Shown here piece by piece: positions 1-64,000 of a stretch of DNA of 64,000 nucleotides (positions within the stretch are counted from its first letter, which is position 1; each line of letters opens with the position of its first letter). Where the stretch lies: assembly GCA_016934415.1 (NCBI GenBank), contig JAFGSW010000003.1, positions 1-64,000 on the forward strand. The letters run 5' to 3'. The position numbers and the translations under genes were made by a program. This stretch comes from Spirochaetales bacterium (lineage in GTDB: Bacteria; Spirochaetota; Spirochaetia; SZUA-6; RPPD01). The notes beneath the pieces were generated by a model. The model saw only the letters and a program-made list of their open reading frames with translations. It was not told the DNA's origin and searched no databases.

Positions 1-164
1 CCGCAGGATCATCGCACTTCGTTTACATTCTTCCTTTATCCTGAATCGCGAAACCGCCTCTTTCACTCGCCTTTTTATCTATATTAAAGGTCTTTTCCCC
101 CCGTCTTTCAAGAACTTTTTTTGGAATTTCCCCGGCATCGCCCCGCGCGTTGCTTTTCCCCTCT

Positions 165-510
165 CTTCTTCATCCGCGCTCATTCGCAGCTTTCCTCCTC
201 TCTTCTTCATCCGCGTCCTATCCGTAGTTTCTCTTCCCTTCTCTTCTCTTTATCCGTGTCATCTGTCCCATCCGTGTTCATCCGTGGTTCCCTCCCTCCT
301 CTCCCTTCCTCATCCGCGTCCCATCTACTTTACGCTTCCCCTCGACTACGCTCGGGGAACGTCCGCCTGCCGTGTCGTCACCCCCTTCGCCTTCTCCTTT
401 TCTCCTCTCCTCTCCTTCATCCGCGTCCTATCCGCGTCCCATCCGTAGTTCCTCTCCTCTCCTTCATCCGCGTCCTATCCGCGTCTTATCCGTAGTTTCC
501 CTCATCTCCC
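165..510. repeat. Array of F1 right-arm repeats (TCATCCGCGTCCTATCCGTAGTT / TCATCCGTGGTTCC)
   Basis: At least four copies of the TCATCCGYGTCCYATCCGTAGTT word separated by pyrimidine-rich spacers; same words recur at 1587, 9664, 30495 and 60045. Confidence 0.85.
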
Positions 511-560
511 TTCCCCCGGGAAGCGAGTCTTTCTGGCGATTCCGGCCTGACTAGGCTACA

Positions 561-1382
561 ATGATACCCATGAGAAGACACCCGTCCATCGCCGTCGCCG
601 CCGCGCTCGCCATGGTCGCCCCGCTGTGCCTCGTGGCCCTGGCGGCCGATCCCGCGGGCCCGGACGGCGGGCGGTTGATCGACGAAGCCGGGAAGACGAT
701 CGGGACGCGGATCCTGCCGCCTCCGGGGTATGAGCGGGCGCCCGTCGCGGCGGGCTCGTTCGAGGAGTTCCTGCGCAGTCAGCCGCTGAAGCCCCACGGC
801 GCGCGCGTGAAGTACTGGGACGGGCGGGAGAAGGATCCGGCCGGCGTGTACTGCGCGGTCGTCGACCGGGCCGTCCGGCCGGGGGACATCGAGCAGTGCG
901 CGGACGCCGTCATGCGCCTGCGGGCCGAGTACCTCTTCGCCCGGAAGCGCTATTCGGAAATCGCCTTCAACTTCGTCTCCGACGGGAAGCCCCGTCGCTA
1001 CGTCGACTTCGCGGGCAACGACCGCTCGTACGCGAGGTTTCTCAAGTATCTCGATTACGTTTTCGCCAGGGCCAACACCACCTCGCTCTACGGACAGCTC
1101 AAGCCGGTGAAGGATCCCGCCAAAATCCGGATCGGGGACGTCTTCATCCAGAAGCACCGGGCTGTCAACCACGCCGTCATGGTCGTCGACCTGGCCGTCA
1201 ACCCCGCGACCGGCGAAAAGGTCTTTCTCATGGTCCAGAGCTACATGCCCGCCCAGGAGACGCAGATCCTCATCAACCCATGGGACGATGCCTTGAGCCC
1301 GTGGTATGCCGTCCGCTTCGAGGAGATCTTCGACACGCCCGAATGGCGGTTTTATCCGTTCAAAGACCTCCGGCGGTTTTGA
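561..1382 (+). CDS. Secreted DUF4846-like protein
   Basis: ORF with N-terminal hydrophobic signal; body (GARVKYWDGREK, CADAVMRLRAEYLF, GDVFIQKHRAVNHAVMVVD) resembles the DUF4846 family. Confidence 0.75.
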   Translation: MIPMRRHPSIAVAAALAMVAPLCLVALAADPAGPDGGRLIDEAGKTIGTRILPPPGYERAPVAAGSFEEFLRSQPLKPHGARVKYWDGREKDPAGVYCAVVDRAVRPGDIEQCADAVMRLRAEYLFARKRYSEIAFNFVSDGKPRRYVDFAGNDRSYARFLKYLDYVFARANTTSLYGQLKPVKDPAKIRIGDVFIQKHRAVNHAVMVVDLAVNPATGEKVFLMVQSYMPAQETQILINPWDDALSPWYAVRFEEIFDTPEWRFYPFKDLRRF

Positions 1383-1420
1383 CCAGGCGCTTTCCTTTTC
1401 CTATCAGTGAAAGGGATGAG

Positions 1421-1631
1421 AAAAACTACGGATGACGCGGATGGGACGCGGATGAGGAAAGACGAAGAGAATTGAAAGCGGAACAAAATAAACCGGTAAT
1501 ATACCCTAAAGGATTTGTATAGAGCATATTCCTTTTTTTCTCATCCATGCTACCCGTCTCCCCTCCGTATGAATCCTACTTCTTCGCCTTCATCCGCGTC
1601 CCATCCGCGTCCCATCCGTAGTTCTTCTCTT
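1421..1631. repeat. F1 inverted-arm element
   Basis: Left arm ACTACGGATGACGCGGATGGGACGCGGATGAGGAAAGACGAAGAG (1426-1469) is nearly the reverse complement of right arm CTTCATCCGCGTCCCATCCGCGTCCCATCCGTAGTTCTTC (1588-1627). Confidence 0.8.
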
Positions 1632-1746
1632 TCTTTTCCTCCCATCGTTGTCATCGCTGGAAGCTTCGCTGCGAGATACGTGGTTCCCCAAGACCTCTCC
1701 GCCGCGGTATAATCATGCCGACGCAACACGTGAAAGGCGACGCCCG

Positions 1747-3207
1747 GTGAACTACCGTTTCCTGGAAGAAAAAATCGACGATATCCGCGGCCTGCCGCAG
1801 TACGCGGACTGCGGGTTCGACGACGAGACGCTCATCGCCTTTTTCCGCGTGCTCGAAGACCGGCGCGGGTGGGAGCTCGTCCGGATCAACCCCCTCGCGT
1901 TGGCGGAAAAGTTCGATTTCAGACCCGACGATGCGGTCAGCCTCTTCCTCCTCGGCGCCAAGGTCGGGCTGTTCGCCTTCGAGTGGAGCCTCCTCTGCCC
2001 GCGCTGCGGGTGCCGCGAGCGCACGTACGGATCGCTCCGCGCCCTCGACCGGGACGTCTTCCGCTGCCCGCTCTGCGACGCGGAGGAGGCGGTCGCGGCC
2101 GACGACCGGCTGGAGGTCTCCTTCACCATGCCGCCGTCGGCCTCCGGCGAATGGCCCGATCAAGTCGTGTCCCTGCCCGAGTACTGGTCCTATTTTTTCT
2201 CGACCTCCGTCGACTGGACCGGGGAACTGCTCGACGATTTCGCCCGGCGCTCCGCCGGGCCGCAGCCGCCGATTCGCTTCGTCGCCCTGCCGCGGGGCGG
2301 GAAGGCGCGCATCCGGCTCGACGCCGCCCGGGCCGGCGCGGTCGGGCTCGTGACGCTCGAAACGCACTCAGCCTTTTTCGTCCGGATGAAGGACGATGCG
2401 AACCGCCCGCCCGCGGCGATCGACCTCGAGTACCGGGACTCGGGCTTCGACCGGCGCGAGGCGTTCGCCCCGTTGGGCCCGACGGAGATCGCGCTCGCCA
2501 ACCGCGCCCGCCGGGCCGTGGGCTGTCTCATCGGGTCGCCCGATCCGGATTTCCTGCGGTCGCTCGTCGCCGCCCACCCCCCCTCTTTCCGGCCGTTCTG
2601 CTCGGGAAAGCTGCTGCTCAACCATCAGGCTTACCGGGACCTCTTCGCGCCGGACGATCTTCCGGACGATCTTTCGCTCAAAATCGACGACCTCACGATC
2701 CTCCGCGCCGACCCCGAAGGCCGGGCCGGGTCGCCCGTACGCTCGCGCGGCGGCGGCGATTCACCGTCCGCGCGCCGGCTTTTCGACCTGCTCGCGGCCG
2801 TGGCACGGGCGCACCGCGGCGCGATCGAACGGCGGGCCGGCGGCTCGATCACGGCCACCTTCAATGCGCCGCTCGACGGAATCCGGGCGGCCGTGCGCAT
2901 GGCGGCCGGGCTGGAAGAGTCGGCCGCGGCGGGGGAAGACGGCGGCGGAATCCGGATCGGCCTTCACCGCGGCCCGGTCGTCGCGGTCAAGGCCGGCCGC
3001 CGGCTCGATTTTTTCGGCCGGGCGATGAACGTCGTCTCGCGCCTCCTCGACCTCGCGGACCCGGGCGAGATCCGGCTCAGCGAGGACGTGATGCGCGACG
3101 AGACCGTCGCCGCGTACCTGCGCGCCTCGGGTTATTCGGGAGTGGCGGAGGAGATCGCGCTCCCGGGCCCGGCGAACATGGTGACGGTGTATTCGTGCAG
3201 GCGATAG
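1747..3207 (+). CDS. Adenylate/guanylate cyclase-like protein with N-terminal DUF5939-like region and zinc-ribbon-like CxxC pairs
   Basis: GTG start VNYRFLEEK; CPRCGCRERTY...FRCPLCDAEE; C-terminal class III cyclase-like region (IRIGLHRGPVVAVKAGRRLDFFGRAMNVVSRLLDLADPGEIRLSEDV). Confidence 0.7.
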   Translation: MNYRFLEEKIDDIRGLPQYADCGFDDETLIAFFRVLEDRRGWELVRINPLALAEKFDFRPDDAVSLFLLGAKVGLFAFEWSLLCPRCGCRERTYGSLRALDRDVFRCPLCDAEEAVAADDRLEVSFTMPPSASGEWPDQVVSLPEYWSYFFSTSVDWTGELLDDFARRSAGPQPPIRFVALPRGGKARIRLDAARAGAVGLVTLETHSAFFVRMKDDANRPPAAIDLEYRDSGFDRREAFAPLGPTEIALANRARRAVGCLIGSPDPDFLRSLVAAHPPSFRPFCSGKLLLNHQAYRDLFAPDDLPDDLSLKIDDLTILRADPEGRAGSPVRSRGGGDSPSARRLFDLLAAVARAHRGAIERRAGGSITATFNAPLDGIRAAVRMAAGLEESAAAGEDGGGIRIGLHRGPVVAVKAGRRLDFFGRAMNVVSRLLDLADPGEIRLSEDVMRDETVAAYLRASGYSGVAEEIALPGPANMVTVYSCRR

Positions 3208-3256
3208 GACGATCTCCGGTTCAACGCGGAGGAGGAAAGGGAACCGCCCTTCGACT

Positions 3257-3284
3257 TGTTTTGGAGCATACATGCTCCAAAACA
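3257..3284. repeat. Perfect 13-bp stem palindrome (TGTTTTGGAGCAT AC ATGCTCCAAAACA)
   Basis: Direct reading; sits inside a CCCTTCGAC...GCTCAGGG repeat word. Confidence 0.9.
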
Positions 3285-3401
3285 GCTCAGGGCAGGCTCC
3301 TGACACGGATAGGAACGGATAGCACGGATGAAGAAAGAGGAAGGAAAGGAGAACTACGAATGAGGAGGAAGCAAGATAAAGAAGCCGGATAAGGAGGGGG
3401 T

Positions 3402-3824
3402 ATGGACGAGATTTTGCTGAACGATATGAACCGATACCCGGACGATGCCTGCCTGGCGAGCTGTCTCGGCAAAGCGAAGGCCGTCTGGGACGAGTTCCTC
3501 GCGCGGGCGGCGGGGGTGTCCGGGCTGGCGTTCGTCGGTTGGCGCTATTACAGGGACGGCAAGGCGTGGCTGTCGCGCCTGGCGTTCAAAAAGAAAACCG
3601 TCTGCTGGATTTCGATCGGCGAGGGATGCTTCAAGACCTCTTTTTATTTCACGGCGAAAAACGGCGGCGGCATCAGGGCTCTCGGCGTTGACGATAAATT
3701 GAAGGCTGAATACTTCGCCCGGGAGTCGGGCGGCAAGCTGAAACCTTTCGTCGTTCGGGTGAAGGCGATGAAGACGCTTGACGACGTCTTCAGGCTTATT
3801 GATTATAAAATTTCATGCAAGTAA
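3402..3824 (+). CDS. DUF3788-like hypothetical protein
   Basis: 140-aa ORF, GGAGG upstream; small single-domain protein resembling DUF3788. Confidence 0.6.
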   Translation: MDEILLNDMNRYPDDACLASCLGKAKAVWDEFLARAAGVSGLAFVGWRYYRDGKAWLSRLAFKKKTVCWISIGEGCFKTSFYFTAKNGGGIRALGVDDKLKAEYFARESGGKLKPFVVRVKAMKTLDDVFRLIDYKISCK

Positions 3825-3860
3825 TTGTGGTACAGGTTTAGCCGATTCTATCGACCGGAA

Positions 3861-3935
3861 GGTCATGGTTCGACAGGCTCACCATGACCAATATTCCATG
3901 AACATAGCGTCACCCTGAGCCTGTCGAAGGGCGGC
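3861..3935. repeat. F3 repeat pair (TTCGACAGGCTCA ... TGAGCCTGTCGAA)
   Basis: Perfect 13-bp inverted repeat 3869-3881 / 3916-3928; left copy flanked by GGTCATGG/CCATGACC. Confidence 0.85.
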
Positions 3936-4065
3936 CTGTAATTAACGAGGTTCGGAAATTGGGTCATAGACGGTGCTCGTTAACTGCAAATATAATCCGA
4001 TCACAATCCATGAAGTGCCGGACGTCCGATAATTTTTCGGCGCCGGTATCAAAGGAGGCCTCACG

Positions 4066-4506
4066 ATGATCCTTTTCATTTGCCGCGGCAATGTCGCGCG
4101 GAGCCAGTTCGCAGAGGCTTTGGCGCGCCAGGCCGGCCTAGCCGACGTGTCCTCCGCCGGCGCCGACGTGAAGCCCGAGAAGGAAGGCCGGCGGCTCGCG
4201 GAGGACGGGCCTTTCGCCGTCAACGCGGTTTCGTGCTTCAAGGCCGTCACCGGCATGGACCTCTCCGACAACCGCCGCAAGGCGGTGACCGCCGGGATGG
4301 CGGCCGGGGCGGACAGGATCGTCTCGCTCGTGGACGCGGAAACCCTGCCGGATTTCGTGCGGGCGCACGAATCCAAGATCGAATACTGGCCGATCGCCGA
4401 CCCGCGCGAGTACGACGTGGCCGGGTACAAGATTGTCATTGAAGAAATGAAGTCGAGGGTGGCGGCGCTGAAAAAGACCCTCCCGGGGAATGGGGGCGGC
4501 GAATGA
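4066..4506 (+). CDS. Low-molecular-weight protein tyrosine phosphatase / arsenate reductase-like protein
   Basis: N-terminal ILFICRGNVARSQFAE (CX5R-type loop) and C-terminal WPIADPREYD. Confidence 0.8.
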   Translation: MILFICRGNVARSQFAEALARQAGLADVSSAGADVKPEKEGRRLAEDGPFAVNAVSCFKAVTGMDLSDNRRKAVTAGMAAGADRIVSLVDAETLPDFVRAHESKIEYWPIADPREYDVAGYKIVIEEMKSRVAALKKTLPGNGGGE

Positions 4507-5234
4507 GATTGAGACTTTTCGCCTGTGCGTGCTGCATCGGCCTCGGATCGATCCTCGCCCTTGGCGCGGACGACGTCGTTATTACCACGACCAACCTCGC
4601 GGCCGCCATTGAGAACAGCCGGAGCGGGGCGGGTCCGGACGTCATCGGCTGGTCGAAAAAAGGGAGGATGGCCTGCGTGGATTACGTGCAGGCTCCCGAA
4701 CCGGACGGCCGGGCGGACGTGTACGTGAGGGTCGTCGACCTCATCACCGATTCCGTCGTTTACAGCCGGCAGTGCGGGCGGTCGGACAATGGCTTCACGC
4801 TCAATGACTCGGCCGTGAGAGCCGCCGCGGCGCAGCTCAATCGGCTCGGGGTTTTTTACGCGCCCACGGTGAAGCAGCGGTTTCCGGTATTACTGGAAGA
4901 CGAAGTCGTCACTCTCACGGTCTCGGAAGAACCGATCGCGGAAGAGGAGATACGGGTCAGGGGAACCGGGCCCGGCGACGGGTCGGCGGGAAAGACAAAG
5001 CTCACGCTCGCCTGGACCAAGGAGCGTGCCAAAATGACCAAACGGTTCGTGACGACACTCACCGGTCCCTGCGTCATCGGGGACGAGGAAGGCGTTGTCT
5101 CCTATTACCGGAGCCCGTACGAGAACCGCATCGCCGTCGCCTACCACGCGGGCGCCTATCGCCAAGGCGACACGATCGTCAATCGAGGAGACAACGGATT
5201 CATCGGCTGCAATCTGGGGGTGGGGTTCAAGTGA
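4503..5234 (+). CDS. Secreted hypothetical protein
   Basis: 243-aa ORF overlapping previous stop (ATGA), N-terminal signal peptide. Confidence 0.6.
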   Translation: MRLRLFACACCIGLGSILALGADDVVITTTNLAAAIENSRSGAGPDVIGWSKKGRMACVDYVQAPEPDGRADVYVRVVDLITDSVVYSRQCGRSDNGFTLNDSAVRAAAAQLNRLGVFYAPTVKQRFPVLLEDEVVTLTVSEEPIAEEEIRVRGTGPGDGSAGKTKLTLAWTKERAKMTKRFVTTLTGPCVIGDEEGVVSYYRSPYENRIAVAYHAGAYRQGDTIVNRGDNGFIGCNLGVGFK

Positions 5235-5347
5235 GCGGCCGCCGGGCCGTACACCCTCCTCTTCGTAGGAATCTTCGTTTTTTTAGTAATTTCCCTCCGG
5301 GCGCCGTATCATTGTATGGAGGCTCGCATGCCGGGAAAGCGAGGGGT

Positions 5348-6313
5348 ATGGCCAGGCTGAAATACGCGCTCTATTATCTCGACCGCAAGCTCGAGCTCGA
5401 GCGCGGGAAATCGTACGCCGTCGGCCGGAGTCCGGCCAATGACGTCGTCCTGCCGGGGCTCACCGTGTCGCGCCGGCACGCCGTGGTCTCCTGGAGGACG
5501 AACGGCTTCCTCATCGAGGATATCAAGAGCGCCAACGGCCTCCTCGTCAACGGGCGGCGCCTGAAAACGGCGGCCCTTTCGGACGGAGACCAGATCGCCA
5601 TCGGCACCTGCTACCTCGTCTTCCGCGAGTTCGCGGGGCGCAAGGGGAGCGAGGCCGATTTCGACCGCGCCCTCTCCGACACGCTCTGCATCGAGCACCA
5701 GATGGCCGAGCTCCTGCAGGCCATCGGGGACTCGAAGATCCGCACCCGGCTCTTCGCGCTCAAGCGCAGCGTCGACCGGGCGAGGCTGCGCCTCGATTTT
5801 ATGGCCAACCGCGACCGGCTCACCCGGCTCTACAACCGCCGCTGGTTCGACGAGGAGCTCGACCGCGAGCTCGAGCGCGCCCGCCGCTACCGCCACCCCC
5901 TCTCGCTTTTCATGCTCGACCTCGACCGCTTCAAGAACGTGAACGACGAGTACGGCCACCGCAAGGGCGACCAGGTGCTCGCCGCCGTCGCCGCCATCGT
6001 TTTGGCAAAAACGCGCCGCAACGACATGGCCGTGCGTTACGGGGGCGAGGAGTTCGCGGTCGTGATCCCGCAGCTCGATCGGGAGCACGCGGTAGCCGCG
6101 GCGGAGAAGCTGCGCGCGCTCATCGAGCGCGAGGCGCCGCTGCGCACGGGCCTCCCGGTGACGGCTTCGATCGGCGTGGCTTTCTTCCACCCGTCGGACA
6201 CGGCCGGCGAGCTCGTCAACCGGGCGGACCAGGCGCTGTACATGGCGAAAAAACGCGGGCGGAACCGTGTGGTCCTCAACGTGCGGAAGCGGAAGAACGA
6301 CGCGAAACCGTGA
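5348..6313 (+). CDS. FHA domain + GGDEF diguanylate cyclase
   Basis: FHA motif (YAVGRSPANDVVLPGLTVSRRHAVV...ANGLLVNG) then DRLTRLYNRRWFDEEL...RYGGEEFAVVIP. Confidence 0.92.
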   Translation: MARLKYALYYLDRKLELERGKSYAVGRSPANDVVLPGLTVSRRHAVVSWRTNGFLIEDIKSANGLLVNGRRLKTAALSDGDQIAIGTCYLVFREFAGRKGSEADFDRALSDTLCIEHQMAELLQAIGDSKIRTRLFALKRSVDRARLRLDFMANRDRLTRLYNRRWFDEELDRELERARRYRHPLSLFMLDLDRFKNVNDEYGHRKGDQVLAAVAAIVLAKTRRNDMAVRYGGEEFAVVIPQLDREHAVAAAEKLRALIEREAPLRTGLPVTASIGVAFFHPSDTAGELVNRADQALYMAKKRGRNRVVLNVRKRKNDAKP

Positions 6314-6461
6314 CGCCCGGCCGCGGGCGGGCGAAGATTATGCGTGAGATCGCCGGCCGTTCCGGGTGTATACCTCCTCTTCCGGTACGGGTATAATGAC
6401 CGCGGGCCGCGCGCGCTGAGAAATCGATTTCAACGCGACTCGCGTGAGGGAGGGGAGCGCG

Positions 6462-6806
6462 ATGCCGGAACATCAAGGCGGGAAGCCGGGAAACGAAGCA
6501 CGGGGCGGATACAGCTGGGGAATCGCCGGATTCATCGTCAGCTTCGCGGTCGCCCTCGTGGTCGCTTTTCTTTTCATGTTCCTGACATTGGGCGGCCTGG
6601 GGGGCGGCGTGGGCGCGGCCTACGCCGGCATGGCCGCTCTCTTCGTCGGCGGGCTCATTTTTCTGGGAACGCTCTTTTTCCTCGGCCTGTTTTTTCTCAT
6701 CTTCTTCCTGGCCACCGGCCGCAGGAAAGCGCTTCTCGTCGCCGTCGGGCACGTCGTCTTCGCCGGCGTGCTCATCGTGATTTTCCTGGTGTATATTGCG
6801 AGTTAG
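6462..6806 (+). CDS. Small multi-TM membrane protein
   Basis: Start at MPEHQGGKPG; long hydrophobic segments. Confidence 0.6.
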   Translation: MPEHQGGKPGNEARGGYSWGIAGFIVSFAVALVVAFLFMFLTLGGLGGGVGAAYAGMAALFVGGLIFLGTLFFLGLFFLIFFLATGRRKALLVAVGHVVFAGVLIVIFLVYIAS

Positions 6807-6918
6807 CTGGACTTGTCATATCCTTGAAAAACACCACGAAGGGCGTTCTTCGTGGTTTATTTGAAGGCCTATAGAGCAACGGCTGGCGCAGCCAACGACA
6901 ATTCCATATAATGGCGCG

Positions 6919-9129
6919 ATGAACCTCTTCGAAGCCTCCTCCAAGCGCCAGTTCGAACCGCTGGCCGCCCGCATGCGGCCGCGCACGCTGGAGGAGTTCG
7001 TGGGGCAGGAGCACATCCTGGGCAAGGGGCGTCTCCTGCGGCGGGCCATTCAGCTCGACCAGTTGTCGTCGCTCATTTTTTACGGGCCGCCGGGCACGGG
7101 CAAGACCACGCTCGCCCGGGTCGTCGCCAACACCACCAAGAGCATCTTCACCACCCTGAACGCCGTGCTGGCCGGCGTGCAGGAGGTGCGCGCGGTGGTG
7201 GCCGAGGCGCAGAAGCAGCGCGACTATTACGACCACCGCACCATCCTCTTCGTGGACGAGGTCCACCGCTGGAACAAGGCCCAGCAGGACGCGCTCCTGC
7301 CGTGGGTGGAGAACGGCACGGTCATCTTCATCGGGGCCACCACGGAAAACCCCTTCTTCAAGGTGAACCAGGCCCTCCTTTCCAGGAGCCGGGTCTTTCA
7401 GATGCAGCCCCTCACCGGGGAGGATCTCCTCGCCGTGGCGCGCCAGGCGCTGGCCGACCCGGAGCGCGGCTACGGAAAATACAAGGTGGCGATCGACGAC
7501 GGCGCGCTCGCCCACCTGGTGAAGATCGCGGACGGCGACGCGCGCAGCCTCCTCAATGCGCTCGAGCTGGCGGTGGAGACGACGCCGGACACGTTCCCGC
7601 CGCCCATGGACCAGGCTATCAACATCACCCTCGACATCGCCCAGGAGAGCATCCAGAAGAAGGCGGTGCTCTACGATCGCGAGGGAGATTACCATTACGA
7701 CACCATCTCAGCCTTCATCAAGTCCCTGCGCGGCTCGGACCCGGACGCCGCTTCATACTGGATGGCGCGCATGGTGGCGGCGGGTGAGGACCCGGCCTTC
7801 CTCTTCCGGCGCATGCTCGTCTTCGCCTGCGAGGACGTGGGCCTGGCCGACCCGCAGGCCCTCGTCTTCACCGAGGCCTGCGCCGCGGCCTTCGAGCGGG
7901 TGGGCCTGCCCGAGGGGCGATACCACCTGGCCGCCGCCTGCCTTTACCTCGCCACCGCGCCCAAGTCGAATTCGGCCATGGCCTTTTTCGACGCGCTGAA
8001 AGTGGTGGAGGAGGAGGCTCAAGGAGACGTGCCCGCGCACCTGAAGGACGGGAACAGGGATAAAAAGGGCTTCGGCCACGGAGAGGGCTACCTCTACCCG
8101 CACGCCTTCCGCGACCACTGGGTGAGCCAGCAGTACCTGCCGGACGCGCTCAAGGGGCGCGTCTTTTTCAAGCCCTCGGAGATCGGGTACGAGCGGTCGA
8201 TCAGGACCGAGGTGGAGCGCCGCCGCGAGATCCAGCTCGAATCGCTCGCGCTCGCCGCGCGGCCCGAGGTGCTCTCCTACTCGGCGGACGCGAAGAGCCG
8301 CGAGGCCTGGCTTCGCCGCGCGCAGGGGAGTCTCTACGCCGAGGCGGCCGACGCCCGCGAGCGGGTGTTCGCGGCGCTCACGATCTCCCGGCACGACCGC
8401 GTCCTCGACCTCAACGCGGGCCGCGGGCTCCTCCTCTGGGAGGCCGTGCGCCGCACGCCCGAGGGCGGCGTCGCGGGCCTGGTCTGGGAAAAGACCGACC
8501 TGGAGATACTCGGCCACTACGCGGCCGAGCGGCCGGAGAGTGAACGACCGCTTCTCGTGCCGAAGACGCCCGCCTCGTTCACCGAGGCCGACCTGCCGGC
8601 CGACTGGCGCGGCGCCGCCTTCGAGCACGTCGTCGGCCGGAACGCGTGGTCCGGGCGGGAGGCCGGCGCGGCGATAGGCGGGTTACTCGCGCGTTTGCTG
8701 CAAGCGGGAGGTCGCGTCTCCCTGGCCGAACGGATACCGCGGCGGAGCACGCGCCTTTCCGAGCTCGTCCGCGATACCTGGCCCGAGGGAGCGGCGGTTC
8801 TCGAAAAGATCGAATCGCTCGTGTACGCCAATCCCGACAACCCCCTCGTCGACTGGGACGAAGCCGACGTGGAGGGCGCGCTCGCGGGCGCGGGCCTCGC
8901 GATCGCCGCCAGGGAGCTCGTGCCGTATACCGAGCGCCGCTTCATCGCCCCCGCCGACGTCGACCGCTGGCTGAAAGCCGATCCGAAAATCGATTCCTAC
9001 GGCAAGCGGCTGGCCGAAGTCCTTGCGGCGAAGGAAAGCGAGGGTTTCGCCGCCAGGCTCCGCGAATCGCTCGCGGGGAGGGAGGTGGAATGGCGGACGG
9101 TCGTGCTCTACATTGCCGGGGAGAAGTGA
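6919..9129 (+). CDS. rarA: Replication-associated recombination protein RarA/MgsA with C-terminal methyltransferase-like domain
   Basis: [51 protein letters not shown]-terminal Rossmann-like [18 protein letters not shown]. Confidence 0.9.
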
Positions 9130-9755
9130 ACCATGGATAATACGGATGGGAACGGATTACACGGATGGGGAAAGAAGGGAATAAAAACTACGGATGAGCG
9201 AGCACGCCATCGTATCAGATGAGGAAGAGGGTGGAGAACTTTCATTTTGTAGAGGGATTGAACATGAAAATCCATATTTTTGTTTTGGTGATTATCCTTT
9301 CATCGAATATGGTATCGTGTTTTTGTTCCAACGGGCAATTAATTTCTGAAGAATCGCCACCGCATAAATAAAGCGGTAGAGTTACAATTCAAGAAACGGA
9401 TGAAAAAATATTATTCTACATCGAAACAGTAATGAATCCAAAAAACTATTTCTTTTATAGGATACACGCCATCCCTAATGATGGGAGTCGGCTGCGGTTT
9501 TCTGGAGGCGAAATTACCATAATAAATATAAGCGATACGATTTTAGGTATTGAATATCAGAAAACAGCAAAAAATAATATAGCAATAACCGAAGGGATGA
9601 TCGAATTAGGAAACAAGTCCACAAACAGACATGAAGCATATATATTTGAGATTTTCTTTTTCTCTCTATCCGCGCTCATCCGCGTCCTATCCGTAGTTTT
9701 CCTTCCCCTCCTCATCCGTGTCATCCGTCCCATCCGTTCTCATCCGTGGTTCCCT
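9126..9755. mobile_element. F1 inverted-arm element enclosing an AT-rich segment
   Basis: Left modules GAACCATGGATAATACGGATGGGAACGGAT... and ACTACGGATGAG; right modules in mirror order (CTCATCCGCGTCCTATCCGTAGTT, then CATCCGTCCCATCCGTTCTCATCCGTGGTTCCC). Confidence 0.55.
9264..9660 (+). pseudogene. Decayed putative lipoprotein gene interrupted by an in-frame TAA and truncated by F1 repeat
   Basis: MKIHIFVLVIILSSNMVSCFCSNG...PPHK* (stop 9369-9371) continues in the same frame as SGRVTIQETDEKILFYIETVMNPKNYFFYRIH...; base composition unlike surroundings. Confidence 0.6.
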
Positions 9756-10305
9756 TCTCCTCCTCCCACTTCGCCTTTTCCCACACCTCGATGTAATCGA
9801 TCGTCATGCCGGACTCGCCGCGGGGGACCCGGGTGGAGAAGGCGGCGAATTGGAGGAACTCCTTGCCCGGCGCGTCGACGCGGAACTCGAGAACCTGGGG
9901 GCAGAAGTCGTAGCGGCGCGAGAGGGGGGGCGAGAGGTCGGCGACCGCCCGACCCACCGACAAAAAGAACTCGTCGTGCGCGGCGTCCTCGGCGCGGGCC
10001 CGTACCCGGGCGACATAGGCGCCCGGGGGGAGCACGAGGTCGAGGGAGCAGAAGGCGCGGGAGGTCCGGATCAGGACCGCCTGGCCGCCGCTCGCCTCGG
10101 GATCGTCGACGACGTCCGCGTCCGCCAACCTGAAGGTCTCGGCTTCGAAGACATATACGCCGTCGCGCGCCGCGGCCTTGAATGGTTTTTGTTCCGTTTG
10201 GCAGGAAATCGAGGCGAGCAATAGAACGATGAAAAATACCGTGCCAATTGCTTCTGGCAAGAGGCTTGAAACGAGCGGGTTCCTTTTTTCATGTACGGTG
10301 CTCAT
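9721..10305 (-). CDS. Lipoprotein with carbohydrate-binding-like beta domain
   Basis: FIVLLLASISCQTE lipobox; YVFEAETFRLADADVVDDPEASGGQAV resembles CBM-type modules; C-terminus GTTDENGWDG* is repeat-encoded. Confidence 0.6.
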   Translation of the reverse strand: MSTVHEKRNPLVSSLLPEAIGTVFFIVLLLASISCQTEQKPFKAAARDGVYVFEAETFRLADADVVDDPEASGGQAVLIRTSRAFCSLDLVLPPGAYVARVRARAEDAAHDEFFLSVGRAVADLSPPLSRRYDFCPQVLEFRVDAPGKEFLQFAAFSTRVPRGESGMTIDYIEVWEKAKWEEEKGTTDENGWDG

Positions 10306-10476
10306 TCGAACTATATAGGTATTTATTCTTTTACTCGTTCGCCCTGTATTTCGTATTCCCATGTGTGCCTTCCAAGATTCCGTCATTGTGAATTTAATTC
10401 CCGGCGGGGGAGACGTCGGATGCATGCATCCGGCGCGCCCTCCCCAGCCGTAGCTCTCTTCCGGGAAGTAAAGTAT

Positions 10477-10794
10477 TTATTTGTCGGGTCCGTCCTTGGA
10501 GCCGGCCTCGGGTTTCTGCACCAGGACGATGATCTTCTGCATGAAGGAGCGGACATAGTCGCGGTCGATGGTGTAATGGATGCGGTGGCCTTCCCGGGAG
10601 GCGACGGCGATGCCCGCGGCCTTGAGTATTTTCAGGTGTTGGGACACGGCCGGCTGCGACATCTTCAATCTGGCGGAAATGGCGTTGACGCACATTTTGT
10701 CCCGGCTCTGCGCCAGGGCCAGGAAAATCTTGAAGCGGGTGGCGTCGCCGAGGGCTTTGTATATTTCGAAGGTCGGGGTGATCTCTTTCAGCAT
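10477..10794 (-). CDS. ArsR-family transcriptional regulator
   Basis: FEIYKALGDATRFKIFLAL...CVNAISARLKMSQPAVSQHLKILKAAGIAVASREGHRIHYTID: winged-helix ArsR signature. Confidence 0.93.
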   Translation of the reverse strand: MLKEITPTFEIYKALGDATRFKIFLALAQSRDKMCVNAISARLKMSQPAVSQHLKILKAAGIAVASREGHRIHYTIDRDYVRSFMQKIIVLVQKPEAGSKDGPDK

Positions 10795-10840
10795 GTTTCA
10801 CCAAGCGTATGCGAAAAATAGTTTTTTTTCAAGAGAAGGC

Positions 10841-10885
10841 TTGACGGGAGCTAAATATAATAATATAATAATATAATTATATTAT
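10841..10885 (+). promoter_or_regulatory. Promoter TTGACG-17-TATAAT with overlapping 18-bp perfect palindrome ATAATATAATTATATTAT (10868-10885)
   Basis: Direct reading; lies between divergent arsR-like gene and permease genes. Confidence 0.7.
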
Positions 10886-10897
10886 AAGGAGAACGCT

Positions 10898-11377
10898 ATG
10901 TGGGTATTGGCGGCGGTGACGGCGGCGGCGCTTTTGGTTTCGACGATCGTGAACCGGAAGAAAACGTGGGAGGCGATCAAGAAGGGGATGAGGATGCTCC
11001 TCTCGCTCGCCTTCCCGTTTCTGACGGTGCTCATCGTCGTGTCGCTGGCGCTCATGTTCCTCACGCCCGAGTCGATCGCCGGCCTCCTGGGAGGGGCGGG
11101 TGACGGCTGGGCCGTCGCGGCGGCGGCGGTCGTCGGGTCGGTGACCCTCATCCCCGGCTTCGTCGCGTTTCCGCTCTGCGCCCTGCTCCTCCAGATGGGC
11201 GCCGCTTACTCCGTGGCGGCGGTGTTTCTCACCACCCTGATGATGGTGGGCGTCGTCACCCTGCCGCTCGAGGCGAAATACTTCGGCTGGAAGACTGCGC
11301 TCCTGCGCAACGCCTTGAGCCTGGCGGCCGCCGTCGTCGTCGGCCTCGGCATCGGACTGGCCTGGAGTTTCGTATGA
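10898..11377 (+). CDS. Permease (COG0701/DUF318-like), N-half
   Basis: Hydrophobic, VSTIVNRKKTWEAIKKGMRMLL...LIPGFVAFPLCALLL. Confidence 0.75.
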   Translation: MWVLAAVTAAALLVSTIVNRKKTWEAIKKGMRMLLSLAFPFLTVLIVVSLALMFLTPESIAGLLGGAGDGWAVAAAAVVGSVTLIPGFVAFPLCALLLQMGAAYSVAAVFLTTLMMVGVVTLPLEAKYFGWKTALLRNALSLAAAVVVGLGIGLAWSFV

Positions 11378-11943
11378 AGCAGTTCCTCAAGCGCAATGCG
11401 GCGCACATCGCCCTCGCCCTGGCCTTTGGCGTTTTCATCCTCGTCTCCTGGCTCGTTCCTTTGCCCGCGGGCAAGGAGGCGGCCGGCCGCTTCGCCTATT
11501 TTTTCCTCGAATTCGCCATGTTCGTCCCGCTTCTGTTCATCCTCGTCGGTCTGTTCGACGTCTGGTTTCCCAAGGCCGTGATCGAGCGCCATCTCGGTCC
11601 CGGTTCGGGGGCGAAGGGGATCTTCTGGGTCACCCTGCTCGCCATGCTGCAGGCCGGCCCGCTCTACGGCGCCTTCCCGATGGCGGGCGTGCTCTGGAAG
11701 AAGGGGGCGAGCCCGCGCAACATCTTCATCTACCTGGGCGCGTTCGCCACGCTGAAGGTGCCGATGCTCGCCTTCGAGAGCGGATTTTTGGGCCTGAAGT
11801 TCACGCTCCTGCGGACCCTCTTCACCGTCCCCCTCTTCATCGCCGTCGGCTTCCTCATGGAGCTCATCGTGGGCAAACGCGGCTTCAAGGTCACGCCGCC
11901 GGGGGAGGGGGGAGAAACTACGGAGTGCGCCAAGCAAGCTTGA
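11374..11943 (+). CDS. Permease (COG0701/DUF318-like), C-half
   Basis: Overlaps upstream stop (ATGA); VWFPKAVIERHLGPGSGAKG...GPLYGAFPMAGVLWKKGAS. Confidence 0.75.
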   Translation: MKQFLKRNAAHIALALAFGVFILVSWLVPLPAGKEAAGRFAYFFLEFAMFVPLLFILVGLFDVWFPKAVIERHLGPGSGAKGIFWVTLLAMLQAGPLYGAFPMAGVLWKKGASPRNIFIYLGAFATLKVPMLAFESGFLGLKFTLLRTLFTVPLFIAVGFLMELIVGKRGFKVTPPGEGGETTECAKQA

Positions 11944-12100
11944 CGCTTCTTGCCGGTGGAAGTCCCGAACGGAGTTCGGGCGCGCGGATGAAGAAAGGAA
12001 GGAAAATGCGGATGAGGAAGAAGGAACTATAAGGAATCCAGGAAACCAGGAACGATAACGGCTGATAATTATGTAAAATATTCTGCACAAAATAAAATGA

Positions 12101-12649
12101 GTGAAGCGGACGGTCGAAGCGGGCAAGCCGGTCGTCGTTTCGATGGGGAACGTCGCCGCCTCGGGCGGCTACTACATCTCCGCCAATGCCACCCGCATCT
12201 TCGCGGAGCCCGCCACGATCACGGGATCGATCGGCGTTGTCTCCGTGGCGTTCAATTTCGCGGACACGCTCGCCAAACTCGGCATCCACACCGACGGCGT
12301 GCGCCTCTCGGAAAGCGGCGGCACGCTCGACCCGTTTGAACCGTTCCGCGAGCGTGACCTCGATCTCGTACGGGAGCAGGTCCAGGCGATGTACCAACGA
12401 TTCGTGGCGGCCGTCGCCCGGGGCCGGAAAATGGAGCCCGCCGCCGTCGAGGCTATCGGCAGCGGGCGGGTCTGGACCGGCCGCGAGGCGGTCGGCAACG
12501 GTCTGGTGGACGCCCTGGGCGATACCCGTCCTGACTCCATAAAAGCGATCGATGCGGCGCTCGGCCCGTACGCGCGGGAAGTGCTGGGTTTTATCGAGAT
12601 GGGAGTCGGACCGCTCTATTATTGTCCGTACACGCCTGCCGGCGAGTGA
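12101..12649 (+). pseudogene. 5'-truncated signal peptide peptidase SppA (S49)
   Basis: Begins abruptly at VKRTVEAGKPVVVSMGNVAASGGYYISANATRIFAEPATITGSIGV; the catalytic Ser region is present, upstream half absent and replaced by repeats. Confidence 0.75.
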
Positions 12650-12659
12650 TCGGGAGGAA

Positions 12660-12850
12660 TTTATAAGGAAGCCAGGAGGGAAGGAAGCCAGGAATTGAAA
12701 AAGAGATTTTAAAAAATAATTAAAATATCGTAGATGAAAAAGCAGTCTTTCTCTGTTTTTTATTGCGGCCATTGGAATTATCGAACTTTATACTTTCCAT
12801 TTTCTCCTCTATCTTTTCCTGGATTCCTTTCCTCCTGGTTTCCTTAAAAA
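12660..12850. repeat. F2 inverted-arm element
   Basis: ATAAGGAAGCCAGGAGGGAAGGAAGCCAGGAATT ... TTCCTGGATTCCTTTCCTCCTGGTTTCCTTAAAAA. Confidence 0.8.
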
Positions 12851-12881
12851 TTCTTATCGAGAAAATCGTGCGTAAGTGAGT

Positions 12882-13973
12882 CTACGCCGGCAATGTGAAC
12901 CAGAAGGTATTCCCCCGCCCGAGTTCGCTTTCCACTCCGATTTTACCGCCGTGGGCCTCCACGGCGAGTTTGCAGAAGGTGAGACCCAGGCCCGTCGAGT
13001 GCGTCTGGTCCTGCCCGAGCGTGCCGATTTGGCCGAATTTTTCGAAGATTGTCCGGTAGGACTCGGGCGGGAGGGGCGGTCCCGAATCGGATACTTCAGC
13101 CCGGACGCCGTATGCGGCGGTCCGCGCCGACACGAGGATCCTGCCGCCGGTCGGGGTGAACTTGACGGCGTTGCCGACGAGGTTGTCGAGCACCCGCCGG
13201 ATAAGGGCCGGATCCGCCCTGAGCTGCGCCGGCGCTCCCTCAAGGGTCAGGTTGAGGTTTTTCTTTTCGGCAAGGGGGCGATAGGCGCCGAGCGAAACCC
13301 CCGCCAGATCATAGAGGTCGCACTCGATGGGGTTGATCGGCATTTTCCCCTCCTCGAGGCGATTGACGTCGAGCAGGGCGTCGATCATCTCCATGAGCGC
13401 TTCGGCGCCGTGCCAGGCCGCCTCCAGGCCCGAGGCGCTCACGGGGCGGCCGGAATCCACCGCGATCCGGGTGAGCTCGAGGTTGCCCAGGATCACGGTG
13501 AGGGGCGAGCGCATGTCGTGCACCACCATGTGGATGAGATCGTCACGCAGCTTCTCGACTTCCCGCAGCCGTGTGTACTGTTCCCGGAGCGCCTTCTCCA
13601 GGCGATGGCGATGGAGGGCCATCTCGACGGTGATGTGGAGCTCGCGGTCCCGGACCGGCTTCACGAGGTAGCTGTACGGTGCCGTGACCTTGGCGCGTTT
13701 GAGAGTCTCCTCGTCGGTATAGGCGGTGAGGTAGAGCACGGGCACGTCCTGCCGGGCCTGGATCAGCTCCGCCGCGCCGATACCGTCGAGCTTTCCCGCC
13801 AGCCTTATGTCCATGAGAATGAGATCGGGGGGGCTTGAGCCCGCCCGATCGACCGCCTCCTCGCCGGTCGCCGCGGGGGGCGGTACGCGGTAGCCGAGCC
13901 CCGAAAGCTTGTCGCACAGCGCCTCGGCCGAGATCACGTCGTCCTCGACCACCAGGATCCTCTCCTCGCTCAC
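12882..13973 (-). CDS. Response regulator receiver + histidine kinase
   Basis: Receiver (ILVVEDD...DLILMDIRL...VLYLTAYTDEE...YLVKPV) then HisKA (VVHDMRSPLTVILGNLELTR) and HATPase (DNLVGNAVKFTPTGG, STGLGLTFCK); GTG start overlaps the upstream TGA. Confidence 0.92.
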   Translation of the reverse strand: MSEERILVVEDDVISAEALCDKLSGLGYRVPPPAATGEEAVDRAGSSPPDLILMDIRLAGKLDGIGAAELIQARQDVPVLYLTAYTDEETLKRAKVTAPYSYLVKPVRDRELHITVEMALHRHRLEKALREQYTRLREVEKLRDDLIHMVVHDMRSPLTVILGNLELTRIAVDSGRPVSASGLEAAWHGAEALMEMIDALLDVNRLEEGKMPINPIECDLYDLAGVSLGAYRPLAEKKNLNLTLEGAPAQLRADPALIRRVLDNLVGNAVKFTPTGGRILVSARTAAYGVRAEVSDSGPPLPPESYRTIFEKFGQIGTLGQDQTHSTGLGLTFCKLAVEAHGGKIGVESELGRGNTFWFTLPA

Positions 13974-16900
13974 GATACGGTTCCTCCCCTTGTCCTTTTG
14001 AATACGATTCGAAATGTCGTGCCGGCGCCCGGCCGGCTTTTCACGGTAATCTCTCCGGCGAGTTGTTTGCAGAACATGTTGACGAGCCGGATTCCGAGCG
14101 TATCGGCGCTGTAGATGTCCCAGTTTTCGGGCAGGCCCCGGCCGTTGTCCGATACCTCGAGAACGATGCCGTCGCCGTCCGGCGCGAGACTGACGCCGAT
14201 CCGGTTGTTTTTCGCGCCCTCTTCGAACGCGTATTTCATGGCATTGGAAACGAGCTCGTTCATGATGAGCCCGCAGGGGACGGCCTGGTCGATGTCGAGG
14301 GCCAGGTCGCCGACGGTGAGGGCGAGGCGCGTGGACTTGACGCCGTAGGTCTGGGAGAGATCGACCATCAGGTCGGAGAGATAGGCGTTCATGTCCACCG
14401 TCGACAGGTCCCAGGAGCGGTAGAGGTGCTCGTGAATGCGCGCCATCGACTGGATGCGGTTTTGGCTGTCGCGGAAGGCGGCCACCGCCTGGCGGTCCTT
14501 CAAGAGCTTGGCCTGGAAGTAGATGAGGTTCGAAATGGTGTTGAGGTTGTTCTTGACCCGGTGGTGGATTTCGCGGATAAGAGCCTCTTTCTCTCCCAGG
14601 CCCCGGCGGAGCTGTTCCTCCGCCTCCTTGCGGACGGTCACGTCCTGTTTGGCGCCGATGAGCCGGATCGCCGATCCGTCGGCGTCGCGGATGATGACGT
14701 AGTCTTCGGTGATCCAACTCCGGCCCCCGTCGCCGTGGACGATGCGGTACTCGCTGCCCCAGTGCTCGTCCCGGGAGGCGAGCGCCGTCTCCAGCGACGA
14801 CCGCACCGCCTCGCGGTCTTCCGGGGCCACGAGCTCGGAGAGGTAGCGGTCGAGGGTGACCTCCGTGTCGGGGGAAAGGCCGTGGATATCGGCGCAGGTG
14901 GAGTCCCAAATGAGCTCGCCCGTCGTCACGTCGGTTTCCACGATGCCGATCTGGGCCGAGCGCGTGGCCAGCCGGAGCCGCGTCTGGCTTTCCGTGAGGG
15001 CCTCGGCCATACGGGTCGACGTTTGGAGCGCCTCTTCGGCGCGCTGGCGCTGGGCGGTGGCGGTCTCCATAAGCTTGATGGCCGCCTCGCGGGAGCGCTC
15101 CAGTTCCTCGGTGCGTTGATCCACGAGCTCCTCCAGGTGCTCGCGGTAGAGGTCGAGCTCCGTCTCGGCCTGCTTCCGGTCGAGGAGGTTGACGATCATG
15201 TCGCCGATGAGGCCGAGGAGGGTGACAAGCTGAGCCGGCCACTCGGCCTCGCTCCCCGTCTCCCCGTACACGCCGACCGCTCCGATGAGCTCGCCGCTCC
15301 GGAAGAGGGGCGCGAGCGCGAAGGGCCGGAACCCGTACTTTTCCGCCAGCTCCCGCTCTCCGTTCTCTTCGGGCGGGTAGTCGGCGAGCCGGGAAACGGA
15401 CACGGCCCGGTTGCGGCTCAAAGATTCGAGGTGGAACTCACGGATGCCGACCGGAGGGTGCGGGCCCATGGTGAACTGGGAATCCTCGGGCGATGCGCAC
15501 CATTCGTGGGTGTTGGTCACCGTCGTTCCGTCGGGGGTGACGACGAAGAGCGATCCCAGGCGGGCGCCGGCGAACAGCGTCGTCTTTTTCAGCGCCAGTT
15601 TGATGGCGGCGTCGATCTGGTCGAACGACACGTTGACGAACTCGGCGGAGATCTCGGCGGCGAGCCGCTCGACCTCAAGCCTTCGGGTGAGCTCCTCCTC
15701 GGCGGTGACCCGCTCGGTGACGTCGGGAAAGACCGTCAGGGCGGCGATGATCTCGCCCTCGGAATTCCTCACCGGCGCGGCGCTCACCTGCTCCCAGCGG
15801 ACGGACCCGTCCTTGCGCCGCAGCCGATATAATTCGTTTTTGGTCGTCTCGCCGTTCAAGGCCCGCATCAGGGGCATGCGTGACAATGGGATCGGATTGT
15901 TCAGGACATCGAAGGTCTCCCAGCTGGGGGATAAATCGTTCACCTTTTGACCTATGTGGTCGAGCTCGGCTTCGGCCCTGAGGATCTCGATCGCCGCCCG
16001 GTTCGTCATTCGAAACACATTGTCCGGCGCGGAGGCCAGGACCATGGGAATGGGCGTCTCCTGGAAGGCCGTTTCCAGGATGGCCCGGGCCTCGGCGAGA
16101 TCCTTTTCCAATTTCTTCTGCTCCGAGATGTCGACGATCATTCCGCGCAGGCCACGGGGACGTTCGTTTTCCAAGATCGGCGCCGAATAGGCGAGCGCGG
16201 GAAAGACGGTGCCGTCCTTACGGAGGGCCAGGTACTCGGTCCCGGTTATTTTCTCGCCTTTCAGAATGCGCCCGACGACCTCCCGCAGGCGGTCGCGGTC
16301 GCCGGGGACGACGGCGTCAAAGACGGAGAAACCGCCTCGCACATCTTCCATGGTGTAGCCGGTCGCCTCGAATCCGCTCCGGTTGACGTAAATGAGCTTG
16401 CCTTCAATATCCGCCTCGTATATCGTCTGCGGCAGCAACTCGGCCAGGTCGCGGAACCGCGCCTCGCTCCGCTTGAGCGCGTCCTCGGCCTCCCGGCGCT
16501 CGGTGATGTCCAGGACCTGGGTGACGAAATGCAGGGGCCGGCCGCGCCGGTCCCGTACGAGCGCGGAACTCACCAACCCCCAGATGACGATTCCGTCCGT
16601 GCGGACGTACCGCTTCTCGAGATTGAACATCTCGCGTTCGCCGTTCAGGGTCGCCCTTGCCAGCTCCGCGCCGAGCGGGCGGTCCTCGGGCAGCGTGACG
16701 TCCTGGAATGTCTTCGCCTGAAGCTCTTCCTCGGTGTACCCGAGCATGCTGCAGAAGGCGGGATTCGCCTTCCGAAATCGGAAATCGAGACCCACGATCA
16801 CGAAGCCGCCCGCCGAATGCTGGAACATGAGCCTGAATCGCTCCTCGCTCCGGATGAGAGCTTCTTCGGCCTCCCTTCGTTCGGTGATGTCGCGGAAGTT

Positions 16901-19636
16901 GACCACGATGGCTTTGACGCTGGTATCGGCGAGGAGATTTTGAGCCATGCCCTCGATCCAGCGCCAGGATCCGTCGGCGCGCCGGACGCGAGTGGGCGGC
17001 AGATCGATCCGTTCGGGCCGGTCGATGATCTCGGCGAGCTGGCGCCGAATGGCGGGCAGGTCGTCGGGATGGATCAACTCCAGGACTGTCTTCCCCAGGC
17101 GTTCCTCGCTCCGATAACCCATGATCCGTTCATAGGCGTGACTTACGTAGAGCACGGCGCCGTTCGGGTCGATCAGGATGATGGCGTCCGAGCTGTTTTC
17201 AATGAGGGCCCGGAAGCGTTCCTCGCTTGTCCGAAGCGCTTTCTCCGAAAGCTTCAGTTCCGTGAGATCGACGCCGATCGCCCAGGATTCCCAGCCCGGC
17301 AGCTTCCGGTCACTCGAGATGTTTGTCCAGGAGACGCATCGTTTTTCTCCGTTTTTACAGGTGAGCTCCATCTCCCAGTTTCGGAATTTTTTTTTGCGCT
17401 TTTCCCATTCCGTCATGTGACGAGAAAGGTAAATAGGATCGGGGTATAAAAGGTGAGCCGCATCCGGATTGCCTACGATTTCGGCGCTCGAATAACCGGT
17501 GACGCGTTCGCATTCCGAATTCCAGAAAGCGAATGTTCCGTCCTTGCCGTATGCATTTATTAATACGGGGATATTTTTGGCCATGAGCCTGAACCGTTCC
17601 TCGCTCAGGGTGAGAGCTTCTTCGGCCTCCCTTCGTTCGGTGATGTCGCGGAAGTTGACCACGATGGCTTCGACGCTCGGATCGGCGAAGAGGTTTTGGG
17701 CGACACCCTCGATCCAGCGCCAGGATCCGTCGGCGCGCCGGACGCGAGTGGGCGGCAGATCGATCCGGCCCGGCCTGGCGGTGATTTCCGCCAGGAGGCT
17801 CCGGATGGCGGACCGATCATCCGGATGGACCAGGTCCAGGGCGCTTTTGCCCAAACGCTCCCCGCTCCGGTAGCCCATGATCCGTTCGTAGGAGGGGCTT
17901 GCGTAGAGGACCGAGCCGTCGGGACCGACCAGGGAGATGGCGTCCGAGCTGTTTTCAATGAGAGCGCGGAAGCGTTTCTCCCCGGCCAGGCGGACCTCCT
18001 CCGCGGCTTTCTGGGCTGTGATGTCCTGGGCGATCCCGATAAGGCCGCACACCCGGCCGTCGGCGTCGAAAATGGGGGCCTTGTCGGTTTGCAGCCAGCG
18101 CCGGCCGCTGGGCGTTTCGTACTGCTCCATGATCCCAAGCTTCGGCTTTCCCGAATCGAACACGTCGTGGTCGTCCCTCGTCATTCCGCCGGCTATGTCC
18201 GGGGAGTAGATATCGAAGACCGTTTTCCCGATGAGATCGCCTTCAGCCCGGCGCAGGGTTGCGGTGAAGGCTTTGTTCACGCGGAGGAACCGGCCGTCCA
18301 GGTCCTTGTAAAAAATCCGCAGCGGCGCGGTATCGATCATGGTCTGCATTTCCCGCCGGTCTTTTTCAAGCTTTGTTTCGAGATTGAGTCGGTCGCTGAT
18401 GTCGCGGATGAAAGCCGTATGCAGCCGTCGGCCGTTCTGCTCGAAGTACCCGCCGGTGATTTCCACCGGGAACACGGTGCCGTCTTTTTTACGGTGATAG
18501 CGGACCGGAACGGTCGCGGCGCCTTTTTCGACGGCGGCCGCGGATTTTTTCGGTTCCGCGGAAACGTCGACGTTCTTCATTTTTTTAAATTCTTTTTCCG
18601 TGTACCCGTAGAGGCGGCAGGCGGCGGGATTGGCCGCTACGATGGCGAGTGTGTCGCGGTCGATGATGAAGATGCTGTCCTGGGTGGTCTCGAACAATGA
18701 CTTGAAGCGTGTCTCATTGTCCGCCATCCCGCGCTCCGCCTGCTTGGCGGCGGTCACGTCGCGCAAAACGCACAGCCATCCCCCGGGAACGGGATCGATG
18801 CTCGCCTCGAACCATCCCCGCCGGCCGCCGAAATCGAACGGGCCGGAAACTGTGTGCGACTTTCCACGGCGGAACGATGTACGCATGGTCTGGAAAACGG
18901 GCGACGACGACGCTTCGGGAAACACCTCATCGATCCGCCGTCCGGCGACTTCCTTCTTGTTCAACCCGAGGAAGCGCAGCCCCGCCGGATTGACGATTTC
19001 GAATTTCATGTCGCTGTCGATGACGAATACCGCGTCCGACGTCGCCTCCAGGAATTGGCGGTTTTGTTCGCGGCTCCGCCGCAAAGAGTCCTCCGCCCGA
19101 AGGCGGCTTACCGCGCCGCCGATGGACTCGGCCACCGACTCGAGCCCGCGGCGTCCCGCGGCGCCGAGCGCATATCGGGCGTGCGAGGACGCGTTGAGAC
19201 AGCCGATGACCCGCCCCTCATGACGAAATGGAATGATGGCGATGAAACGGAGTCCCTCCTTTATTCGGACATCGTCCTTGGGCACTTTGAGGTTGCGGTA
19301 GACGCGGTAGACCGGGCGGCCGGCCGTCACGAGCAGGGCATTGGGAGACTCGGCGGGGTAGGAAGCCGCCGAGCGGATGAAGCGGGCGGACAGGCCGCGG
19401 TGGTGGGCGAGCCGCAGCTCCCCGTTCGCCTCGTCGAACAGGTACACGCCGCCGCAATCGAGGCCGGATACCGTGAGCGCGCACTCCAGGCACAGGCGTA
19501 GTCCCTCGTCGACTGTCCGGGCTGCGCCGAGGGCGCGCGCCAGGTCGTATTGCGCGCAAAGGAGTTCCTGCGCCACGCGCGGTTTTTTCCTCGCGGCGCT
19601 TACGGGAGAGGGTTTCCGGCGGGCTGGGCGTTTCAT
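13970..19636 (-). CDS. Multi-PAS sensor histidine kinase (GAF-type N-terminus, many PAS/PAC, late GAF-like region, HisKA_2 + HATPase)
   Basis: 1888-aa ORF with repeated PAC ends (FRDITERREAEEAL); kinase core EIHHRVKNNLNTISNLIYFQ...IMNELVSNAMKYAF...VSDNGRGLPE. Confidence 0.93.
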   Translation of the reverse strand: MKRPARRKPSPVSAARKKPRVAQELLCAQYDLARALGAARTVDEGLRLCLECALTVSGLDCGGVYLFDEANGELRLAHHRGLSARFIRSAASYPAESPNALLVTAGRPVYRVYRNLKVPKDDVRIKEGLRFIAIIPFRHEGRVIGCLNASSHARYALGAAGRRGLESVAESIGGAVSRLRAEDSLRRSREQNRQFLEATSDAVFVIDSDMKFEIVNPAGLRFLGLNKKEVAGRRIDEVFPEASSSPVFQTMRTSFRRGKSHTVSGPFDFGGRRGWFEASIDPVPGGWLCVLRDVTAAKQAERGMADNETRFKSLFETTQDSIFIIDRDTLAIVAANPAACRLYGYTEKEFKKMKNVDVSAEPKKSAAAVEKGAATVPVRYHRKKDGTVFPVEITGGYFEQNGRRLHTAFIRDISDRLNLETKLEKDRREMQTMIDTAPLRIFYKDLDGRFLRVNKAFTATLRRAEGDLIGKTVFDIYSPDIAGGMTRDDHDVFDSGKPKLGIMEQYETPSGRRWLQTDKAPIFDADGRVCGLIGIAQDITAQKAAEEVRLAGEKRFRALIENSSDAISLVGPDGSVLYASPSYERIMGYRSGERLGKSALDLVHPDDRSAIRSLLAEITARPGRIDLPPTRVRRADGSWRWIEGVAQNLFADPSVEAIVVNFRDITERREAEEALTLSEERFRLMAKNIPVLINAYGKDGTFAFWNSECERVTGYSSAEIVGNPDAAHLLYPDPIYLSRHMTEWEKRKKKFRNWEMELTCKNGEKRCVSWTNISSDRKLPGWESWAIGVDLTELKLSEKALRTSEERFRALIENSSDAIILIDPNGAVLYVSHAYERIMGYRSEERLGKTVLELIHPDDLPAIRRQLAEIIDRPERIDLPPTRVRRADGSWRWIEGMAQNLLADTSVKAIVVNFRDITERREAEEALIRSEERFRLMFQHSAGGFVIVGLDFRFRKANPAFCSMLGYTEEELQAKTFQDVTLPEDRPLGAELARATLNGEREMFNLEKRYVRTDGIVIWGLVSSALVRDRRGRPLHFVTQVLDITERREAEDALKRSEARFRDLAELLPQTIYEADIEGKLIYVNRSGFEATGYTMEDVRGGFSVFDAVVPGDRDRLREVVGRILKGEKITGTEYLALRKDGTVFPALAYSAPILENERPRGLRGMIVDISEQKKLEKDLAEARAILETAFQETPIPMVLASAPDNVFRMTNRAAIEILRAEAELDHIGQKVNDLSPSWETFDVLNNPIPLSRMPLMRALNGETTKNELYRLRRKDGSVRWEQVSAAPVRNSEGEIIAALTVFPDVTERVTAEEELTRRLEVERLAAEISAEFVNVSFDQIDAAIKLALKKTTLFAGARLGSLFVVTPDGTTVTNTHEWCASPEDSQFTMGPHPPVGIREFHLESLSRNRAVSVSRLADYPPEENGERELAEKYGFRPFALAPLFRSGELIGAVGVYGETGSEAEWPAQLVTLLGLIGDMIVNLLDRKQAETELDLYREHLEELVDQRTEELERSREAAIKLMETATAQRQRAEEALQTSTRMAEALTESQTRLRLATRSAQIGIVETDVTTGELIWDSTCADIHGLSPDTEVTLDRYLSELVAPEDREAVRSSLETALASRDEHWGSEYRIVHGDGGRSWITEDYVIIRDADGSAIRLIGAKQDVTVRKEAEEQLRRGLGEKEALIREIHHRVKNNLNTISNLIYFQAKLLKDRQAVAAFRDSQNRIQSMARIHEHLYRSWDLSTVDMNAYLSDLMVDLSQTYGVKSTRLALTVGDLALDIDQAVPCGLIMNELVSNAMKYAFEEGAKNNRIGVSLAPDGDGIVLEVSDNGRGLPENWDIYSADTLGIRLVNMFCKQLAGEITVKSRPGAGTTFRIVFKRTRGGTVS

Positions 19637-19768
19637 GACGACTCCTGCGGCGGCCGCGTTCCCCCCGGACCGGGGAAATAAACGGCTTTCGGCGGATGCG
19701 GTATATTACAATTATATGAAACGGAAGGACCTCATTCAAAGGAATTTGCGCGCGAGGGGGAAGAACAT

Positions 19769-19957
19769 AAGGAAGCCAGGAAGAAAAGAATCCAGGAACA
19801 AAGAGAAAACATGGATTTTTCTACTGGCAGTGATTATCGTCTCACTCGGATTTGACACAATTTTTCATTATCCTTTTTTTCATTCAATCCGTTTCACTTT
19901 TTTCCTGGTTTCACCCCTTCCTGGCTTCCTAATAAATTCCCCTCTTCCAGGTTTCCG
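19769..19957. repeat. F2 inverted-arm element
   Basis: ATAAGGAAGCCAGGAAGAAAAGAATCCAGGAAC ... TTTCCTGGTTTCACCCCTTCCTGGCTTCCTAATAAATT. Confidence 0.8.
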
Positions 19958-20115
19958 GCGTTGATTTGACACTGCCCCCCCTTGTTGCTATAATCCCACA
20001 CATTCTAAAACCGTCGCGGAAGCGTCACCCAAGCGCGTTCTCACCACACGACACACGAGACGTGAGCTCGACGTGAACGGCATGTTGCCGGGCCGTACGG
20101 AACGCTGGAGCAGGT

Positions 20116-22626
20116 ATGAGAAGAATCAACATTAAAATCTTCGCCCTCTTTCTCTTTTCGATCGTCCTGATTGCGTATGAGTTGTTCGTGATGCGCGTAT
20201 TCTCCATCGGAAGCTGGTCGAATTTCGGCTTTCTGGTCATCTCGACGGCGCTCCTCGGTTTCGGCGCGGCCGGCACCCTGCTCACCCTCATCGCCAAGCG
20301 GATCAAGCGGGCGCCGAACCAATGGCTCGCGCGCTGCGCGATCGCCTTCATCCCCGCCATGACCCTCGGCTATATGATCTCCCAGCAGATCCCGTTCAAT
20401 CCCATCCTCATAAGCCAGGACGCGCTCCAGCTTCTGTGGGTGGGGGTGTACTATCTGATTTTCGGCATCCCGTTTTTCATCGGCGCCATGTTCATCGGCA
20501 TCATGTTCATGGTCCTCTCCACCCGCATGCACCAGCTTTATTTCTGGAACATGGCGGGCTCGGGGCTGGGCGGGATCGTCATCCTCCTTTTCATGTACCT
20601 GCTCCCGCCCGCCTACCTCGTCTACCCGCTTGTCCTCTTTTCCGCGCTGGCCGCCTTTTTCAGCATCGTGACCCATGACATCGAGGGGCGGCGCTACATG
20701 ATCAAGTTTTCAAACCTGGCCGCGGGAGGGATCGCGCTGGCCGTGTCCCTGGCGGCGGTCATCTGCTTCGGGCAGATCAAGATCTCGGAGTACAAGTCGG
20801 TGAGTTACGCCCGCAATTACCGCGACGCCAGGCTCGTTCACCACTCGTACAGCCCCCTGGGAGAGATGCACGTCTACGCCAGCTCCCAATTCCACTCCGC
20901 GCCCGGCCTTTCCGACATGGCGATCATCGACCTGCTCGACACGCCGCGCCAGGATTTCTGGGGCCTGTTCACCGACGGGGACGGGCCGATGTACGTCATG
21001 GGGAAGCAGGTCGAGTCAGAGACAGCCTACATGGAGTACCTGCCCATGGCGGCTCCGTACAAGATCCTTGTCCGCCCCGACGTCCTCCTCGTGAACCTGA
21101 ACGGCGGCATCAGCGCCCGGCTCGCGCTCTACAACGACGCGAGCCGCGTCGTCGTCGCCGAACCGAACCCCGACCTGATCCGCCTGCTCAAGGACGACCC
21201 GGTCGTCGGGGCCTATACCGGCTACCTCCTGCGGGAGGAAAAGATCGACGTGGATCGCGAGGAGCCGCGGGCCCACTGCGTGGTCAATAAAAACGCCTAC
21301 GATCTCATCGAAATCAGCCTCATCGACGCCATCGGCTTCGACAAGGCCCAGGGGTACCCCGTCACGGAAAATTATCGCTACACCACGCAGGCGATCCGCG
21401 ACTACCTGGGCGCCCTCAAGGACGACGGCATCCTCTCCATCACCGTTTGGAACATGCTTGAACCTCCCCGCAACGTACTCAAACTTTTCACGACGATCAT
21501 GGACGAACTCAAGGATCTCAAGTCCGGAAAGCCGGGCGACCACCTGTTTGCGTTCTGCCTGCACCGGTCCACGGCCACGATCCTGGTGAAAAAGTCGGCC
21601 TTCCAGCCCGACGAGGTCGCACAGCTGCGCACCTTCGTCCGCAAGATGTCCTTCGAGCAGATCTACTATCCCTCCATGCCGCCGCCCGAGACGAAGTACC
21701 GGAACATCATGACCTATTACGTCAATTACTTCTCGGCCAAGCCGGAGGGGAAGGGCGAAGACCTCGGCAAGCTCTTCCGGCCCACCGACCTCTACCAGGT
21801 CGCGCTCCAGGAGATCATCGACGGCAATGAGGACCGGCTTTACAAGGACTACATTTTCGACATTACGCCCATGACCGACGACCGGCCGTACTACAGCTCC
21901 TACCTTAAATTCGACCGCCTCTTCGATTACCTCAGGCAGCCGCTCAAGGTCATCGAGGAATGGGGCTTTCTCCTCATCCTCGCCGTCTTCGTCCAATCGA
22001 TCATCTTCGCCGCGCTCATTGTCCTCATCCCGGCGGCGGGGCGCTTCCGCGAGCTCCTCACGGAGAAAAAACGAACGTTCAAGGTCATCGTCTACTTCGC
22101 ATGTCTGGGCCTCGGGTACATGCTGATGGAGATGTTCCTCATCCAGCGCCTGGTGTTTTTCCTGAGCGACCCGACCTTTTCCACATCGATCGTCATCACC
22201 TCCATGCTCGTCATCTCCGGCCTGGGGAGCCTGGCCAGCGCCAGGATCAGGATGCCCCGCTTGCGGCTCATCCGCTGGGCCGTGTTCGCCGTCGTTCTCA
22301 CCGTCGCCTTTTACGTGTTCGGCCTCCCGCCGCTTCTCTCCGCCTCGCTCGGTGTGCCTTTTGCGCTTAAGATTCTCATCGCCGTGGGCATCATAGCGCC
22401 CGCCGCCTTCTTCATGGGCATGCCGTTCCCCAATGCCCTCGCCGCGCTCGGGGCTTCGCGGCCGCGGCTCCTCCCGTGGGCCTGGGGCATGAACGGGGCG
22501 CTCTCGGTCACCGGCTCGGTCCTGGCGCGGCTCATCTCCATTCCCTTCGGCTTTTCGTTGGTGCTCGTGGTGACCGCCATCGTCTACTTCATCGCCGCGC
22601 TCCTCTTTAGGGCCAATGAAGCCTGA
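20116..22626 (+). CDS. Polytopic membrane protein with spermidine synthase-like domain
   Basis: TM N-terminus (YELFVMRVFSIGSWSNFGFLVISTALLGFG), central VLLVNLNGGISARLALYNDASRVVVAEPNPDLI, TM C-terminus. Confidence 0.7.
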   Translation: MRRINIKIFALFLFSIVLIAYELFVMRVFSIGSWSNFGFLVISTALLGFGAAGTLLTLIAKRIKRAPNQWLARCAIAFIPAMTLGYMISQQIPFNPILISQDALQLLWVGVYYLIFGIPFFIGAMFIGIMFMVLSTRMHQLYFWNMAGSGLGGIVILLFMYLLPPAYLVYPLVLFSALAAFFSIVTHDIEGRRYMIKFSNLAAGGIALAVSLAAVICFGQIKISEYKSVSYARNYRDARLVHHSYSPLGEMHVYASSQFHSAPGLSDMAIIDLLDTPRQDFWGLFTDGDGPMYVMGKQVESETAYMEYLPMAAPYKILVRPDVLLVNLNGGISARLALYNDASRVVVAEPNPDLIRLLKDDPVVGAYTGYLLREEKIDVDREEPRAHCVVNKNAYDLIEISLIDAIGFDKAQGYPVTENYRYTTQAIRDYLGALKDDGILSITVWNMLEPPRNVLKLFTTIMDELKDLKSGKPGDHLFAFCLHRSTATILVKKSAFQPDEVAQLRTFVRKMSFEQIYYPSMPPPETKYRNIMTYYVNYFSAKPEGKGEDLGKLFRPTDLYQVALQEIIDGNEDRLYKDYIFDITPMTDDRPYYSSYLKFDRLFDYLRQPLKVIEEWGFLLILAVFVQSIIFAALIVLIPAAGRFRELLTEKKRTFKVIVYFACLGLGYMLMEMFLIQRLVFFLSDPTFSTSIVITSMLVISGLGSLASARIRMPRLRLIRWAVFAVVLTVAFYVFGLPPLLSASLGVPFALKILIAVGIIAPAAFFMGMPFPNALAALGASRPRLLPWAWGMNGALSVTGSVLARLISIPFGFSLVLVVTAIVYFIAALLFRANEA

Positions 22627-22640
22627 GGGCGGGGGAATTC

Positions 22641-22812
22641 CTAAGGAAACCAGGAGGGAAGGAAGCCAGGAAGAGAGAAGAAAGGAGATAAGGAGAAATG
22701 GAAAGAGCCTGGAGAGATTTATAGGCTTTGAGTAAATCACCCGCTCCTATTTCTACTTATTCTTCATGCTTTTTTCTTTTTTTCCTGGTTCCCTTCCCTC
22801 CTGGCTTCCTTA
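22641..22812. repeat. F2 inverted-arm element
   Basis: CTAAGGAAACCAGGAGGGAAGGAAGCCAGGAAG ... TTTCCTGGTTCCCTTCCCTCCTGGCTTCCTTAG: close to exact reverse complements. Confidence 0.88.
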
Positions 22813-22883
22813 GATTCTTTCTCTACTCAATTTCCGGTAAAGGCCGGGGGCGGATCGGCAGATAATGTAACTGGGGAGGGAAC

Positions 22884-24623
22884 ATGCAGGAGTTGTTGCA
22901 CACCCAGCGCGTTCGCGGCCGGGGGAAGACCGACCGGCCGCGGACGAACCGAAAACACAAGCGATCGTCCTCGAGTCACCATCGGAGCCGACGGCAAAAC
23001 TGCCAGGTCACGATTTTCCAACCGTCCGCGGATCGGGCCGTCGTGAGCCGCGCCCTTTCTACAGTGGGCCGTTTCTGCGCGAACCTCTTCCGGCGGAACC
23101 GATACCTGTTCGTTACCGCCTGCGGCCTTTTCCTCATGGCCGCCACCGGTCTCGTTTTTTCCATGACGCTCCAGCAATCCCTCGCCAAACCACGGGCCGC
23201 CGCCGACGCGGGAACCGAAGACGTACCGGCAGACGTCTCCTCGCGGGCTTTGACCGCCGCCTACGACGAGTTGGGCGCCGGCTCGACCGTCGTCACCCGC
23301 AACCTGGTGCGCGATAAAGACGTCGAATACACGCTCCAGGAGGGCGACTCACTCTACAGCATCGGCAAGCTCTATGTCGTGAGCGCGCGGGACCTGCAGG
23401 ACTTCAACCGCATCACCGATCCCAACCGCCTCCGGATAGGCGCGACCATCGTCATTCCCTCCAAGGACAACCTAGAGAAATTCATGAGAAAACGCGAGGC
23501 GGCGCGCCTCGCGTTGAAGGCCGCGCGCGCCTCCGTGCCTCCACCGGCCAGCCTGCTTCCTTCCGCCGTCGTCATCAGCGCGAACACCGTCAAGGACGGA
23601 GCGCTCTTCACGGCCGAGCTCAAGCCCGAAACCGCGCTTCCGTCCCAGGGGGTGTATTATCTGTGGGACCTGGGCGACGGGAGCGTCGCGCGCACTCCCG
23701 CGGCCACCTACCGCTACGTCGAGCCGGGCACCTACACGGTGAGCCTGACCGTGCGGGACACATACGGCTACGAGGTGAAGAGCAACGACCTTTCGATCGA
23801 GGTGGGGAGCGGTGAGGCGGCCAACCTGCACCGAACGATGTATCTCACCGTCAACGCCGTCGGGGACACGTTCGCCCTGCCCGCCCGGGTGAGTCAGATC
23901 GACGATTACCTCGGCCGAGAGGAAAAACCGATCCAGTTTGTCGAGGAACGGGACGGCAGCTGTTTCTATCGGGCCCTCGCGGCGGGCAATTACTCGCTCA
24001 TCGCGCGCGGCGGCGAGACGACCTACAAGATCTACCTGTTCATCAGTCCCTATCCCTCGGTGCAGAACGACCGATACGACGTCGACTGGTACCGGACGCA
24101 ATACAACACGGGTTCCTCGAACTGCGGTCCGGCTTCGGTGTCCATGGCAGTCGGTTGGGCGAAGGGCATTTACGTGTCCGTCACCGCGGTCCGGAACTAC
24201 CTCGGTTTCCAGGGCGACGGCAGCACGAGCTTCCCGCAGCTTGAACGGGCGCTGGCCTGGCGGGGCGTGAAGACGCGCACGGTGGACATGAACGGTATCG
24301 GGGACATCTTCGCCGCCATCGACCGGGGCGAAGTCGTCATCATCCTCTTCCACACCGCCCGCATCTCCAAGGTCCGCGGCCGGGCCGACCTCAATTACGT
24401 GGGCCGCTACTACGCCGACCGGGTCGGCCACTACGTGGTGGTCAAAGGCTACACGACGGACAAGAAATATCTCACCGTTTACGATCCGCTGCCTTCGGAC
24501 TGGACCTCCAACGGCAGCCGCTACGGCGACGGCATCTCCATGATCGGGCGCAACCGCTTCTACTCGGTCGCCGAAATGAGGAGGGCCTTGAGCGTGCCCA
24601 AGATGCTGGTTATTTCGAAGTGA
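22884..24623 (+). CDS. LysM + PKD-like + C39-like peptidase protein
   Basis: LysM (EYTLQEGDSLYSIGKLYVVSARDLQDFNRI), PKD-like (YYLWDLGDGSVARTPAATYRYVEPGTYTVSLTV), C39-like (SSNCGPASVSMAVGW...GHYVVVKGYTTDKKYLTVYDPL). Confidence 0.82.
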   Translation: MQELLHTQRVRGRGKTDRPRTNRKHKRSSSSHHRSRRQNCQVTIFQPSADRAVVSRALSTVGRFCANLFRRNRYLFVTACGLFLMAATGLVFSMTLQQSLAKPRAAADAGTEDVPADVSSRALTAAYDELGAGSTVVTRNLVRDKDVEYTLQEGDSLYSIGKLYVVSARDLQDFNRITDPNRLRIGATIVIPSKDNLEKFMRKREAARLALKAARASVPPPASLLPSAVVISANTVKDGALFTAELKPETALPSQGVYYLWDLGDGSVARTPAATYRYVEPGTYTVSLTVRDTYGYEVKSNDLSIEVGSGEAANLHRTMYLTVNAVGDTFALPARVSQIDDYLGREEKPIQFVEERDGSCFYRALAAGNYSLIARGGETTYKIYLFISPYPSVQNDRYDVDWYRTQYNTGSSNCGPASVSMAVGWAKGIYVSVTAVRNYLGFQGDGSTSFPQLERALAWRGVKTRTVDMNGIGDIFAAIDRGEVVIILFHTARISKVRGRADLNYVGRYYADRVGHYVVVKGYTTDKKYLTVYDPLPSDWTSNGSRYGDGISMIGRNRFYSVAEMRRALSVPKMLVISK

Positions 24624-24923
24624 TCAAATCGCCGTTTTAGTCTTAGGAAAGGGAACCACCGATACCACTGATAGGAACTGATAACCCGGATAAAGGAAAG
24701 AACGAGTATAATAAAAGCGAGTCGTAAAAAGCTCTTTTCGATATTCTCGGTTGCTGCTCACAAGCCGAGTCAATTCTATGCAAAATACGTGCTCGGAGCC
24801 TGCCCCGAGTCACTCGACTACGCTCGGGATAGACTCCGCCGAGGGGTGTTCTTCGTGGTGTTTTCCAGGCTGATAAAGTGTACTCCCTTGACCGTCCCCG
24901 CCCTTTGACCCTACAGTCAGCGA

Positions 24924-25784
24924 ATGGACCCTCGCACATCACCACTCGCCAGGCTCGAATGGCGCGGCCGCGCGCTTGACTTCGCCGAGCGCGTGTACGT
25001 GATGGGGATCGTCAATGCCACGCCCGACTCGTTCTACCCGGCGAGTCGGGCGCCGGAGATGGCTCGGGCGCTTGAGGCGGCGCTCGGCATGATCGAGGCC
25101 GGCGCCGACATCATCGACGTGGGGGGCGAATCCACCCGGCCGGGATCGGCGCCCGTGGACGAGGCCGAAGAGACGCGGCGGACGGCGCCGCTCATCCGCG
25201 AACTCCGCCGTTCGTGCGGGGCGCTTATATCGGTCGACACCCGGAGGCGCGCCGTGGCCGAGGCCGCCCTGGAGGCCGGCGCGGACATGGTGAACGTGGT
25301 GGGCGGACTCGCCGAGAACGAAGAGTTCGCCTCCGCCCTGGCCCGCGCCGGCGTGCCGGTCGTGCTCATGCACATGCGCGGCACCCCGGCCGATATGCAG
25401 AAGAACCCCCATTACGACGACGCCGTCCGGGAAGTGACCGGCGAGCTCCGCGCGCTCATGGAGCGCGCCGTCGAGTGCGGTGTCAGGCGCGAGCTTGTCG
25501 TCCTCGACCCCGGCATCGGCTTCGGGAAGCGGGTGGAGGACAACCTCGCCCTCCTCGCCGGGCTCGATCGGATCAGGGCCCTCGGCCGACCGGTCCTTAT
25601 CGGCGTCTCCCGCAAGTCTTTCCTCCAGGCGGTGACCGGCCGTCCGGTCGAGGACCGCCTGGCCGGCACCGTCGCGGCCAACACCCTGGCCGCATTGCGC
25701 GGAGCGGACATTCTTCGCGTTCACGATGTACCCGAGGCCGTGGACGTCGCGCGCTTCGTGGAGAGCGTCAGGAGGCTTCCTTAA
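24924..25784 (+). CDS. folP: Dihydropteroate synthase
   Basis: VMGIVNATPDSFYPAS, DIIDVGGESTRPGS, VVLMHMRGTPADMQKNPHYDD, DPGIGFGKRVEDN. Confidence 0.95.
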   Translation: MDPRTSPLARLEWRGRALDFAERVYVMGIVNATPDSFYPASRAPEMARALEAALGMIEAGADIIDVGGESTRPGSAPVDEAEETRRTAPLIRELRRSCGALISVDTRRRAVAEAALEAGADMVNVVGGLAENEEFASALARAGVPVVLMHMRGTPADMQKNPHYDDAVREVTGELRALMERAVECGVRRELVVLDPGIGFGKRVEDNLALLAGLDRIRALGRPVLIGVSRKSFLQAVTGRPVEDRLAGTVAANTLAALRGADILRVHDVPEAVDVARFVESVRRLP

Positions 25785-25834
25785 GGCGTTATCCTAAAGA
25801 GGACACCCTTACAGGATGCGTCTTTTTCTCCCGC

Positions 25835-26105
25835 CTGCCTTCCCGTTCCCGATTACCTCCCCACCGCCGAATACGGCGGGGGAGCCGTATATCAACTGAA
25901 CGATGCGGGAGATCCGGAAGGTTGGGTCGCCAAACCATGGAATCGCAAAGTCCAGGAAAGGTTCGCCCTGCTTCTGCAAGCATTGGGCCGGGCGTTTGAC
26001 GGTGAAGCAGGGGGAGTCAATCTTCAGGAATCGGCAATCGGCGTCTCCCGAAAATACGATTCCACTTATGCGTGCGGAGAAGCGATCGGCGCACGCTCCG
26101 ATATC
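25835..26105 (+). pseudogene. Gene remnant between folP and cdaA
   Basis: Frame without start reads PDYLPTAEYGGGAVYQLNDAGDPEGWVAKPWNRKVQERFALLLQALGRAFDGEAGGVNLQESAIGVSRKYDSTYACGEAIGAR; coding-like but no intact gene. Confidence 0.45.
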
Positions 26106-26396
26106 GATCCGTAGGCGGCCGTGCCCATCGGACTCGGCTGGTTGAACATCCGTCTTCGGTCAATGCCGCAAGAGCGCTCATCGGTGAAGACGGCGCCCAC
26201 TCTGAAACCAAGCCTGGGCTTATTATTAGTCCACCAGTCTTCGACGATGCGAGATTCCGCCAGCGGGTTTATCGTCCAGCCGTAGAGCGGAGTCTTTCCA
26301 CGCCGCCCGGTTCGTGGTAAGGTAGCCTGAACACTCAAGGCGGGCGCGGCCGCCGGGAAAGGGTTCGTCACGCTGGATTTTCTCAATCTCGATTTT

Positions 26397-27197
26397 TTGA
26401 ACGATTTTTTCAACCTCTGGATCATGCGGGACGTCATCCGTCCGACCCTCGACGTTCTCATTCTCGCCTTCATCCTCTACCGCGGCTACCAGATCCTCCA
26501 GCAGACGAGGGCGATCCAGCTCATCAAGGGCCTGCAGATCATCATTCTTATTTTCGTGTCGGCCCTCGTGCTGCGCCTCAACACCTTGAGCTGGCTCATG
26601 CAGACGTTTTTTCCGTGGGTCATCGTCGGCCTGGTCGTCATCTTCCAGCCCGAGCTGCGGAAGATCTTCACCCAGATCGGCCAGCGCAACTGGTTCCGGC
26701 TTTCGCGATCCGTCAAGAAAACGCACCTTGAGTCGATCATGAACTCGGTCGAGGTGCTCGCCATGCGCAAGATCGGAAGCATCATCGTCATCTGCCGCCA
26801 GGTGGGCCTGAAGAACGTCATCGAATCCGGGACACTCCTCAACGCCGAGCTTTCCTCGAGCCTCATCCTCACCGTCTTCAACACGGCCGCGCCGCTCCAC
26901 GACGGGGCCGTCGTCATTCGCGAGGACCGGATCGTGGCCGCCGGCTGCTTTTTGCCCCTTTCCGAGCAGAACGATATCAAGAAGAGCTTCGGAACGCGGC
27001 ACCGGGCCGCACTTGGGCTGGCCGAGGAAACGGACGCCGTGGTGGTGGTGGTCTCCGAGGAGACAGGCGCCGTTTCGCTCGCCTACGACGCCAAGCTCTA
27101 TTACGACGTCACCCTGGAATTCGCCCTGCGCCGACTCGTTGAGCTTTTCGAGGTCCGCGGGGAGGAAACGGAGAAGAGCAGTGAAGTTGAGGAATAG
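26397..27197 (+). CDS. cdaA: Diadenylate cyclase CdaA/DacA
   Basis: TM N-terminus, GLQIIILIFV, PELRKIFTQIG, LHDGAVVIREDRIVAAGCFLPLS...GTRHRAALGLAEETDAVVVVVSEETGAVS. Start codon uncertain. Confidence 0.93.
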   Translation: MNDFFNLWIMRDVIRPTLDVLILAFILYRGYQILQQTRAIQLIKGLQIIILIFVSALVLRLNTLSWLMQTFFPWVIVGLVVIFQPELRKIFTQIGQRNWFRLSRSVKKTHLESIMNSVEVLAMRKIGSIIVICRQVGLKNVIESGTLLNAELSSSLILTVFNTAAPLHDGAVVIREDRIVAAGCFLPLSEQNDIKKSFGTRHRAALGLAEETDAVVVVVSEETGAVSLAYDAKLYYDVTLEFALRRLVELFEVRGEETEKSSEVEE

Positions 27198-28146
27198 CCG
27201 GTTCGTCCACCGTCTTCTCTCAAACTGGCATCAGAAGGTGATCGCCCTCGTCGCGAGCCTCTTCATCTACGTCTTCTACCGCATCAGCACGCAGAGCGAA
27301 CTCCCCATTGCCCTCAAAGTGGACCTGCCGCCTGGGTATGAGCTCTCGCACGATTGGCCTCGCAAGGTGACCCTCATTTTCCGCGGCGCCCGGGGTACGG
27401 AAAAATACTTGGAGCAGGATTTCAAGGCCACGGTCGACCTGTCGGGGTTCGTCCAGGGCGGTACGGTCAGGGGGGAAGTGAAGGTGGAAATCGTGAACGA
27501 AGCAGTCAAGAGGAACCCGCCCGATTACTCTTTCAGCCCCTCGGTGTTCGATTTCGTCCTGGAGCGCGTCACCGAAAAATACGTGCCCATCGACGTCAAG
27601 GCGGGCGTGCGGGGAACGCTTCCCCCCGGCTACACGCTCGAGAGCCTGACCTGGTCGCCGCAAAACGTTCTCGTGCGGGGACCGAAGAGCCGATTGGACG
27701 CCGTGACCAAGGCGGCGATCCAGCCCGTCGATCTCTCAGGCCGGAGGGGGCCGTTTTCGATCTCCACGAAGATCGTCCTCCCGAATGCGTTCGTCCGCGC
27801 CGTCACCGCCGAGGCGGTTGCGATTACGGCCGTCATCAAGGGCGAAAAGACGCTTGAGAATGTCGGTTTCGTCCTGAACGGTCTGCGCGCCGAGCTCTTC
27901 GCGCTCGCGCCGCCGAAGGGAAAGATCGAGGTGCAGGGCACGGCCAGGCTCATGGAGAACGTCGAGGCGGCCGGGCTCACGCTCGCGGTCGACTGCCGCG
28001 GGGTTACGGGTCCGGGCGAATATACGCTGGCCGTGTCCCGGCCGGTGCTGCCCGTCGACCTTGAGGGCGAGGGCGCGATCACAGCCTGGGAACCGAAGGA
28101 AGTGAAGCTGCGGTTCGCGGCCAAAGTGAAGGACGGCGCGCCATGA
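27181..28146 (+). CDS. cdaR: YbbR-like domain protein (CdaR)
   Basis: NWHQKVIALVASLFIYVFYRI plus repeated YbbR-like beta modules; overlaps the cdaA 3' end. Confidence 0.85.
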   Translation: MKLRNSRFVHRLLSNWHQKVIALVASLFIYVFYRISTQSELPIALKVDLPPGYELSHDWPRKVTLIFRGARGTEKYLEQDFKATVDLSGFVQGGTVRGEVKVEIVNEAVKRNPPDYSFSPSVFDFVLERVTEKYVPIDVKAGVRGTLPPGYTLESLTWSPQNVLVRGPKSRLDAVTKAAIQPVDLSGRRGPFSISTKIVLPNAFVRAVTAEAVAITAVIKGEKTLENVGFVLNGLRAELFALAPPKGKIEVQGTARLMENVEAAGLTLAVDCRGVTGPGEYTLAVSRPVLPVDLEGEGAITAWEPKEVKLRFAAKVKDGAP

Positions 28147-28526
28147 TCCGGGGAATCGGCCTGGACGTGGTCAACGTCGCGCGACTCAAGCGCTGGCTGG
28201 ACCGGCCGGGCCTGCTCGAGCGTTTTTTCCATCCGGACGAGCTTGAGCTTCTCGCCGACAAGGGACGGCAGGCCGTGCTTGGTTTGGCCGCCCGCTTTGC
28301 GGCCAAGGAGGCTTTCGGCAAGGCGCTCGGCACGGGACTCAAGGGGTTCACATTGCGGGACATCCGCGTCACCAATGACGCGTTGGGCAAACCGTCGCTC
28401 GGCCTGTCGGGCGCGGCGGAGAGGGAATTCAGCCGGCGAGGCGGGGGACGGATTTTCGTGTCGCTCACTCATGAGTACGACTACGCCTTGGCGATGGTCG
28501 TCATCGAGGAGGATGGGGACCGCTGA
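28143..28526 (+). CDS. acpS: Holo-[acyl-carrier-protein] synthase
   Basis: IRGIGLDVVNVARLKRWL, RFAAKEAFGKALGTGLKG, VSLTHEYDYALAMVVIE. Confidence 0.95.
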   Translation: MIRGIGLDVVNVARLKRWLDRPGLLERFFHPDELELLADKGRQAVLGLAARFAAKEAFGKALGTGLKGFTLRDIRVTNDALGKPSLGLSGAAEREFSRRGGGRIFVSLTHEYDYALAMVVIEEDGDR

Positions 28527-28644
28527 TGAAGACCGAATTTCGCAACGAAGTTTCCAGCGGGAAGACTGATGACACTGATAGGAAAGAAAAAAAGGCGAGG
28601 GAAAGAAAAGAAAAAGGGCGCGGAAGCGGGGCGCATCGAGACTC

Positions 28645-29538
28645 ATGAAAAAGAAGCAGGACGAGAAACTCAAGAAACTCACCTTCATCTCCACCAATCA
28701 CACACTCTGTCCGATCTGCGCGGAAAAATTCTTCAAGGAAGAGCTCCTCACCGGCGGCGGCCGGCTCATCGCCGGGAAACTGACGGACGAGCTCCGGCGG
28801 TTGTACGAGCCCTCGGCCCGCTTCGGCGAGGTGAGCCCGCTCGTCTACCCGGTGACCGTCTGTCCCGCCTGCTACTTCGCGGCCCTGGGCGGCGACTTCG
28901 AGAAGGTCGAGCGGGAGGCCATCAATGAGCTCGAGAAACTCACCGCCTTCCGGCGGAAAAGCGCCGAACTCATGTTCCCCGACCTCGATTTCAAGCGCCC
29001 GCGGGCGCTCAAGGAGGGCGCGGCGAGCTGCTACCTGGCCATGGCCTGTTACGATCATTTCAAGCCGTATTTCATGCCGACCGTCAAGCGCGGCATCCTC
29101 TCGCTTCGCACCGCCTGGATCCTCTCCGATCTGCACCGAAAGGATCCCGGCGCCAACTTCGACTACGCCGCCAAGATCTTCTACCGCAAGGCTCTCTTCT
29201 TTTACCGCCTCGCGCTTGAGCGGGATCAGAAAGGCGAGGAGGCTCTGCACGTGAAGGCCAATTTCGGCCCGGACACGGACAAGAACTACGGGTACGACGG
29301 TATTTTGTACCTCTCCGGATACCTCGAATACCTCTACGGCGACAAAAAGGACAAGGCCCGGCGCCTGAAGACCCTGCAGTACGTGAAACGGCTTTTTGGC
29401 AAAATTTTCGGCCTCGGCAAATCCTCCAAGAACAAGCCGTCGCCCATCCTCGAGAAGGCGAGGGACATTTACACCAAGATCGGCGAGGAGGCGGCGGCGC
29501 TGGCCGGAGGCGTCGTGGAAGAGAATGGCGAGGATTAA
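28645..29538 (+). CDS. DUF2225 family protein
   Basis: CPICAEKFFKEEL ... YPVTVCPACYFAALGGDF, TPR-like helices. Confidence 0.85.
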   Translation: MKKKQDEKLKKLTFISTNHTLCPICAEKFFKEELLTGGGRLIAGKLTDELRRLYEPSARFGEVSPLVYPVTVCPACYFAALGGDFEKVEREAINELEKLTAFRRKSAELMFPDLDFKRPRALKEGAASCYLAMACYDHFKPYFMPTVKRGILSLRTAWILSDLHRKDPGANFDYAAKIFYRKALFFYRLALERDQKGEEALHVKANFGPDTDKNYGYDGILYLSGYLEYLYGDKKDKARRLKTLQYVKRLFGKIFGLGKSSKNKPSPILEKARDIYTKIGEEAAALAGGVVEENGED

Positions 29539-30310
29539 GCTCCTGCTCGCCTACGAGGGCACGCGCTTCGCGGGCTGGCAGACGCAGGCGAAGGAGCGCA
29601 CCGTGCAGGGCGAGCTCGAGGCGGCCCTGGAGAAAATCCTCGGGAGCCCGGCGACCGTCACCGGCGCGGGCCGGACGGACGCGGGCGTGCACGCCACCGG
29701 CCAGGCGGCGCACTTCGACGCCGAGGGTTCGCGCGTTCCGCCGGAACGCTGGGCCGACGCCCTCAACGGCAACCTGCCGCACGACGTGCGCGTGCTGAAA
29801 AGCGAGGAGGCCCCGCCCGGGTTTCACGCCCGCTACTCGGCCGTGCTCCGCGTCTACCGGTACTACCTCTACGCGGCGCCCGTCGGCTTTCCGCACCTCC
29901 GCCGCTTCGCCTGGCGGATCCGGCGGCCGCTCGACCTTCAGACGCTCAACCGCTACGCCGCCCTGATAGCGGGCGAGCACGATTTCACGAGCTTCGCCGC
30001 GGCCGGCGACCCGACCGAGTCCAAAGTCCGCACCGTCGCGACGAGTTGTTTTTCTCGGCACGGGGACCTCATCGTCTTCCATATCGCCGCGTCCTCCTTT
30101 CTCTGGCGCATGGTGCGGAACATCGTGGGCACGATTGTGGACGCCGCGCTCTGCGGCCGGAGCGAGGATGAATTCACGGCCATCTTCGCCGCCCGCGACC
30201 GCTCGGCCGCCGGCCCCACGGCCCCGGCGCGGGGGTTGTTCCTGGAGGAGGTCGTCTACGAGGACCCACCACGAAGAAGAGAAGAAGAACTACGGATAGG
30301 ACGCGGATGA
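29525..30310 (+). CDS. truA: tRNA pseudouridine synthase A
   Basis: LLLAYEGTRFAGWQTQ, GAGRTDAGVHATGQAAHF, HDFTSFAA; C-terminal residues and stop lie in an F1 left arm. Confidence 0.95.
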   Translation: MARIKLLLAYEGTRFAGWQTQAKERTVQGELEAALEKILGSPATVTGAGRTDAGVHATGQAAHFDAEGSRVPPERWADALNGNLPHDVRVLKSEEAPPGFHARYSAVLRVYRYYLYAAPVGFPHLRRFAWRIRRPLDLQTLNRYAALIAGEHDFTSFAAAGDPTESKVRTVATSCFSRHGDLIVFHIAASSFLWRMVRNIVGTIVDAALCGRSEDEFTAIFAARDRSAAGPTAPARGLFLEEVVYEDPPRRREEELRIGRG

Positions 30311-30532
30311 GCGCGGATGAAGAGGGGCAGGGAAGAGTTTTTAATGAGCTGGGAAGACTTTTCAATGAGTGGGGAAGACTTTTCAATGAGTCGGGAGGAC
30401 TTTTCAATGAGTCGGGAGGACTTTTCAATGAGTCGGGAGGACTTTTCAATGAGGGTGGGGAAGAAATTTTTTCGTTTTTCCTCCCCCCTCTCCTTTATAT
30501 CCGCGTCCCATCCGCGTTCATCCGTAGTTTTG
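30283..30532. repeat. F1 inverted-arm element with minisatellite core
   Basis: Left arm AGAACTACGGATAGGACGCGGATGAGCGCGGATGAAG; right arm ATCCGCGTCCCATCCGCGTTCATCCGTAGTT; six 21-bp tandem repeats between. Confidence 0.85.
30330..30455. repeat. 6 x 21-bp tandem repeat (GGGARGACTTTTCAATGAGTC)
   Basis: Units 30330-50, 351-371, 372-392, 393-413, 414-434, 435-455. Confidence 0.95.
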
Positions 30533-30570
30533 CCTTCTCTTGAGTGCTCAGTACAGGATAAAATGTACAT

Positions 30571-31257
30571 ATGAGTGACGCTTCAAACCGCGCGAAACAA
30601 TATTACGAACTCCTCAACCTTTACGGCGATTACGTGCGCACGGGGTTCCGTTCGGCGCACGCTGCGCCGGTCCTGAAAAAGCCGGACGACACGGCGGCGC
30701 GGAAGGGGGCGCTCGAGAAGCTCGGCGCCGAGGTGCGGGCCTGCACGCGCTGCGACCTCTGCCACAATAGGCTCAAGGCCGTGCCCGGCGAGGGAACGCT
30801 CGATCCGCTCGTCATGGTTGTGGGCGAGGCGCCCGGCGCGGACGAGGACGAAACCGGCCGGCCCTTCGTGGGCGCGGCCGGGCAGTACCTCGATAAGTGG
30901 CTGCAGGCGATTCACGTCACCCGCCGGACGAACGCCTACATCGCAAACGTGATCAAGTGCCGGCCGCCGCAAAACCGCGATCCCCGGCCAGAAGAAACGG
31001 GCGCCTGCCTTCCGTATCTCACGCGCCAGGTCGAGCTCCTGCGGCCCCGCTTTATCCTGGTCGTGGGCCGCGTCGCCGCCCAGGTCCTCCTGCGCGAGGA
31101 GCGCGGCATCGGCGCCCTGCGCGGCGGCACGTATCGCTTCCAGGACGTCCCCCTCGTGCCCACCTACCACCCCAGCGCCGTGCTCCGCGACCAGTCCCTG
31201 CGGGCGAGAGTCTGGGACGACCTCAAGCGCCTGAAATCGCTCTTCGAACATGCCTGA
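30571..31257 (+). CDS. Type-4 uracil-DNA glycosylase
   Basis: CTRCDLCHNR, VVGEAPGADEDETGRPFVGAAGQYLD, NVIKCRPPQNRDP, PTYHPSAVLR. Confidence 0.93.
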   Translation: MSDASNRAKQYYELLNLYGDYVRTGFRSAHAAPVLKKPDDTAARKGALEKLGAEVRACTRCDLCHNRLKAVPGEGTLDPLVMVVGEAPGADEDETGRPFVGAAGQYLDKWLQAIHVTRRTNAYIANVIKCRPPQNRDPRPEETGACLPYLTRQVELLRPRFILVVGRVAAQVLLREERGIGALRGGTYRFQDVPLVPTYHPSAVLRDQSLRARVWDDLKRLKSLFEHA

Positions 31258-33232
31258 ATACTGCGACGTCGTCTTCAACCTGCCCCTCGACCGTTCGTTC
31301 GTGTACGAGTGTTCGCAGCACCCCGATTGCGCCGTGGGCAAGCGCGTGCGCGCGCCGTTCCGGGGGCGGCCGCTTACGGGGTTTGTTATCGCCCTGCGTG
31401 AGACGGCCCCGGAGGGCGGCTTCTCGATCAAGCCTATCGACCGCGTCATCGACGGCGAGCCGGTCTTCGGGAAACGCACCCTCGAGCTCGCCTCCTGGCT
31501 TTCGGGCCTCTATCTGTGCGGCCCGGGCGAGGCGCTCGCCCTTATGGTGCCGGGCGGCAAACGGGAGGTGGAGACCGAGGGGGCGATCACGTTCCACGAC
31601 TCGGACGAATTCAAGGTCGAGGCGCTCACCGCCGCGCAGGAAGAGGCGCTTGAGAAGATCCGCGCGACGACGTCGCCCTTCTTTTATCTCTACGGGGTGA
31701 CCGGCTCGGGCAAGACCCTCGTCTTCCTGCACGCGGCGAAGGAAGTGTTCGAAAAGGGCAAGGGTGTCATTTACCTGGTGCCGGAGATCGCCCTGACGCA
31801 CCAGGTGATCGGCGCGTTCCGGCAGGTGTTCGGGAAGGAGACCGCGGACCGCGAGCTGGCCGTGCTCCACTCGGGACTCACCGCGTCGCAGAGGCTCACC
31901 GAGTGGCGGCGCGTGCTTGCGGGGAAGGCCCGGTTGGTGGTGGGCGTGCGGAGCGCAGTGTTCGCGCCGCTGCCAGACCTCGGACTCATCGTCCTCGACG
32001 AGGAGCACGAGTCCACCTACAAGGCCGGGGCCACGCCGCGCTACCACGCGCGTCAGGCCGCCATGCACCGGGTGCGGACCGAGGGCGGACTCCTCCTCAT
32101 GGGGAGCGCCACGCCCTCCCTGGAAGCCTGGCACGGCATGCGGACCGGGAGCCTGGAACGCGCCGCGCTTTCCGACCGGGCCACCGGCGCCGCCCTCCCC
32201 AAGGTCGAGATCATTGATCTGAAGCCGGACGAGGGGCCGATTTCCCGGCGGCTGGCCGCCGAAATCGAGGCGGTGAAAAGCCGGGGCCGGCAGACCATTC
32301 TCTTCTTGAACCGCCGCGGCTTCAGCCACTTTTTCGTCTGCCGCTCATGCGGTTTCGAGCTGAAGTGCAAACGATGCTCGGTGGCGCTTACCTTTCACAA
32401 GGCGCGCGGTCTTCTCGTCTGCCACTACTGCGGATTCAAGACCGCTCCCGTCTCCGTCTGCCCGGAGTGCGGTTCGCTCGATGTCGGCTACCTGGGCTTC
32501 GGTACGGAGCGGGTCGAAGAAGAGCTCGCCCGCCGCTTTCCGTCTCTCTCCGTCGCGCGCCTCGACGCGGACACGGCGAAGGGGAAGAGGTCGATGGGCG
32601 AAACCCTGGCCGAATTCAAGGAGGGGAGGATCGACCTTCTCCTCGGCACCCAGATGGTGGCCAAGGGCCTCAACGTGCGCGGGCTGTCCCTCGTCGGCGT
32701 CGTGCTTGCGGACACGAGCCTCATGCTTCCGGACTTCCGCGCGGCCGAGCGCACCTTCAACCTCATCGTGCAGGTGGGCGGCCGGGCCGGCCGCTTCGAC
32801 CGCGACGGCACGGTGTTCATCCAGACCTACCGATCCTCCCACGACGCTGTGTCCTGCGCCGCGCGCTTCGCGGTGGAGGAATATTACGAGCGCGAGCTCG
32901 AGGTGCGCCGCGAGCTCGGCTTTCCGCCCTTCACGCGGCTCGTGCGCCTCGTCTTCCGGGGCCGGGAAAAGGACGCGGCCGAGCGGGCGGCGGACGAAAC
33001 CGCCTCCCGCTGCCGCGAGACCCTCGCGTCCGAGGACCGGGGAGACAGCGAGGTCCTCGGCCCGGCCGAGTGCCCGCTGGGAAAGATCGCGCACAACTAT
33101 CGCTTCCAGCTCATCCTCCGCGGCGCCGACTCAAGCGTTCTGCGCAACGCCGTGAAGCACGCCCTGGCCGCGGGCAATCCGCCGGCCGGGGTGTACGTGG
33201 AAGTGGACGTCGATCCGCAGTCGTTATTGTAG
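31250..33232 (+). CDS. priA: Primosomal protein N' (PriA helicase)
   Basis: GVTGSGKTLVFLHAAKE, DEEHESTYK, zinc-binding CRSCGFELKCKRCS...CHYCGFKTAPVSVCPECGS, TQMVAKGLNVRG. Confidence 0.95.
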   Translation: MPEYCDVVFNLPLDRSFVYECSQHPDCAVGKRVRAPFRGRPLTGFVIALRETAPEGGFSIKPIDRVIDGEPVFGKRTLELASWLSGLYLCGPGEALALMVPGGKREVETEGAITFHDSDEFKVEALTAAQEEALEKIRATTSPFFYLYGVTGSGKTLVFLHAAKEVFEKGKGVIYLVPEIALTHQVIGAFRQVFGKETADRELAVLHSGLTASQRLTEWRRVLAGKARLVVGVRSAVFAPLPDLGLIVLDEEHESTYKAGATPRYHARQAAMHRVRTEGGLLLMGSATPSLEAWHGMRTGSLERAALSDRATGAALPKVEIIDLKPDEGPISRRLAAEIEAVKSRGRQTILFLNRRGFSHFFVCRSCGFELKCKRCSVALTFHKARGLLVCHYCGFKTAPVSVCPECGSLDVGYLGFGTERVEEELARRFPSLSVARLDADTAKGKRSMGETLAEFKEGRIDLLLGTQMVAKGLNVRGLSLVGVVLADTSLMLPDFRAAERTFNLIVQVGGRAGRFDRDGTVFIQTYRSSHDAVSCAARFAVEEYYERELEVRRELGFPPFTRLVRLVFRGREKDAAERAADETASRCRETLASEDRGDSEVLGPAECPLGKIAHNYRFQLILRGADSSVLRNAVKHALAAGNPPAGVYVEVDVDPQSLL

Positions 33233-33354
33233 GCGGACGTGTCATCCGCCGGCGCGGACCTTTTCGGCTGTGGGATTTCCTTCCATAAGGGAGGACACGA
33301 AGGGCGCGAAGAGAAAGAGAAGAACGCGAAGAAGAAAAAAGGAGATCACCGATT

Positions 33355-34134
33355 ATGAAAAAAGCCGTGTCATGCGCGCTGTTTGTCGTGTATTGCGTTT
33401 CATCGATCTGCGCCCAGGATAAGGTCGAAAATCTCGGCCGTTATTTCGACGGCTTCAGCGGATGCTTCGTGCTTTACGACGAGTCGAAAAAAGAGACGGT
33501 CGTATACAACGAAAGCAAGAGCGCGAAGCGGATCTCGCCGTGTTCCAGTTTCAAAGTCGTCCACGCCCTGATAGGACTGGAGACGGGTGTATTGAAGGAC
33601 GAAAACAGCTCGTTCCAATGGGACGGCGCGAGATACCCGGTGCGGGAGTGGAACAGAGACCAGACGCCGGCTTCGGCGGTAACATTTTCGGTCGTGTGGT
33701 GCTTCCAACAGGTGGCCCGGAAGGTGGGAAAGGAAAGGGAGCAATACTACGTCGATAAAATCGGATATGGCAACAGGGATTTGTCCGGAAGCCTGACCGG
33801 TTTTTGGCTGCAATCGTCTCTGAAAATCTCGCCGAAGGAACAGGTGGAAATGCTGAAGAGGTTTTATCACTACCGGCTTCCGTTTTCCAAGCGGAACGTG
33901 GATATCGTGAAGAAGATACTGGTGTTGTCGCGAAATAACGGAACTGTTTTTTCGGGTAAAAGCGGTTCGGGCGCGAACGGCGACAAGGCGGTCAATGGCT
34001 GGTTCATCGGGTATATCGAAAAAGCGGGCGCGGTGTATTTTTTCGCCTTGAACATTGAAGGCGAAAACCGAGCGACGGGCTCCATGGCGAAAGAGATTGC
34101 TCAAAGAATATTACGAGATAAGAATCTGCTGTAA
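33355..34134 (+). CDS. Class D (OXA-type) beta-lactamase
   Basis: Signal peptide; SSFK (SxxK) at PCSSFKVVHALIGLETG, SVV in TFSVVWCFQQVARKVG, YGN in KIGYGNRDLSG, KSG in FSGKSGSG, NGWFIGYIE. Confidence 0.9.
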   Translation: MKKAVSCALFVVYCVSSICAQDKVENLGRYFDGFSGCFVLYDESKKETVVYNESKSAKRISPCSSFKVVHALIGLETGVLKDENSSFQWDGARYPVREWNRDQTPASAVTFSVVWCFQQVARKVGKEREQYYVDKIGYGNRDLSGSLTGFWLQSSLKISPKEQVEMLKRFYHYRLPFSKRNVDIVKKILVLSRNNGTVFSGKSGSGANGDKAVNGWFIGYIEKAGAVYFFALNIEGENRATGSMAKEIAQRILRDKNLL

Positions 34135-34233
34135 GCGAGCCGGAAGCGTCGTCTTCCCGTGGCTCGCCTCCTCGGTTTCTTTTCTCCGTACGCTCCGTTT
34201 TTCTGTGGCGGGCACGCGAATGGCTTCCGCTGG

Positions 34234-35469
34234 TCAGGCATCTTCCAGCATGAGGAGCGCCATCACTTTCGCGTCTCCCGCCATGTGGTCGACCACGCAG
34301 TACTCGTTGGGCATGTGAGCCTGGTGGTCGATCCGCGACCAGACCGCGGTGTCGATGCCTGCGCGGCGCAGGTAGGCGCCCACCGTGCCGCCGCCTATCC
34401 CCACCGGCCGGGCCGCGACCCCGTAGACGGTCTTGACGGCCGCCGTCAATCGCGACACGAGGGGCGAGGAAGCCTGCGTGGCGGGAGACGATTCCCGCTG
34501 AACGGTTTCCATGCTCACGGACACGCCGTATTTCGTTTCGACATCCCGGGCGGCGGCCTGAATGCGGCCGTAGACCCCGTCCAGATTCTCGGCCGGCAGG
34601 ATCCGGCAGTCGACGTAAAAAACGTCATCGCCGGGAATGGTGTTGACGTTGGGGACGTTCGCTTCCTTTTTGGTGGGGGAGAAGGTGGAGACCGGCGGGT
34701 CGAAGAGGGCGTCCGAGCGCGCGTAGGCGCGGTTGAGTTCGTCGATCCGAAGCACCAGGTCCGAGGCGGCCACGAACGCGTTTTTGCCCCGGTGCGGAAT
34801 CGAACCGTGCACCTGCACGCCTTTGGTGCGGATTTTGAGCCAGAGGATGCTTTTTTCCGCGATCTCGATGGCGGAGCCGTCGGGCTCGCCCGCGTCGGGG
34901 ACCAGGGCGAGCCCCGGTTTGCGGAACGGCTCCGGAAAGTGATCGAGGAGATACTTGATGCCGTAGGTCGAACCGGTCTCCTCGTCGGCGGCGAAAAGAA
35001 GGCTGACGTCGGCCGCGGGGGTGAGGCCGAGATTCTTCAGGGCGAGGAGGGCATGGAGCGAGGCGACCAGGCTCTGCTGGTTGTCCTCGGTCCCCCGGCC
35101 GTAGAGTTTCCCGTCCGCCTCGCGCAGGACGAACGGATCGCCGGTCCAGGCGGCGAGGTCGCCGGGCGGCACCACGTCCAGGTGGGTCATGATCCAGAGA
35201 ACGCGGCCGCGGTCGCGGCCCGGCCGGGTGACGAGCAGGCTGGGCCGCTCCCCGGAAGGCGCGCGGGAGTCGGGTGCGGCCATCCGCTCGATTTTCGAAA
35301 ACCCCATCCCGCGGACATGCTCTTCGAGAAAGGCGGCCTTCTCGCTTTCACCGCGGCCGCCGGACTCCGGCGCGATCGCGGGGAGGGCGGTGAGCCGCCG
35401 TTGAAGCTCGATCATGTCGGGGCGCAGGCGCTCGATTTCGGCGAAAAGGACATTGATGTCGGGTTTCAT
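34234..35469 (-). CDS. M20 family peptidase (Sapep/dipeptidase-like)
   Basis: WIMTHLDVVPPGDLAAW, YGRGTEDNQQSLVASLHAL, ADEETGSTYGIKYLL, IGGGTVGAYLRRAGIDTAVW. Confidence 0.9.
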   Translation of the reverse strand: MKPDINVLFAEIERLRPDMIELQRRLTALPAIAPESGGRGESEKAAFLEEHVRGMGFSKIERMAAPDSRAPSGERPSLLVTRPGRDRGRVLWIMTHLDVVPPGDLAAWTGDPFVLREADGKLYGRGTEDNQQSLVASLHALLALKNLGLTPAADVSLLFAADEETGSTYGIKYLLDHFPEPFRKPGLALVPDAGEPDGSAIEIAEKSILWLKIRTKGVQVHGSIPHRGKNAFVAASDLVLRIDELNRAYARSDALFDPPVSTFSPTKKEANVPNVNTIPGDDVFYVDCRILPAENLDGVYGRIQAAARDVETKYGVSVSMETVQRESSPATQASSPLVSRLTAAVKTVYGVAARPVGIGGGTVGAYLRRAGIDTAVWSRIDHQAHMPNEYCVVDHMAGDAKVMALLMLEDA

Positions 35470-35606
35470 TATGGACTCCTTGAGCGGTATCGTCGTGAGA
35501 CGGGATTCAGCGTAGGACAATCGTGGAATTTCCGCAAGTATGAAAAAAAGAAATCGCGCGGCTGGAACCGCGCGATCGACTGCTGTCCAGAAAGCTCATA
35601 ACGCGC

Positions 35607-35969
35607 TCAAGTGCGGGCGACGACTTCAATCTTCCTCGGCTTTTCGGATTCCTTGAGAGAGAGGGCGATGATAAGCTGCCCGTTCACCAATTCCGCCTCG
35701 ATTTTATCCCTGTCGATGGTGGCGTCGAGCGTGTACGCCTGGTAAAAATCCCGGTCGGGGATCTCCCTCACCAGGTAGCGACCGGCGCCGGCGGCCACGG
35801 CGTCGCGTTTGCCCGAGATCTGGAGCTCGTCGTTCTCGACGTGTATGGAAAGGCTCTCCTTGGTGACGCCCGGCATGTCGAGCCGGAGCATGATTTTTCC
35901 GCCTTCCTCGAAAATATCGCAGGGGGCGGCTGTGGTTTTTCGCATCGGTTTCCGGTCATTGTCGTTCAT
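35607..35969 (-). CDS. Hsp20/alpha-crystallin small heat shock protein
   Basis: LRLDMPGVTKESLSIHVENDELQISGKR...FYQAYTLDATIDRDKIEAELVNGQLIIALS. Confidence 0.93.
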   Translation of the reverse strand: MNDNDRKPMRKTTAAPCDIFEEGGKIMLRLDMPGVTKESLSIHVENDELQISGKRDAVAAGAGRYLVREIPDRDFYQAYTLDATIDRDKIEAELVNGQLIIALSLKESEKPRKIEVVART

Positions 35970-35987
35970 CGCTGTGCCTCCTTTCGT

Positions 35988-36443
35988 TTATTTCGCCTTG
36001 ACCGTGATCTGCTTCGGTTTGGCTTCCTCGCGCTTGGGCAGGACGAGGGTGAGCACGCCGTCCTTGAGATCGGCCTTGACGTTCCCGGCGTCGACGGAAA
36101 GAGGGAGGGGGAGCGTGCGCTGGAAGCTTCCGCTCCAGGTCTCGCGGCGATAGACCTTCCCGTTCTTCCGTTCCTTATCTTCCTTCTTCTCTCCGCGGAT
36201 GGTGAGAACGTTCGACGCGATGGACACGTCCAGGTCCTTTTCGGAGAGTCCCGGCAGCTCGGCGCGAACGGTATAGGCGTCCTCGCTTTCGGTCACATCC
36301 AAGGCGGGGGAAAAACTCCGGTCGAACAACCCCGCCGTACCGGGAAAGCGGTCGAAGTTGAAGAGATCGTTGATCTCGTTTTGCAATACCCGCAGTTCCC
36401 GGAAGGGATCGTAGACATCCGTCGGTCTTTTCATGATAGCCAT
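35988..36443 (-). CDS. Hsp20/alpha-crystallin small heat shock protein
   Basis: FSPALDVTESEDAYTVRAELPGLSEKDLDVSIASNVLTIRGEK...VKADLKDGVLTLVLPK. Confidence 0.93.
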   Translation of the reverse strand: MAIMKRPTDVYDPFRELRVLQNEINDLFNFDRFPGTAGLFDRSFSPALDVTESEDAYTVRAELPGLSEKDLDVSIASNVLTIRGEKKEDKERKNGKVYRRETWSGSFQRTLPLPLSVDAGNVKADLKDGVLTLVLPKREEAKPKQITVKAK

Positions 36444-36760
36444 ACAACACCTCCTAAAAACTGATCTTCATTAATGAATATGCAAAGAGCGTACCAACCG
36501 ATTTTACGTCCTCTATCGCCAGCAGAGGCCGAAAATAGTCATTTCCCGCATTCCCGGCCGGGCGGGAACGGCCGAGTACGGATTCGAAGCAAGGATAAAA
36601 GGGCGGCTGCGTTTCTCAATGAAACAAAAGACGCGGTAAAAATGCGGCGGAGCGTGGCGGCGTGATACAGGAGTAAAAACCGGAACACCGGGGGTGTTTC
36701 ATTTTGACAAAGAAACGGCCGCACCGGACGGAGGAGGCGGGTCTTCCCGGGATGGCGGGA

Positions 36761-37528
36761 TTATTTTTTTTGACTCCTGGCGAGCTCGACGTCGACCTTG
36801 GCCAGGCGCAGCCTCAACTTGGCGATGCAATCGTCTTCCTCAAGCGGCAGCCGTTTGTCGTACGGAATGGCCAGGCCTTCGCTGATCGTCATTTCGGCGT
36901 TGCGCCATTCGCCCCAGGAAATGTAGATGTCGGCGATGATGAGATAGTTCGAGCGATAGTCCTTGCCGTATTTGAAGGCGGAGGCGATATCGGCCCGCGC
37001 CTTCGTCCAATCTCCGACGGAGATGATGCCGGGGGCCAGGGCGTACACCGAGGCGCGGATGGCGAAGGGGAGCCCCTTGAAATACGCCGGATCCATGTTG
37101 ATGACAATCGTCATCTGTTCCAGGATGTCGTCTGCCGAAAAAAGGCTGTAGAGGACGCCGTTCGCCTCCGCCCATTTCGCCAGGCCCACCCCGAGCCAGT
37201 AGTGGCCGGCGATGCCCTTCGGATCTACCTTCACCGCCTTGTCGGCGTAGTCCTTGCAGAGGGTGAAATATTTCTTCTTGTCCTCCGGCTTGGTGCTGTA
37301 AAATTCGCCCTGGTAGTAGTTGAGGGCGGCGTACATCCACAGGAGGCCGTAGCCGTTCGGCTTGGCGGCGAGCTCGGCCGTCGCCTGCTTTATAAGCTCG
37401 TTCAAGCCCGCCTGTGTGTTTCGCTGTTGACCCAGCTTGGAATAAAGAAGGTCTTCGATGTTGTCGTCGGCCCGCGCGGCGAGGCCGATGAAAAGCAGGG
37501 CGGCGGCGAAGATGGCGAAGCGCTTCAT
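36761..37528 (-). CDS. Periplasmic TPR-like protein
   Basis: Signal peptide MKRFAIFAAALLFIGLAARAD; helical repeats. Confidence 0.6.
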   Translation of the reverse strand: MKRFAIFAAALLFIGLAARADDNIEDLLYSKLGQQRNTQAGLNELIKQATAELAAKPNGYGLLWMYAALNYYQGEFYSTKPEDKKKYFTLCKDYADKAVKVDPKGIAGHYWLGVGLAKWAEANGVLYSLFSADDILEQMTIVINMDPAYFKGLPFAIRASVYALAPGIISVGDWTKARADIASAFKYGKDYRSNYLIIADIYISWGEWRNAEMTISEGLAIPYDKRLPLEEDDCIAKLRLRLAKVDVELARSQKK

Positions 37529-37729
37529 GTGTCGGTCCTTTTCCGAATGAATGAATCCCGATTCCGATGGCGGACTCGATGGGAACATAATATAAAACAG
37601 CGTTTTTAGCAACAGGTTTCCGATTGCGCGCGGACGGAGCGTCCGGCCTCACTGCGTTTCTAAAGAAATTTGCTTTAAGCCTGAACGAGAAATTTGCATT
37701 CCGTGCGATCATAAATATAATTATGCATC

Positions 37730-38827
37730 ATGAAAGACGGAGACGCGAAAAAATACACGTTTTCAATAAAACTCAATTCATTTTGGAGAGCGGCGTCGAG
37801 GATGTGCCGTATGGCCCTCGGGGCGCTTGTCCGCAGCCGTCGATATCTCCTGGTGAAGACGGCCAACTTCCTGCTGGTATGGATTCAAAAGAGGATCTTC
37901 AAACCGGCCCGCGTTATCGGGTACCCCTACTATCTGACCGTTGATCCCGGCAATATCTGCGACATGCGCTGTCCCCTCTGTCCCACGGGCCAGCGGAAAG
38001 AAGGGCGCGCGCGCGGCTTCCTCAGACTCGATGATTTCCGAAAGCTCATCGATCGTCTGGCGCCTTATATCATCGTCCTCGATTTATTCAATTGGGGAGA
38101 GCCGTTTCTCAACCGCGACACGTTCGAAATGATCTCGTACGCCCGCTCCAAGGGCATGGTGGTGCGCGTCTCCAGCAACCTGAATTGCCTCCGGGACGGG
38201 TCGGCGGCGCGGTTGGCGGGATCGGAATGCGATCTTCTGCTTGTTTCGCTTTTCGGCGCGAGCCAGGAAACGGCCGAACGGTACCAGGAGGGTACGGACT
38301 TCGCGCACGTCGTCGAGAACATGCGGGCCGTTCGGAAGGCGAGAAAAAGATTCCCCGTCGTCACCTGGAGATTCCTTGTCAACAAATACAATGAGCATGA
38401 AATCCCGAAGGCCGTGGAAACGATGAAGGGCACGGCCGACGCCGTCGAATTCAATCATCTCTTCTGCGACATGGGAGAGGAGCCGTTTTGGGACAACCGG
38501 ACTCAATATGAAAACATACGCCCCTGGCTGCCGGATGACGGCCACTGGTCCCACTACGACGGTGAATCGGCGATGAAAAAGCGGACGCGTACCCGCTCGT
38601 GCTCCTTCCTGTACTCCAGTTGTTACGTCAATTGGAACGGATCGGTCTCTCCCTGCTGCATGGTGTGGCCCGAGAAATACGATTTCGGGAACGTATTCCG
38701 GGAAGAATTCGAGGCGGTCTGGAACAACGAGCTCTTCCGGGCCAGCCGCGGTCTGATATTCAAAGGCAGGCCCTCCGCCGTGCGGACGATCTGCGGCATT
38801 TGCAGGAAGAACAAGGCGCTGCGCTGA
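37730..38827 (+). CDS. Radical SAM/SPASM protein
   Basis: CDMRCPLC (CxxxCxxC) and C-terminal Cys-rich SPASM-like region (CSFLYSSCYVNWNGSVSPCCMVWP...ICGICRKNK). Confidence 0.9.
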   Translation: MKDGDAKKYTFSIKLNSFWRAASRMCRMALGALVRSRRYLLVKTANFLLVWIQKRIFKPARVIGYPYYLTVDPGNICDMRCPLCPTGQRKEGRARGFLRLDDFRKLIDRLAPYIIVLDLFNWGEPFLNRDTFEMISYARSKGMVVRVSSNLNCLRDGSAARLAGSECDLLLVSLFGASQETAERYQEGTDFAHVVENMRAVRKARKRFPVVTWRFLVNKYNEHEIPKAVETMKGTADAVEFNHLFCDMGEEPFWDNRTQYENIRPWLPDDGHWSHYDGESAMKKRTRTRSCSFLYSSCYVNWNGSVSPCCMVWPEKYDFGNVFREEFEAVWNNELFRASRGLIFKGRPSAVRTICGICRKNKALR

Positions 38828-38838
38828 ACCGCGCGGGA

Positions 38839-41130
38839 TCAGGCCGGCTGTTCCCGGCCGCCGAAGGAGACGGCGACGCAGGCGTGCGGCCGGTTCGACA
38901 GCGTCATGGTGCCGCCGAGCTGGCTGGCAAGCGTCTCCACCAGGTTGAGCCCGAAGGATTCGAACTGCTCGCGGGGGAAATCCTCGGGGAAACCCTTTCC
39001 GGAGTCCTCGATTTCCAGGAGCAGTCCGCCGGGCTCGCCCCGGTCCGCCAGCGACCGGAACCGGACTTCGATCGTCAGGGGCTCGCGCCCGTCGTAGCCG
39101 TGGATGATGGAGTTGGTGATGAGCTCGTTGATGATGAGCGAAAGGGGAAGGGCGATGTCGACGGAAAGCTTGGCCTGGTCGATGTAGTAGGCGATGCTGA
39201 TGTGCCCTTCCTTGAGGCGGGAGACGCTCAAGGCCTGTTTGACCGAGGCCGGGATGAAGGTCTCCGAATCGACCTGGGAAACGTCCTTGGAGAGATACAT
39301 CCGGTTGTGGACATTGGCGATGGCGCGGATCCGGCCCGCGGTCGCGTCGAGCACCTCGTGGAAGCGCGGGTCGTCGATCTCCCGCGATTTGAGCCGGAAA
39401 AGGCTGATGATGATCTGCAGATTGTTCTTGACCCGATGGTGCACTTCCTTGAGGAGCAGCTCCTTCTCCCGCACCGACGTCCGCAGGCCGTTGAGCGCGG
39501 CCCGAAGATCGCTGATGTCCTCGACGCAGCAGAGCACCCCTTCCGGCTCTCCCGCCGGGGTGGCGGTAAAGTTCAGGAAATAGCGGACCGTGATTCGTCG
39601 GCCGGTTCTGGTGACGTTCGTGCGTTCGAAAGTGGCGATTCCCGCGCGCGGGCCCGCGACCAGCGTGTCCCAGTACATCCGTTCGGCATTGTGACGCGAC
39701 TCGGGATACACGAGGGTGAAGAAGTATTTCCCCAGCAGTTCCTCGCTCTCGCGCTCGTACATCCGGCAGTATGAGCGGTTCACGGCCAGGTACTTCCCGT
39801 CGAGCGTAAACAAGGCGATTCCCAACGGCGCCGTCTCGAAGAGCATTCGGTAATCGCTCTCCATCCGTTCCGCCTTCTCCAGGTTGGTCCGCCCCCATTC
39901 CTCGGCGTTCGCCTTTTCCTTCTGGAGGACGTTGATCCGGTACGCGAGACCGAAGGAGAGGAGCACGGCCTCGACGGCCGATCCGACCTGGAGTCCGTAT
40001 TCGGCGAAGAATATCTCCGGCAGGAGGCCGATGTTCCGCAGGAGAAAGGCGGTCACGCCGAGGATGATCGCCGCCCAGGCGGCGATGTAGAACAGGACCG
40101 GTGTGTAGCGCCGGCGCAGACAGCGGACGACCAGAATACCGGTGAGGATGAAAGTGGCCAGGTACGTGATGGCGAGCACCAGGAGCCGGGCCAAATAGGG
40201 CATGAAGAACACCGTGGGCACCATGATGAGTCCGGCGAGGGAGAGCAAGCCGAGCAGCCTGTCGAGGGTTACATTGATACGCGCCGCGATGAGATACTTG
40301 CGAAGGAACTGGTTGTAGCTGGTGAGGGCGAGGGCGGTGAGAATCGTTTCCACCATATCCGGGGTGAGGAAGCCGCCCGCGGGGAGGATGTCGTAGATAA
40401 TGCCGGAAAGCACCACGCGGAGAAGCGCCATGCAGAGAATGTAGCATGAGTAATAGAGATAGCTTGCGTCCCTGAGGAGAAAAAACAGGAGAAGATTGTA
40501 CAGAATCATCGCACCCATGATGCCGAAGAAGATGCCGCTCACGATGGTCTCGGTATCGGCCGTCAGGAGCGTTTTCGCTTCCGCGATGGAGAGGTGGATG
40601 ACCATCGTGTCGCCGTGAACATAGCGGAGGTAGACGTAATGGCTCCCGTCAAGGCGGGGGAGTTTGATGAAAAAAGCCCCGGCCCGGCGGATGGCGTCGG
40701 GACTCTCCCGGTCACGACTGAGTTTCAACTCCCGATATCCTCCGTCCGCTCGGGGGAGATAGACGCGGACATCGTCGAAGGCGTCGGTTTTGAGAAACCA
40801 GGTCCGATTGTCACTCGCGTCCCGAAAGCTGAAGCGACTCCAGACGGCCACGCTGGAATACCCCAGGTTCAGAACAGTCTTCCCCCAGGACCGGAATCCG
40901 CCGGCGGCGGAGGCCGCCTCGGCAAAGGGCATCGTTTTATAGTCGTCGATGAAATATTGGCTGTACAGGCCCGCCAAAACCGTTCCGGTATTATCATGAA
41001 GGGTGATGATCTCTTCGGCGTCGGCCCTGATTCCCCCGAGCAGGAGGAGCGACAAGAGCAGAGCCGCGCCGCCGGCTCGCAACGATCCGGGGATCGTCAT
41101 GAGCGACTTGAACTTCGGGAACGGGATCAC
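38839..41130 (-). CDS. 7TMR-DISM-type sensor histidine kinase with PAS and HisKA_2/HATPase
   Basis: Extracellular DISM-like region, 7 TM helices, PAS (YRMLFETAPLGIALFTLDGKYLAVNRSYCRMYERESEELL), EVHHRVKNNLQIIISLFRLKS. Confidence 0.9.
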   Translation of the reverse strand: MIPFPKFKSLMTIPGSLRAGGAALLLSLLLLGGIRADAEEIITLHDNTGTVLAGLYSQYFIDDYKTMPFAEAASAAGGFRSWGKTVLNLGYSSVAVWSRFSFRDASDNRTWFLKTDAFDDVRVYLPRADGGYRELKLSRDRESPDAIRRAGAFFIKLPRLDGSHYVYLRYVHGDTMVIHLSIAEAKTLLTADTETIVSGIFFGIMGAMILYNLLLFFLLRDASYLYYSCYILCMALLRVVLSGIIYDILPAGGFLTPDMVETILTALALTSYNQFLRKYLIAARINVTLDRLLGLLSLAGLIMVPTVFFMPYLARLLVLAITYLATFILTGILVVRCLRRRYTPVLFYIAAWAAIILGVTAFLLRNIGLLPEIFFAEYGLQVGSAVEAVLLSFGLAYRINVLQKEKANAEEWGRTNLEKAERMESDYRMLFETAPLGIALFTLDGKYLAVNRSYCRMYERESEELLGKYFFTLVYPESRHNAERMYWDTLVAGPRAGIATFERTNVTRTGRRITVRYFLNFTATPAGEPEGVLCCVEDISDLRAALNGLRTSVREKELLLKEVHHRVKNNLQIIISLFRLKSREIDDPRFHEVLDATAGRIRAIANVHNRMYLSKDVSQVDSETFIPASVKQALSVSRLKEGHISIAYYIDQAKLSVDIALPLSLIINELITNSIIHGYDGREPLTIEVRFRSLADRGEPGGLLLEIEDSGKGFPEDFPREQFESFGLNLVETLASQLGGTMTLSNRPHACVAVSFGGREQPA

Positions 41131-41377
41131 ATTCTATTCCCCTTCCGTATGATAGGCCTGAGGTGTAGTTCCGGGAGCCGTCGGAGCATCCGCGCCGGCA
41201 GGGGCGGGATCGGTTTGACGGCCTAGAATAATATTAGTTTGAAAGAGCGAGGTTTGCAAGAAATACTTGTCGGAGCGGATCGGCATGAGGCTTGCAGAGC
41301 GCCCCTTCCTTCACGCTTTACATTTATCACAATGTTTACTAAAATATCGGGGCATCGCCTCAACGAAGGAGCACGGA

Positions 41378-42283
41378 TTGGAAAAAATCGCCGCTTTGGT
41401 GCTGACGTTCAATAGAAAAAAGCTCGTCACGCGGACCCTCGGCGCGCTTGCGCGGCAATCGCTTCCCCTCGATAAAATATTCGTCGTCAACAACGCCAGC
41501 ACGGACGGCACCGATCAGGTGCTCGCGGAATACCGGAAAAAGGGCGGGGACGACCGGATCGAGATCGTTTCCCTGAAAAAAAACCTCGGCGCTTCCGGCG
41601 GCTTCGCCAAGGGCATGGAGCGCATCGTCAAGAATTCGGACGCGCAGTGGATCTGGATCATGGACGACGACGCCGTTCCGGAGAAACGGGCTCTTGAGAA
41701 ATTCAGGCACTTTTACGGCTCCCTTTCCCCGCGGCGGCGCCGAAAAACCGGCATCCTCCTGAACCAGCGCTACATCGACTATGATAAATTCAAGGCCGCC
41801 GCGATCCCCGTGGAGGCCGTCTACGGCCGGGTCAAATTCCGGGCCACCTTCGAAGGTTACCTCATCAAGCGGGAAGTGGTCCGCGACATCGGGTATCCCC
41901 GGAGCGAGTTCTTCATCTACTCCGACGACATCGAGTACACCTGGCGCGCCATCCGCCGGGGCTACCGCGTCTACCGGGTCTACGGCTCGCTCATTTACCA
42001 CAAGGATTGGGCCAAGCTCGACAAGGTCAACCGCGGCCTCGTGGCCAAGCCCAATATCCCCCCGTGGAAGCTCTACTATCGCTTCCGCAACCCGTTCCTC
42101 GTGTGCGAGCGCTACCCCGTTTTACGGTTCTTCATGATGATCGTCCTCTCCATCGACCTCCAGTTATGGGCGTTCATCAACCGCGAGAACGCCTATTTCG
42201 CCAGGCGCGGACTGGCCGACGGCATCAATCTCGTTTCGGGGAAAAAAATCGCGCCGGAATCGCTCCCGGTACCTCGAGATTAG
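41378..42283 (+). CDS. Family 2 glycosyltransferase
   Basis: AALVLTFNRKKLVTRTLGALARQSLPLDKIFVVNNASTDGTDQ...WIWIMDDDAVPE; TTG start with AAGGAG upstream. Confidence 0.88.
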   Translation: MEKIAALVLTFNRKKLVTRTLGALARQSLPLDKIFVVNNASTDGTDQVLAEYRKKGGDDRIEIVSLKKNLGASGGFAKGMERIVKNSDAQWIWIMDDDAVPEKRALEKFRHFYGSLSPRRRRKTGILLNQRYIDYDKFKAAAIPVEAVYGRVKFRATFEGYLIKREVVRDIGYPRSEFFIYSDDIEYTWRAIRRGYRVYRVYGSLIYHKDWAKLDKVNRGLVAKPNIPPWKLYYRFRNPFLVCERYPVLRFFMMIVLSIDLQLWAFINRENAYFARRGLADGINLVSGKKIAPESLPVPRD

Positions 42284-42337
42284 CCGGAAATACCCCATGC
42301 CGTACTTCGAGACCGCACGCGTCGAAAGGAACCGCGA

Positions 42338-42976
42338 ATGAAGATCGTATCCGTCGTCCCGACCGCCCTGCCGGACGTGCTCGTCATGCGCTTCGCGCGT
42401 TTCCGCGACGAGCGGGGATATTTCAGCGAGCCGTTCCGCAGGTCGGACGTCGACGGGCACCCCGCGCTCGCCCCGCTCGCCGGCCGTCCCGTTCTCCAGG
42501 TGAACGAGAGCTGGTCACGGGCCGGCGTGATCCGCGGCCTCCACTTCCAATGGAATCCCTTCATGGGCAAGCTCGTGCGCACCCTGGCGGGCCGGATGGT
42601 CGACATCGCCCTCGACATCAGGCTCGATTCCCCCACCCTGGGGCAGGCGGTGCTCGTCGATCTGCCCGCGGATCCGGAAGGGGAGAAATCGGACTGGATC
42701 TGGGTCCCGCCCGGTTTCGCCCACGGCAATTTCTTCACCGCCCCGACGCTCATTGAATACTTCTGCACCGGCGAGTACTCGCCCGGCAATGAGGCGGGCA
42801 TCAGCCCGTTCTCGGACGATATCGACTGGTCCCTCTGCGACCCGGCTCTGCGGAAGGAATTCGAGAGGCTGAAAAGCTCGGGCCCGCTCGTTTCCGCGAA
42901 GGATAAAAACGGACTCGCCCTGAAGCCGTGGCTCGACGACCCGCGGTCGAGGAATTTCGTCTACGGGAGGTGCTGA
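42338..42976 (+). CDS. dTDP-4-dehydrorhamnose 3,5-epimerase-like protein
   Basis: RGYFSEPFRRSD, QVNESWSRAGVIRGLHFQW, WVPPGFAHGNFF. Confidence 0.9.
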   Translation: MKIVSVVPTALPDVLVMRFARFRDERGYFSEPFRRSDVDGHPALAPLAGRPVLQVNESWSRAGVIRGLHFQWNPFMGKLVRTLAGRMVDIALDIRLDSPTLGQAVLVDLPADPEGEKSDWIWVPPGFAHGNFFTAPTLIEYFCTGEYSPGNEAGISPFSDDIDWSLCDPALRKEFERLKSSGPLVSAKDKNGLALKPWLDDPRSRNFVYGRC

Positions 42977-43791
42977 TGTCCGGCGCGAATGAAAGCGACC
43001 CCGCGCCCGAGCCTCGGGCTCCGTCACGGAGGACGGAAGGCGCGGGCGGCGCGCGAATCCTCTTCACCGGCGGGAGCGGCCTTCTCGGTTCCGCCTTCCG
43101 GAAGATCCGGCCCGAATACGATTATCCCTCCGAGACCGTCTTCGACGTCACCGATTACCGGGGCATGGAGGCCTACCTGCGCCGCGGCGCGTACACGACG
43201 ATTTTTCACGCCGCCGCCTTCACTTCGCCCCCGAAGATCGACGCCGATCCGCTGCAGGCCCTCGAGGTGAACGTCATCGGCACCGCCAATGTGGTGCGGC
43301 TCGCCATGGCGCACCGGCTCAAACTCATATACGTCTCCACCGATTACGTGTTCCGGGGAGACCGCGGCCGCTACCGGGAAGAGGACGAGCTTCACCCGGT
43401 GAACAAGTACGCCTGGTCGAAGCTGGGCGGCGAGTGCGCCGTTCGACTTTCCGACGATTCCCTCATCCTGCGCACGACCTTCGGCCCGGCTCCCTTTCCC
43501 TACCCCAAGGCCTTCGTCGACCAGTGGACGAGCCGGGAGAGCGTGGACGTGATCGCCGGACTCATGGCGCGGCTCATCGACCGGAACGCGCGCGGCGTCG
43601 TTCACGTCGGCGGCGAGCGGAAGACGGTGTATGAGTACGCCACATCGCTCGATCCGGCGCGGCCGATCGGGGAGCTCTCCATCAAAGACGCCGGCTTTGC
43701 CGCGCCGGCCGACACATCCCTCGACTGCGCGCTTATGAAAAAAATCCTGCTCGCGCCCGACGGCGGAATTCGAAAGGAGGAGCGGACATGA
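42976..43791 (+). CDS. dTDP-4-dehydrorhamnose reductase-like SDR
   Basis: ILFTGGSGLLGSAF, YVSTDYVFRGDRGRYREEDELHPVNKYAWSKLGGE. Confidence 0.88.
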   Translation: MSGANESDPAPEPRAPSRRTEGAGGARILFTGGSGLLGSAFRKIRPEYDYPSETVFDVTDYRGMEAYLRRGAYTTIFHAAAFTSPPKIDADPLQALEVNVIGTANVVRLAMAHRLKLIYVSTDYVFRGDRGRYREEDELHPVNKYAWSKLGGECAVRLSDDSLILRTTFGPAPFPYPKAFVDQWTSRESVDVIAGLMARLIDRNARGVVHVGGERKTVYEYATSLDPARPIGELSIKDAGFAAPADTSLDCALMKKILLAPDGGIRKEERT

Positions 43792-44771
43792 AAATTCTCG
43801 TGGCCGGCGGCGCCGGATACATCGGATCGGTGCTGGTGCCCATGCTCGTCGAGCACGGATACGAGGTCGACGTCATCGACCTCCTCTGGTTCGGCAACAA
43901 TCTCCCCCGGACGGTCAACGTCGTCCGGAAGGAGCTGTTCCGCTGCACCCGCGAGGACCTCGCTCCATACGAGCAGGTCGTGTTCATGGCCGGATTGTCC
44001 AACGATCCCATGGCCGAGTACAGTCCGGCGAAAAACTTCATCGACAACGCCGCCCTGCCGGCCTACATCGGCTTCCTGGCCAGGGCGGCGGGAGTGCGCC
44101 GCTTCATCCTCGCGAGCTCCTGCTCGGTGTACGGCTACACGGTCGACAAGCTCTACGACGAGGAGGCTCCCGCCGTGAGCGCCTACCCGTACGGGATATC
44201 GAAGCTCCAGGGCGAGCTCGGCGTCCTCCAGCTCGCTTCAAGCGATTTCTCCGTCATTTCCCTGCGCCAGGGGACGATCTCAGGCTACAGCCCGCGCATG
44301 CGCTTCGACCTGATCGTGAACACCATGTTCAAGACCGCCGTCACACGGAAGAAGGTAGTCGTCAACAATCCCTCCATCTGGCGGCCGATCTACGACATCC
44401 GCGACGCGGCCACCGCCTTCGTGCGCGCCATCCAGGCCGACTACGGGGTGAGCGGCGTGTTCAACGTCACCTCTGAAAATTACACCGTGGGCCAGGTGGC
44501 CGACCTGGTGAAGGGGGAGATCGAGAAGCGCATGGGACTCAAGATCGCCATCGAGCTGAAAAACATTCAGGACTTCCGCAACTACAAAGTGGCGGTGCGC
44601 AAGGCTCGGACCTGCCTCGGCTTCACGCCCATCCACTCGATAGCCGACATCATCGACGACCTGTGCGACCATCATGAGGCCTACGGAGATTTCGAACAGG
44701 ACCGATATTACAACATCAGAGTCTTCAAGAAGCTGGATTCGGGCGTGTTCGACAAGGACGTGCTCGCGTAG
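43788..44771 (+). CDS. NAD-dependent epimerase/dehydratase
   Basis: MKILVAGGAGYIGSVLV, SSCSVYGYT, YGISKLQGE. Confidence 0.9.
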   Translation: MKILVAGGAGYIGSVLVPMLVEHGYEVDVIDLLWFGNNLPRTVNVVRKELFRCTREDLAPYEQVVFMAGLSNDPMAEYSPAKNFIDNAALPAYIGFLARAAGVRRFILASSCSVYGYTVDKLYDEEAPAVSAYPYGISKLQGELGVLQLASSDFSVISLRQGTISGYSPRMRFDLIVNTMFKTAVTRKKVVVNNPSIWRPIYDIRDAATAFVRAIQADYGVSGVFNVTSENYTVGQVADLVKGEIEKRMGLKIAIELKNIQDFRNYKVAVRKARTCLGFTPIHSIADIIDDLCDHHEAYGDFEQDRYYNIRVFKKLDSGVFDKDVLA

Positions 44772-44809
44772 GCTGTCGCGTCGCGTTCGCTTCGGCGGAG
44801 TTTATCCCG

Positions 44810-44960
44810 AGCCATCCTGAGCTTGCCGAAGGACGAGGGGCTCAGCGAACGTTCCCCGTAGTTCGACTTCGCTCGCCAACCGCGGAGCCGAGGGGAACCT
44901 GGGAGTTAATCCGGAACCCGCGCGGCGCGCTCACCGCGGGATGCGCTCAGCGAACGTCCC
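44810..44960. repeat. F3 repeats (GAGCTTGCCGAAGGAC; GCTCAGCGAACGTTCCCC; TTCGACTTCGCTCG)
   Basis: Mosaic of words also at 338-365 and 24805-24850; GCTCAGCGAACGT occurs twice here. Confidence 0.7.
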
Positions 44961-46443
44961 CCCGGCCGTGATCTCCGTCCGCTCCTTCGCCCCCCTCCCC
45001 GCTATTGGCGGTTTTTACCGCCCTTTTTCGCCAGGCGATCCGTGCGAGGATGGAGATGCGGGCCACGATCCCGCGGGTGGGCATCATGGAGATGATGCGC
45101 AGGGGAAGATGGTACGCCCGTATGTGCCGGACGGGGCGCGTCTCCTTGAGGAAGCGGGAGAAGACCACGGTCAACGACAGGCGCATGACGCCTGAGACGA
45201 GGAAGATGACGAGATACGGCGACCACAGAAAACGTTCAGGCAGGAAGGTAAAGCGTCCGACGAGCCACGAGGTCGTGGCGGGCACACCGGGCCAGGTGCC
45301 CGCCCAGGCGACGAGCGCCCCCGCGACGAGACTCCCCGCCAGGGTCATCAGACCGTTCGTCATGCTGTATATGGAAACCGTCGAAACGCGGTTGCCGATC
45401 GAGGTGTTGTCGAAGAGGAAATTGAAGGTGGAGATCTCGAAACCGGCCCAGCCGAACCCGGCCGCCGCCTGAATGAAAAAGGCGAACGGCAGGAGATAGC
45501 CCCAGTACCAGAGAAGCGGAATGACGCCGATGATCGCGCTCGAGACGAGAAGCACCTTGCGCGTTCCGTACCTGTCACAGGCCCGGCCCCAGAGGGGCAT
45601 GAAGAGGAACTTGACGGCGAGAAGCGTGGCGGTGAGCGCGGTCCAGGGAAGATAACCGACGTTGACGCTGAAGAGCAGGAAGGGATCGACGTACGAGGCG
45701 ATCATGCTCATGGCGAAATTGAGAAGGCTCATGTATAAAATGAAGGACCCGATGTTGGTTTTTTTCGCGTTGCTGACGAAATCCCGGACGGAGAGCGAAC
45801 GGCGCGCCTCGTAGTCGTAGGGCGGATCGTATTTGCGGCTCAGAAACCAGGCTGAAATGCTGCGGGCCACGAAGGCGACGCTGAATATGACGACGAATCC
45901 CAGGTAGGGGCGGCCGAGGGACTTCATTTCGTCCAGGATGAAGCCGGCCGCGAGCATGGAGGGAAACGTTCCGACGCTGGAAAGGCTCGACCGGCGGCCG
46001 AGATAACTGCCCCGGGTCTTTTCGTCCATGAGGTCGCCCATCCAGCTCGACCAGAGGGGGATGGGGAGCATGAAGAAGACGTTGGCGATGATGACGAACA
46101 GGATGAGCACCGCGACCCGTCCTTCTCCGAGGAACCAGCAGAGAAACACCGGGATGAACATGAGGGCGTGGAGAAGGGCGAAGAGGCTGATAAACCGCCG
46201 ACGACTCTTGAAAATCGCCGCCAGCTGGCCCGCGAAGAGCTGCGAAACGGACCCGACGGCGATGGGGAGCGACCTGATGAGCCCCAGGACGATGATGTCG
46301 GCGCCCAGGAATTTGCCGAAGGGTTGGAAAAAGGAATCGCTCATCCCGAACATGATCGAGAAGGCGATGCCGTCGTAGATCGAAAAAACGAGGCTGCGGC
46401 GAATCTTATCCTTGACGTCGAGGGTCGGGGTGAGGGTCGTCAT
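44947..46443 (-). CDS. MFS transporter
   Basis: About 12 TM helices; start MTTLTPTLDVKDKIRRSLVFSIYDGIAFSIMFGM. Confidence 0.82.
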   Translation of the reverse strand: MTTLTPTLDVKDKIRRSLVFSIYDGIAFSIMFGMSDSFFQPFGKFLGADIIVLGLIRSLPIAVGSVSQLFAGQLAAIFKSRRRFISLFALLHALMFIPVFLCWFLGEGRVAVLILFVIIANVFFMLPIPLWSSWMGDLMDEKTRGSYLGRRSSLSSVGTFPSMLAAGFILDEMKSLGRPYLGFVVIFSVAFVARSISAWFLSRKYDPPYDYEARRSLSVRDFVSNAKKTNIGSFILYMSLLNFAMSMIASYVDPFLLFSVNVGYLPWTALTATLLAVKFLFMPLWGRACDRYGTRKVLLVSSAIIGVIPLLWYWGYLLPFAFFIQAAAGFGWAGFEISTFNFLFDNTSIGNRVSTVSIYSMTNGLMTLAGSLVAGALVAWAGTWPGVPATTSWLVGRFTFLPERFLWSPYLVIFLVSGVMRLSLTVVFSRFLKETRPVRHIRAYHLPLRIISMMPTRGIVARISILARIAWRKRAVKTANSGEGGEGADGDHGRGDVR

Positions 46444-46654
46444 AAACAGAGGTGGTGAAAAACCGATCGTTCGTGCATGTGGAATCCGAATAAATATAAT
46501 ATAAGCGGCCGGAAAACGCAAAAATAAATCGACGAAAATATATGCTCCCCGGCGACCATTCCCGTCGTTCCGGCCGGCGTCTCCGTCATTCCTGACGGCC
46601 TATCGCCAAGGTCCCCTCTCTTGAGCAGAAATCGAATTTCGGCTACAACCGGGC

Positions 46655-47308
46655 ATGCGGGAATTGATCGAAAGCCGTCTGCCTGCCGGCTCGGCGCTCC
46701 GTGAACGCCTGTTTTTGCTCGACGCGCTCTATGCCGAGCTCGACGCGCGCCTGGGCGCCTTCGCCGCGGCAAGCCCGTACCGCTGCCCGCCCGGCTGCGG
46801 ACGCTGTTCGGCCAAGTTCGAGCCGGATGTCCTGCCGGTCGAGGCCGTCTATATCGTTCTGTACGCCGCCGCAGCCGGCTCACCCGACGTCGCCGGTATT
46901 CTCGCCGGAGAATTGGAGTCGCGGCCGGCCGATTGCTGCCCGCTCTACCGCTCCGCGGTCGAAGCCCATTGCCCGATCTACCCGGCCCGGCCGCTTGTCT
47001 GCCGGCTTTTCGGCTTCTCGACCGTCACGGACAAGCGCGGAGACTTCGTCTACACCCCCTGCGGCCGCATGGAGCCTGCGGGACGCGGCGGGAGTCTCGG
47101 GGAGGCCGGCCTTCGAGCCTGGAAACTCGCCGACCTCGGCCTCCCGGAGGCGGCGCTTCCGCCGTACATGATGGAATACTCGGTTCGTCTCACCCTTGTC
47201 GAGCCCGGCGGGGAGGCGCGCCGCGCCCCCCTCAGGATTGCACTTCGCGATGCGGCCGGTCGTATCGGACTTTATGGGAACCTGATGAGAACCGCGGAAA
47301 AATGGTAG
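46655..47308 (+). CDS. YkgJ-like cysteine cluster protein
   Basis: YRCPPGCGRCSAKF ... CCPLYRSAVEAHCPIYPARPLVCRLFG. Confidence 0.8.
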   Translation: MRELIESRLPAGSALRERLFLLDALYAELDARLGAFAAASPYRCPPGCGRCSAKFEPDVLPVEAVYIVLYAAAAGSPDVAGILAGELESRPADCCPLYRSAVEAHCPIYPARPLVCRLFGFSTVTDKRGDFVYTPCGRMEPAGRGGSLGEAGLRAWKLADLGLPEAALPPYMMEYSVRLTLVEPGGEARRAPLRIALRDAAGRIGLYGNLMRTAEKW

Positions 47309-47355
47309 TATCCCTACAGCGACCTCGATCGACCGAAGGTGAGGTGAACGGACGC

Positions 47356-48051
47356 ATGGAGGAGAATCGATTCGACGCCGCCGCGGCGGGCTGGGACGAC
47401 GATCCCGCGCGGCGCGAACGGACGGCCGCGGTCGCCCGCGCGATCCGCCGCTTTCTGCCCGCGTCCGGCCCGGCCGGCCACGCCGTCGAGCTCGGTTGCG
47501 GGACGGGGCTCTTGAGCTTCACGCTCGCGGACGCCTTTGCGCGCGTCACGCTGGTGGATTCCTCCCCGGGCATGGTTGAGACGGTCGCCCGAAAAATCGC
47601 CGCGGCCGGTCTGGCGCATTTCTTCCCCCTCCGCGCCGATCTCGCCGATTTTCCCCCTGCAGGCTTCGCCTGTGACGCCTTCTATTGCCTCATGGCGCTT
47701 CATCACCTCCCGGACTACCTGGGACTCCTCTCCCGCTGCTTCCGCGCGCTCCGCGAACCGGGGCTTCTTTTCATCGCCGACCTGGAAAAGGAGGACGGCA
47801 GTTTCCACAGCCACATCCCGGATTTCAAGGGGCACCACGGGTTCGACGCCGGGAAGTTGAAACGCGATCTGGAACACATCGGCTTTACGGGGATTGAATA
47901 CGATCGCGTTCTCACCCTGAAGCGGGATCACGGCGAAGGCGAAAAAGAGTTCGGGATTTTCCTGATGAAAGCGGAGAAGAGAACTACGGATAACGCGGAT
48001 AAAAGGCGGAGAAAATCTTCATCATTTTCAATATTTCAGCCCAGAAAATGA
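47356..48051 (+). CDS. Class I SAM-dependent methyltransferase
   Basis: AVELGCGTGLLSFTLADAFARVTLVDSSPGM; C-terminal tail KRTTDNADKRRRK is repeat-encoded. Confidence 0.88.
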   Translation: MEENRFDAAAAGWDDDPARRERTAAVARAIRRFLPASGPAGHAVELGCGTGLLSFTLADAFARVTLVDSSPGMVETVARKIAAAGLAHFFPLRADLADFPPAGFACDAFYCLMALHHLPDYLGLLSRCFRALREPGLLFIADLEKEDGSFHSHIPDFKGHHGFDAGKLKRDLEHIGFTGIEYDRVLTLKRDHGEGEKEFGIFLMKAEKRTTDNADKRRRKSSSFSIFQPRK

Positions 48052-48080
48052 ACAATTTCTTTCCTTATTTTCATTGAATT

Positions 48081-48149
48081 CTGGCACATTGTAATGTTAC
48101 AATCTGGCAGATTGTAACATTGCAATCTACCAGATTCTACAATGATAAT
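48081..48149. repeat. 3 x 23-bp tandem repeat that also forms an 18-bp stem hairpin (48088-48126)
   Basis: ctggcacattgtaatgttacaat / ctggcagattgtaacattgcaat / ctaccagattctacaatgataat; ATTGTAATGTTACAATCT-GGC-AGATTGTAACATTGCAAT (one mismatch). Confidence 0.88.
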
Positions 48150-48656
48150 CCGAACAAAACAATAATACTCAAAGGGAGAAATATTCGTCCCCCGCCAAGC
48201 AAACATCGCTGAAAAATAGATGTCCGCCTCGGTGTTGAAGCAGAAAAAGCAGCATCCCATCCACGTATGCGCACCCCGACCCGTTGTTTGCACCCTCCTC
48301 TCCGCTCTAATCAGTGTTATCGGTGGTTCCCTTTGATGCGCAAGAAAGCCTTCCCGAAAAACCCGGTTCTCTCAGGAATCCCGGGCGGGTGGGCAAAAAA
48401 AATGAAAATTTTTCGAGTGATTTCGGCCTTTTCCACGCCATATATAGTGAGAGAAAAAAAGTTCAGCTATGGCGCCGCGGCCGTCCATTATGGCCCTCGT
48501 CCACCGTGTTACGGTAAAGGAACATGTCGCGGCGCCGTTTTTTTCGCGTGTCGCGTCAGCGGGACCGATAGGAGTATTCGTGAGCGAGCCGCGCGGAAAA
48601 AATCGATATCGGCATGTCATTCCGTATCGTAAAATTCTCTTCGCAAGGAGGGCGCA

Positions 48657-48875
48657 ATGCCCGCAAATCGAGAGTCCGCGGCGTACGTGCACCGTGAATT
48701 GGATAAAATCGTCGACATGATCGCGGCGATCGGGATCAAGTTGTCGTTTCTCATAACCCTGATCGACGCAGAAAATGAAGAGCTTTCGCGACCGGTGCCG
48801 AGGCCGCGGTCCCGGTCCGGGGAGAGGGCGCGTCGCCGCGTTTCCCGGTCGGGGAAGGTCCCCGCGGTATTATGA
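48657..48875 (+). CDS. Small hypothetical protein (72 aa)
   Basis: Strong SD AAGGAGG six bases before ATG; followed by a perfect terminator hairpin. Confidence 0.5.
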   Translation: MPANRESAAYVHRELDKIVDMIAAIGIKLSFLITLIDAENEELSRPVPRPRSRSGERARRRVSRSGKVPAVL

Positions 48876-48891
48876 GGCGGGCGATCGCCAG

Positions 48892-48925
48892 GCCGATAAA
48901 AAACCGAAAGCGGTTTTTTATCGGC
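48892..48925. terminator. Perfect 15-bp stem hairpin GCCGATAAAAAACCG-AAAG-CGGTTTTTTATCGGC
   Basis: Direct reading; downstream of the 72-aa ORF. Confidence 0.75.
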
Positions 48926-49078
48926 TTCCATAGATGTAAACTATAAATTGCCGGAACTCACTATATGAGACTTTTCCCGGTTTTTCGGCTGTTTTTTCAA
49001 TCAATTCGCATATACAAAATAGGCTCCGGCAATTTCATGAGCATGTTGTTGAAAAAGCTCAACTTTTTCAAAAACATG

Positions 49079-49390
49079 CTAAGCGCCGTGGCACTTCTTG
49101 TACTTCTTCCCGCTGCCGCAGGGACAGGGGTCGTTGCGGCCCGGGGTCTCCTTCACGTGCACGGGCTTGACCGGCTTTTCGAGGTTGCGTAGGGCGACGA
49201 GATCCTCCGGCTTGTCCGAATCAACCTCGATTTCTCCGATCCAGCCGTTTTTCTTGAGGACGGCGGCCACTTCCTTTTTCTTTTCTTTGGTCTTTACGCG
49301 CAGTATGAGCGGGTTGTCCTCGGTCCCGGGTTTGGCTTTCTTTTTCCCGTCGTAGACCTTGAACTCGCGTTTCGAATCGGAAAATATCAT
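49079..49390 (-). CDS. SEC-C motif metal-binding protein (PBPRA1643-like)
   Basis: C-terminal [20 protein letters not shown]. Confidence 0.88.
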
Positions 49391-49489
49391 GGCGAACCCC
49401 CCTGGTCGTGTTCAATTATGGTGAATCTAATATACCATGGATGATCTTCTTTATGAAAGTCTCCGTGTCCTTTTCAGGGAGGGGCGGCT

Positions 49490-51199
49490 TTAGACCGGCG
49501 CTTCCACGTTGACGAGCTCCTGGAGCACGCCGGATGCTTCGAAGGAGAGGCGGATGATCTTCTCCCATTCCTTTTTCAGGGTCTCGTTCTCCTTGCCGCC
49601 GACGTATCCCAGGTTGGAGAGGGTGTCGAAGGCGCCGCCCGCTTCGCTGAAGAGGATCCCGTTGAGGATTTTATTGAGAAGCTTCAGGGATTCGATCGTG
49701 CGCTCCGCGAGGACGAGGGCTTCGGCGTCGGCCCGCTTCAGGATTTGTTCGAGTTTTTTGAGCTGCTGTTCGCGGGGGACCCGCTCGTTTTTCGCCTCGG
49801 CCATCGCTCTGCCGATTTCCCCGTTCGGCCCGATGCGCCGCTCGAAGAAGAGGAGCTTTTCGCCCAGGGTGCTCAGGTAATTGAAGACGTCGGCGAAAGC
49901 GACGCGGTTTTCAGTCTTGTAGAACTCGCCGTTCAGGAACAGGACCTTCAGGCTGCGGAGGAATTTCGGAGTGAACATGTTCTTGGAAAAGGCGAGGATG
50001 AACGAAAGCGAGCGCCAGTGGGCGACGGCGAGCTTCGGGTCGTAGAACTCGGGATGGTAGTTTTTGATCGCCTCGAAGCGGCGGATGCCGAGGAGGGAGA
50101 AGGCCTTCTCGGCGACCGCCGTGGTGCGCAAGGTTTGGACGTAATCCCGGAAAAGCCCGCCGAGCCGGGCGGCCCAGTACTTCTTGAAGAGCACGAACCA
50201 GTCCTCGCCGCCCGACAAGCCGGCCGGCCGGTAGTTGCAGTCGTCGGCGAGGATCCGGGAAAGGAGGTCGATGGGGACCGCGCGGTTGAACTCGCGGATG
50301 CGCGCGAGCGCTTTTTCCGCGGCGTCGAATTCCCCTTTCAGGAAATCCCCAAGTTCCGCCTCGTCCTTCGTCTCCGTGCGCCGACCGTAGAGGAAGAGGG
50401 ATTCGAGGGCGATCTTGGAGGGAGGGAGGCGGAGGCTCTTCAGAACGTCGGCCAGGGCGAGCAGCCGCTTGGCCGCTTCTCCGAAGGAGCAGGTGTACTC
50501 GCCGCGGACGCGGTCGAGCGTGAAACGGGCGAGGAGCGATTCGAAGTCGGTTTCGCAGAAGGCCTTCAGGTGGTCGAGCGCCTGACAATCGAGATAAATG
50601 GCCGTCCGGTCCTCTTCGGGAAGTTGGCCCAGGATCTCGAGGAAACGCCGCTCCATCTCGGTTTTAACGTCCGCCTCGGTGGCCGGCCGGCTTTCCGCCA
50701 CCACGGTCCGCGGTTCGGTCTCCTCTTCCAGGCGCTTCATCAGAGGCTCGGCGCGGCGCCGGGCGAGGAAGGCGATGAACTCGCTCCGGACCCGCTCCGA
50801 CGGCGGGAGGAGGTTGGGGAAGAAATAATCGACGCTCTCCTTGAGGCTTTCGAGCTCGACCTTCATCCGCTCGAGGAACACGCCGTGGCGGAAATCGGCG
50901 AGCCGGGGTGCCCGGTGGGCGATCTCCTTTTTCACCCGCGAAAGCAGGGTTTCCTCGTACGCCTCGAGGCCGGTCTTGCCGGTGAAGAGACCCTTGAGCC
51001 GGTAGAGGAAGCGCGCGAAGGAGCCGAGCATGTGGAAGGCGATCTGGGAATCGGCCGCCTCCTCCCCCTCCGGCTCGGGCGCGGACCGGAGGGGCTCGGT
51101 CGAGAGCACGACGATGTCTTCGAGCTGAGCGAGCAGCTTGCGCCGTTCGTCGCGGGAGAGCTCTTCCACCAGTTTGTCGAATACGGACATCGTCTCCAT
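49490..51199 (-). CDS. DUF5312-like large hypothetical protein
   Basis: MSVFDKLVEELSRDERRKLLAQL...; resembles spirochaete-restricted DUF5312 proteins (from memory). Confidence 0.6.
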   Translation of the reverse strand: METMSVFDKLVEELSRDERRKLLAQLEDIVVLSTEPLRSAPEPEGEEAADSQIAFHMLGSFARFLYRLKGLFTGKTGLEAYEETLLSRVKKEIAHRAPRLADFRHGVFLERMKVELESLKESVDYFFPNLLPPSERVRSEFIAFLARRRAEPLMKRLEEETEPRTVVAESRPATEADVKTEMERRFLEILGQLPEEDRTAIYLDCQALDHLKAFCETDFESLLARFTLDRVRGEYTCSFGEAAKRLLALADVLKSLRLPPSKIALESLFLYGRRTETKDEAELGDFLKGEFDAAEKALARIREFNRAVPIDLLSRILADDCNYRPAGLSGGEDWFVLFKKYWAARLGGLFRDYVQTLRTTAVAEKAFSLLGIRRFEAIKNYHPEFYDPKLAVAHWRSLSFILAFSKNMFTPKFLRSLKVLFLNGEFYKTENRVAFADVFNYLSTLGEKLLFFERRIGPNGEIGRAMAEAKNERVPREQQLKKLEQILKRADAEALVLAERTIESLKLLNKILNGILFSEAGGAFDTLSNLGYVGGKENETLKKEWEKIIRLSFEASGVLQELVNVEAPV

Positions 51200-51279
51200 G
51201 GTCTCTCTCCCAATACTAAAGTGCCGCCCGTGGAGCGTCAAGGACTTTCATCGTGCTGAAATTTGCTCCCCAAGGAAGT

Positions 51280-51330
51280 GAACCACGGATGACACCGATG
51301 AAAGCGGATAACACGGATGAGGAATGTGGA
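51280..51330. repeat. F1 left-arm copy (GTGAACCACGGATGACACCGATGAAAGCGGATAACACGGATGAGG)
   Basis: Same motif words as other F1 arms. Confidence 0.8.
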
Positions 51331-51522
51331 AGCGAAAAGAAGCGGAAAATGCCGAGTACGCTGCTGACGTGATGTAAGTATTGGGACGTTGAAGGGGTTT
51401 TTAAGAAGAAAATGTGCGGAAATTTTTTGAGTTTCCATGATGTTTTGTTACTACCTTGTAAAAGGCTTAAAAGATCCGGTAGGATGTTTTTTCGGCTTGA
51501 CGTTTTTTTCTTCTTCCCTTTC

Positions 51523-51560
51523 CTGCTTTCATTTCCTGACTTCCTGGTTTCCTCATAAAT
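51523..51560. repeat. F2 right-arm copy (TTTCCTGCTTTCATTTCCTGACTTCCTGGTTTCCTCATAAAT)
   Basis: Same motif words as other F2 right arms; no F2 left arm nearby. Confidence 0.8.
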
Positions 51561-51587
51561 ATTTTCTCCGTTCTGTTTGAAAAGCGA

Positions 51588-52688
51588 TTAGAGGTCCTCC
51601 CAGGTGATGCCCCGGCCGGACGGCACGTCGTGCCGGGCCTGGCGGCCGAGGACGACGGGGAGATGGCGCGGGTGGAGACCGGGCGGGAGGTTCTTCTCGC
51701 TGCGCAGGAGCGCCGTGTTCTCGGCCGTCAACGTCTCTCCCGCGGCGATGTCCCGGGCGGCCAGGATCGAGCGGCGGGTGGTCGCGTAATTGCCGGCCTC
51801 CGCCGGGGCGAGCGCCTTGCGGCCGTCGCCCAGCATGCGCTCCACTCGTTCTTTCCCGTAAATCTGCGCCAGGTTGCGCGTCACTGCGGCCGGGTTCTTT
51901 TCCTGCGCCCGGCGCACCGCCCAAACCAGGGCCTGGAAATTTTTCGGGTCCAGGGCGAAGGCGTCGTCCAACCCGCCGCCGCTCCGGTCCAGGGTGAGGT
52001 GCTTCTCGATGATCGCGGCCCCGACCGCCGCGGCGGCCGCGGGCAGGAGGCAGGGTTCGAGCGAGTGGTCGGACACCCCGACGGGCAGGCCGAAGAGCCG
52101 GGACAGGAGCGGGATCACGCGCAGATTGTACTCCTCTTCCGGCGCCGGGTAGGCGGTGACGCAGTGGAGGAGGGCGGCCTCGGCCGGCGCGTGCGCGAGC
52201 GCCTCTTCGATGTCGCCCAGGAGCGACACGCCGGTCGACAGGACGACCGGGACGCCGTAGTTTTTCACTTCGTCCAGGAGCGGGAAATGATTGAGCTCGG
52301 GGGAGGCGATTTTCACGGCCGGCGCGCCGATTTCCCTGAGAAGGCGCGCGCTCCGCGGGCCGAAGGCCGAGGCGAGGAAGACGAGGCCCTGCGCCTCGGT
52401 ACGGGCCTTGAGCCCCCGGTAAAATTCGACGCCCGTCTCCAGTTGCCGGAAGCGCTCGTACATGGAGACTTTCCCTCCCGGCAGATCGACCGTCCCGCAC
52501 CTGGGGTGGACGATTTCGTCGGCGAAGACCACCTGCGTCTTGACGCAATCGGCGCCGGCCTCGGCCGCGGCCTTGACGAGCGCCTCCGCCGTTTTCGGGT
52601 CGCCGTGATGGGCCGTGCCGATCTCGGCGATGATGAAGCACGGCCGCCCCTCGCCGATCGTTTTCCCGCCGATCCGTATCTCTTTCAT
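51588..52688 (-). CDS. N-acetylneuraminate synthase family protein (NeuB-like, C-terminal SAF)
   Basis: IIAEIGTAHHGDPKTAEALVKAAAEAGADCVKTQ, HCVTAYPAPEEEYNLRVIPLLSRLFGLPVGVSDHS, C-terminal RSILAARDIAAGETLTAENTALLR. Confidence 0.9.
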   Translation of the reverse strand: MKEIRIGGKTIGEGRPCFIIAEIGTAHHGDPKTAEALVKAAAEAGADCVKTQVVFADEIVHPRCGTVDLPGGKVSMYERFRQLETGVEFYRGLKARTEAQGLVFLASAFGPRSARLLREIGAPAVKIASPELNHFPLLDEVKNYGVPVVLSTGVSLLGDIEEALAHAPAEAALLHCVTAYPAPEEEYNLRVIPLLSRLFGLPVGVSDHSLEPCLLPAAAAAVGAAIIEKHLTLDRSGGGLDDAFALDPKNFQALVWAVRRAQEKNPAAVTRNLAQIYGKERVERMLGDGRKALAPAEAGNYATTRRSILAARDIAAGETLTAENTALLRSEKNLPPGLHPRHLPVVLGRQARHDVPSGRGITWEDL

Positions 52689-52788
52689 GCGCGCGTCTCC
52701 TTTCGCATGTACCGCCCCTGTTTTCCTTATCGGCGTTTTATCATCGCTTTTTGTTGATACATATCATGAGAAAAAAAATATAAAGAAT

Positions 52789-52918
52789 TTATAAGGAAGC
52801 CATGAAACCAGGATCAGGAAATCAGGAATAGGAAGGGAAAAAGCGATGGATATTCCGATCTTCTCCGGGTCCCTTTTCCATTCCTGCCTCTCTTTCCTGG
52901 ATTCCTGGGTTCCTTATC
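52789..52918. repeat. F2 inverted-arm element
   Basis: ATAAGGAAGCCATGAAACCAGGATCAGGAAATCAGGAATAGG ... CATTCCTGCCTCTCTTTCCTGGATTCCTGGGTTCCTTAT. Confidence 0.8.
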
Positions 52919-54353
52919 GATTTCCCTCTTTCGATCCCGAGAAGGCGCCGAGCTCGCGGCGGAGGTCGTGCAGGCCGCGGCTGACGAAGACCGGATATGA
53001 TTTCGGACGCGCGAGCGTGAGGACCGCCGGATCGAAACGCTCGAGCTCGCGCCGGGCGAAGCCGCGGACGGCGGCGAGGGAGGGCCGGTCCTGAGCGGGT
53101 TCCCCACGCTCCATGACCGCGGCGAGGAGGGGGAACATGAAAGCGGCCTCGAGCCGGACGCGCCGGCCGCCCGCCGGGGTGAAGGCCTCGATCCGGGTCC
53201 CGGCCCCGATCGTTTCCCCTTCCAGGGCGATGACGTCGGCCTGGGGTGCGCCGCGCCGGTCGTGCACGCGATAGACCTGCTTTTCGCCGGGTAAGCTCGA
53301 TTTCTCCGGGCTGTCCGAGCGTTTCATGACCGGCTTCAGGCGGCCGGCCTCCTCGTACGCGGCGAGCTTGTAGACGCCCGTGAGCGAGGGATCGTCCTGA
53401 CCCGTGACGAGCCGCGTGCCCACGCCCCAGACGTCGATGGGCGCCTTGCGGCGCGTAAGGCGCGCGATCGAACGCTCGTCGAGATCGTTCGAGGCGATGA
53501 TCTTGGCGTCGGCAAGGCCGGCCCGGTCGAGGCCGCGGCGCACCCGGCGGCTCAATGCGAGGAGGTCGCCGGAGTCGAGGCGCACCCCGGCGAGCGGGCG
53601 CCCTTCGGCCTTGAGCGCGAGTCCGGTCTCGATCGCGTGGGGCAGGCCCGACTTCAGGGTGTCGATGGTGTCGATGAGGAGGACGCAGCCGTCCGGATAG
53701 GACCGGGCGTAGGCCGCGAACGCCTCGCGCTCGCCGGCGAACGCCTTCACCCAGGAGTGGGCCATGGTGCCCCGCACGGGGATGCCGAAGCGCTTACCGG
53801 CGAGCACGTTCGAGGTGGCGCCCGCCCCGCCGATGTAGGCCGCGCGCGCCGCCGAAAGCGCGCCGTCCGGTCCCTGCGCCCGGCGCAGGCCGAATTCGAT
53901 CACGTCGCCGCGGCCGCTCGCGAGCCAGACGCGCGCCGCCTTGGTGGCGACGAGGGTCTGGAAGTTGATCGTGTTGAGGACGAGGCTTTCGACGAGTTGG
54001 GCCTCGAGCAAACCGCCCGCCACCTGGAGGAGCGGCTCGCCGGGGAACACGAGCGCGCCCTCGCGGTGCGCGCGCACGTCGGCCCGGAAGCGGAACGCGG
54101 CCAGCCAGTCGAGAAATTCCCGGGTGAACAGCTTGAGCGAGTCGAGGTACTCGCAGTCTGAGGGCGTGAAGCGGAGGGCCGCCAGCGATTCGATGAGCGG
54201 CTCAAGGCCCGCGAATACGGCGAAGGCGCCGCCGAAGGGCGGGCGGCGAAAAAACATCTCGAACACGGCACGCGGGTTCTTGCCGGCCGCGAAATAGCCC
54301 TGCATCATGGTGAGCTCGTAGAGATCGGTGAGCAGGGCCGCGCTTTCGCTCAT
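52914..54353 (-). CDS. pncB: Nicotinate phosphoribosyltransferase
   Basis: LLTDLYELTMMQGYF, EFGLRRAQGPDGALSAARAAYIGGAGATSNVLAGKRFGIPVRGTMAHSWV, VRLDSGDL, ASNDLDE. Confidence 0.95.
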   Translation of the reverse strand: MSESAALLTDLYELTMMQGYFAAGKNPRAVFEMFFRRPPFGGAFAVFAGLEPLIESLAALRFTPSDCEYLDSLKLFTREFLDWLAAFRFRADVRAHREGALVFPGEPLLQVAGGLLEAQLVESLVLNTINFQTLVATKAARVWLASGRGDVIEFGLRRAQGPDGALSAARAAYIGGAGATSNVLAGKRFGIPVRGTMAHSWVKAFAGEREAFAAYARSYPDGCVLLIDTIDTLKSGLPHAIETGLALKAEGRPLAGVRLDSGDLLALSRRVRRGLDRAGLADAKIIASNDLDERSIARLTRRKAPIDVWGVGTRLVTGQDDPSLTGVYKLAAYEEAGRLKPVMKRSDSPEKSSLPGEKQVYRVHDRRGAPQADVIALEGETIGAGTRIEAFTPAGGRRVRLEAAFMFPLLAAVMERGEPAQDRPSLAAVRGFARRELERFDPAVLTLARPKSYPVFVSRGLHDLRRELGAFSGSKEGNR

Positions 54354-55024
54354 CAGTCGGTCTCCGCCGCGGACCCTTCGGCGGCGTACGCCGCGGCGAG
54401 CTCCTCCGCGAAGACGAGCCCGACGCCCGATCCTTCCATCTCTTCGAGGGCGCGCCTGACCGCGCCCGCTGGCCGGTCGACCCCGCGGCAGGCGTCCTCG
54501 ACGAGGAACGTGCGGTACCCGAGGCGCACCGCGTCGAGCGCGGTCGCGCGTACGCAGAAATCCGTGGCCAAGCCGGTTACGAACACATCGGTCGCGCCCA
54601 GGCCGCGCAGGAGACCGTCGAGCCCGGTCGCGGTTTCGCGGTCGTTCTCGAAAAAGGCCGAGTAGGAGTCCATGCCGGCGCGGAAACCCTTGCGCACAAT
54701 GAAGCGCACCGGCCGGAGGTCGAGGGCCGGATGGAAATCCGCGCCCGGCGTGCCCTGCACGCAGTGATCGGGCCACAGCTCCTGCAGGCGGCCGCCGGTC
54801 TCAACCGCGGTAAACGGCTCCGCCCCCCGGTGGGAAGAAGCGAAGGACACGTGCCCGGCCGGGTGCCAATCCTGGGTGGCGACCACAACCGGGAAAAGAC
54901 GGGCAATGCGATTGATGACGGGGATCACCAGGTCGCCCTGTTTCACGGCCAACCGGCCGCCGGGGCAGAAATCTCTCTGAACGTCAATGATGAGAAACGC
55001 GGTATGTGGAGACGTTTTTTTCAC
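54353..55024 (-). CDS. pncA: Nicotinamidase
   Basis: FLIIDVQRDFCPGGRLAV, ATQDWHPAGHVSFASSH, WPDHCVQGTPGA, VTGLATDFCVRATALDAVRLG. Confidence 0.95.
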   Translation of the reverse strand: MKKTSPHTAFLIIDVQRDFCPGGRLAVKQGDLVIPVINRIARLFPVVVATQDWHPAGHVSFASSHRGAEPFTAVETGGRLQELWPDHCVQGTPGADFHPALDLRPVRFIVRKGFRAGMDSYSAFFENDRETATGLDGLLRGLGATDVFVTGLATDFCVRATALDAVRLGYRTFLVEDACRGVDRPAGAVRRALEEMEGSGVGLVFAEELAAAYAAEGSAAETD

Positions 55025-55259
55025 ACGCTACCTCGGTTTCAAAGTACAGAAATAAATATCTAGTGTAAAGCCGGCTGTTCGTTGCCCAGAGACGGCTATT
55101 CCCCTTTTCGAAGGAATAATCGATAGAGGCCAAAAAAAAAGACAATCCCCTCGACAAGCTTACCGGAATCGATTAATATATGGGCGGATAACCGATAATG
55201 GACGCAGGGAACGTCGAATGAGGGCACCCGGCGTATTTCAACAGGTAAAGGAGATTTTT

Positions 55260-55472
55260 ATGCAGCAGATTTATTGCGACGCATGCGGGAAACAGATAAA
55301 AAACGCCTCCCGCGGCATCAATTACGTCACCGTGACGACCAAAGAGATGTGCCTGCCGTGCAATGCGAAATTTGAGGAAAAAGTGTCCACTTCGATGATG
55401 AGCAAGAAACGCTACATTTTCCTCGACGGTAAAAAGATCCTTCTCGATACCCTCAACCGCATGTGCCGATAA
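55260..55472 (+). CDS. Small zinc-ribbon-like protein
   Basis: CDACGKQ ... CLPCNAK; AAAGGAG SD; terminator downstream. Confidence 0.65.
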   Translation: MQQIYCDACGKQIKNASRGINYVTVTTKEMCLPCNAKFEEKVSTSMMSKKRYIFLDGKKILLDTLNRMCR

Positions 55473-55492
55473 TCCGGAAGTGGAATGACATC

Positions 55493-55524
55493 GCCCTCCG
55501 CCCGTGCGGCTGAGGGCTTTTTTT
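55493..55524 (+). terminator. Rho-independent terminator (GCCCTC...GAGGGC + T7)
   Basis: Stem-loop followed by TTTTTTT. Confidence 0.75.
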
Positions 55525-55830
55525 ACGGGACTCCGAAATTGATCGCCGTACCGATGTAATAGGCCCCGGCCGCGGACCGGCCGGTGTAGTACATCCGCCA
55601 GCGATCCGTGTCCCGGATGACCCACGGCGTGTAGGTTCGATTGTCCCGCCAGGCCAGGCCGTCGTTGATCGACATGACCGGATTGTCGTTGTCCTTGGTG
55701 AAAGACGAACCGTCGCCCGACACCGCCGTGGCGATCGCCTTGTCATTGCCGGAAAACCCGAAGACGCTGGTGGAATAAAACAGTATGTACGCGGCGCCGT
55801 TTTTCACGATTTGAGCGCGAGGGCCGAGGA
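55523..55830 (-). pseudogene. Glycosidase (five-bladed propeller, GH43-like) 3' fragment
   Basis: AAYILFYSTSVFGFSGNDKAIATAVSGDGSSFTKDNDNPVMSINDGLAWRDNRTYTPWVIRDTDRWRMYYTGRSAAGAYYIGTAI; upstream frame is not protein-like. Confidence 0.5.
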
Positions 55831-55904
55831 GCGCCGGGCGCAATTGAGCACGGCGTCCGAAAACCGGGAGCCGGCCGATTCTACCATCCCTCCCGATACC
55901 GAAC

Positions 55905-55959
55905 GGCCCGAACATCCGGAAGCGGCGGCCGATTCCGGATGTTCGGCGGGCCTTTTTTT
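55905..55959 (+). terminator. Strong hairpin + T7 (GAACATCCGGAA ... TTCCGGATGTTC, GGCC/GGCC, TTTTTTT)
   Basis: 12-bp perfect inner stem followed by a T tract. Confidence 0.65.
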
Positions 55960-56290
55960 CCAGGCCGAGGCCGCCTGGAATCCCTTTGCGTATAATGCTT
56001 TCGAGAATTCGCATGGCGACGGGCTCGATCTGTCCGTTTCCCTCGGGCTGCCCGTGGGGCCCGTGCGGCTGGGCGGTACGCTCTCGTACCACTACCGATC
56101 TTTCGATACGTTCGACGCGGGCGTAATATTCAACGGAGCCTAGGACCTGCTCGGCCTGGACGGGTTCGTCGAGCTGGGGGTCGAGGTGTGGAGTTATCCC
56201 GGAACCGTGTTTTCCGCGGCGGAGGGCTTGCTCGTGATCAAACTCACCGCCCGCGTGGAACTCGACTTCGCGGGCGCCGGACTCAAATGA
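55960..56290 (+). pseudogene. Outer-membrane beta-barrel-like 3' fragment
   Basis: AEAAWNPFAYNAFENSHGDGLDLSVSLGLPVGPVRLGGTLSYHYRSFDTFDAGVIFNGA*DLLGLDGFVELGVEVWSYPG...; in-frame TAG and no proper start. Confidence 0.45.
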
Positions 56291-56305
56291 ATCGGTGATG
56301 CTTCC

Positions 56306-56974
56306 CTAAAGGTCTTTCGCCGCCTCGAGTGCGTACAATCCCGTCATGAGAATCGATTTTTCGAATTCTGCGAGGCGGTCGGAGGAGATCAGCGACTGAA
56401 GCGCCGCTTGTACTTCCGTCTCTTTTTTCCCGGGAGCGAAATAGAAGCGACTGAAGATCGAATCGCTTGCCTCCCGCCGGGCGAGTTTGAGAAGAAATCC
56501 GGCGTTCGGGACGGCCTCATACCACAAGACCGCCCGGTCGGCGTCGATCGGAGCGACGGCGTTCAGACGGTTGAGGCGGGTGCGGAGCACGGCGGCGACA
56601 CCCCGCGGCAGGCCGACGGGCTGCGAGCGGCCGGGCGGCAGGACGACATCCTCAGGAAGGACGGCCGGAAGGCGGGATTTTTCGAGCGCCCGGCGCACGG
56701 CTTCCGCATCATAGGACGCGGGGGGGGCCGCGGCCGCCGTTCCCAGGCAGGTCTGGCCCGCCGCGTCTTTCGCGGCGAGGTCGGGCCGCCGGGCGAGCGC
56801 GCGCGCCAAGGCGGCGTTGTCTTTATCCCGGATGGCGTGGAACAATGCGCCGGCGTCGCCGGCCTCGCCTGGACAACCGGCGACGAGCGCCGACAGGCAG
56901 GCGATGAACCCGGCGAGGAGGAAGCTTCGTCGTTTTCTTCGGGAAACACCTGACATCGTTTTATCCCTCGCCAT
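56306..56974 (-). CDS. Ankyrin-like lipoprotein
   Basis: Lipobox-like LSALVAGCPG; ALFHAIRDKDNAALARALARRPDLAAKDAAGQT ankyrin-like unit. Confidence 0.6.
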   Translation of the reverse strand: MARDKTMSGVSRRKRRSFLLAGFIACLSALVAGCPGEAGDAGALFHAIRDKDNAALARALARRPDLAAKDAAGQTCLGTAAAAPPASYDAEAVRRALEKSRLPAVLPEDVVLPPGRSQPVGLPRGVAAVLRTRLNRLNAVAPIDADRAVLWYEAVPNAGFLLKLARREASDSIFSRFYFAPGKKETEVQAALQSLISSDRLAEFEKSILMTGLYALEAAKDL

Positions 56975-57134
56975 TAAATGATAGGGATTCCGGGGTAAAA
57001 TGCAAATTCCGAACGATTTTTCGCCAGTCGCGTTTTCCCGCCGATCCCATCGTCAGTATATTATCCGAAGACGATCGCGCTTCCCCGCGTGGCGCGGGAT
57101 AGAACCGATAAGGCGAGAAGGGCGGTACGGGGTC

Positions 57135-58157
57135 ATGAACGACGAGTCGATCATTAAATTTCTGGACGGCGACGACGCGAACGGGTCGAATTCGGTTCCC
57201 CGGGAGAAGGAAAACACGAGCGACGCCGATCCGCTCGACGCATATTCCCGGACCGTCATCAAGGTGGCGGACCAGGTCGGTCCCGTCGTGGCGGCCGTGC
57301 GTGTCAGGCAGAACGGGTACACGCCCTGGGGCCGGGAAGGGGCGGGGAGCGGGGTGATCATCGCGCCGGACGGGTTCGTCCTCACCAACAACCACGTGGT
57401 GGAAAACTCGGGCGAGCTTATGGTCACCCTCACCGACGGCGAGACGTACCCCGTGCGCGTCGTCGGCACCGACCCGGCCACGGATCTGGCGGTGATAAAG
57501 GCCGACGCCGCCCGTCTTCCCTTCGCGGTTTTCGCCGATTCCGACCGCCTGCGCGTCGGCCAGCTGGCGGTGGCCATCGGCAATCCGTTCGGCTTTCAGA
57601 GCACGGTGTCGGCGGGCGTGATCTCGGCGCTCGGGCGCTCGCTGCGCGGCCGGTCCGGCCGGCTCATTGACAACATCATCCAGACCGACGTCGCCCTCAA
57701 CCCCGGCAACTCGGGCGGCCCGCTGGCCGACTCCCTGGGACGCGTCATCGGCATCAACACCGCCATGATCCAGACGGCGCAGGGGATCTCCTTCGCCGTT
57801 CCGTCGAACACCGCCAAGTGGGTGGCGGGAGAGATCATCGCCCGCGGCCGCGTCACCCGCGCCTACCTGGGGATCGCCGCCGCGTCAGTGCCGGTGTCGC
57901 GCAGCATCCAGCACAGGCTCGCGCTCAAGTTCCCGTCCATCGTCGAGGTGGCCTCGGTGGAGGCCGGCGGCCCGGCCGTCCGCGCCGGGCTCGCGCCCGG
58001 CGACCTCATGTACGGTCTCGAGGACTCCGAGGTCAACTCCGTCGACGACATCCACCGCCTCCTCTCCAAGTGGCCGCCGGGCAAACCGGTGGCGGTCAAG
58101 ATCGTCCGCCGCCGCAAGCCCATGACGCTCACCATCACCCCGGGCGATTCCGGCTGA
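57135..58157 (+). CDS. S1C/HtrA-like serine protease with PDZ, no obvious signal peptide
   Basis: GSGVIIAPDGFVLTNNHVV, DLAVIKAD, NPGNSGGPLADSLGRVIGINTA, C-terminal PDZ; N-terminus MNDESIIKFLDGDDANG is hydrophilic. Confidence 0.88.
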   Translation: MNDESIIKFLDGDDANGSNSVPREKENTSDADPLDAYSRTVIKVADQVGPVVAAVRVRQNGYTPWGREGAGSGVIIAPDGFVLTNNHVVENSGELMVTLTDGETYPVRVVGTDPATDLAVIKADAARLPFAVFADSDRLRVGQLAVAIGNPFGFQSTVSAGVISALGRSLRGRSGRLIDNIIQTDVALNPGNSGGPLADSLGRVIGINTAMIQTAQGISFAVPSNTAKWVAGEIIARGRVTRAYLGIAAASVPVSRSIQHRLALKFPSIVEVASVEAGGPAVRAGLAPGDLMYGLEDSEVNSVDDIHRLLSKWPPGKPVAVKIVRRRKPMTLTITPGDSG

Positions 58158-58510
58158 GGGGAAACACGGATAACATGGCGCCAGGACGGATGAAGAGGGG
58201 TGCCACGGATGGCACGGATGGGACGGATGAAGAAGGAGGGAGGCTGAGGAATCCAGGAATATAAAAAACCAGGAAAAGAAGGAATATTTGAAAAAAGCGA
58301 TGAGGATTTTATTCATGGAGTTTATTTGTTCACAAACCGAAGTCCATAGTAAGAGTTTCTTCCACAAGTCTTTCTGTTTTCCATTCGCGTTTATCCACAT
58401 CCTTTCCGTTATTTCCTGATCTCTTTTCCTGAATTCCTATTTCCCTGGTTTCCTGATGTTCTTATCCTCATCCGTGCTCATCCATCTTGTCCGTCTCATC
58501 CGGGGTTCTC
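58156..58510. mobile_element. Nested F1(F2 ... F2)F1 inverted-arm element
   Basis: F1 left 58160-58232, F2 left 58248-58285, F2 right 58411-58460, F1 right 58461-58508. Confidence 0.65.
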
Positions 58511-58563
58511 CCTCGGGGATTGAGTCATTGCCGTAAAGACCGCTTCCCACTATACTCGCACCC

Positions 58564-59910
58564 ATGAAACCGAAAACAGCCGCCGTGATCGGCATTGGCA
58601 CCGAGATCATGAAGGGCGCCATCGACGATACCAATGCCACGTTCCTTTCCCAATGGCTTTTCAATCTTGGCTTGGAAGTACGGCTGCGCGTCAATGTTCC
58701 CGACGCCCGGGAGGACATCGCCGCCGCCCTGCGGGCCGCGGAGGGGTGCGGCCTCGTCATCTTGACCGGCGGGCTGGGACCGACGGACGACGACCTGACG
58801 CGGGAGGCCCTGGCCGCGTACCTGGGAAGGGAGCTTGTCTTCGACGAGCAGGCCTGGACCGTTATGCGCGCTTTTTTCGAGAAGCGCGGCCGTGAGACTC
58901 CCGAGTCGAACAGGCGGCAGGCTTTCGTCATGACCGGGGCCGAGGTGCTGTCCAACCCGAACGGGACGGCTCCCGGCCAGTTCTGCGAGGCGGGCGGCCG
59001 GCATTTCGCGCTGCTGCCGGGCCCTCCGGCCGAGAATCAACCCATGGCGCACGGGCCGCTTCTGGAGAAGCTGCGCGAGCGCGGCTTCTCCTCCGGCGCG
59101 CCGGTCCTGCGCGTCATCCGCACCTACGGCGTCGGCGAGAGCGCCCTGGCCGACCTCCTGCCGGGCGCGGCGTTCCGCTCCGAAGTGGGCTGGTATTTCA
59201 GTCAGGAAGGCTGGGTCGAGATGCACTTCACCGCCCGCGATGACGGAAGCGGGCGCGGCGCCGCCGTCGTGGACGCCGATTGCGAGAAAGCGCGGACCGC
59301 GCTTGAGAAATCAGGCGTTTTTTTTACCGGCCCGATCGATCTCTCCACGCTTCTCCTTGAGGAGCTCGCCGGGCGAGGACTCACCATCGCCTTCGCCGAA
59401 TCGATCACCGGCGGCGCCATGGCCGCCGAGCTCGTGAAGAATCCCGGCGCCTCGAACGCGCTGCGGGGCGGGGTGGTCGCCTACTCGAACGAGATCAAGG
59501 AAAAACTCCTCGGCGTCTCGGCCGAGACCCTGCGCAGGCGCGGCGCGGTGTCGGCGGAGACGGTGCGGGAGATGGCGGCCGGTCTGCGGGAGCGCACCGG
59601 CGCCGACGTCTGCGTCGCCGTGTCCGGCATCGCCGGCCCGGACGGCGGGAGCAGGGCCAAGCCGATCGGCCTGGTCCACTTCGGCTTCCTCATCGGCGAC
59701 CGCGACTTTCAGCTGCGGGCGCTTCTGCCGGGCAACAGGCTGCGCGTGATAAGGCGCGCGGTCGCCTTTGCCTTCGTGGAGACGCTCAAGGCTTTACGGG
59801 CCGGGGATAGGGGAACCACGGATAACACGGATAAGAGAAAGAGAGAAGGAAGAACTACGGATGGGACGCGGATAAACGCGGATGACGTAAGGAAAGCTTT
59901 GGAAAAATAA
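58564..59910 (+). CDS. cinA: CinA (competence/damage-inducible protein, C-terminal NMN deamidase-like domain)
   Basis: AAVIGIGTEIMKGAIDDTNATFLSQWL, LTGGLGPTDDDLTREALAAYLG, IAFAESITGGAMAAELVKNPGAS, SGIAGPDGGSRAKPIGLV; repeat-encoded C-terminal tail. Confidence 0.93.
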   Translation: MKPKTAAVIGIGTEIMKGAIDDTNATFLSQWLFNLGLEVRLRVNVPDAREDIAAALRAAEGCGLVILTGGLGPTDDDLTREALAAYLGRELVFDEQAWTVMRAFFEKRGRETPESNRRQAFVMTGAEVLSNPNGTAPGQFCEAGGRHFALLPGPPAENQPMAHGPLLEKLRERGFSSGAPVLRVIRTYGVGESALADLLPGAAFRSEVGWYFSQEGWVEMHFTARDDGSGRGAAVVDADCEKARTALEKSGVFFTGPIDLSTLLLEELAGRGLTIAFAESITGGAMAAELVKNPGASNALRGGVVAYSNEIKEKLLGVSAETLRRRGAVSAETVREMAAGLRERTGADVCVAVSGIAGPDGGSRAKPIGLVHFGFLIGDRDFQLRALLPGNRLRVIRRAVAFAFVETLKALRAGDRGTTDNTDKRKREGRTTDGTRINADDVRKALEK

Positions 59911-60116
59911 AGAGATGTAAAATGCCGGAAAAAGTAGTATCGGTACAAACAGTCGTTTCCTTATTCGTCGTTTGACTCTGTTCATTCAATATCAGAATAT
60001 TTTTTCGTTCGTTTTTTCCTACTTTCCACCCACCCTTTGCTTTCTTCATCCGCGTTATCCGTCCTATCCGTGTCATCCGTGGTTCTCTTCTCATCTCCGC
60101 GTTCATCTGAAGTTTC
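59811..60116. repeat. F1 inverted-arm element
   Basis: GGAACCACGGATAACACGGATAAG...GAACTACGGATGGGACGCGGATAAACGCGGATGA ... TTCATCCGCGTTATCCGTCCTATCCGTGTCATCCGTGGTTCTC. Confidence 0.8.
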
Positions 60117-60138
60117 CCCTCATTGTGAATTATTCTAT

Positions 60139-60170
60139 TGTAATTATATTGAAAATACAATATAATTACA
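60139..60170. promoter_or_regulatory. Putative operator: perfect 13-bp inverted repeat TGTAATTATATTG-AAAATA-CAATATAATTACA
   Basis: Direct reading; 17 bp upstream of the AbrB-FliG-like ORF start. Confidence 0.85.
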
Positions 60171-60187
60171 TATACAAGGAGGCAAAC

Positions 60188-60601
60188 ATGCGCATACCAA
60201 TCATCGACATCGGCAATTCCAAGGGGGTGCGGATCCCGAAGGCGGTTCTGAAGCAGGTCCTGTTCAAGGACGAGGTGGAGATGGACGTGGCCCACGGTAG
60301 AATCGTATTGAAGCGGCCGGGGAGCGTCAATGTCATCCCCGACTTCGACGGCATTGCCGATATGGACGATCTCACCATCCAGCTCATGCTCCGCAGAATC
60401 TCAGGCACCGACCTACTCATCGCCATGGTCGGCGCGGAAAAAAAGGTCAAGGCGGCGATGTACCGCAACCTGTCCGAGCGCGTCCGGAACTACGTCCAGG
60501 CCAAGCTCAAAAAACTGGAGAAGGGCGACGCCCGCGACATTCTCATCGAGCGGAGCCGGGACAAAATCAGCGAGGCGTTCATGGAAGTGCTGCAGGGCTG
60601 A
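60188..60601 (+). CDS. MazE/AbrB-type N-terminal domain fused to FliG-like domain
   Basis: N-term IPIIDIGNSKGVRIPKAVLKQVLFKDEVEMDVAHGRIVLKRP (SpoVT-AbrB/MazE); C-term MDDLTIQLMLRRISGTDLLIAMVGAEKKVKAAMYRNLSERVRNYVQAKLKKLEKGDARDILIERSRDKI matches the FliG pattern (DDRSIQxVLREVDxxDLAxALKGAxxxVKxxIFKNMSKR). SD CAAGGAGG. Confidence 0.85.
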   Translation: MRIPIIDIGNSKGVRIPKAVLKQVLFKDEVEMDVAHGRIVLKRPGSVNVIPDFDGIADMDDLTIQLMLRRISGTDLLIAMVGAEKKVKAAMYRNLSERVRNYVQAKLKKLEKGDARDILIERSRDKISEAFMEVLQG

Positions 60602-60672
60602 GGCCGAAAAAAGAAAGGCCGTCCCCGCTTTGTGAAACGGGTGACGGCCCGCTTAAGGGAGTAGGCTGGGGA

Positions 60673-62103
60673 TTACTTGGTCAACGTGAACGTCATCGGG
60701 CTGCCGCCCCGGTTGACGCGCAGCTCGATGCTGGACCGGGATGAAACGAGGTTGAGGTACCGGTAGAAATCGGCCCCGTTCGAAATTTGATGGTTATCGA
60801 GGCTGATGATGACATCACCCTGCCGCAACCCGGCTGCGTCGCCGCGGCTTCCCCGCGGCACGTCGAGGACGACCGCTCCCCGTAAGCCGTTGGGAATATT
60901 GAGCGCGCTCCGGATGTCGGGCGAGAGCGAATCGATCCCGAAGCCGGGCCAGACGACGTTGGCCTGCGCGCTTAGGGTGTTGGCGTCGGCGCGGGTGGCG
61001 AGGGTGACGCGGACGGTGTGCGGCCGGCCGTCGCGGACGAGCGAGAGCGCGGCGGTATCGCCGGGCGTCAGGTTGGCGATGAGCTGCAGGAGCCGGGACG
61101 TGTTGCCCGCCTTGTCCGACCCAATGGCCGTCACGTAGTCGCCGGGCAGGAGCCCCGCCGTGGCCGCCGGCCCGTTGGTGAACACTCCCGAAACAAGGGA
61201 ACCGCCGCCGGAGGGAAGGTTCATGTCCCGGGCAAGCGTCGCGGAGAGATCGCCGACGGTCACGCCCATCCAGCCGTACTCGACTTTCCCCTTGGTGATG
61301 AGATCATTAATGTCCTTCTTGGCGTTGTTGATGGGGATGGCGAAGCCGAGTCCCACGCTGCCCCCCGAGTTCGAGGCGATCCAGGTGTTGATGCCGATCA
61401 CCTGGCCCTCGATGTTCACGAGGGCGCCGCCCGAATTGCCCTGGTTGATCGCCGCGTCGGTCTGGATGTAGTTGGTGAAGCCCGCACCGTTGGCCTGCGC
61501 GTAATCGCGGCCCACGGCGCTCACGATGCCGGCCGTGAGCGTGCCGGTGAAGCCCAACGGATTGCCGATGGCGAGCACCCAGTCGCCCACCTGGACGGAA
61601 TTCGAGTCCCCGAGCTCGGCGATGGGGACCTGGTCCGAGGTCGTGAAGGAGACGAGAGCCAAATCTTTGTTTTCATCTTTCCCCACGAGCGTGGCCGGGA
61701 ACGTCCGGTTGTCCGAAAGCCGGACCTGGATGGAGGCGGCCGAGCCGGCCACATGATTGTTGGTGAGCACGTATACGGTGTTCCCGCGGCGTTCGACGAT
61801 CACGCCGGAGCCGAGGGCCGGCCGGCGGAATTCCCTCGTACGCGGGGGATTGTTCCCGAAGTCGAACGGATTGAAATTGAGGACCGGACCCCGCGTGATG
61901 TCGACCACGTGAATCTCAACCACGGTCGGCACCACCTTGGCCGCGACGACGTGAAAGGCGTCCTGCATCTGCTTCAGGGTTTGCAGTCCCATCTGCGCCT
62001 GGGACGGATCCTTGGCCCCCAGGAACAGGAAGGCCAGGAGCACGATCCCGAGGCCCGCGATCGCGTTGCGGATTATTTTTCTCGATGCTGATTGTACGTT
62101 CAT
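60673..62103 (-). CDS. HtrA/DegP-like periplasmic serine protease with PDZ domains
   Basis: Signal anchor; YVLTNNHVAGSA, DLALVSF, INQGNSGGALVNIEGQVIGINTW; two PDZ regions. Confidence 0.93.
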   Translation of the reverse strand: MNVQSASRKIIRNAIAGLGIVLLAFLFLGAKDPSQAQMGLQTLKQMQDAFHVVAAKVVPTVVEIHVVDITRGPVLNFNPFDFGNNPPRTREFRRPALGSGVIVERRGNTVYVLTNNHVAGSAASIQVRLSDNRTFPATLVGKDENKDLALVSFTTSDQVPIAELGDSNSVQVGDWVLAIGNPLGFTGTLTAGIVSAVGRDYAQANGAGFTNYIQTDAAINQGNSGGALVNIEGQVIGINTWIASNSGGSVGLGFAIPINNAKKDINDLITKGKVEYGWMGVTVGDLSATLARDMNLPSGGGSLVSGVFTNGPAATAGLLPGDYVTAIGSDKAGNTSRLLQLIANLTPGDTAALSLVRDGRPHTVRVTLATRADANTLSAQANVVWPGFGIDSLSPDIRSALNIPNGLRGAVVLDVPRGSRGDAAGLRQGDVIISLDNHQISNGADFYRYLNLVSSRSSIELRVNRGGSPMTFTLTK

Positions 62104-62208
62104 CTGTTTTTCCTCCTCAAAAAAGCCAATATTTCGCCGCTGACGAGCGGCGTTTCGTACAATGCTTTTTGCATGAACGGTTTTTGCCGATACCGCTGTT
62201 CTCACGGT

Positions 62209-63702
62209 TCACCTCCCGAGATCGATCGTGAGATCCGCGCCGCTGCGGATGATTCCGACCCGGACGGGGTTGTGCGATCGGTCATTGAGCGCGGCGTAAA
62301 ATTCGCGCAGGGTGGCCGCGGTCCGGCCGTTCATGGTTTTGACGATGTCTCCGGCGAGGAATCCGGCCGCCGCCGCCGGCGACCCCCGATCCACCCGACT
62401 CACCACCAGACCGCCGGCCGATGGCGCAAGGCCCAGACGGGCGCGAATGTCATTGGTGATTTTGACCAGGCCCAGGCCCGGCCAGAGTTCGGAGGAGCCC
62501 AGGTCATTATCCGCCGGCCGCTCAGTGATGGCGACGGAGAGCGTCCGTTCCACGCCCTGACGCACCACCGAAAAGGTCGCGCGCGCGCCGGCCGGCAGGT
62601 TGCCGACGGTGAGGGTGAGCTGCGTCATGTCGCTCAAGTCGCGGCCGTCGACTTTGACGATGAAGTCGCCGGGCAGTACGCCGGCCGCGGCCGCGGGCGA
62701 ATTACGATACACGTCGGAGACGAACGCGCCCCCGCGGTTCGCCGCGCCCAGGTCCGCCTTGGCGGCGTCGTTCAGATCGGTTCCCGATATGCCGAGCCAG
62801 CCGTAGGAGACCTTCCCCTTGGTGATGAAATCCTCGATCGCCTTCTTGGCGTTGTTGATGGGGATGGCGAACCCCAGTCCCACGCTCCCGCCCGAGGTGG
62901 AGGCGATCCAGGTGTTGATGCCGACGACCCGCCCCTCGATGTTGACGAGCGCGCCGCCCGAGTTGCCCTGGTTGATGGCGGCGTCCGTCTGGAAGTAATC
63001 ATTGAGCGATGAAACGCCCGAGCCGGGCAGCGAATGCCTGCCGACGGCGCTGATGATGCCCTCGGTGACGGTGGAGCTGAACCCGAGCGGGTTGCCGACG
63101 GCCATCACCCAGTCGCCCACCTGAACGGTGTCGGAATCGCCGAGCGCGGCGACGGGAAACGTCCCGGACGCCGTGAACGACACCAGGGCGAGGTCCTTGC
63201 GCTCGTCCCGGCCGGTGACGGTCGCCTTGAAGCGTCGCTTGTCGGTGAGAACGACGGTGATCTCGTCGGCGCCTTTCACCACGTGGTTATTGGTGAGCAC
63301 GTACACCCGGTTGCCCACCTGGCGGACAATGACGCCGGAACCGAGGCCTTCCTGGCGGTACTGCCGCGTTTGGGGCCGGAGGGTGTCCGGAGAGCCGAAG
63401 AAAAAGTCGAAGGGCGAGGGAAAGGAGGGCGCGGTTTGCGTCACCACGTCCACCACGTCGATTTCAACCACCGCCGGAAGAATGGTGCTGGAAATCTCCC
63501 GGAAGGCGGCCTGCATGTTCGAGACGGCCTCGAAGCCCCGGCGCGCGTCGTTCGTTAATTCCACGTTAAGGGGCGCGCCGGCGACAACGTCCCCTCCCCG
63601 GGGAATGACCGCCGCCGACACAAGCAGACCCGCCCCGAAAAAGACGAGCGCTGCGGCGGCGATCTGGAAGATTCTCGATTTCAATATTTTTTTTATTTCC
63701 AT
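62209..63702 (-). CDS. HtrA/DegP-like periplasmic serine protease with PDZ domains
   Basis: Signal anchor; YVLTNNHVVKGAD, DLALVSF, INQGNSGGALVNIEGRVVGINTW; AGGGAGG SD. Confidence 0.93.
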   Translation of the reverse strand: MEIKKILKSRIFQIAAAALVFFGAGLLVSAAVIPRGGDVVAGAPLNVELTNDARRGFEAVSNMQAAFREISSTILPAVVEIDVVDVVTQTAPSFPSPFDFFFGSPDTLRPQTRQYRQEGLGSGVIVRQVGNRVYVLTNNHVVKGADEITVVLTDKRRFKATVTGRDERKDLALVSFTASGTFPVAALGDSDTVQVGDWVMAVGNPLGFSSTVTEGIISAVGRHSLPGSGVSSLNDYFQTDAAINQGNSGGALVNIEGRVVGINTWIASTSGGSVGLGFAIPINNAKKAIEDFITKGKVSYGWLGISGTDLNDAAKADLGAANRGGAFVSDVYRNSPAAAAGVLPGDFIVKVDGRDLSDMTQLTLTVGNLPAGARATFSVVRQGVERTLSVAITERPADNDLGSSELWPGLGLVKITNDIRARLGLAPSAGGLVVSRVDRGSPAAAAGFLAGDIVKTMNGRTAATLREFYAALNDRSHNPVRVGIIRSGADLTIDLGR

Positions 63703-63894
63703 AATCAACCTCCCTTGCTCTTGATGGTCTTAAGGTACAGGCGCCTCCTTTCGATAGGCTGACAAAAGGATTACAGATTTGTAAGGGAGATACTTTCACT
63801 CGGACGGACGCTTCCGGCATGAGTGTGTTTTTCCCATCCGGCTTTTCGCGACACCGCCGTTCGTGATATGCTCGAAATGAGGCAAGGTTGGCGC

Positions 63895-64000
63895 ATGGGT
63901 ACAATGCTCAAGGATCTCCGGACGCTCTTTTCCACGCGCGGCGGTGAGATCGAACGGAAAGCGGCCGAATTCAAGGCGCAGCGCGAAAAGCGGGCCGCGG
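63895..64000 (+). CDS. Partial ORF running off the window
   Basis: ATG at 63895: MGTMLKDLRTLFSTRGGEIERKAAEFKAQREKRAA..., truncated by window end. Confidence 0.45.
   Translation, partial: MGTMLKDLRTLFSTRGGEIERKAAEFKAQREKRAA

What the first reader, a model, noticed from the sequence alone, without database searches (positions are those of the whole stretch)
60139..60601. MazE/AbrB DNA-binding domain fused to a FliG-like domain, with its own perfect operator and no toxin
The 137-aa ORF has a clear MazE/AbrB-type N-terminus (DIGNSKGVRIPKAVLKQ...DEVEMDVAHGRIVLKRP) and a C-terminus matching the FliG consensus closely. FliG domains normally act in the flagellar switch or, as the related MgtE_N fold, in Mg2+ transporters; I know of no described role tethered to an antitoxin-type DNA binder. 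The 13-bp perfect inverted repeat TGTAATTATATTG-6-CAATATAATTACA 17 bp upstream suggests autoregulation. Downstream is the convergent htrA gene, so no toxin ORF is adjacent. Hypothesis: a DNA-binding oligomer using a FliG/MgtE-like module for assembly or sensing, possibly tied to motility control.
Basis: partly seen in the sequence, partly recalled or inferred. Interest (0 to 1): 0.78.

Follow-up and report, generated by a model that had tools for sequence, protein, structure and literature searches.

The report
Self-regulated DNA-binder with flagellar-switch domain
An uncultured spirochaete carries a small, apparently self-regulating DNA-binding protein in which the tail that normally grips a toxin has been replaced by a piece of the flagellar motor-switch protein FliG; the arrangement and its DNA target are conserved in several relatives, but no sign of motility control was found.

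Summary
The 137-aa ORF (60188-60601) has an AbrB/MazE-type N-terminus and a FliG_C domain (Pfam E=1e-10; Foldseek best hits are all FliG). The 13+13-bp perfect inverted repeat lies where stated, and no toxin gene is adjacent. The fusion is real and conserved: six close orthologues (54-66% identity), five of them in Spirochaetales MAGs, plus one divergent homologue in another class of the phylum. The strongest new evidence is the operator. All seven close members carry GTAATTACA-N12-TGTAATTAC-like half-sites 17-21 bp before the start codon, overlapping a sigma-70-like promoter. In nearly all genomes searched it is the best or only match, so the protein looks like a dedicated autorepressor. The motility link is not supported: no such site was found at other genes, and the fusion keeps only FliG's last subdomain, without the FliM-linked MFVF motif or the acidic pair of the MotA-facing torque helix. 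In three loci a second short FliG_C gene follows, probably a tandem duplicate. Best reading: a MazE-type autorepressor whose toxin-binding tail was replaced by a FliG_C interaction module. It is a new variant of a known kind, in a lineage that has put FliG_C into many proteins.

The parts
60138..60166 (+). sigma-70-like promoter TTGTAA-17-TATAAT, lying inside the operator
   Evidence: consensus scan, 10 of 12 matches; a -35/17-bp/-10-like arrangement can be read in the same relative position in orthologues (sequences)
60139..60170 (.). operator: perfect 13-bp inverted repeat; contains the conserved 30-bp form GTAATTAYA-N12-TRTAATTAC at 60140-60169
   Evidence: only site at 0-2 mismatches in the 4.06-Mb genome; conserved in six orthologous loci
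60176..60182 (+). ribosome-binding site AAGGAGG
   Evidence: sequence
60188..60322 (+). AbrB/MazE-type DNA-binding domain (residues 1-45, GNSKGxRIPxA motif)
   Evidence: Pfam PF04014 E=1.2e-4; GNSKG.RIP invariant apart from one position in seven orthologues
60341..60568 (+). FliG_C domain (residues 52-127; only the last helical subdomain of FliG)
   Evidence: Pfam PF01706 E=1e-10; PDB 1qc7 E=5e-6; Foldseek 1lkv E=8e-4, top hits all FliG
60188..60601 (+). complete fusion gene, 137 aa plus stop
60619..60640 (-). terminator-like stem-loop belonging to the convergent htrA-type gene; not specific to the fusion
   Evidence: shuffles give about one such site by chance

Best explanation
It is a self-regulating transcription factor built from antitoxin parts. 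A MazE/AbrB-type dimer binds two GTAATTAC half-sites (12 bp apart) that cover its own promoter and keeps its own transcription low. The tail that in a true MazE wraps the toxin has been replaced by the last helical subdomain of FliG. That subdomain serves as a protein-interaction or assembly module, not as a motor part. In part of the lineage its likely partner is the short FliG_C protein encoded right behind it, probably a tandem duplicate; binding of a partner would change DNA binding and so operon output. Shown: the fusion, the operator's conservation and position, its uniqueness in the genome, loss of motor-interface features, absence of an adjacent toxin. Inferred: dimerisation, repression as the sign of regulation, FliG_C as the interaction module, the mini-FliG_C as partner.
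For: Domains. Seven-member family with the same architecture and length, with conserved blocks in both halves (GNSKGIRIP; LEKGD[AV]RDLIIERSRN). Operator in all seven at about -51 to -17, overlapping the promoter; a half-site matrix built without the window ranks the window site first in 64 kb (23.4 bits; next best 11.6) with spacing exactly 12. Best or only genome-wide site in G000 and in five of six other genomes, other sites at control level. MazE operators are known to overlap -10 boxes (PMC9477884). Mini-FliG_C follows in L051, L052 and L056 and groups with the fusions (88/66 support). Ordinary MazE in a relative (L008) has a similar N-terminus with an acidic tail and an adjacent MazF-like gene; the fusion has FliG_C in place of that tail. 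Over half of genes in the largest toxin and antitoxin families are solo, and solo antitoxins are proposed to act as regulators (PMC2701414).
Against: No binding or expression data. The AlphaFold monomer model gives pLDDT under 50 for residues 1-51, so the DNA-binding domain rests on sequence alone. The mini-FliG_C partner is absent in the window, L053 and L055 (and cannot be judged in L054, where the contig ends), so it cannot be the universal partner. A regulator that controls only itself has no evident output in the window, where the gene appears monocistronic. L053's operator is degenerate in its second half and is not recovered at 3 mismatches.
Confidence: 0.6

Rival explanations
1. Motility regulator: the FliG_C domain docks onto the flagellar switch or stator (FliM, FliG or MotA) and so couples gene expression to motor assembly or state.
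For: FliG_C is the MotA-facing domain; 7 of 8 fusion-bearing genomes have the flagellar export gene flhA; MotA-loop-like/FliG_C proteins exist in the same order.
Against: The acidic pair of the torque helix (ED/DD in FliG) is AK, PK or PT in all seven fusions, and the MFVF segment is missing. No operator at other genes in its genome at up to 2 mismatches. Only 4 of 26 held genomes of the order have the fusion although most have FliG.
Confidence: 0.13
2. Antitoxin of a toxin-antitoxin pair, with the toxin in trans or with the neighbouring small gene (mini-FliG_C or another) as an unrecognised toxin.
For: MazE-type DNA-binding domain with an autoregulatory palindrome; in all loci where downstream sequence is available, except the window, a co-directional gene follows closely.
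Against: The MazE toxin-binding tail is gone; the neighbour differs between loci (mini-FliG_C, small membrane-like protein, metallo-beta-lactamase fold, dienelactone hydrolase family, DUF4180). Three of eight genomes have no detected MazF, and the window genome's single MazF has its own adjacent small antitoxin-like ORF. None in plasmids, phages or viral contigs.
Confidence: 0.12
3. FliG_C is merely a passive dimer-stabilising appendage on a solo antitoxin, with no partner.
For: No universal neighbour; the window gene stands alone.
Against: LEKGD[AV]RD and ERSR are almost invariant at 54-66% overall identity, more than a passive scaffold needs; the FliG_C half is retained in a divergent homologue from another class.
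Confidence: 0.13

Closest known systems
MazE/AbrB-type antitoxins (E. coli MazE, PDB 1mvf/1ub4; M. tuberculosis MazE6, PMC9477884)
   Same: N-terminal domain with GNSxGxRIPxA motif; operator overlapping the promoter -10 region of its own gene (palindromic in E. coli)
   Different: No toxin-binding tail, no adjacent MazF/PemK; C-terminus is a FliG_C domain
FliG C-terminal (D5) subdomain (PDB 1qc7, 1lkv, 8ucs)
   Same: Sequence and predicted fold: helical bundle, 1.8-2.0 A over 84 columns
   Different: No FliG_N or FliG_M domain, no MFVF motif, no acidic pair in the torque helix, fused to a DNA-binding domain
LIC10244 family (NCBIfam NF047717, Leptospira, reported as a PerRA/PerRB-affected hypothetical protein, PMC8638967)
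   Same: A relative in this order (L106) combines FliG_C with MotA-like segments in one predicted non-membrane protein; shows FliG_C used outside the switch complex
   Different: No DNA-binding domain; MotA-like cytoplasmic segments instead; FliG-type torque-helix acids (ED) kept in L106/L108

Membership tests
MazE antitoxin | AbrB/MazE swapped-hairpin DNA-binding domain | tested here: met
   PF04014 E=1.2e-4, slightly under cut-off for the window protein, over it in two homologues; the fold itself was not confirmed
MazE antitoxin | Palindromic operator overlapping its own promoter | tested here: met
MazE antitoxin | Acidic C-terminal tail that binds MazF | tested here: not met
   replaced by FliG_C (compare ordinary MazE in L008)
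MazE antitoxin | Cognate toxin gene adjacent | tested here: not met
   no recognised toxin in any of the loci; MazF missing from three of eight genomes
FliG motor-switch protein | FliG_C domain | tested here: met
FliG motor-switch protein | FliG_N and FliG_M domains, MFVF motif | tested here: not met
FliG motor-switch protein | Acidic pair in the MotA-facing torque helix | tested here: not met
   AK/PK/PT in all seven fusions, against ED or DD in flagellar FliG
FliG motor-switch protein | Assembly into the C-ring | not testable with these tools
   needs experiment
MgtE_N fold | Match to PF03448 | tested here: not met
   no match listed at E up to 10

The most novel reading that the evidence does not exclude
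FliG_C (with its MotA-loop partner) has become a signalling module in these spirochaetes, detached from the flagellum: FliG_C-FliG_C or FliG_C-MotA-loop contacts carry information to DNA-level outputs (MazE-type repressor, ECF sigma factor). The fusion plus its tandem mini-FliG_C would be a two-protein switch of a kind not described before.
Probability: 0.17. Interest if true: 0.75.

Novelty: new variant of a known kind. Interest (0 to 1): 0.5.

Why it matters
FliG_C is textbook as the torque-receiving end of the flagellar rotor. Finding it, stripped of motor-interface residues, as the second half of a conserved autoregulated DNA-binding protein suggests that the rotor's parts can be recruited as general interaction modules, and gives a small, directly testable system (one protein, one operator, sometimes one partner). 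It also shows how a toxin-antitoxin regulator may be converted into something else.

Tried and rejected
Regulon search: the operator pattern at up to 3 mismatches gave only the own site plus chance-level hits in G000 and six other genomes. Mobile-element origin: no homologue in viral contigs, plasmids or phages. MotA-loop/FliG_C proteins as the fusion's partner: not seen in the FliG_C inventories of G013, G014 and G018, so rejected as a general partner. AlphaFold of the fusion gave a confident FliG_C half only; the model of the MotA-loop/FliG_C protein was too weak to read. Literature searches found no description of the fusion, but the library is open-access only.

Full report
Observation. 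The ORF begins at ATG 60188 and stops at 60601. Pfam places FliG_C over residues 52-127 with E=1e-10 and MazE_antitoxin over residues 8-43 with E=1.2e-4, just below its curated cut-off. In homologues the MazE match reaches the cut-off (L056 26.4 bits, G128 28.5 bits, against 24.7). The best PDB sequence matches are all FliG (1qc7, E=5e-6), with MazE chains as weaker matches to the N-terminus. A predicted model has a well-formed helical bundle (mean pLDDT about 70-87 over residues 51-120) whose sixteen best Foldseek hits are all FliG; residues 1-51 are below pLDDT 50, which may be expected for an intertwined dimer modelled as a monomer. The inverted repeat is exact, and unlikely by chance.

Family. 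The window genome holds a single copy. Full-length orthologues at 54-66% identity were found in five other genomes that are of the same order or are named as Spirochaetales/Spirochaetaceae MAGs (L052=G018, L056=G013, L054=G014, plus L053 and L055) and in one MAG labelled Ignavibacteriales (L051). Within the 26 held genomes of the order, four carry it, the window's included (a fifth match there covers only the MazE half). A draw of 393 genomes over the phylum added one divergent fusion in another class (G128, E=1.2e-29). The Ignavibacteriales genome shows neither a flagellar FliG nor FlhA, but the contig may be misbinned, so no weight is put on it. No homologue was found in viral contigs, plasmids or phages. 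NCBIfam has no family for the fusion.

Operator. Reading upstream of all seven close members gives GTAATTACA-N12-TGTAATTAC or variants, ending 17-21 bp before the start codon, in each case over a -35/17-bp/-10-like promoter; in the window the promoter TTGTAA-17-TATAAT sits inside the repeat. A half-site matrix built from the six other loci scores the window's site 23.4 bits, the next best of 64 kb 11.6, and only at spacing 12. Across the whole own genome there is one site with 0-2 mismatches. Five further sites have 3 mismatches, where the reversed control pattern gives 3 in all. In five of six other genomes the site at the fusion gene is found, with the fewest mismatches or as the only match; in the sixth (L053's genome) it is too degenerate for the pattern. 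This is strong evidence for autoregulation and against a large regulon of the same operator type. E. coli MazE and M. tuberculosis MazE6 likewise bind at the -10 region of their own operons (PMC9477884).

What the FliG_C half is. Alignment with flagellar FliG shows that only the last subdomain is present: the MFVF segment before it is absent, and the acidic pair in the MotA-facing torque helix (ED/DD in FliG) is AK, PK or PT in all seven fusions. The torque helix is described as negatively charged and MotA-binding (PMC11087270). The fusions instead share a block of their own, LEKGD[AV]RDLIIERSR. The domain is therefore constrained, but apparently not for motor torque.

Partner candidates. In L051, L052 and L056 an 86-94-aa second FliG_C protein follows in the same direction, with an ankyrin-repeat protein (L051, L056; a longer one further away in L052) and a small uncharacterised, probably membrane, protein (L051, L052). 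The four mini-FliG_C (three of these plus an orphan in G002) form one clade (99/97) that groups with the fusions (88/66), which fits a tandem duplication but is not firm; branches are long. The window, L053 and L055 lack the mini; L053 and L055 are followed by a metallo-beta-lactamase-fold protein and a dienelactone-hydrolase-family protein, and G128 by DUF4180. L054 ends at its contig edge. A shared toxin is not seen; MazF is missing in three of eight genomes, and the window genome's MazF has its own small antitoxin-like neighbour. Ordinary MazE in a relative (L008) shows the standard arrangement: similar N-terminus, acidic tail, MazF-like gene next door.

Wider setting. The same order uses FliG_C in many other ways: FliM-FliG fusions (own genome, L057), a FliN-type-FliG fusion (L064), MotA-loop/FliG_C proteins without an apparent membrane part (own genome L059; L106, L108, L112), and an ECF sigma factor fused to FliG_C (L111); a split pair of MotA-loop and FliG_C genes is seen in another genome of the class (L071). 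The MotA-like parts of L071 and L106 are supported by matches to solved MotA stators (E=1e-10 and 1e-14). This makes the fusion one case of a lineage-wide re-use of FliG_C.

Verdict. The finding is real and undescribed in the material searched, the autoregulation reading is well supported, and the motility reading is not. Mechanistically it is best read as a MazE-like autorepressor with a new effector domain. Interest 0.5: surprising architecture and a clean test system, but no evident output beyond itself and no experimental data.

Noticed in passing
L059:4155-4799(-) (own genome, contig C29); also L112:3659-4309(-), L106:6977-7720(+), L108:5094-5840(-), and the gene pair in L071:2605-3506(+): Proteins of about 214-248 aa combining FliG_C with a segment like MotA's cytoplasmic region, with no apparent membrane part; one genome has the two as adjacent separate genes. 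L106 is related to the Leptospira LIC10244 family (NF047717). Both halves of the motor's torque interface in one predicted soluble protein is unexplained.
   Followed up: partly
L111:2815-4005(+): An ECF-type sigma factor (Sigma70_r2, Sigma70_r4_2) with a C-terminal FliG_C domain (E=3.6e-11): a second case of a transcription factor joined to FliG_C in the same order.
   Followed up: partly
L057:2315-4162(+) (own genome, contig C94); similar in L065, L066, L106:749-2665: FliM fused to FliG_M and FliG_C in one 600-640-aa protein, in addition to the ordinary FliG; L064 has two FliN/FliM C-terminal-type stretches fused to FliG.
   Followed up: partly
L124:1119-1884(-) (genome G128): Divergent MazE-FliG_C fusion in another class of the phylum, followed directly by a DUF4180 gene.
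   Followed up: partly
window: about 15 places, e.g. 1429-1450, 9143-9165, 30293-30320, 58206-58225, 59819-59880, 60048-60080: Dispersed purine-rich CGGAT-containing short repeats (CGGATAACACGGATGA-like), mostly between genes, one running into the 3' end of the cinA-like ORF; origin unknown.
   Followed up: partly
window 57000-58157(+), 60673-62205(-), 62209-63708(-): Three HtrA/DegP-like protease genes within 7 kb, two of them in tandem.
   Followed up: no
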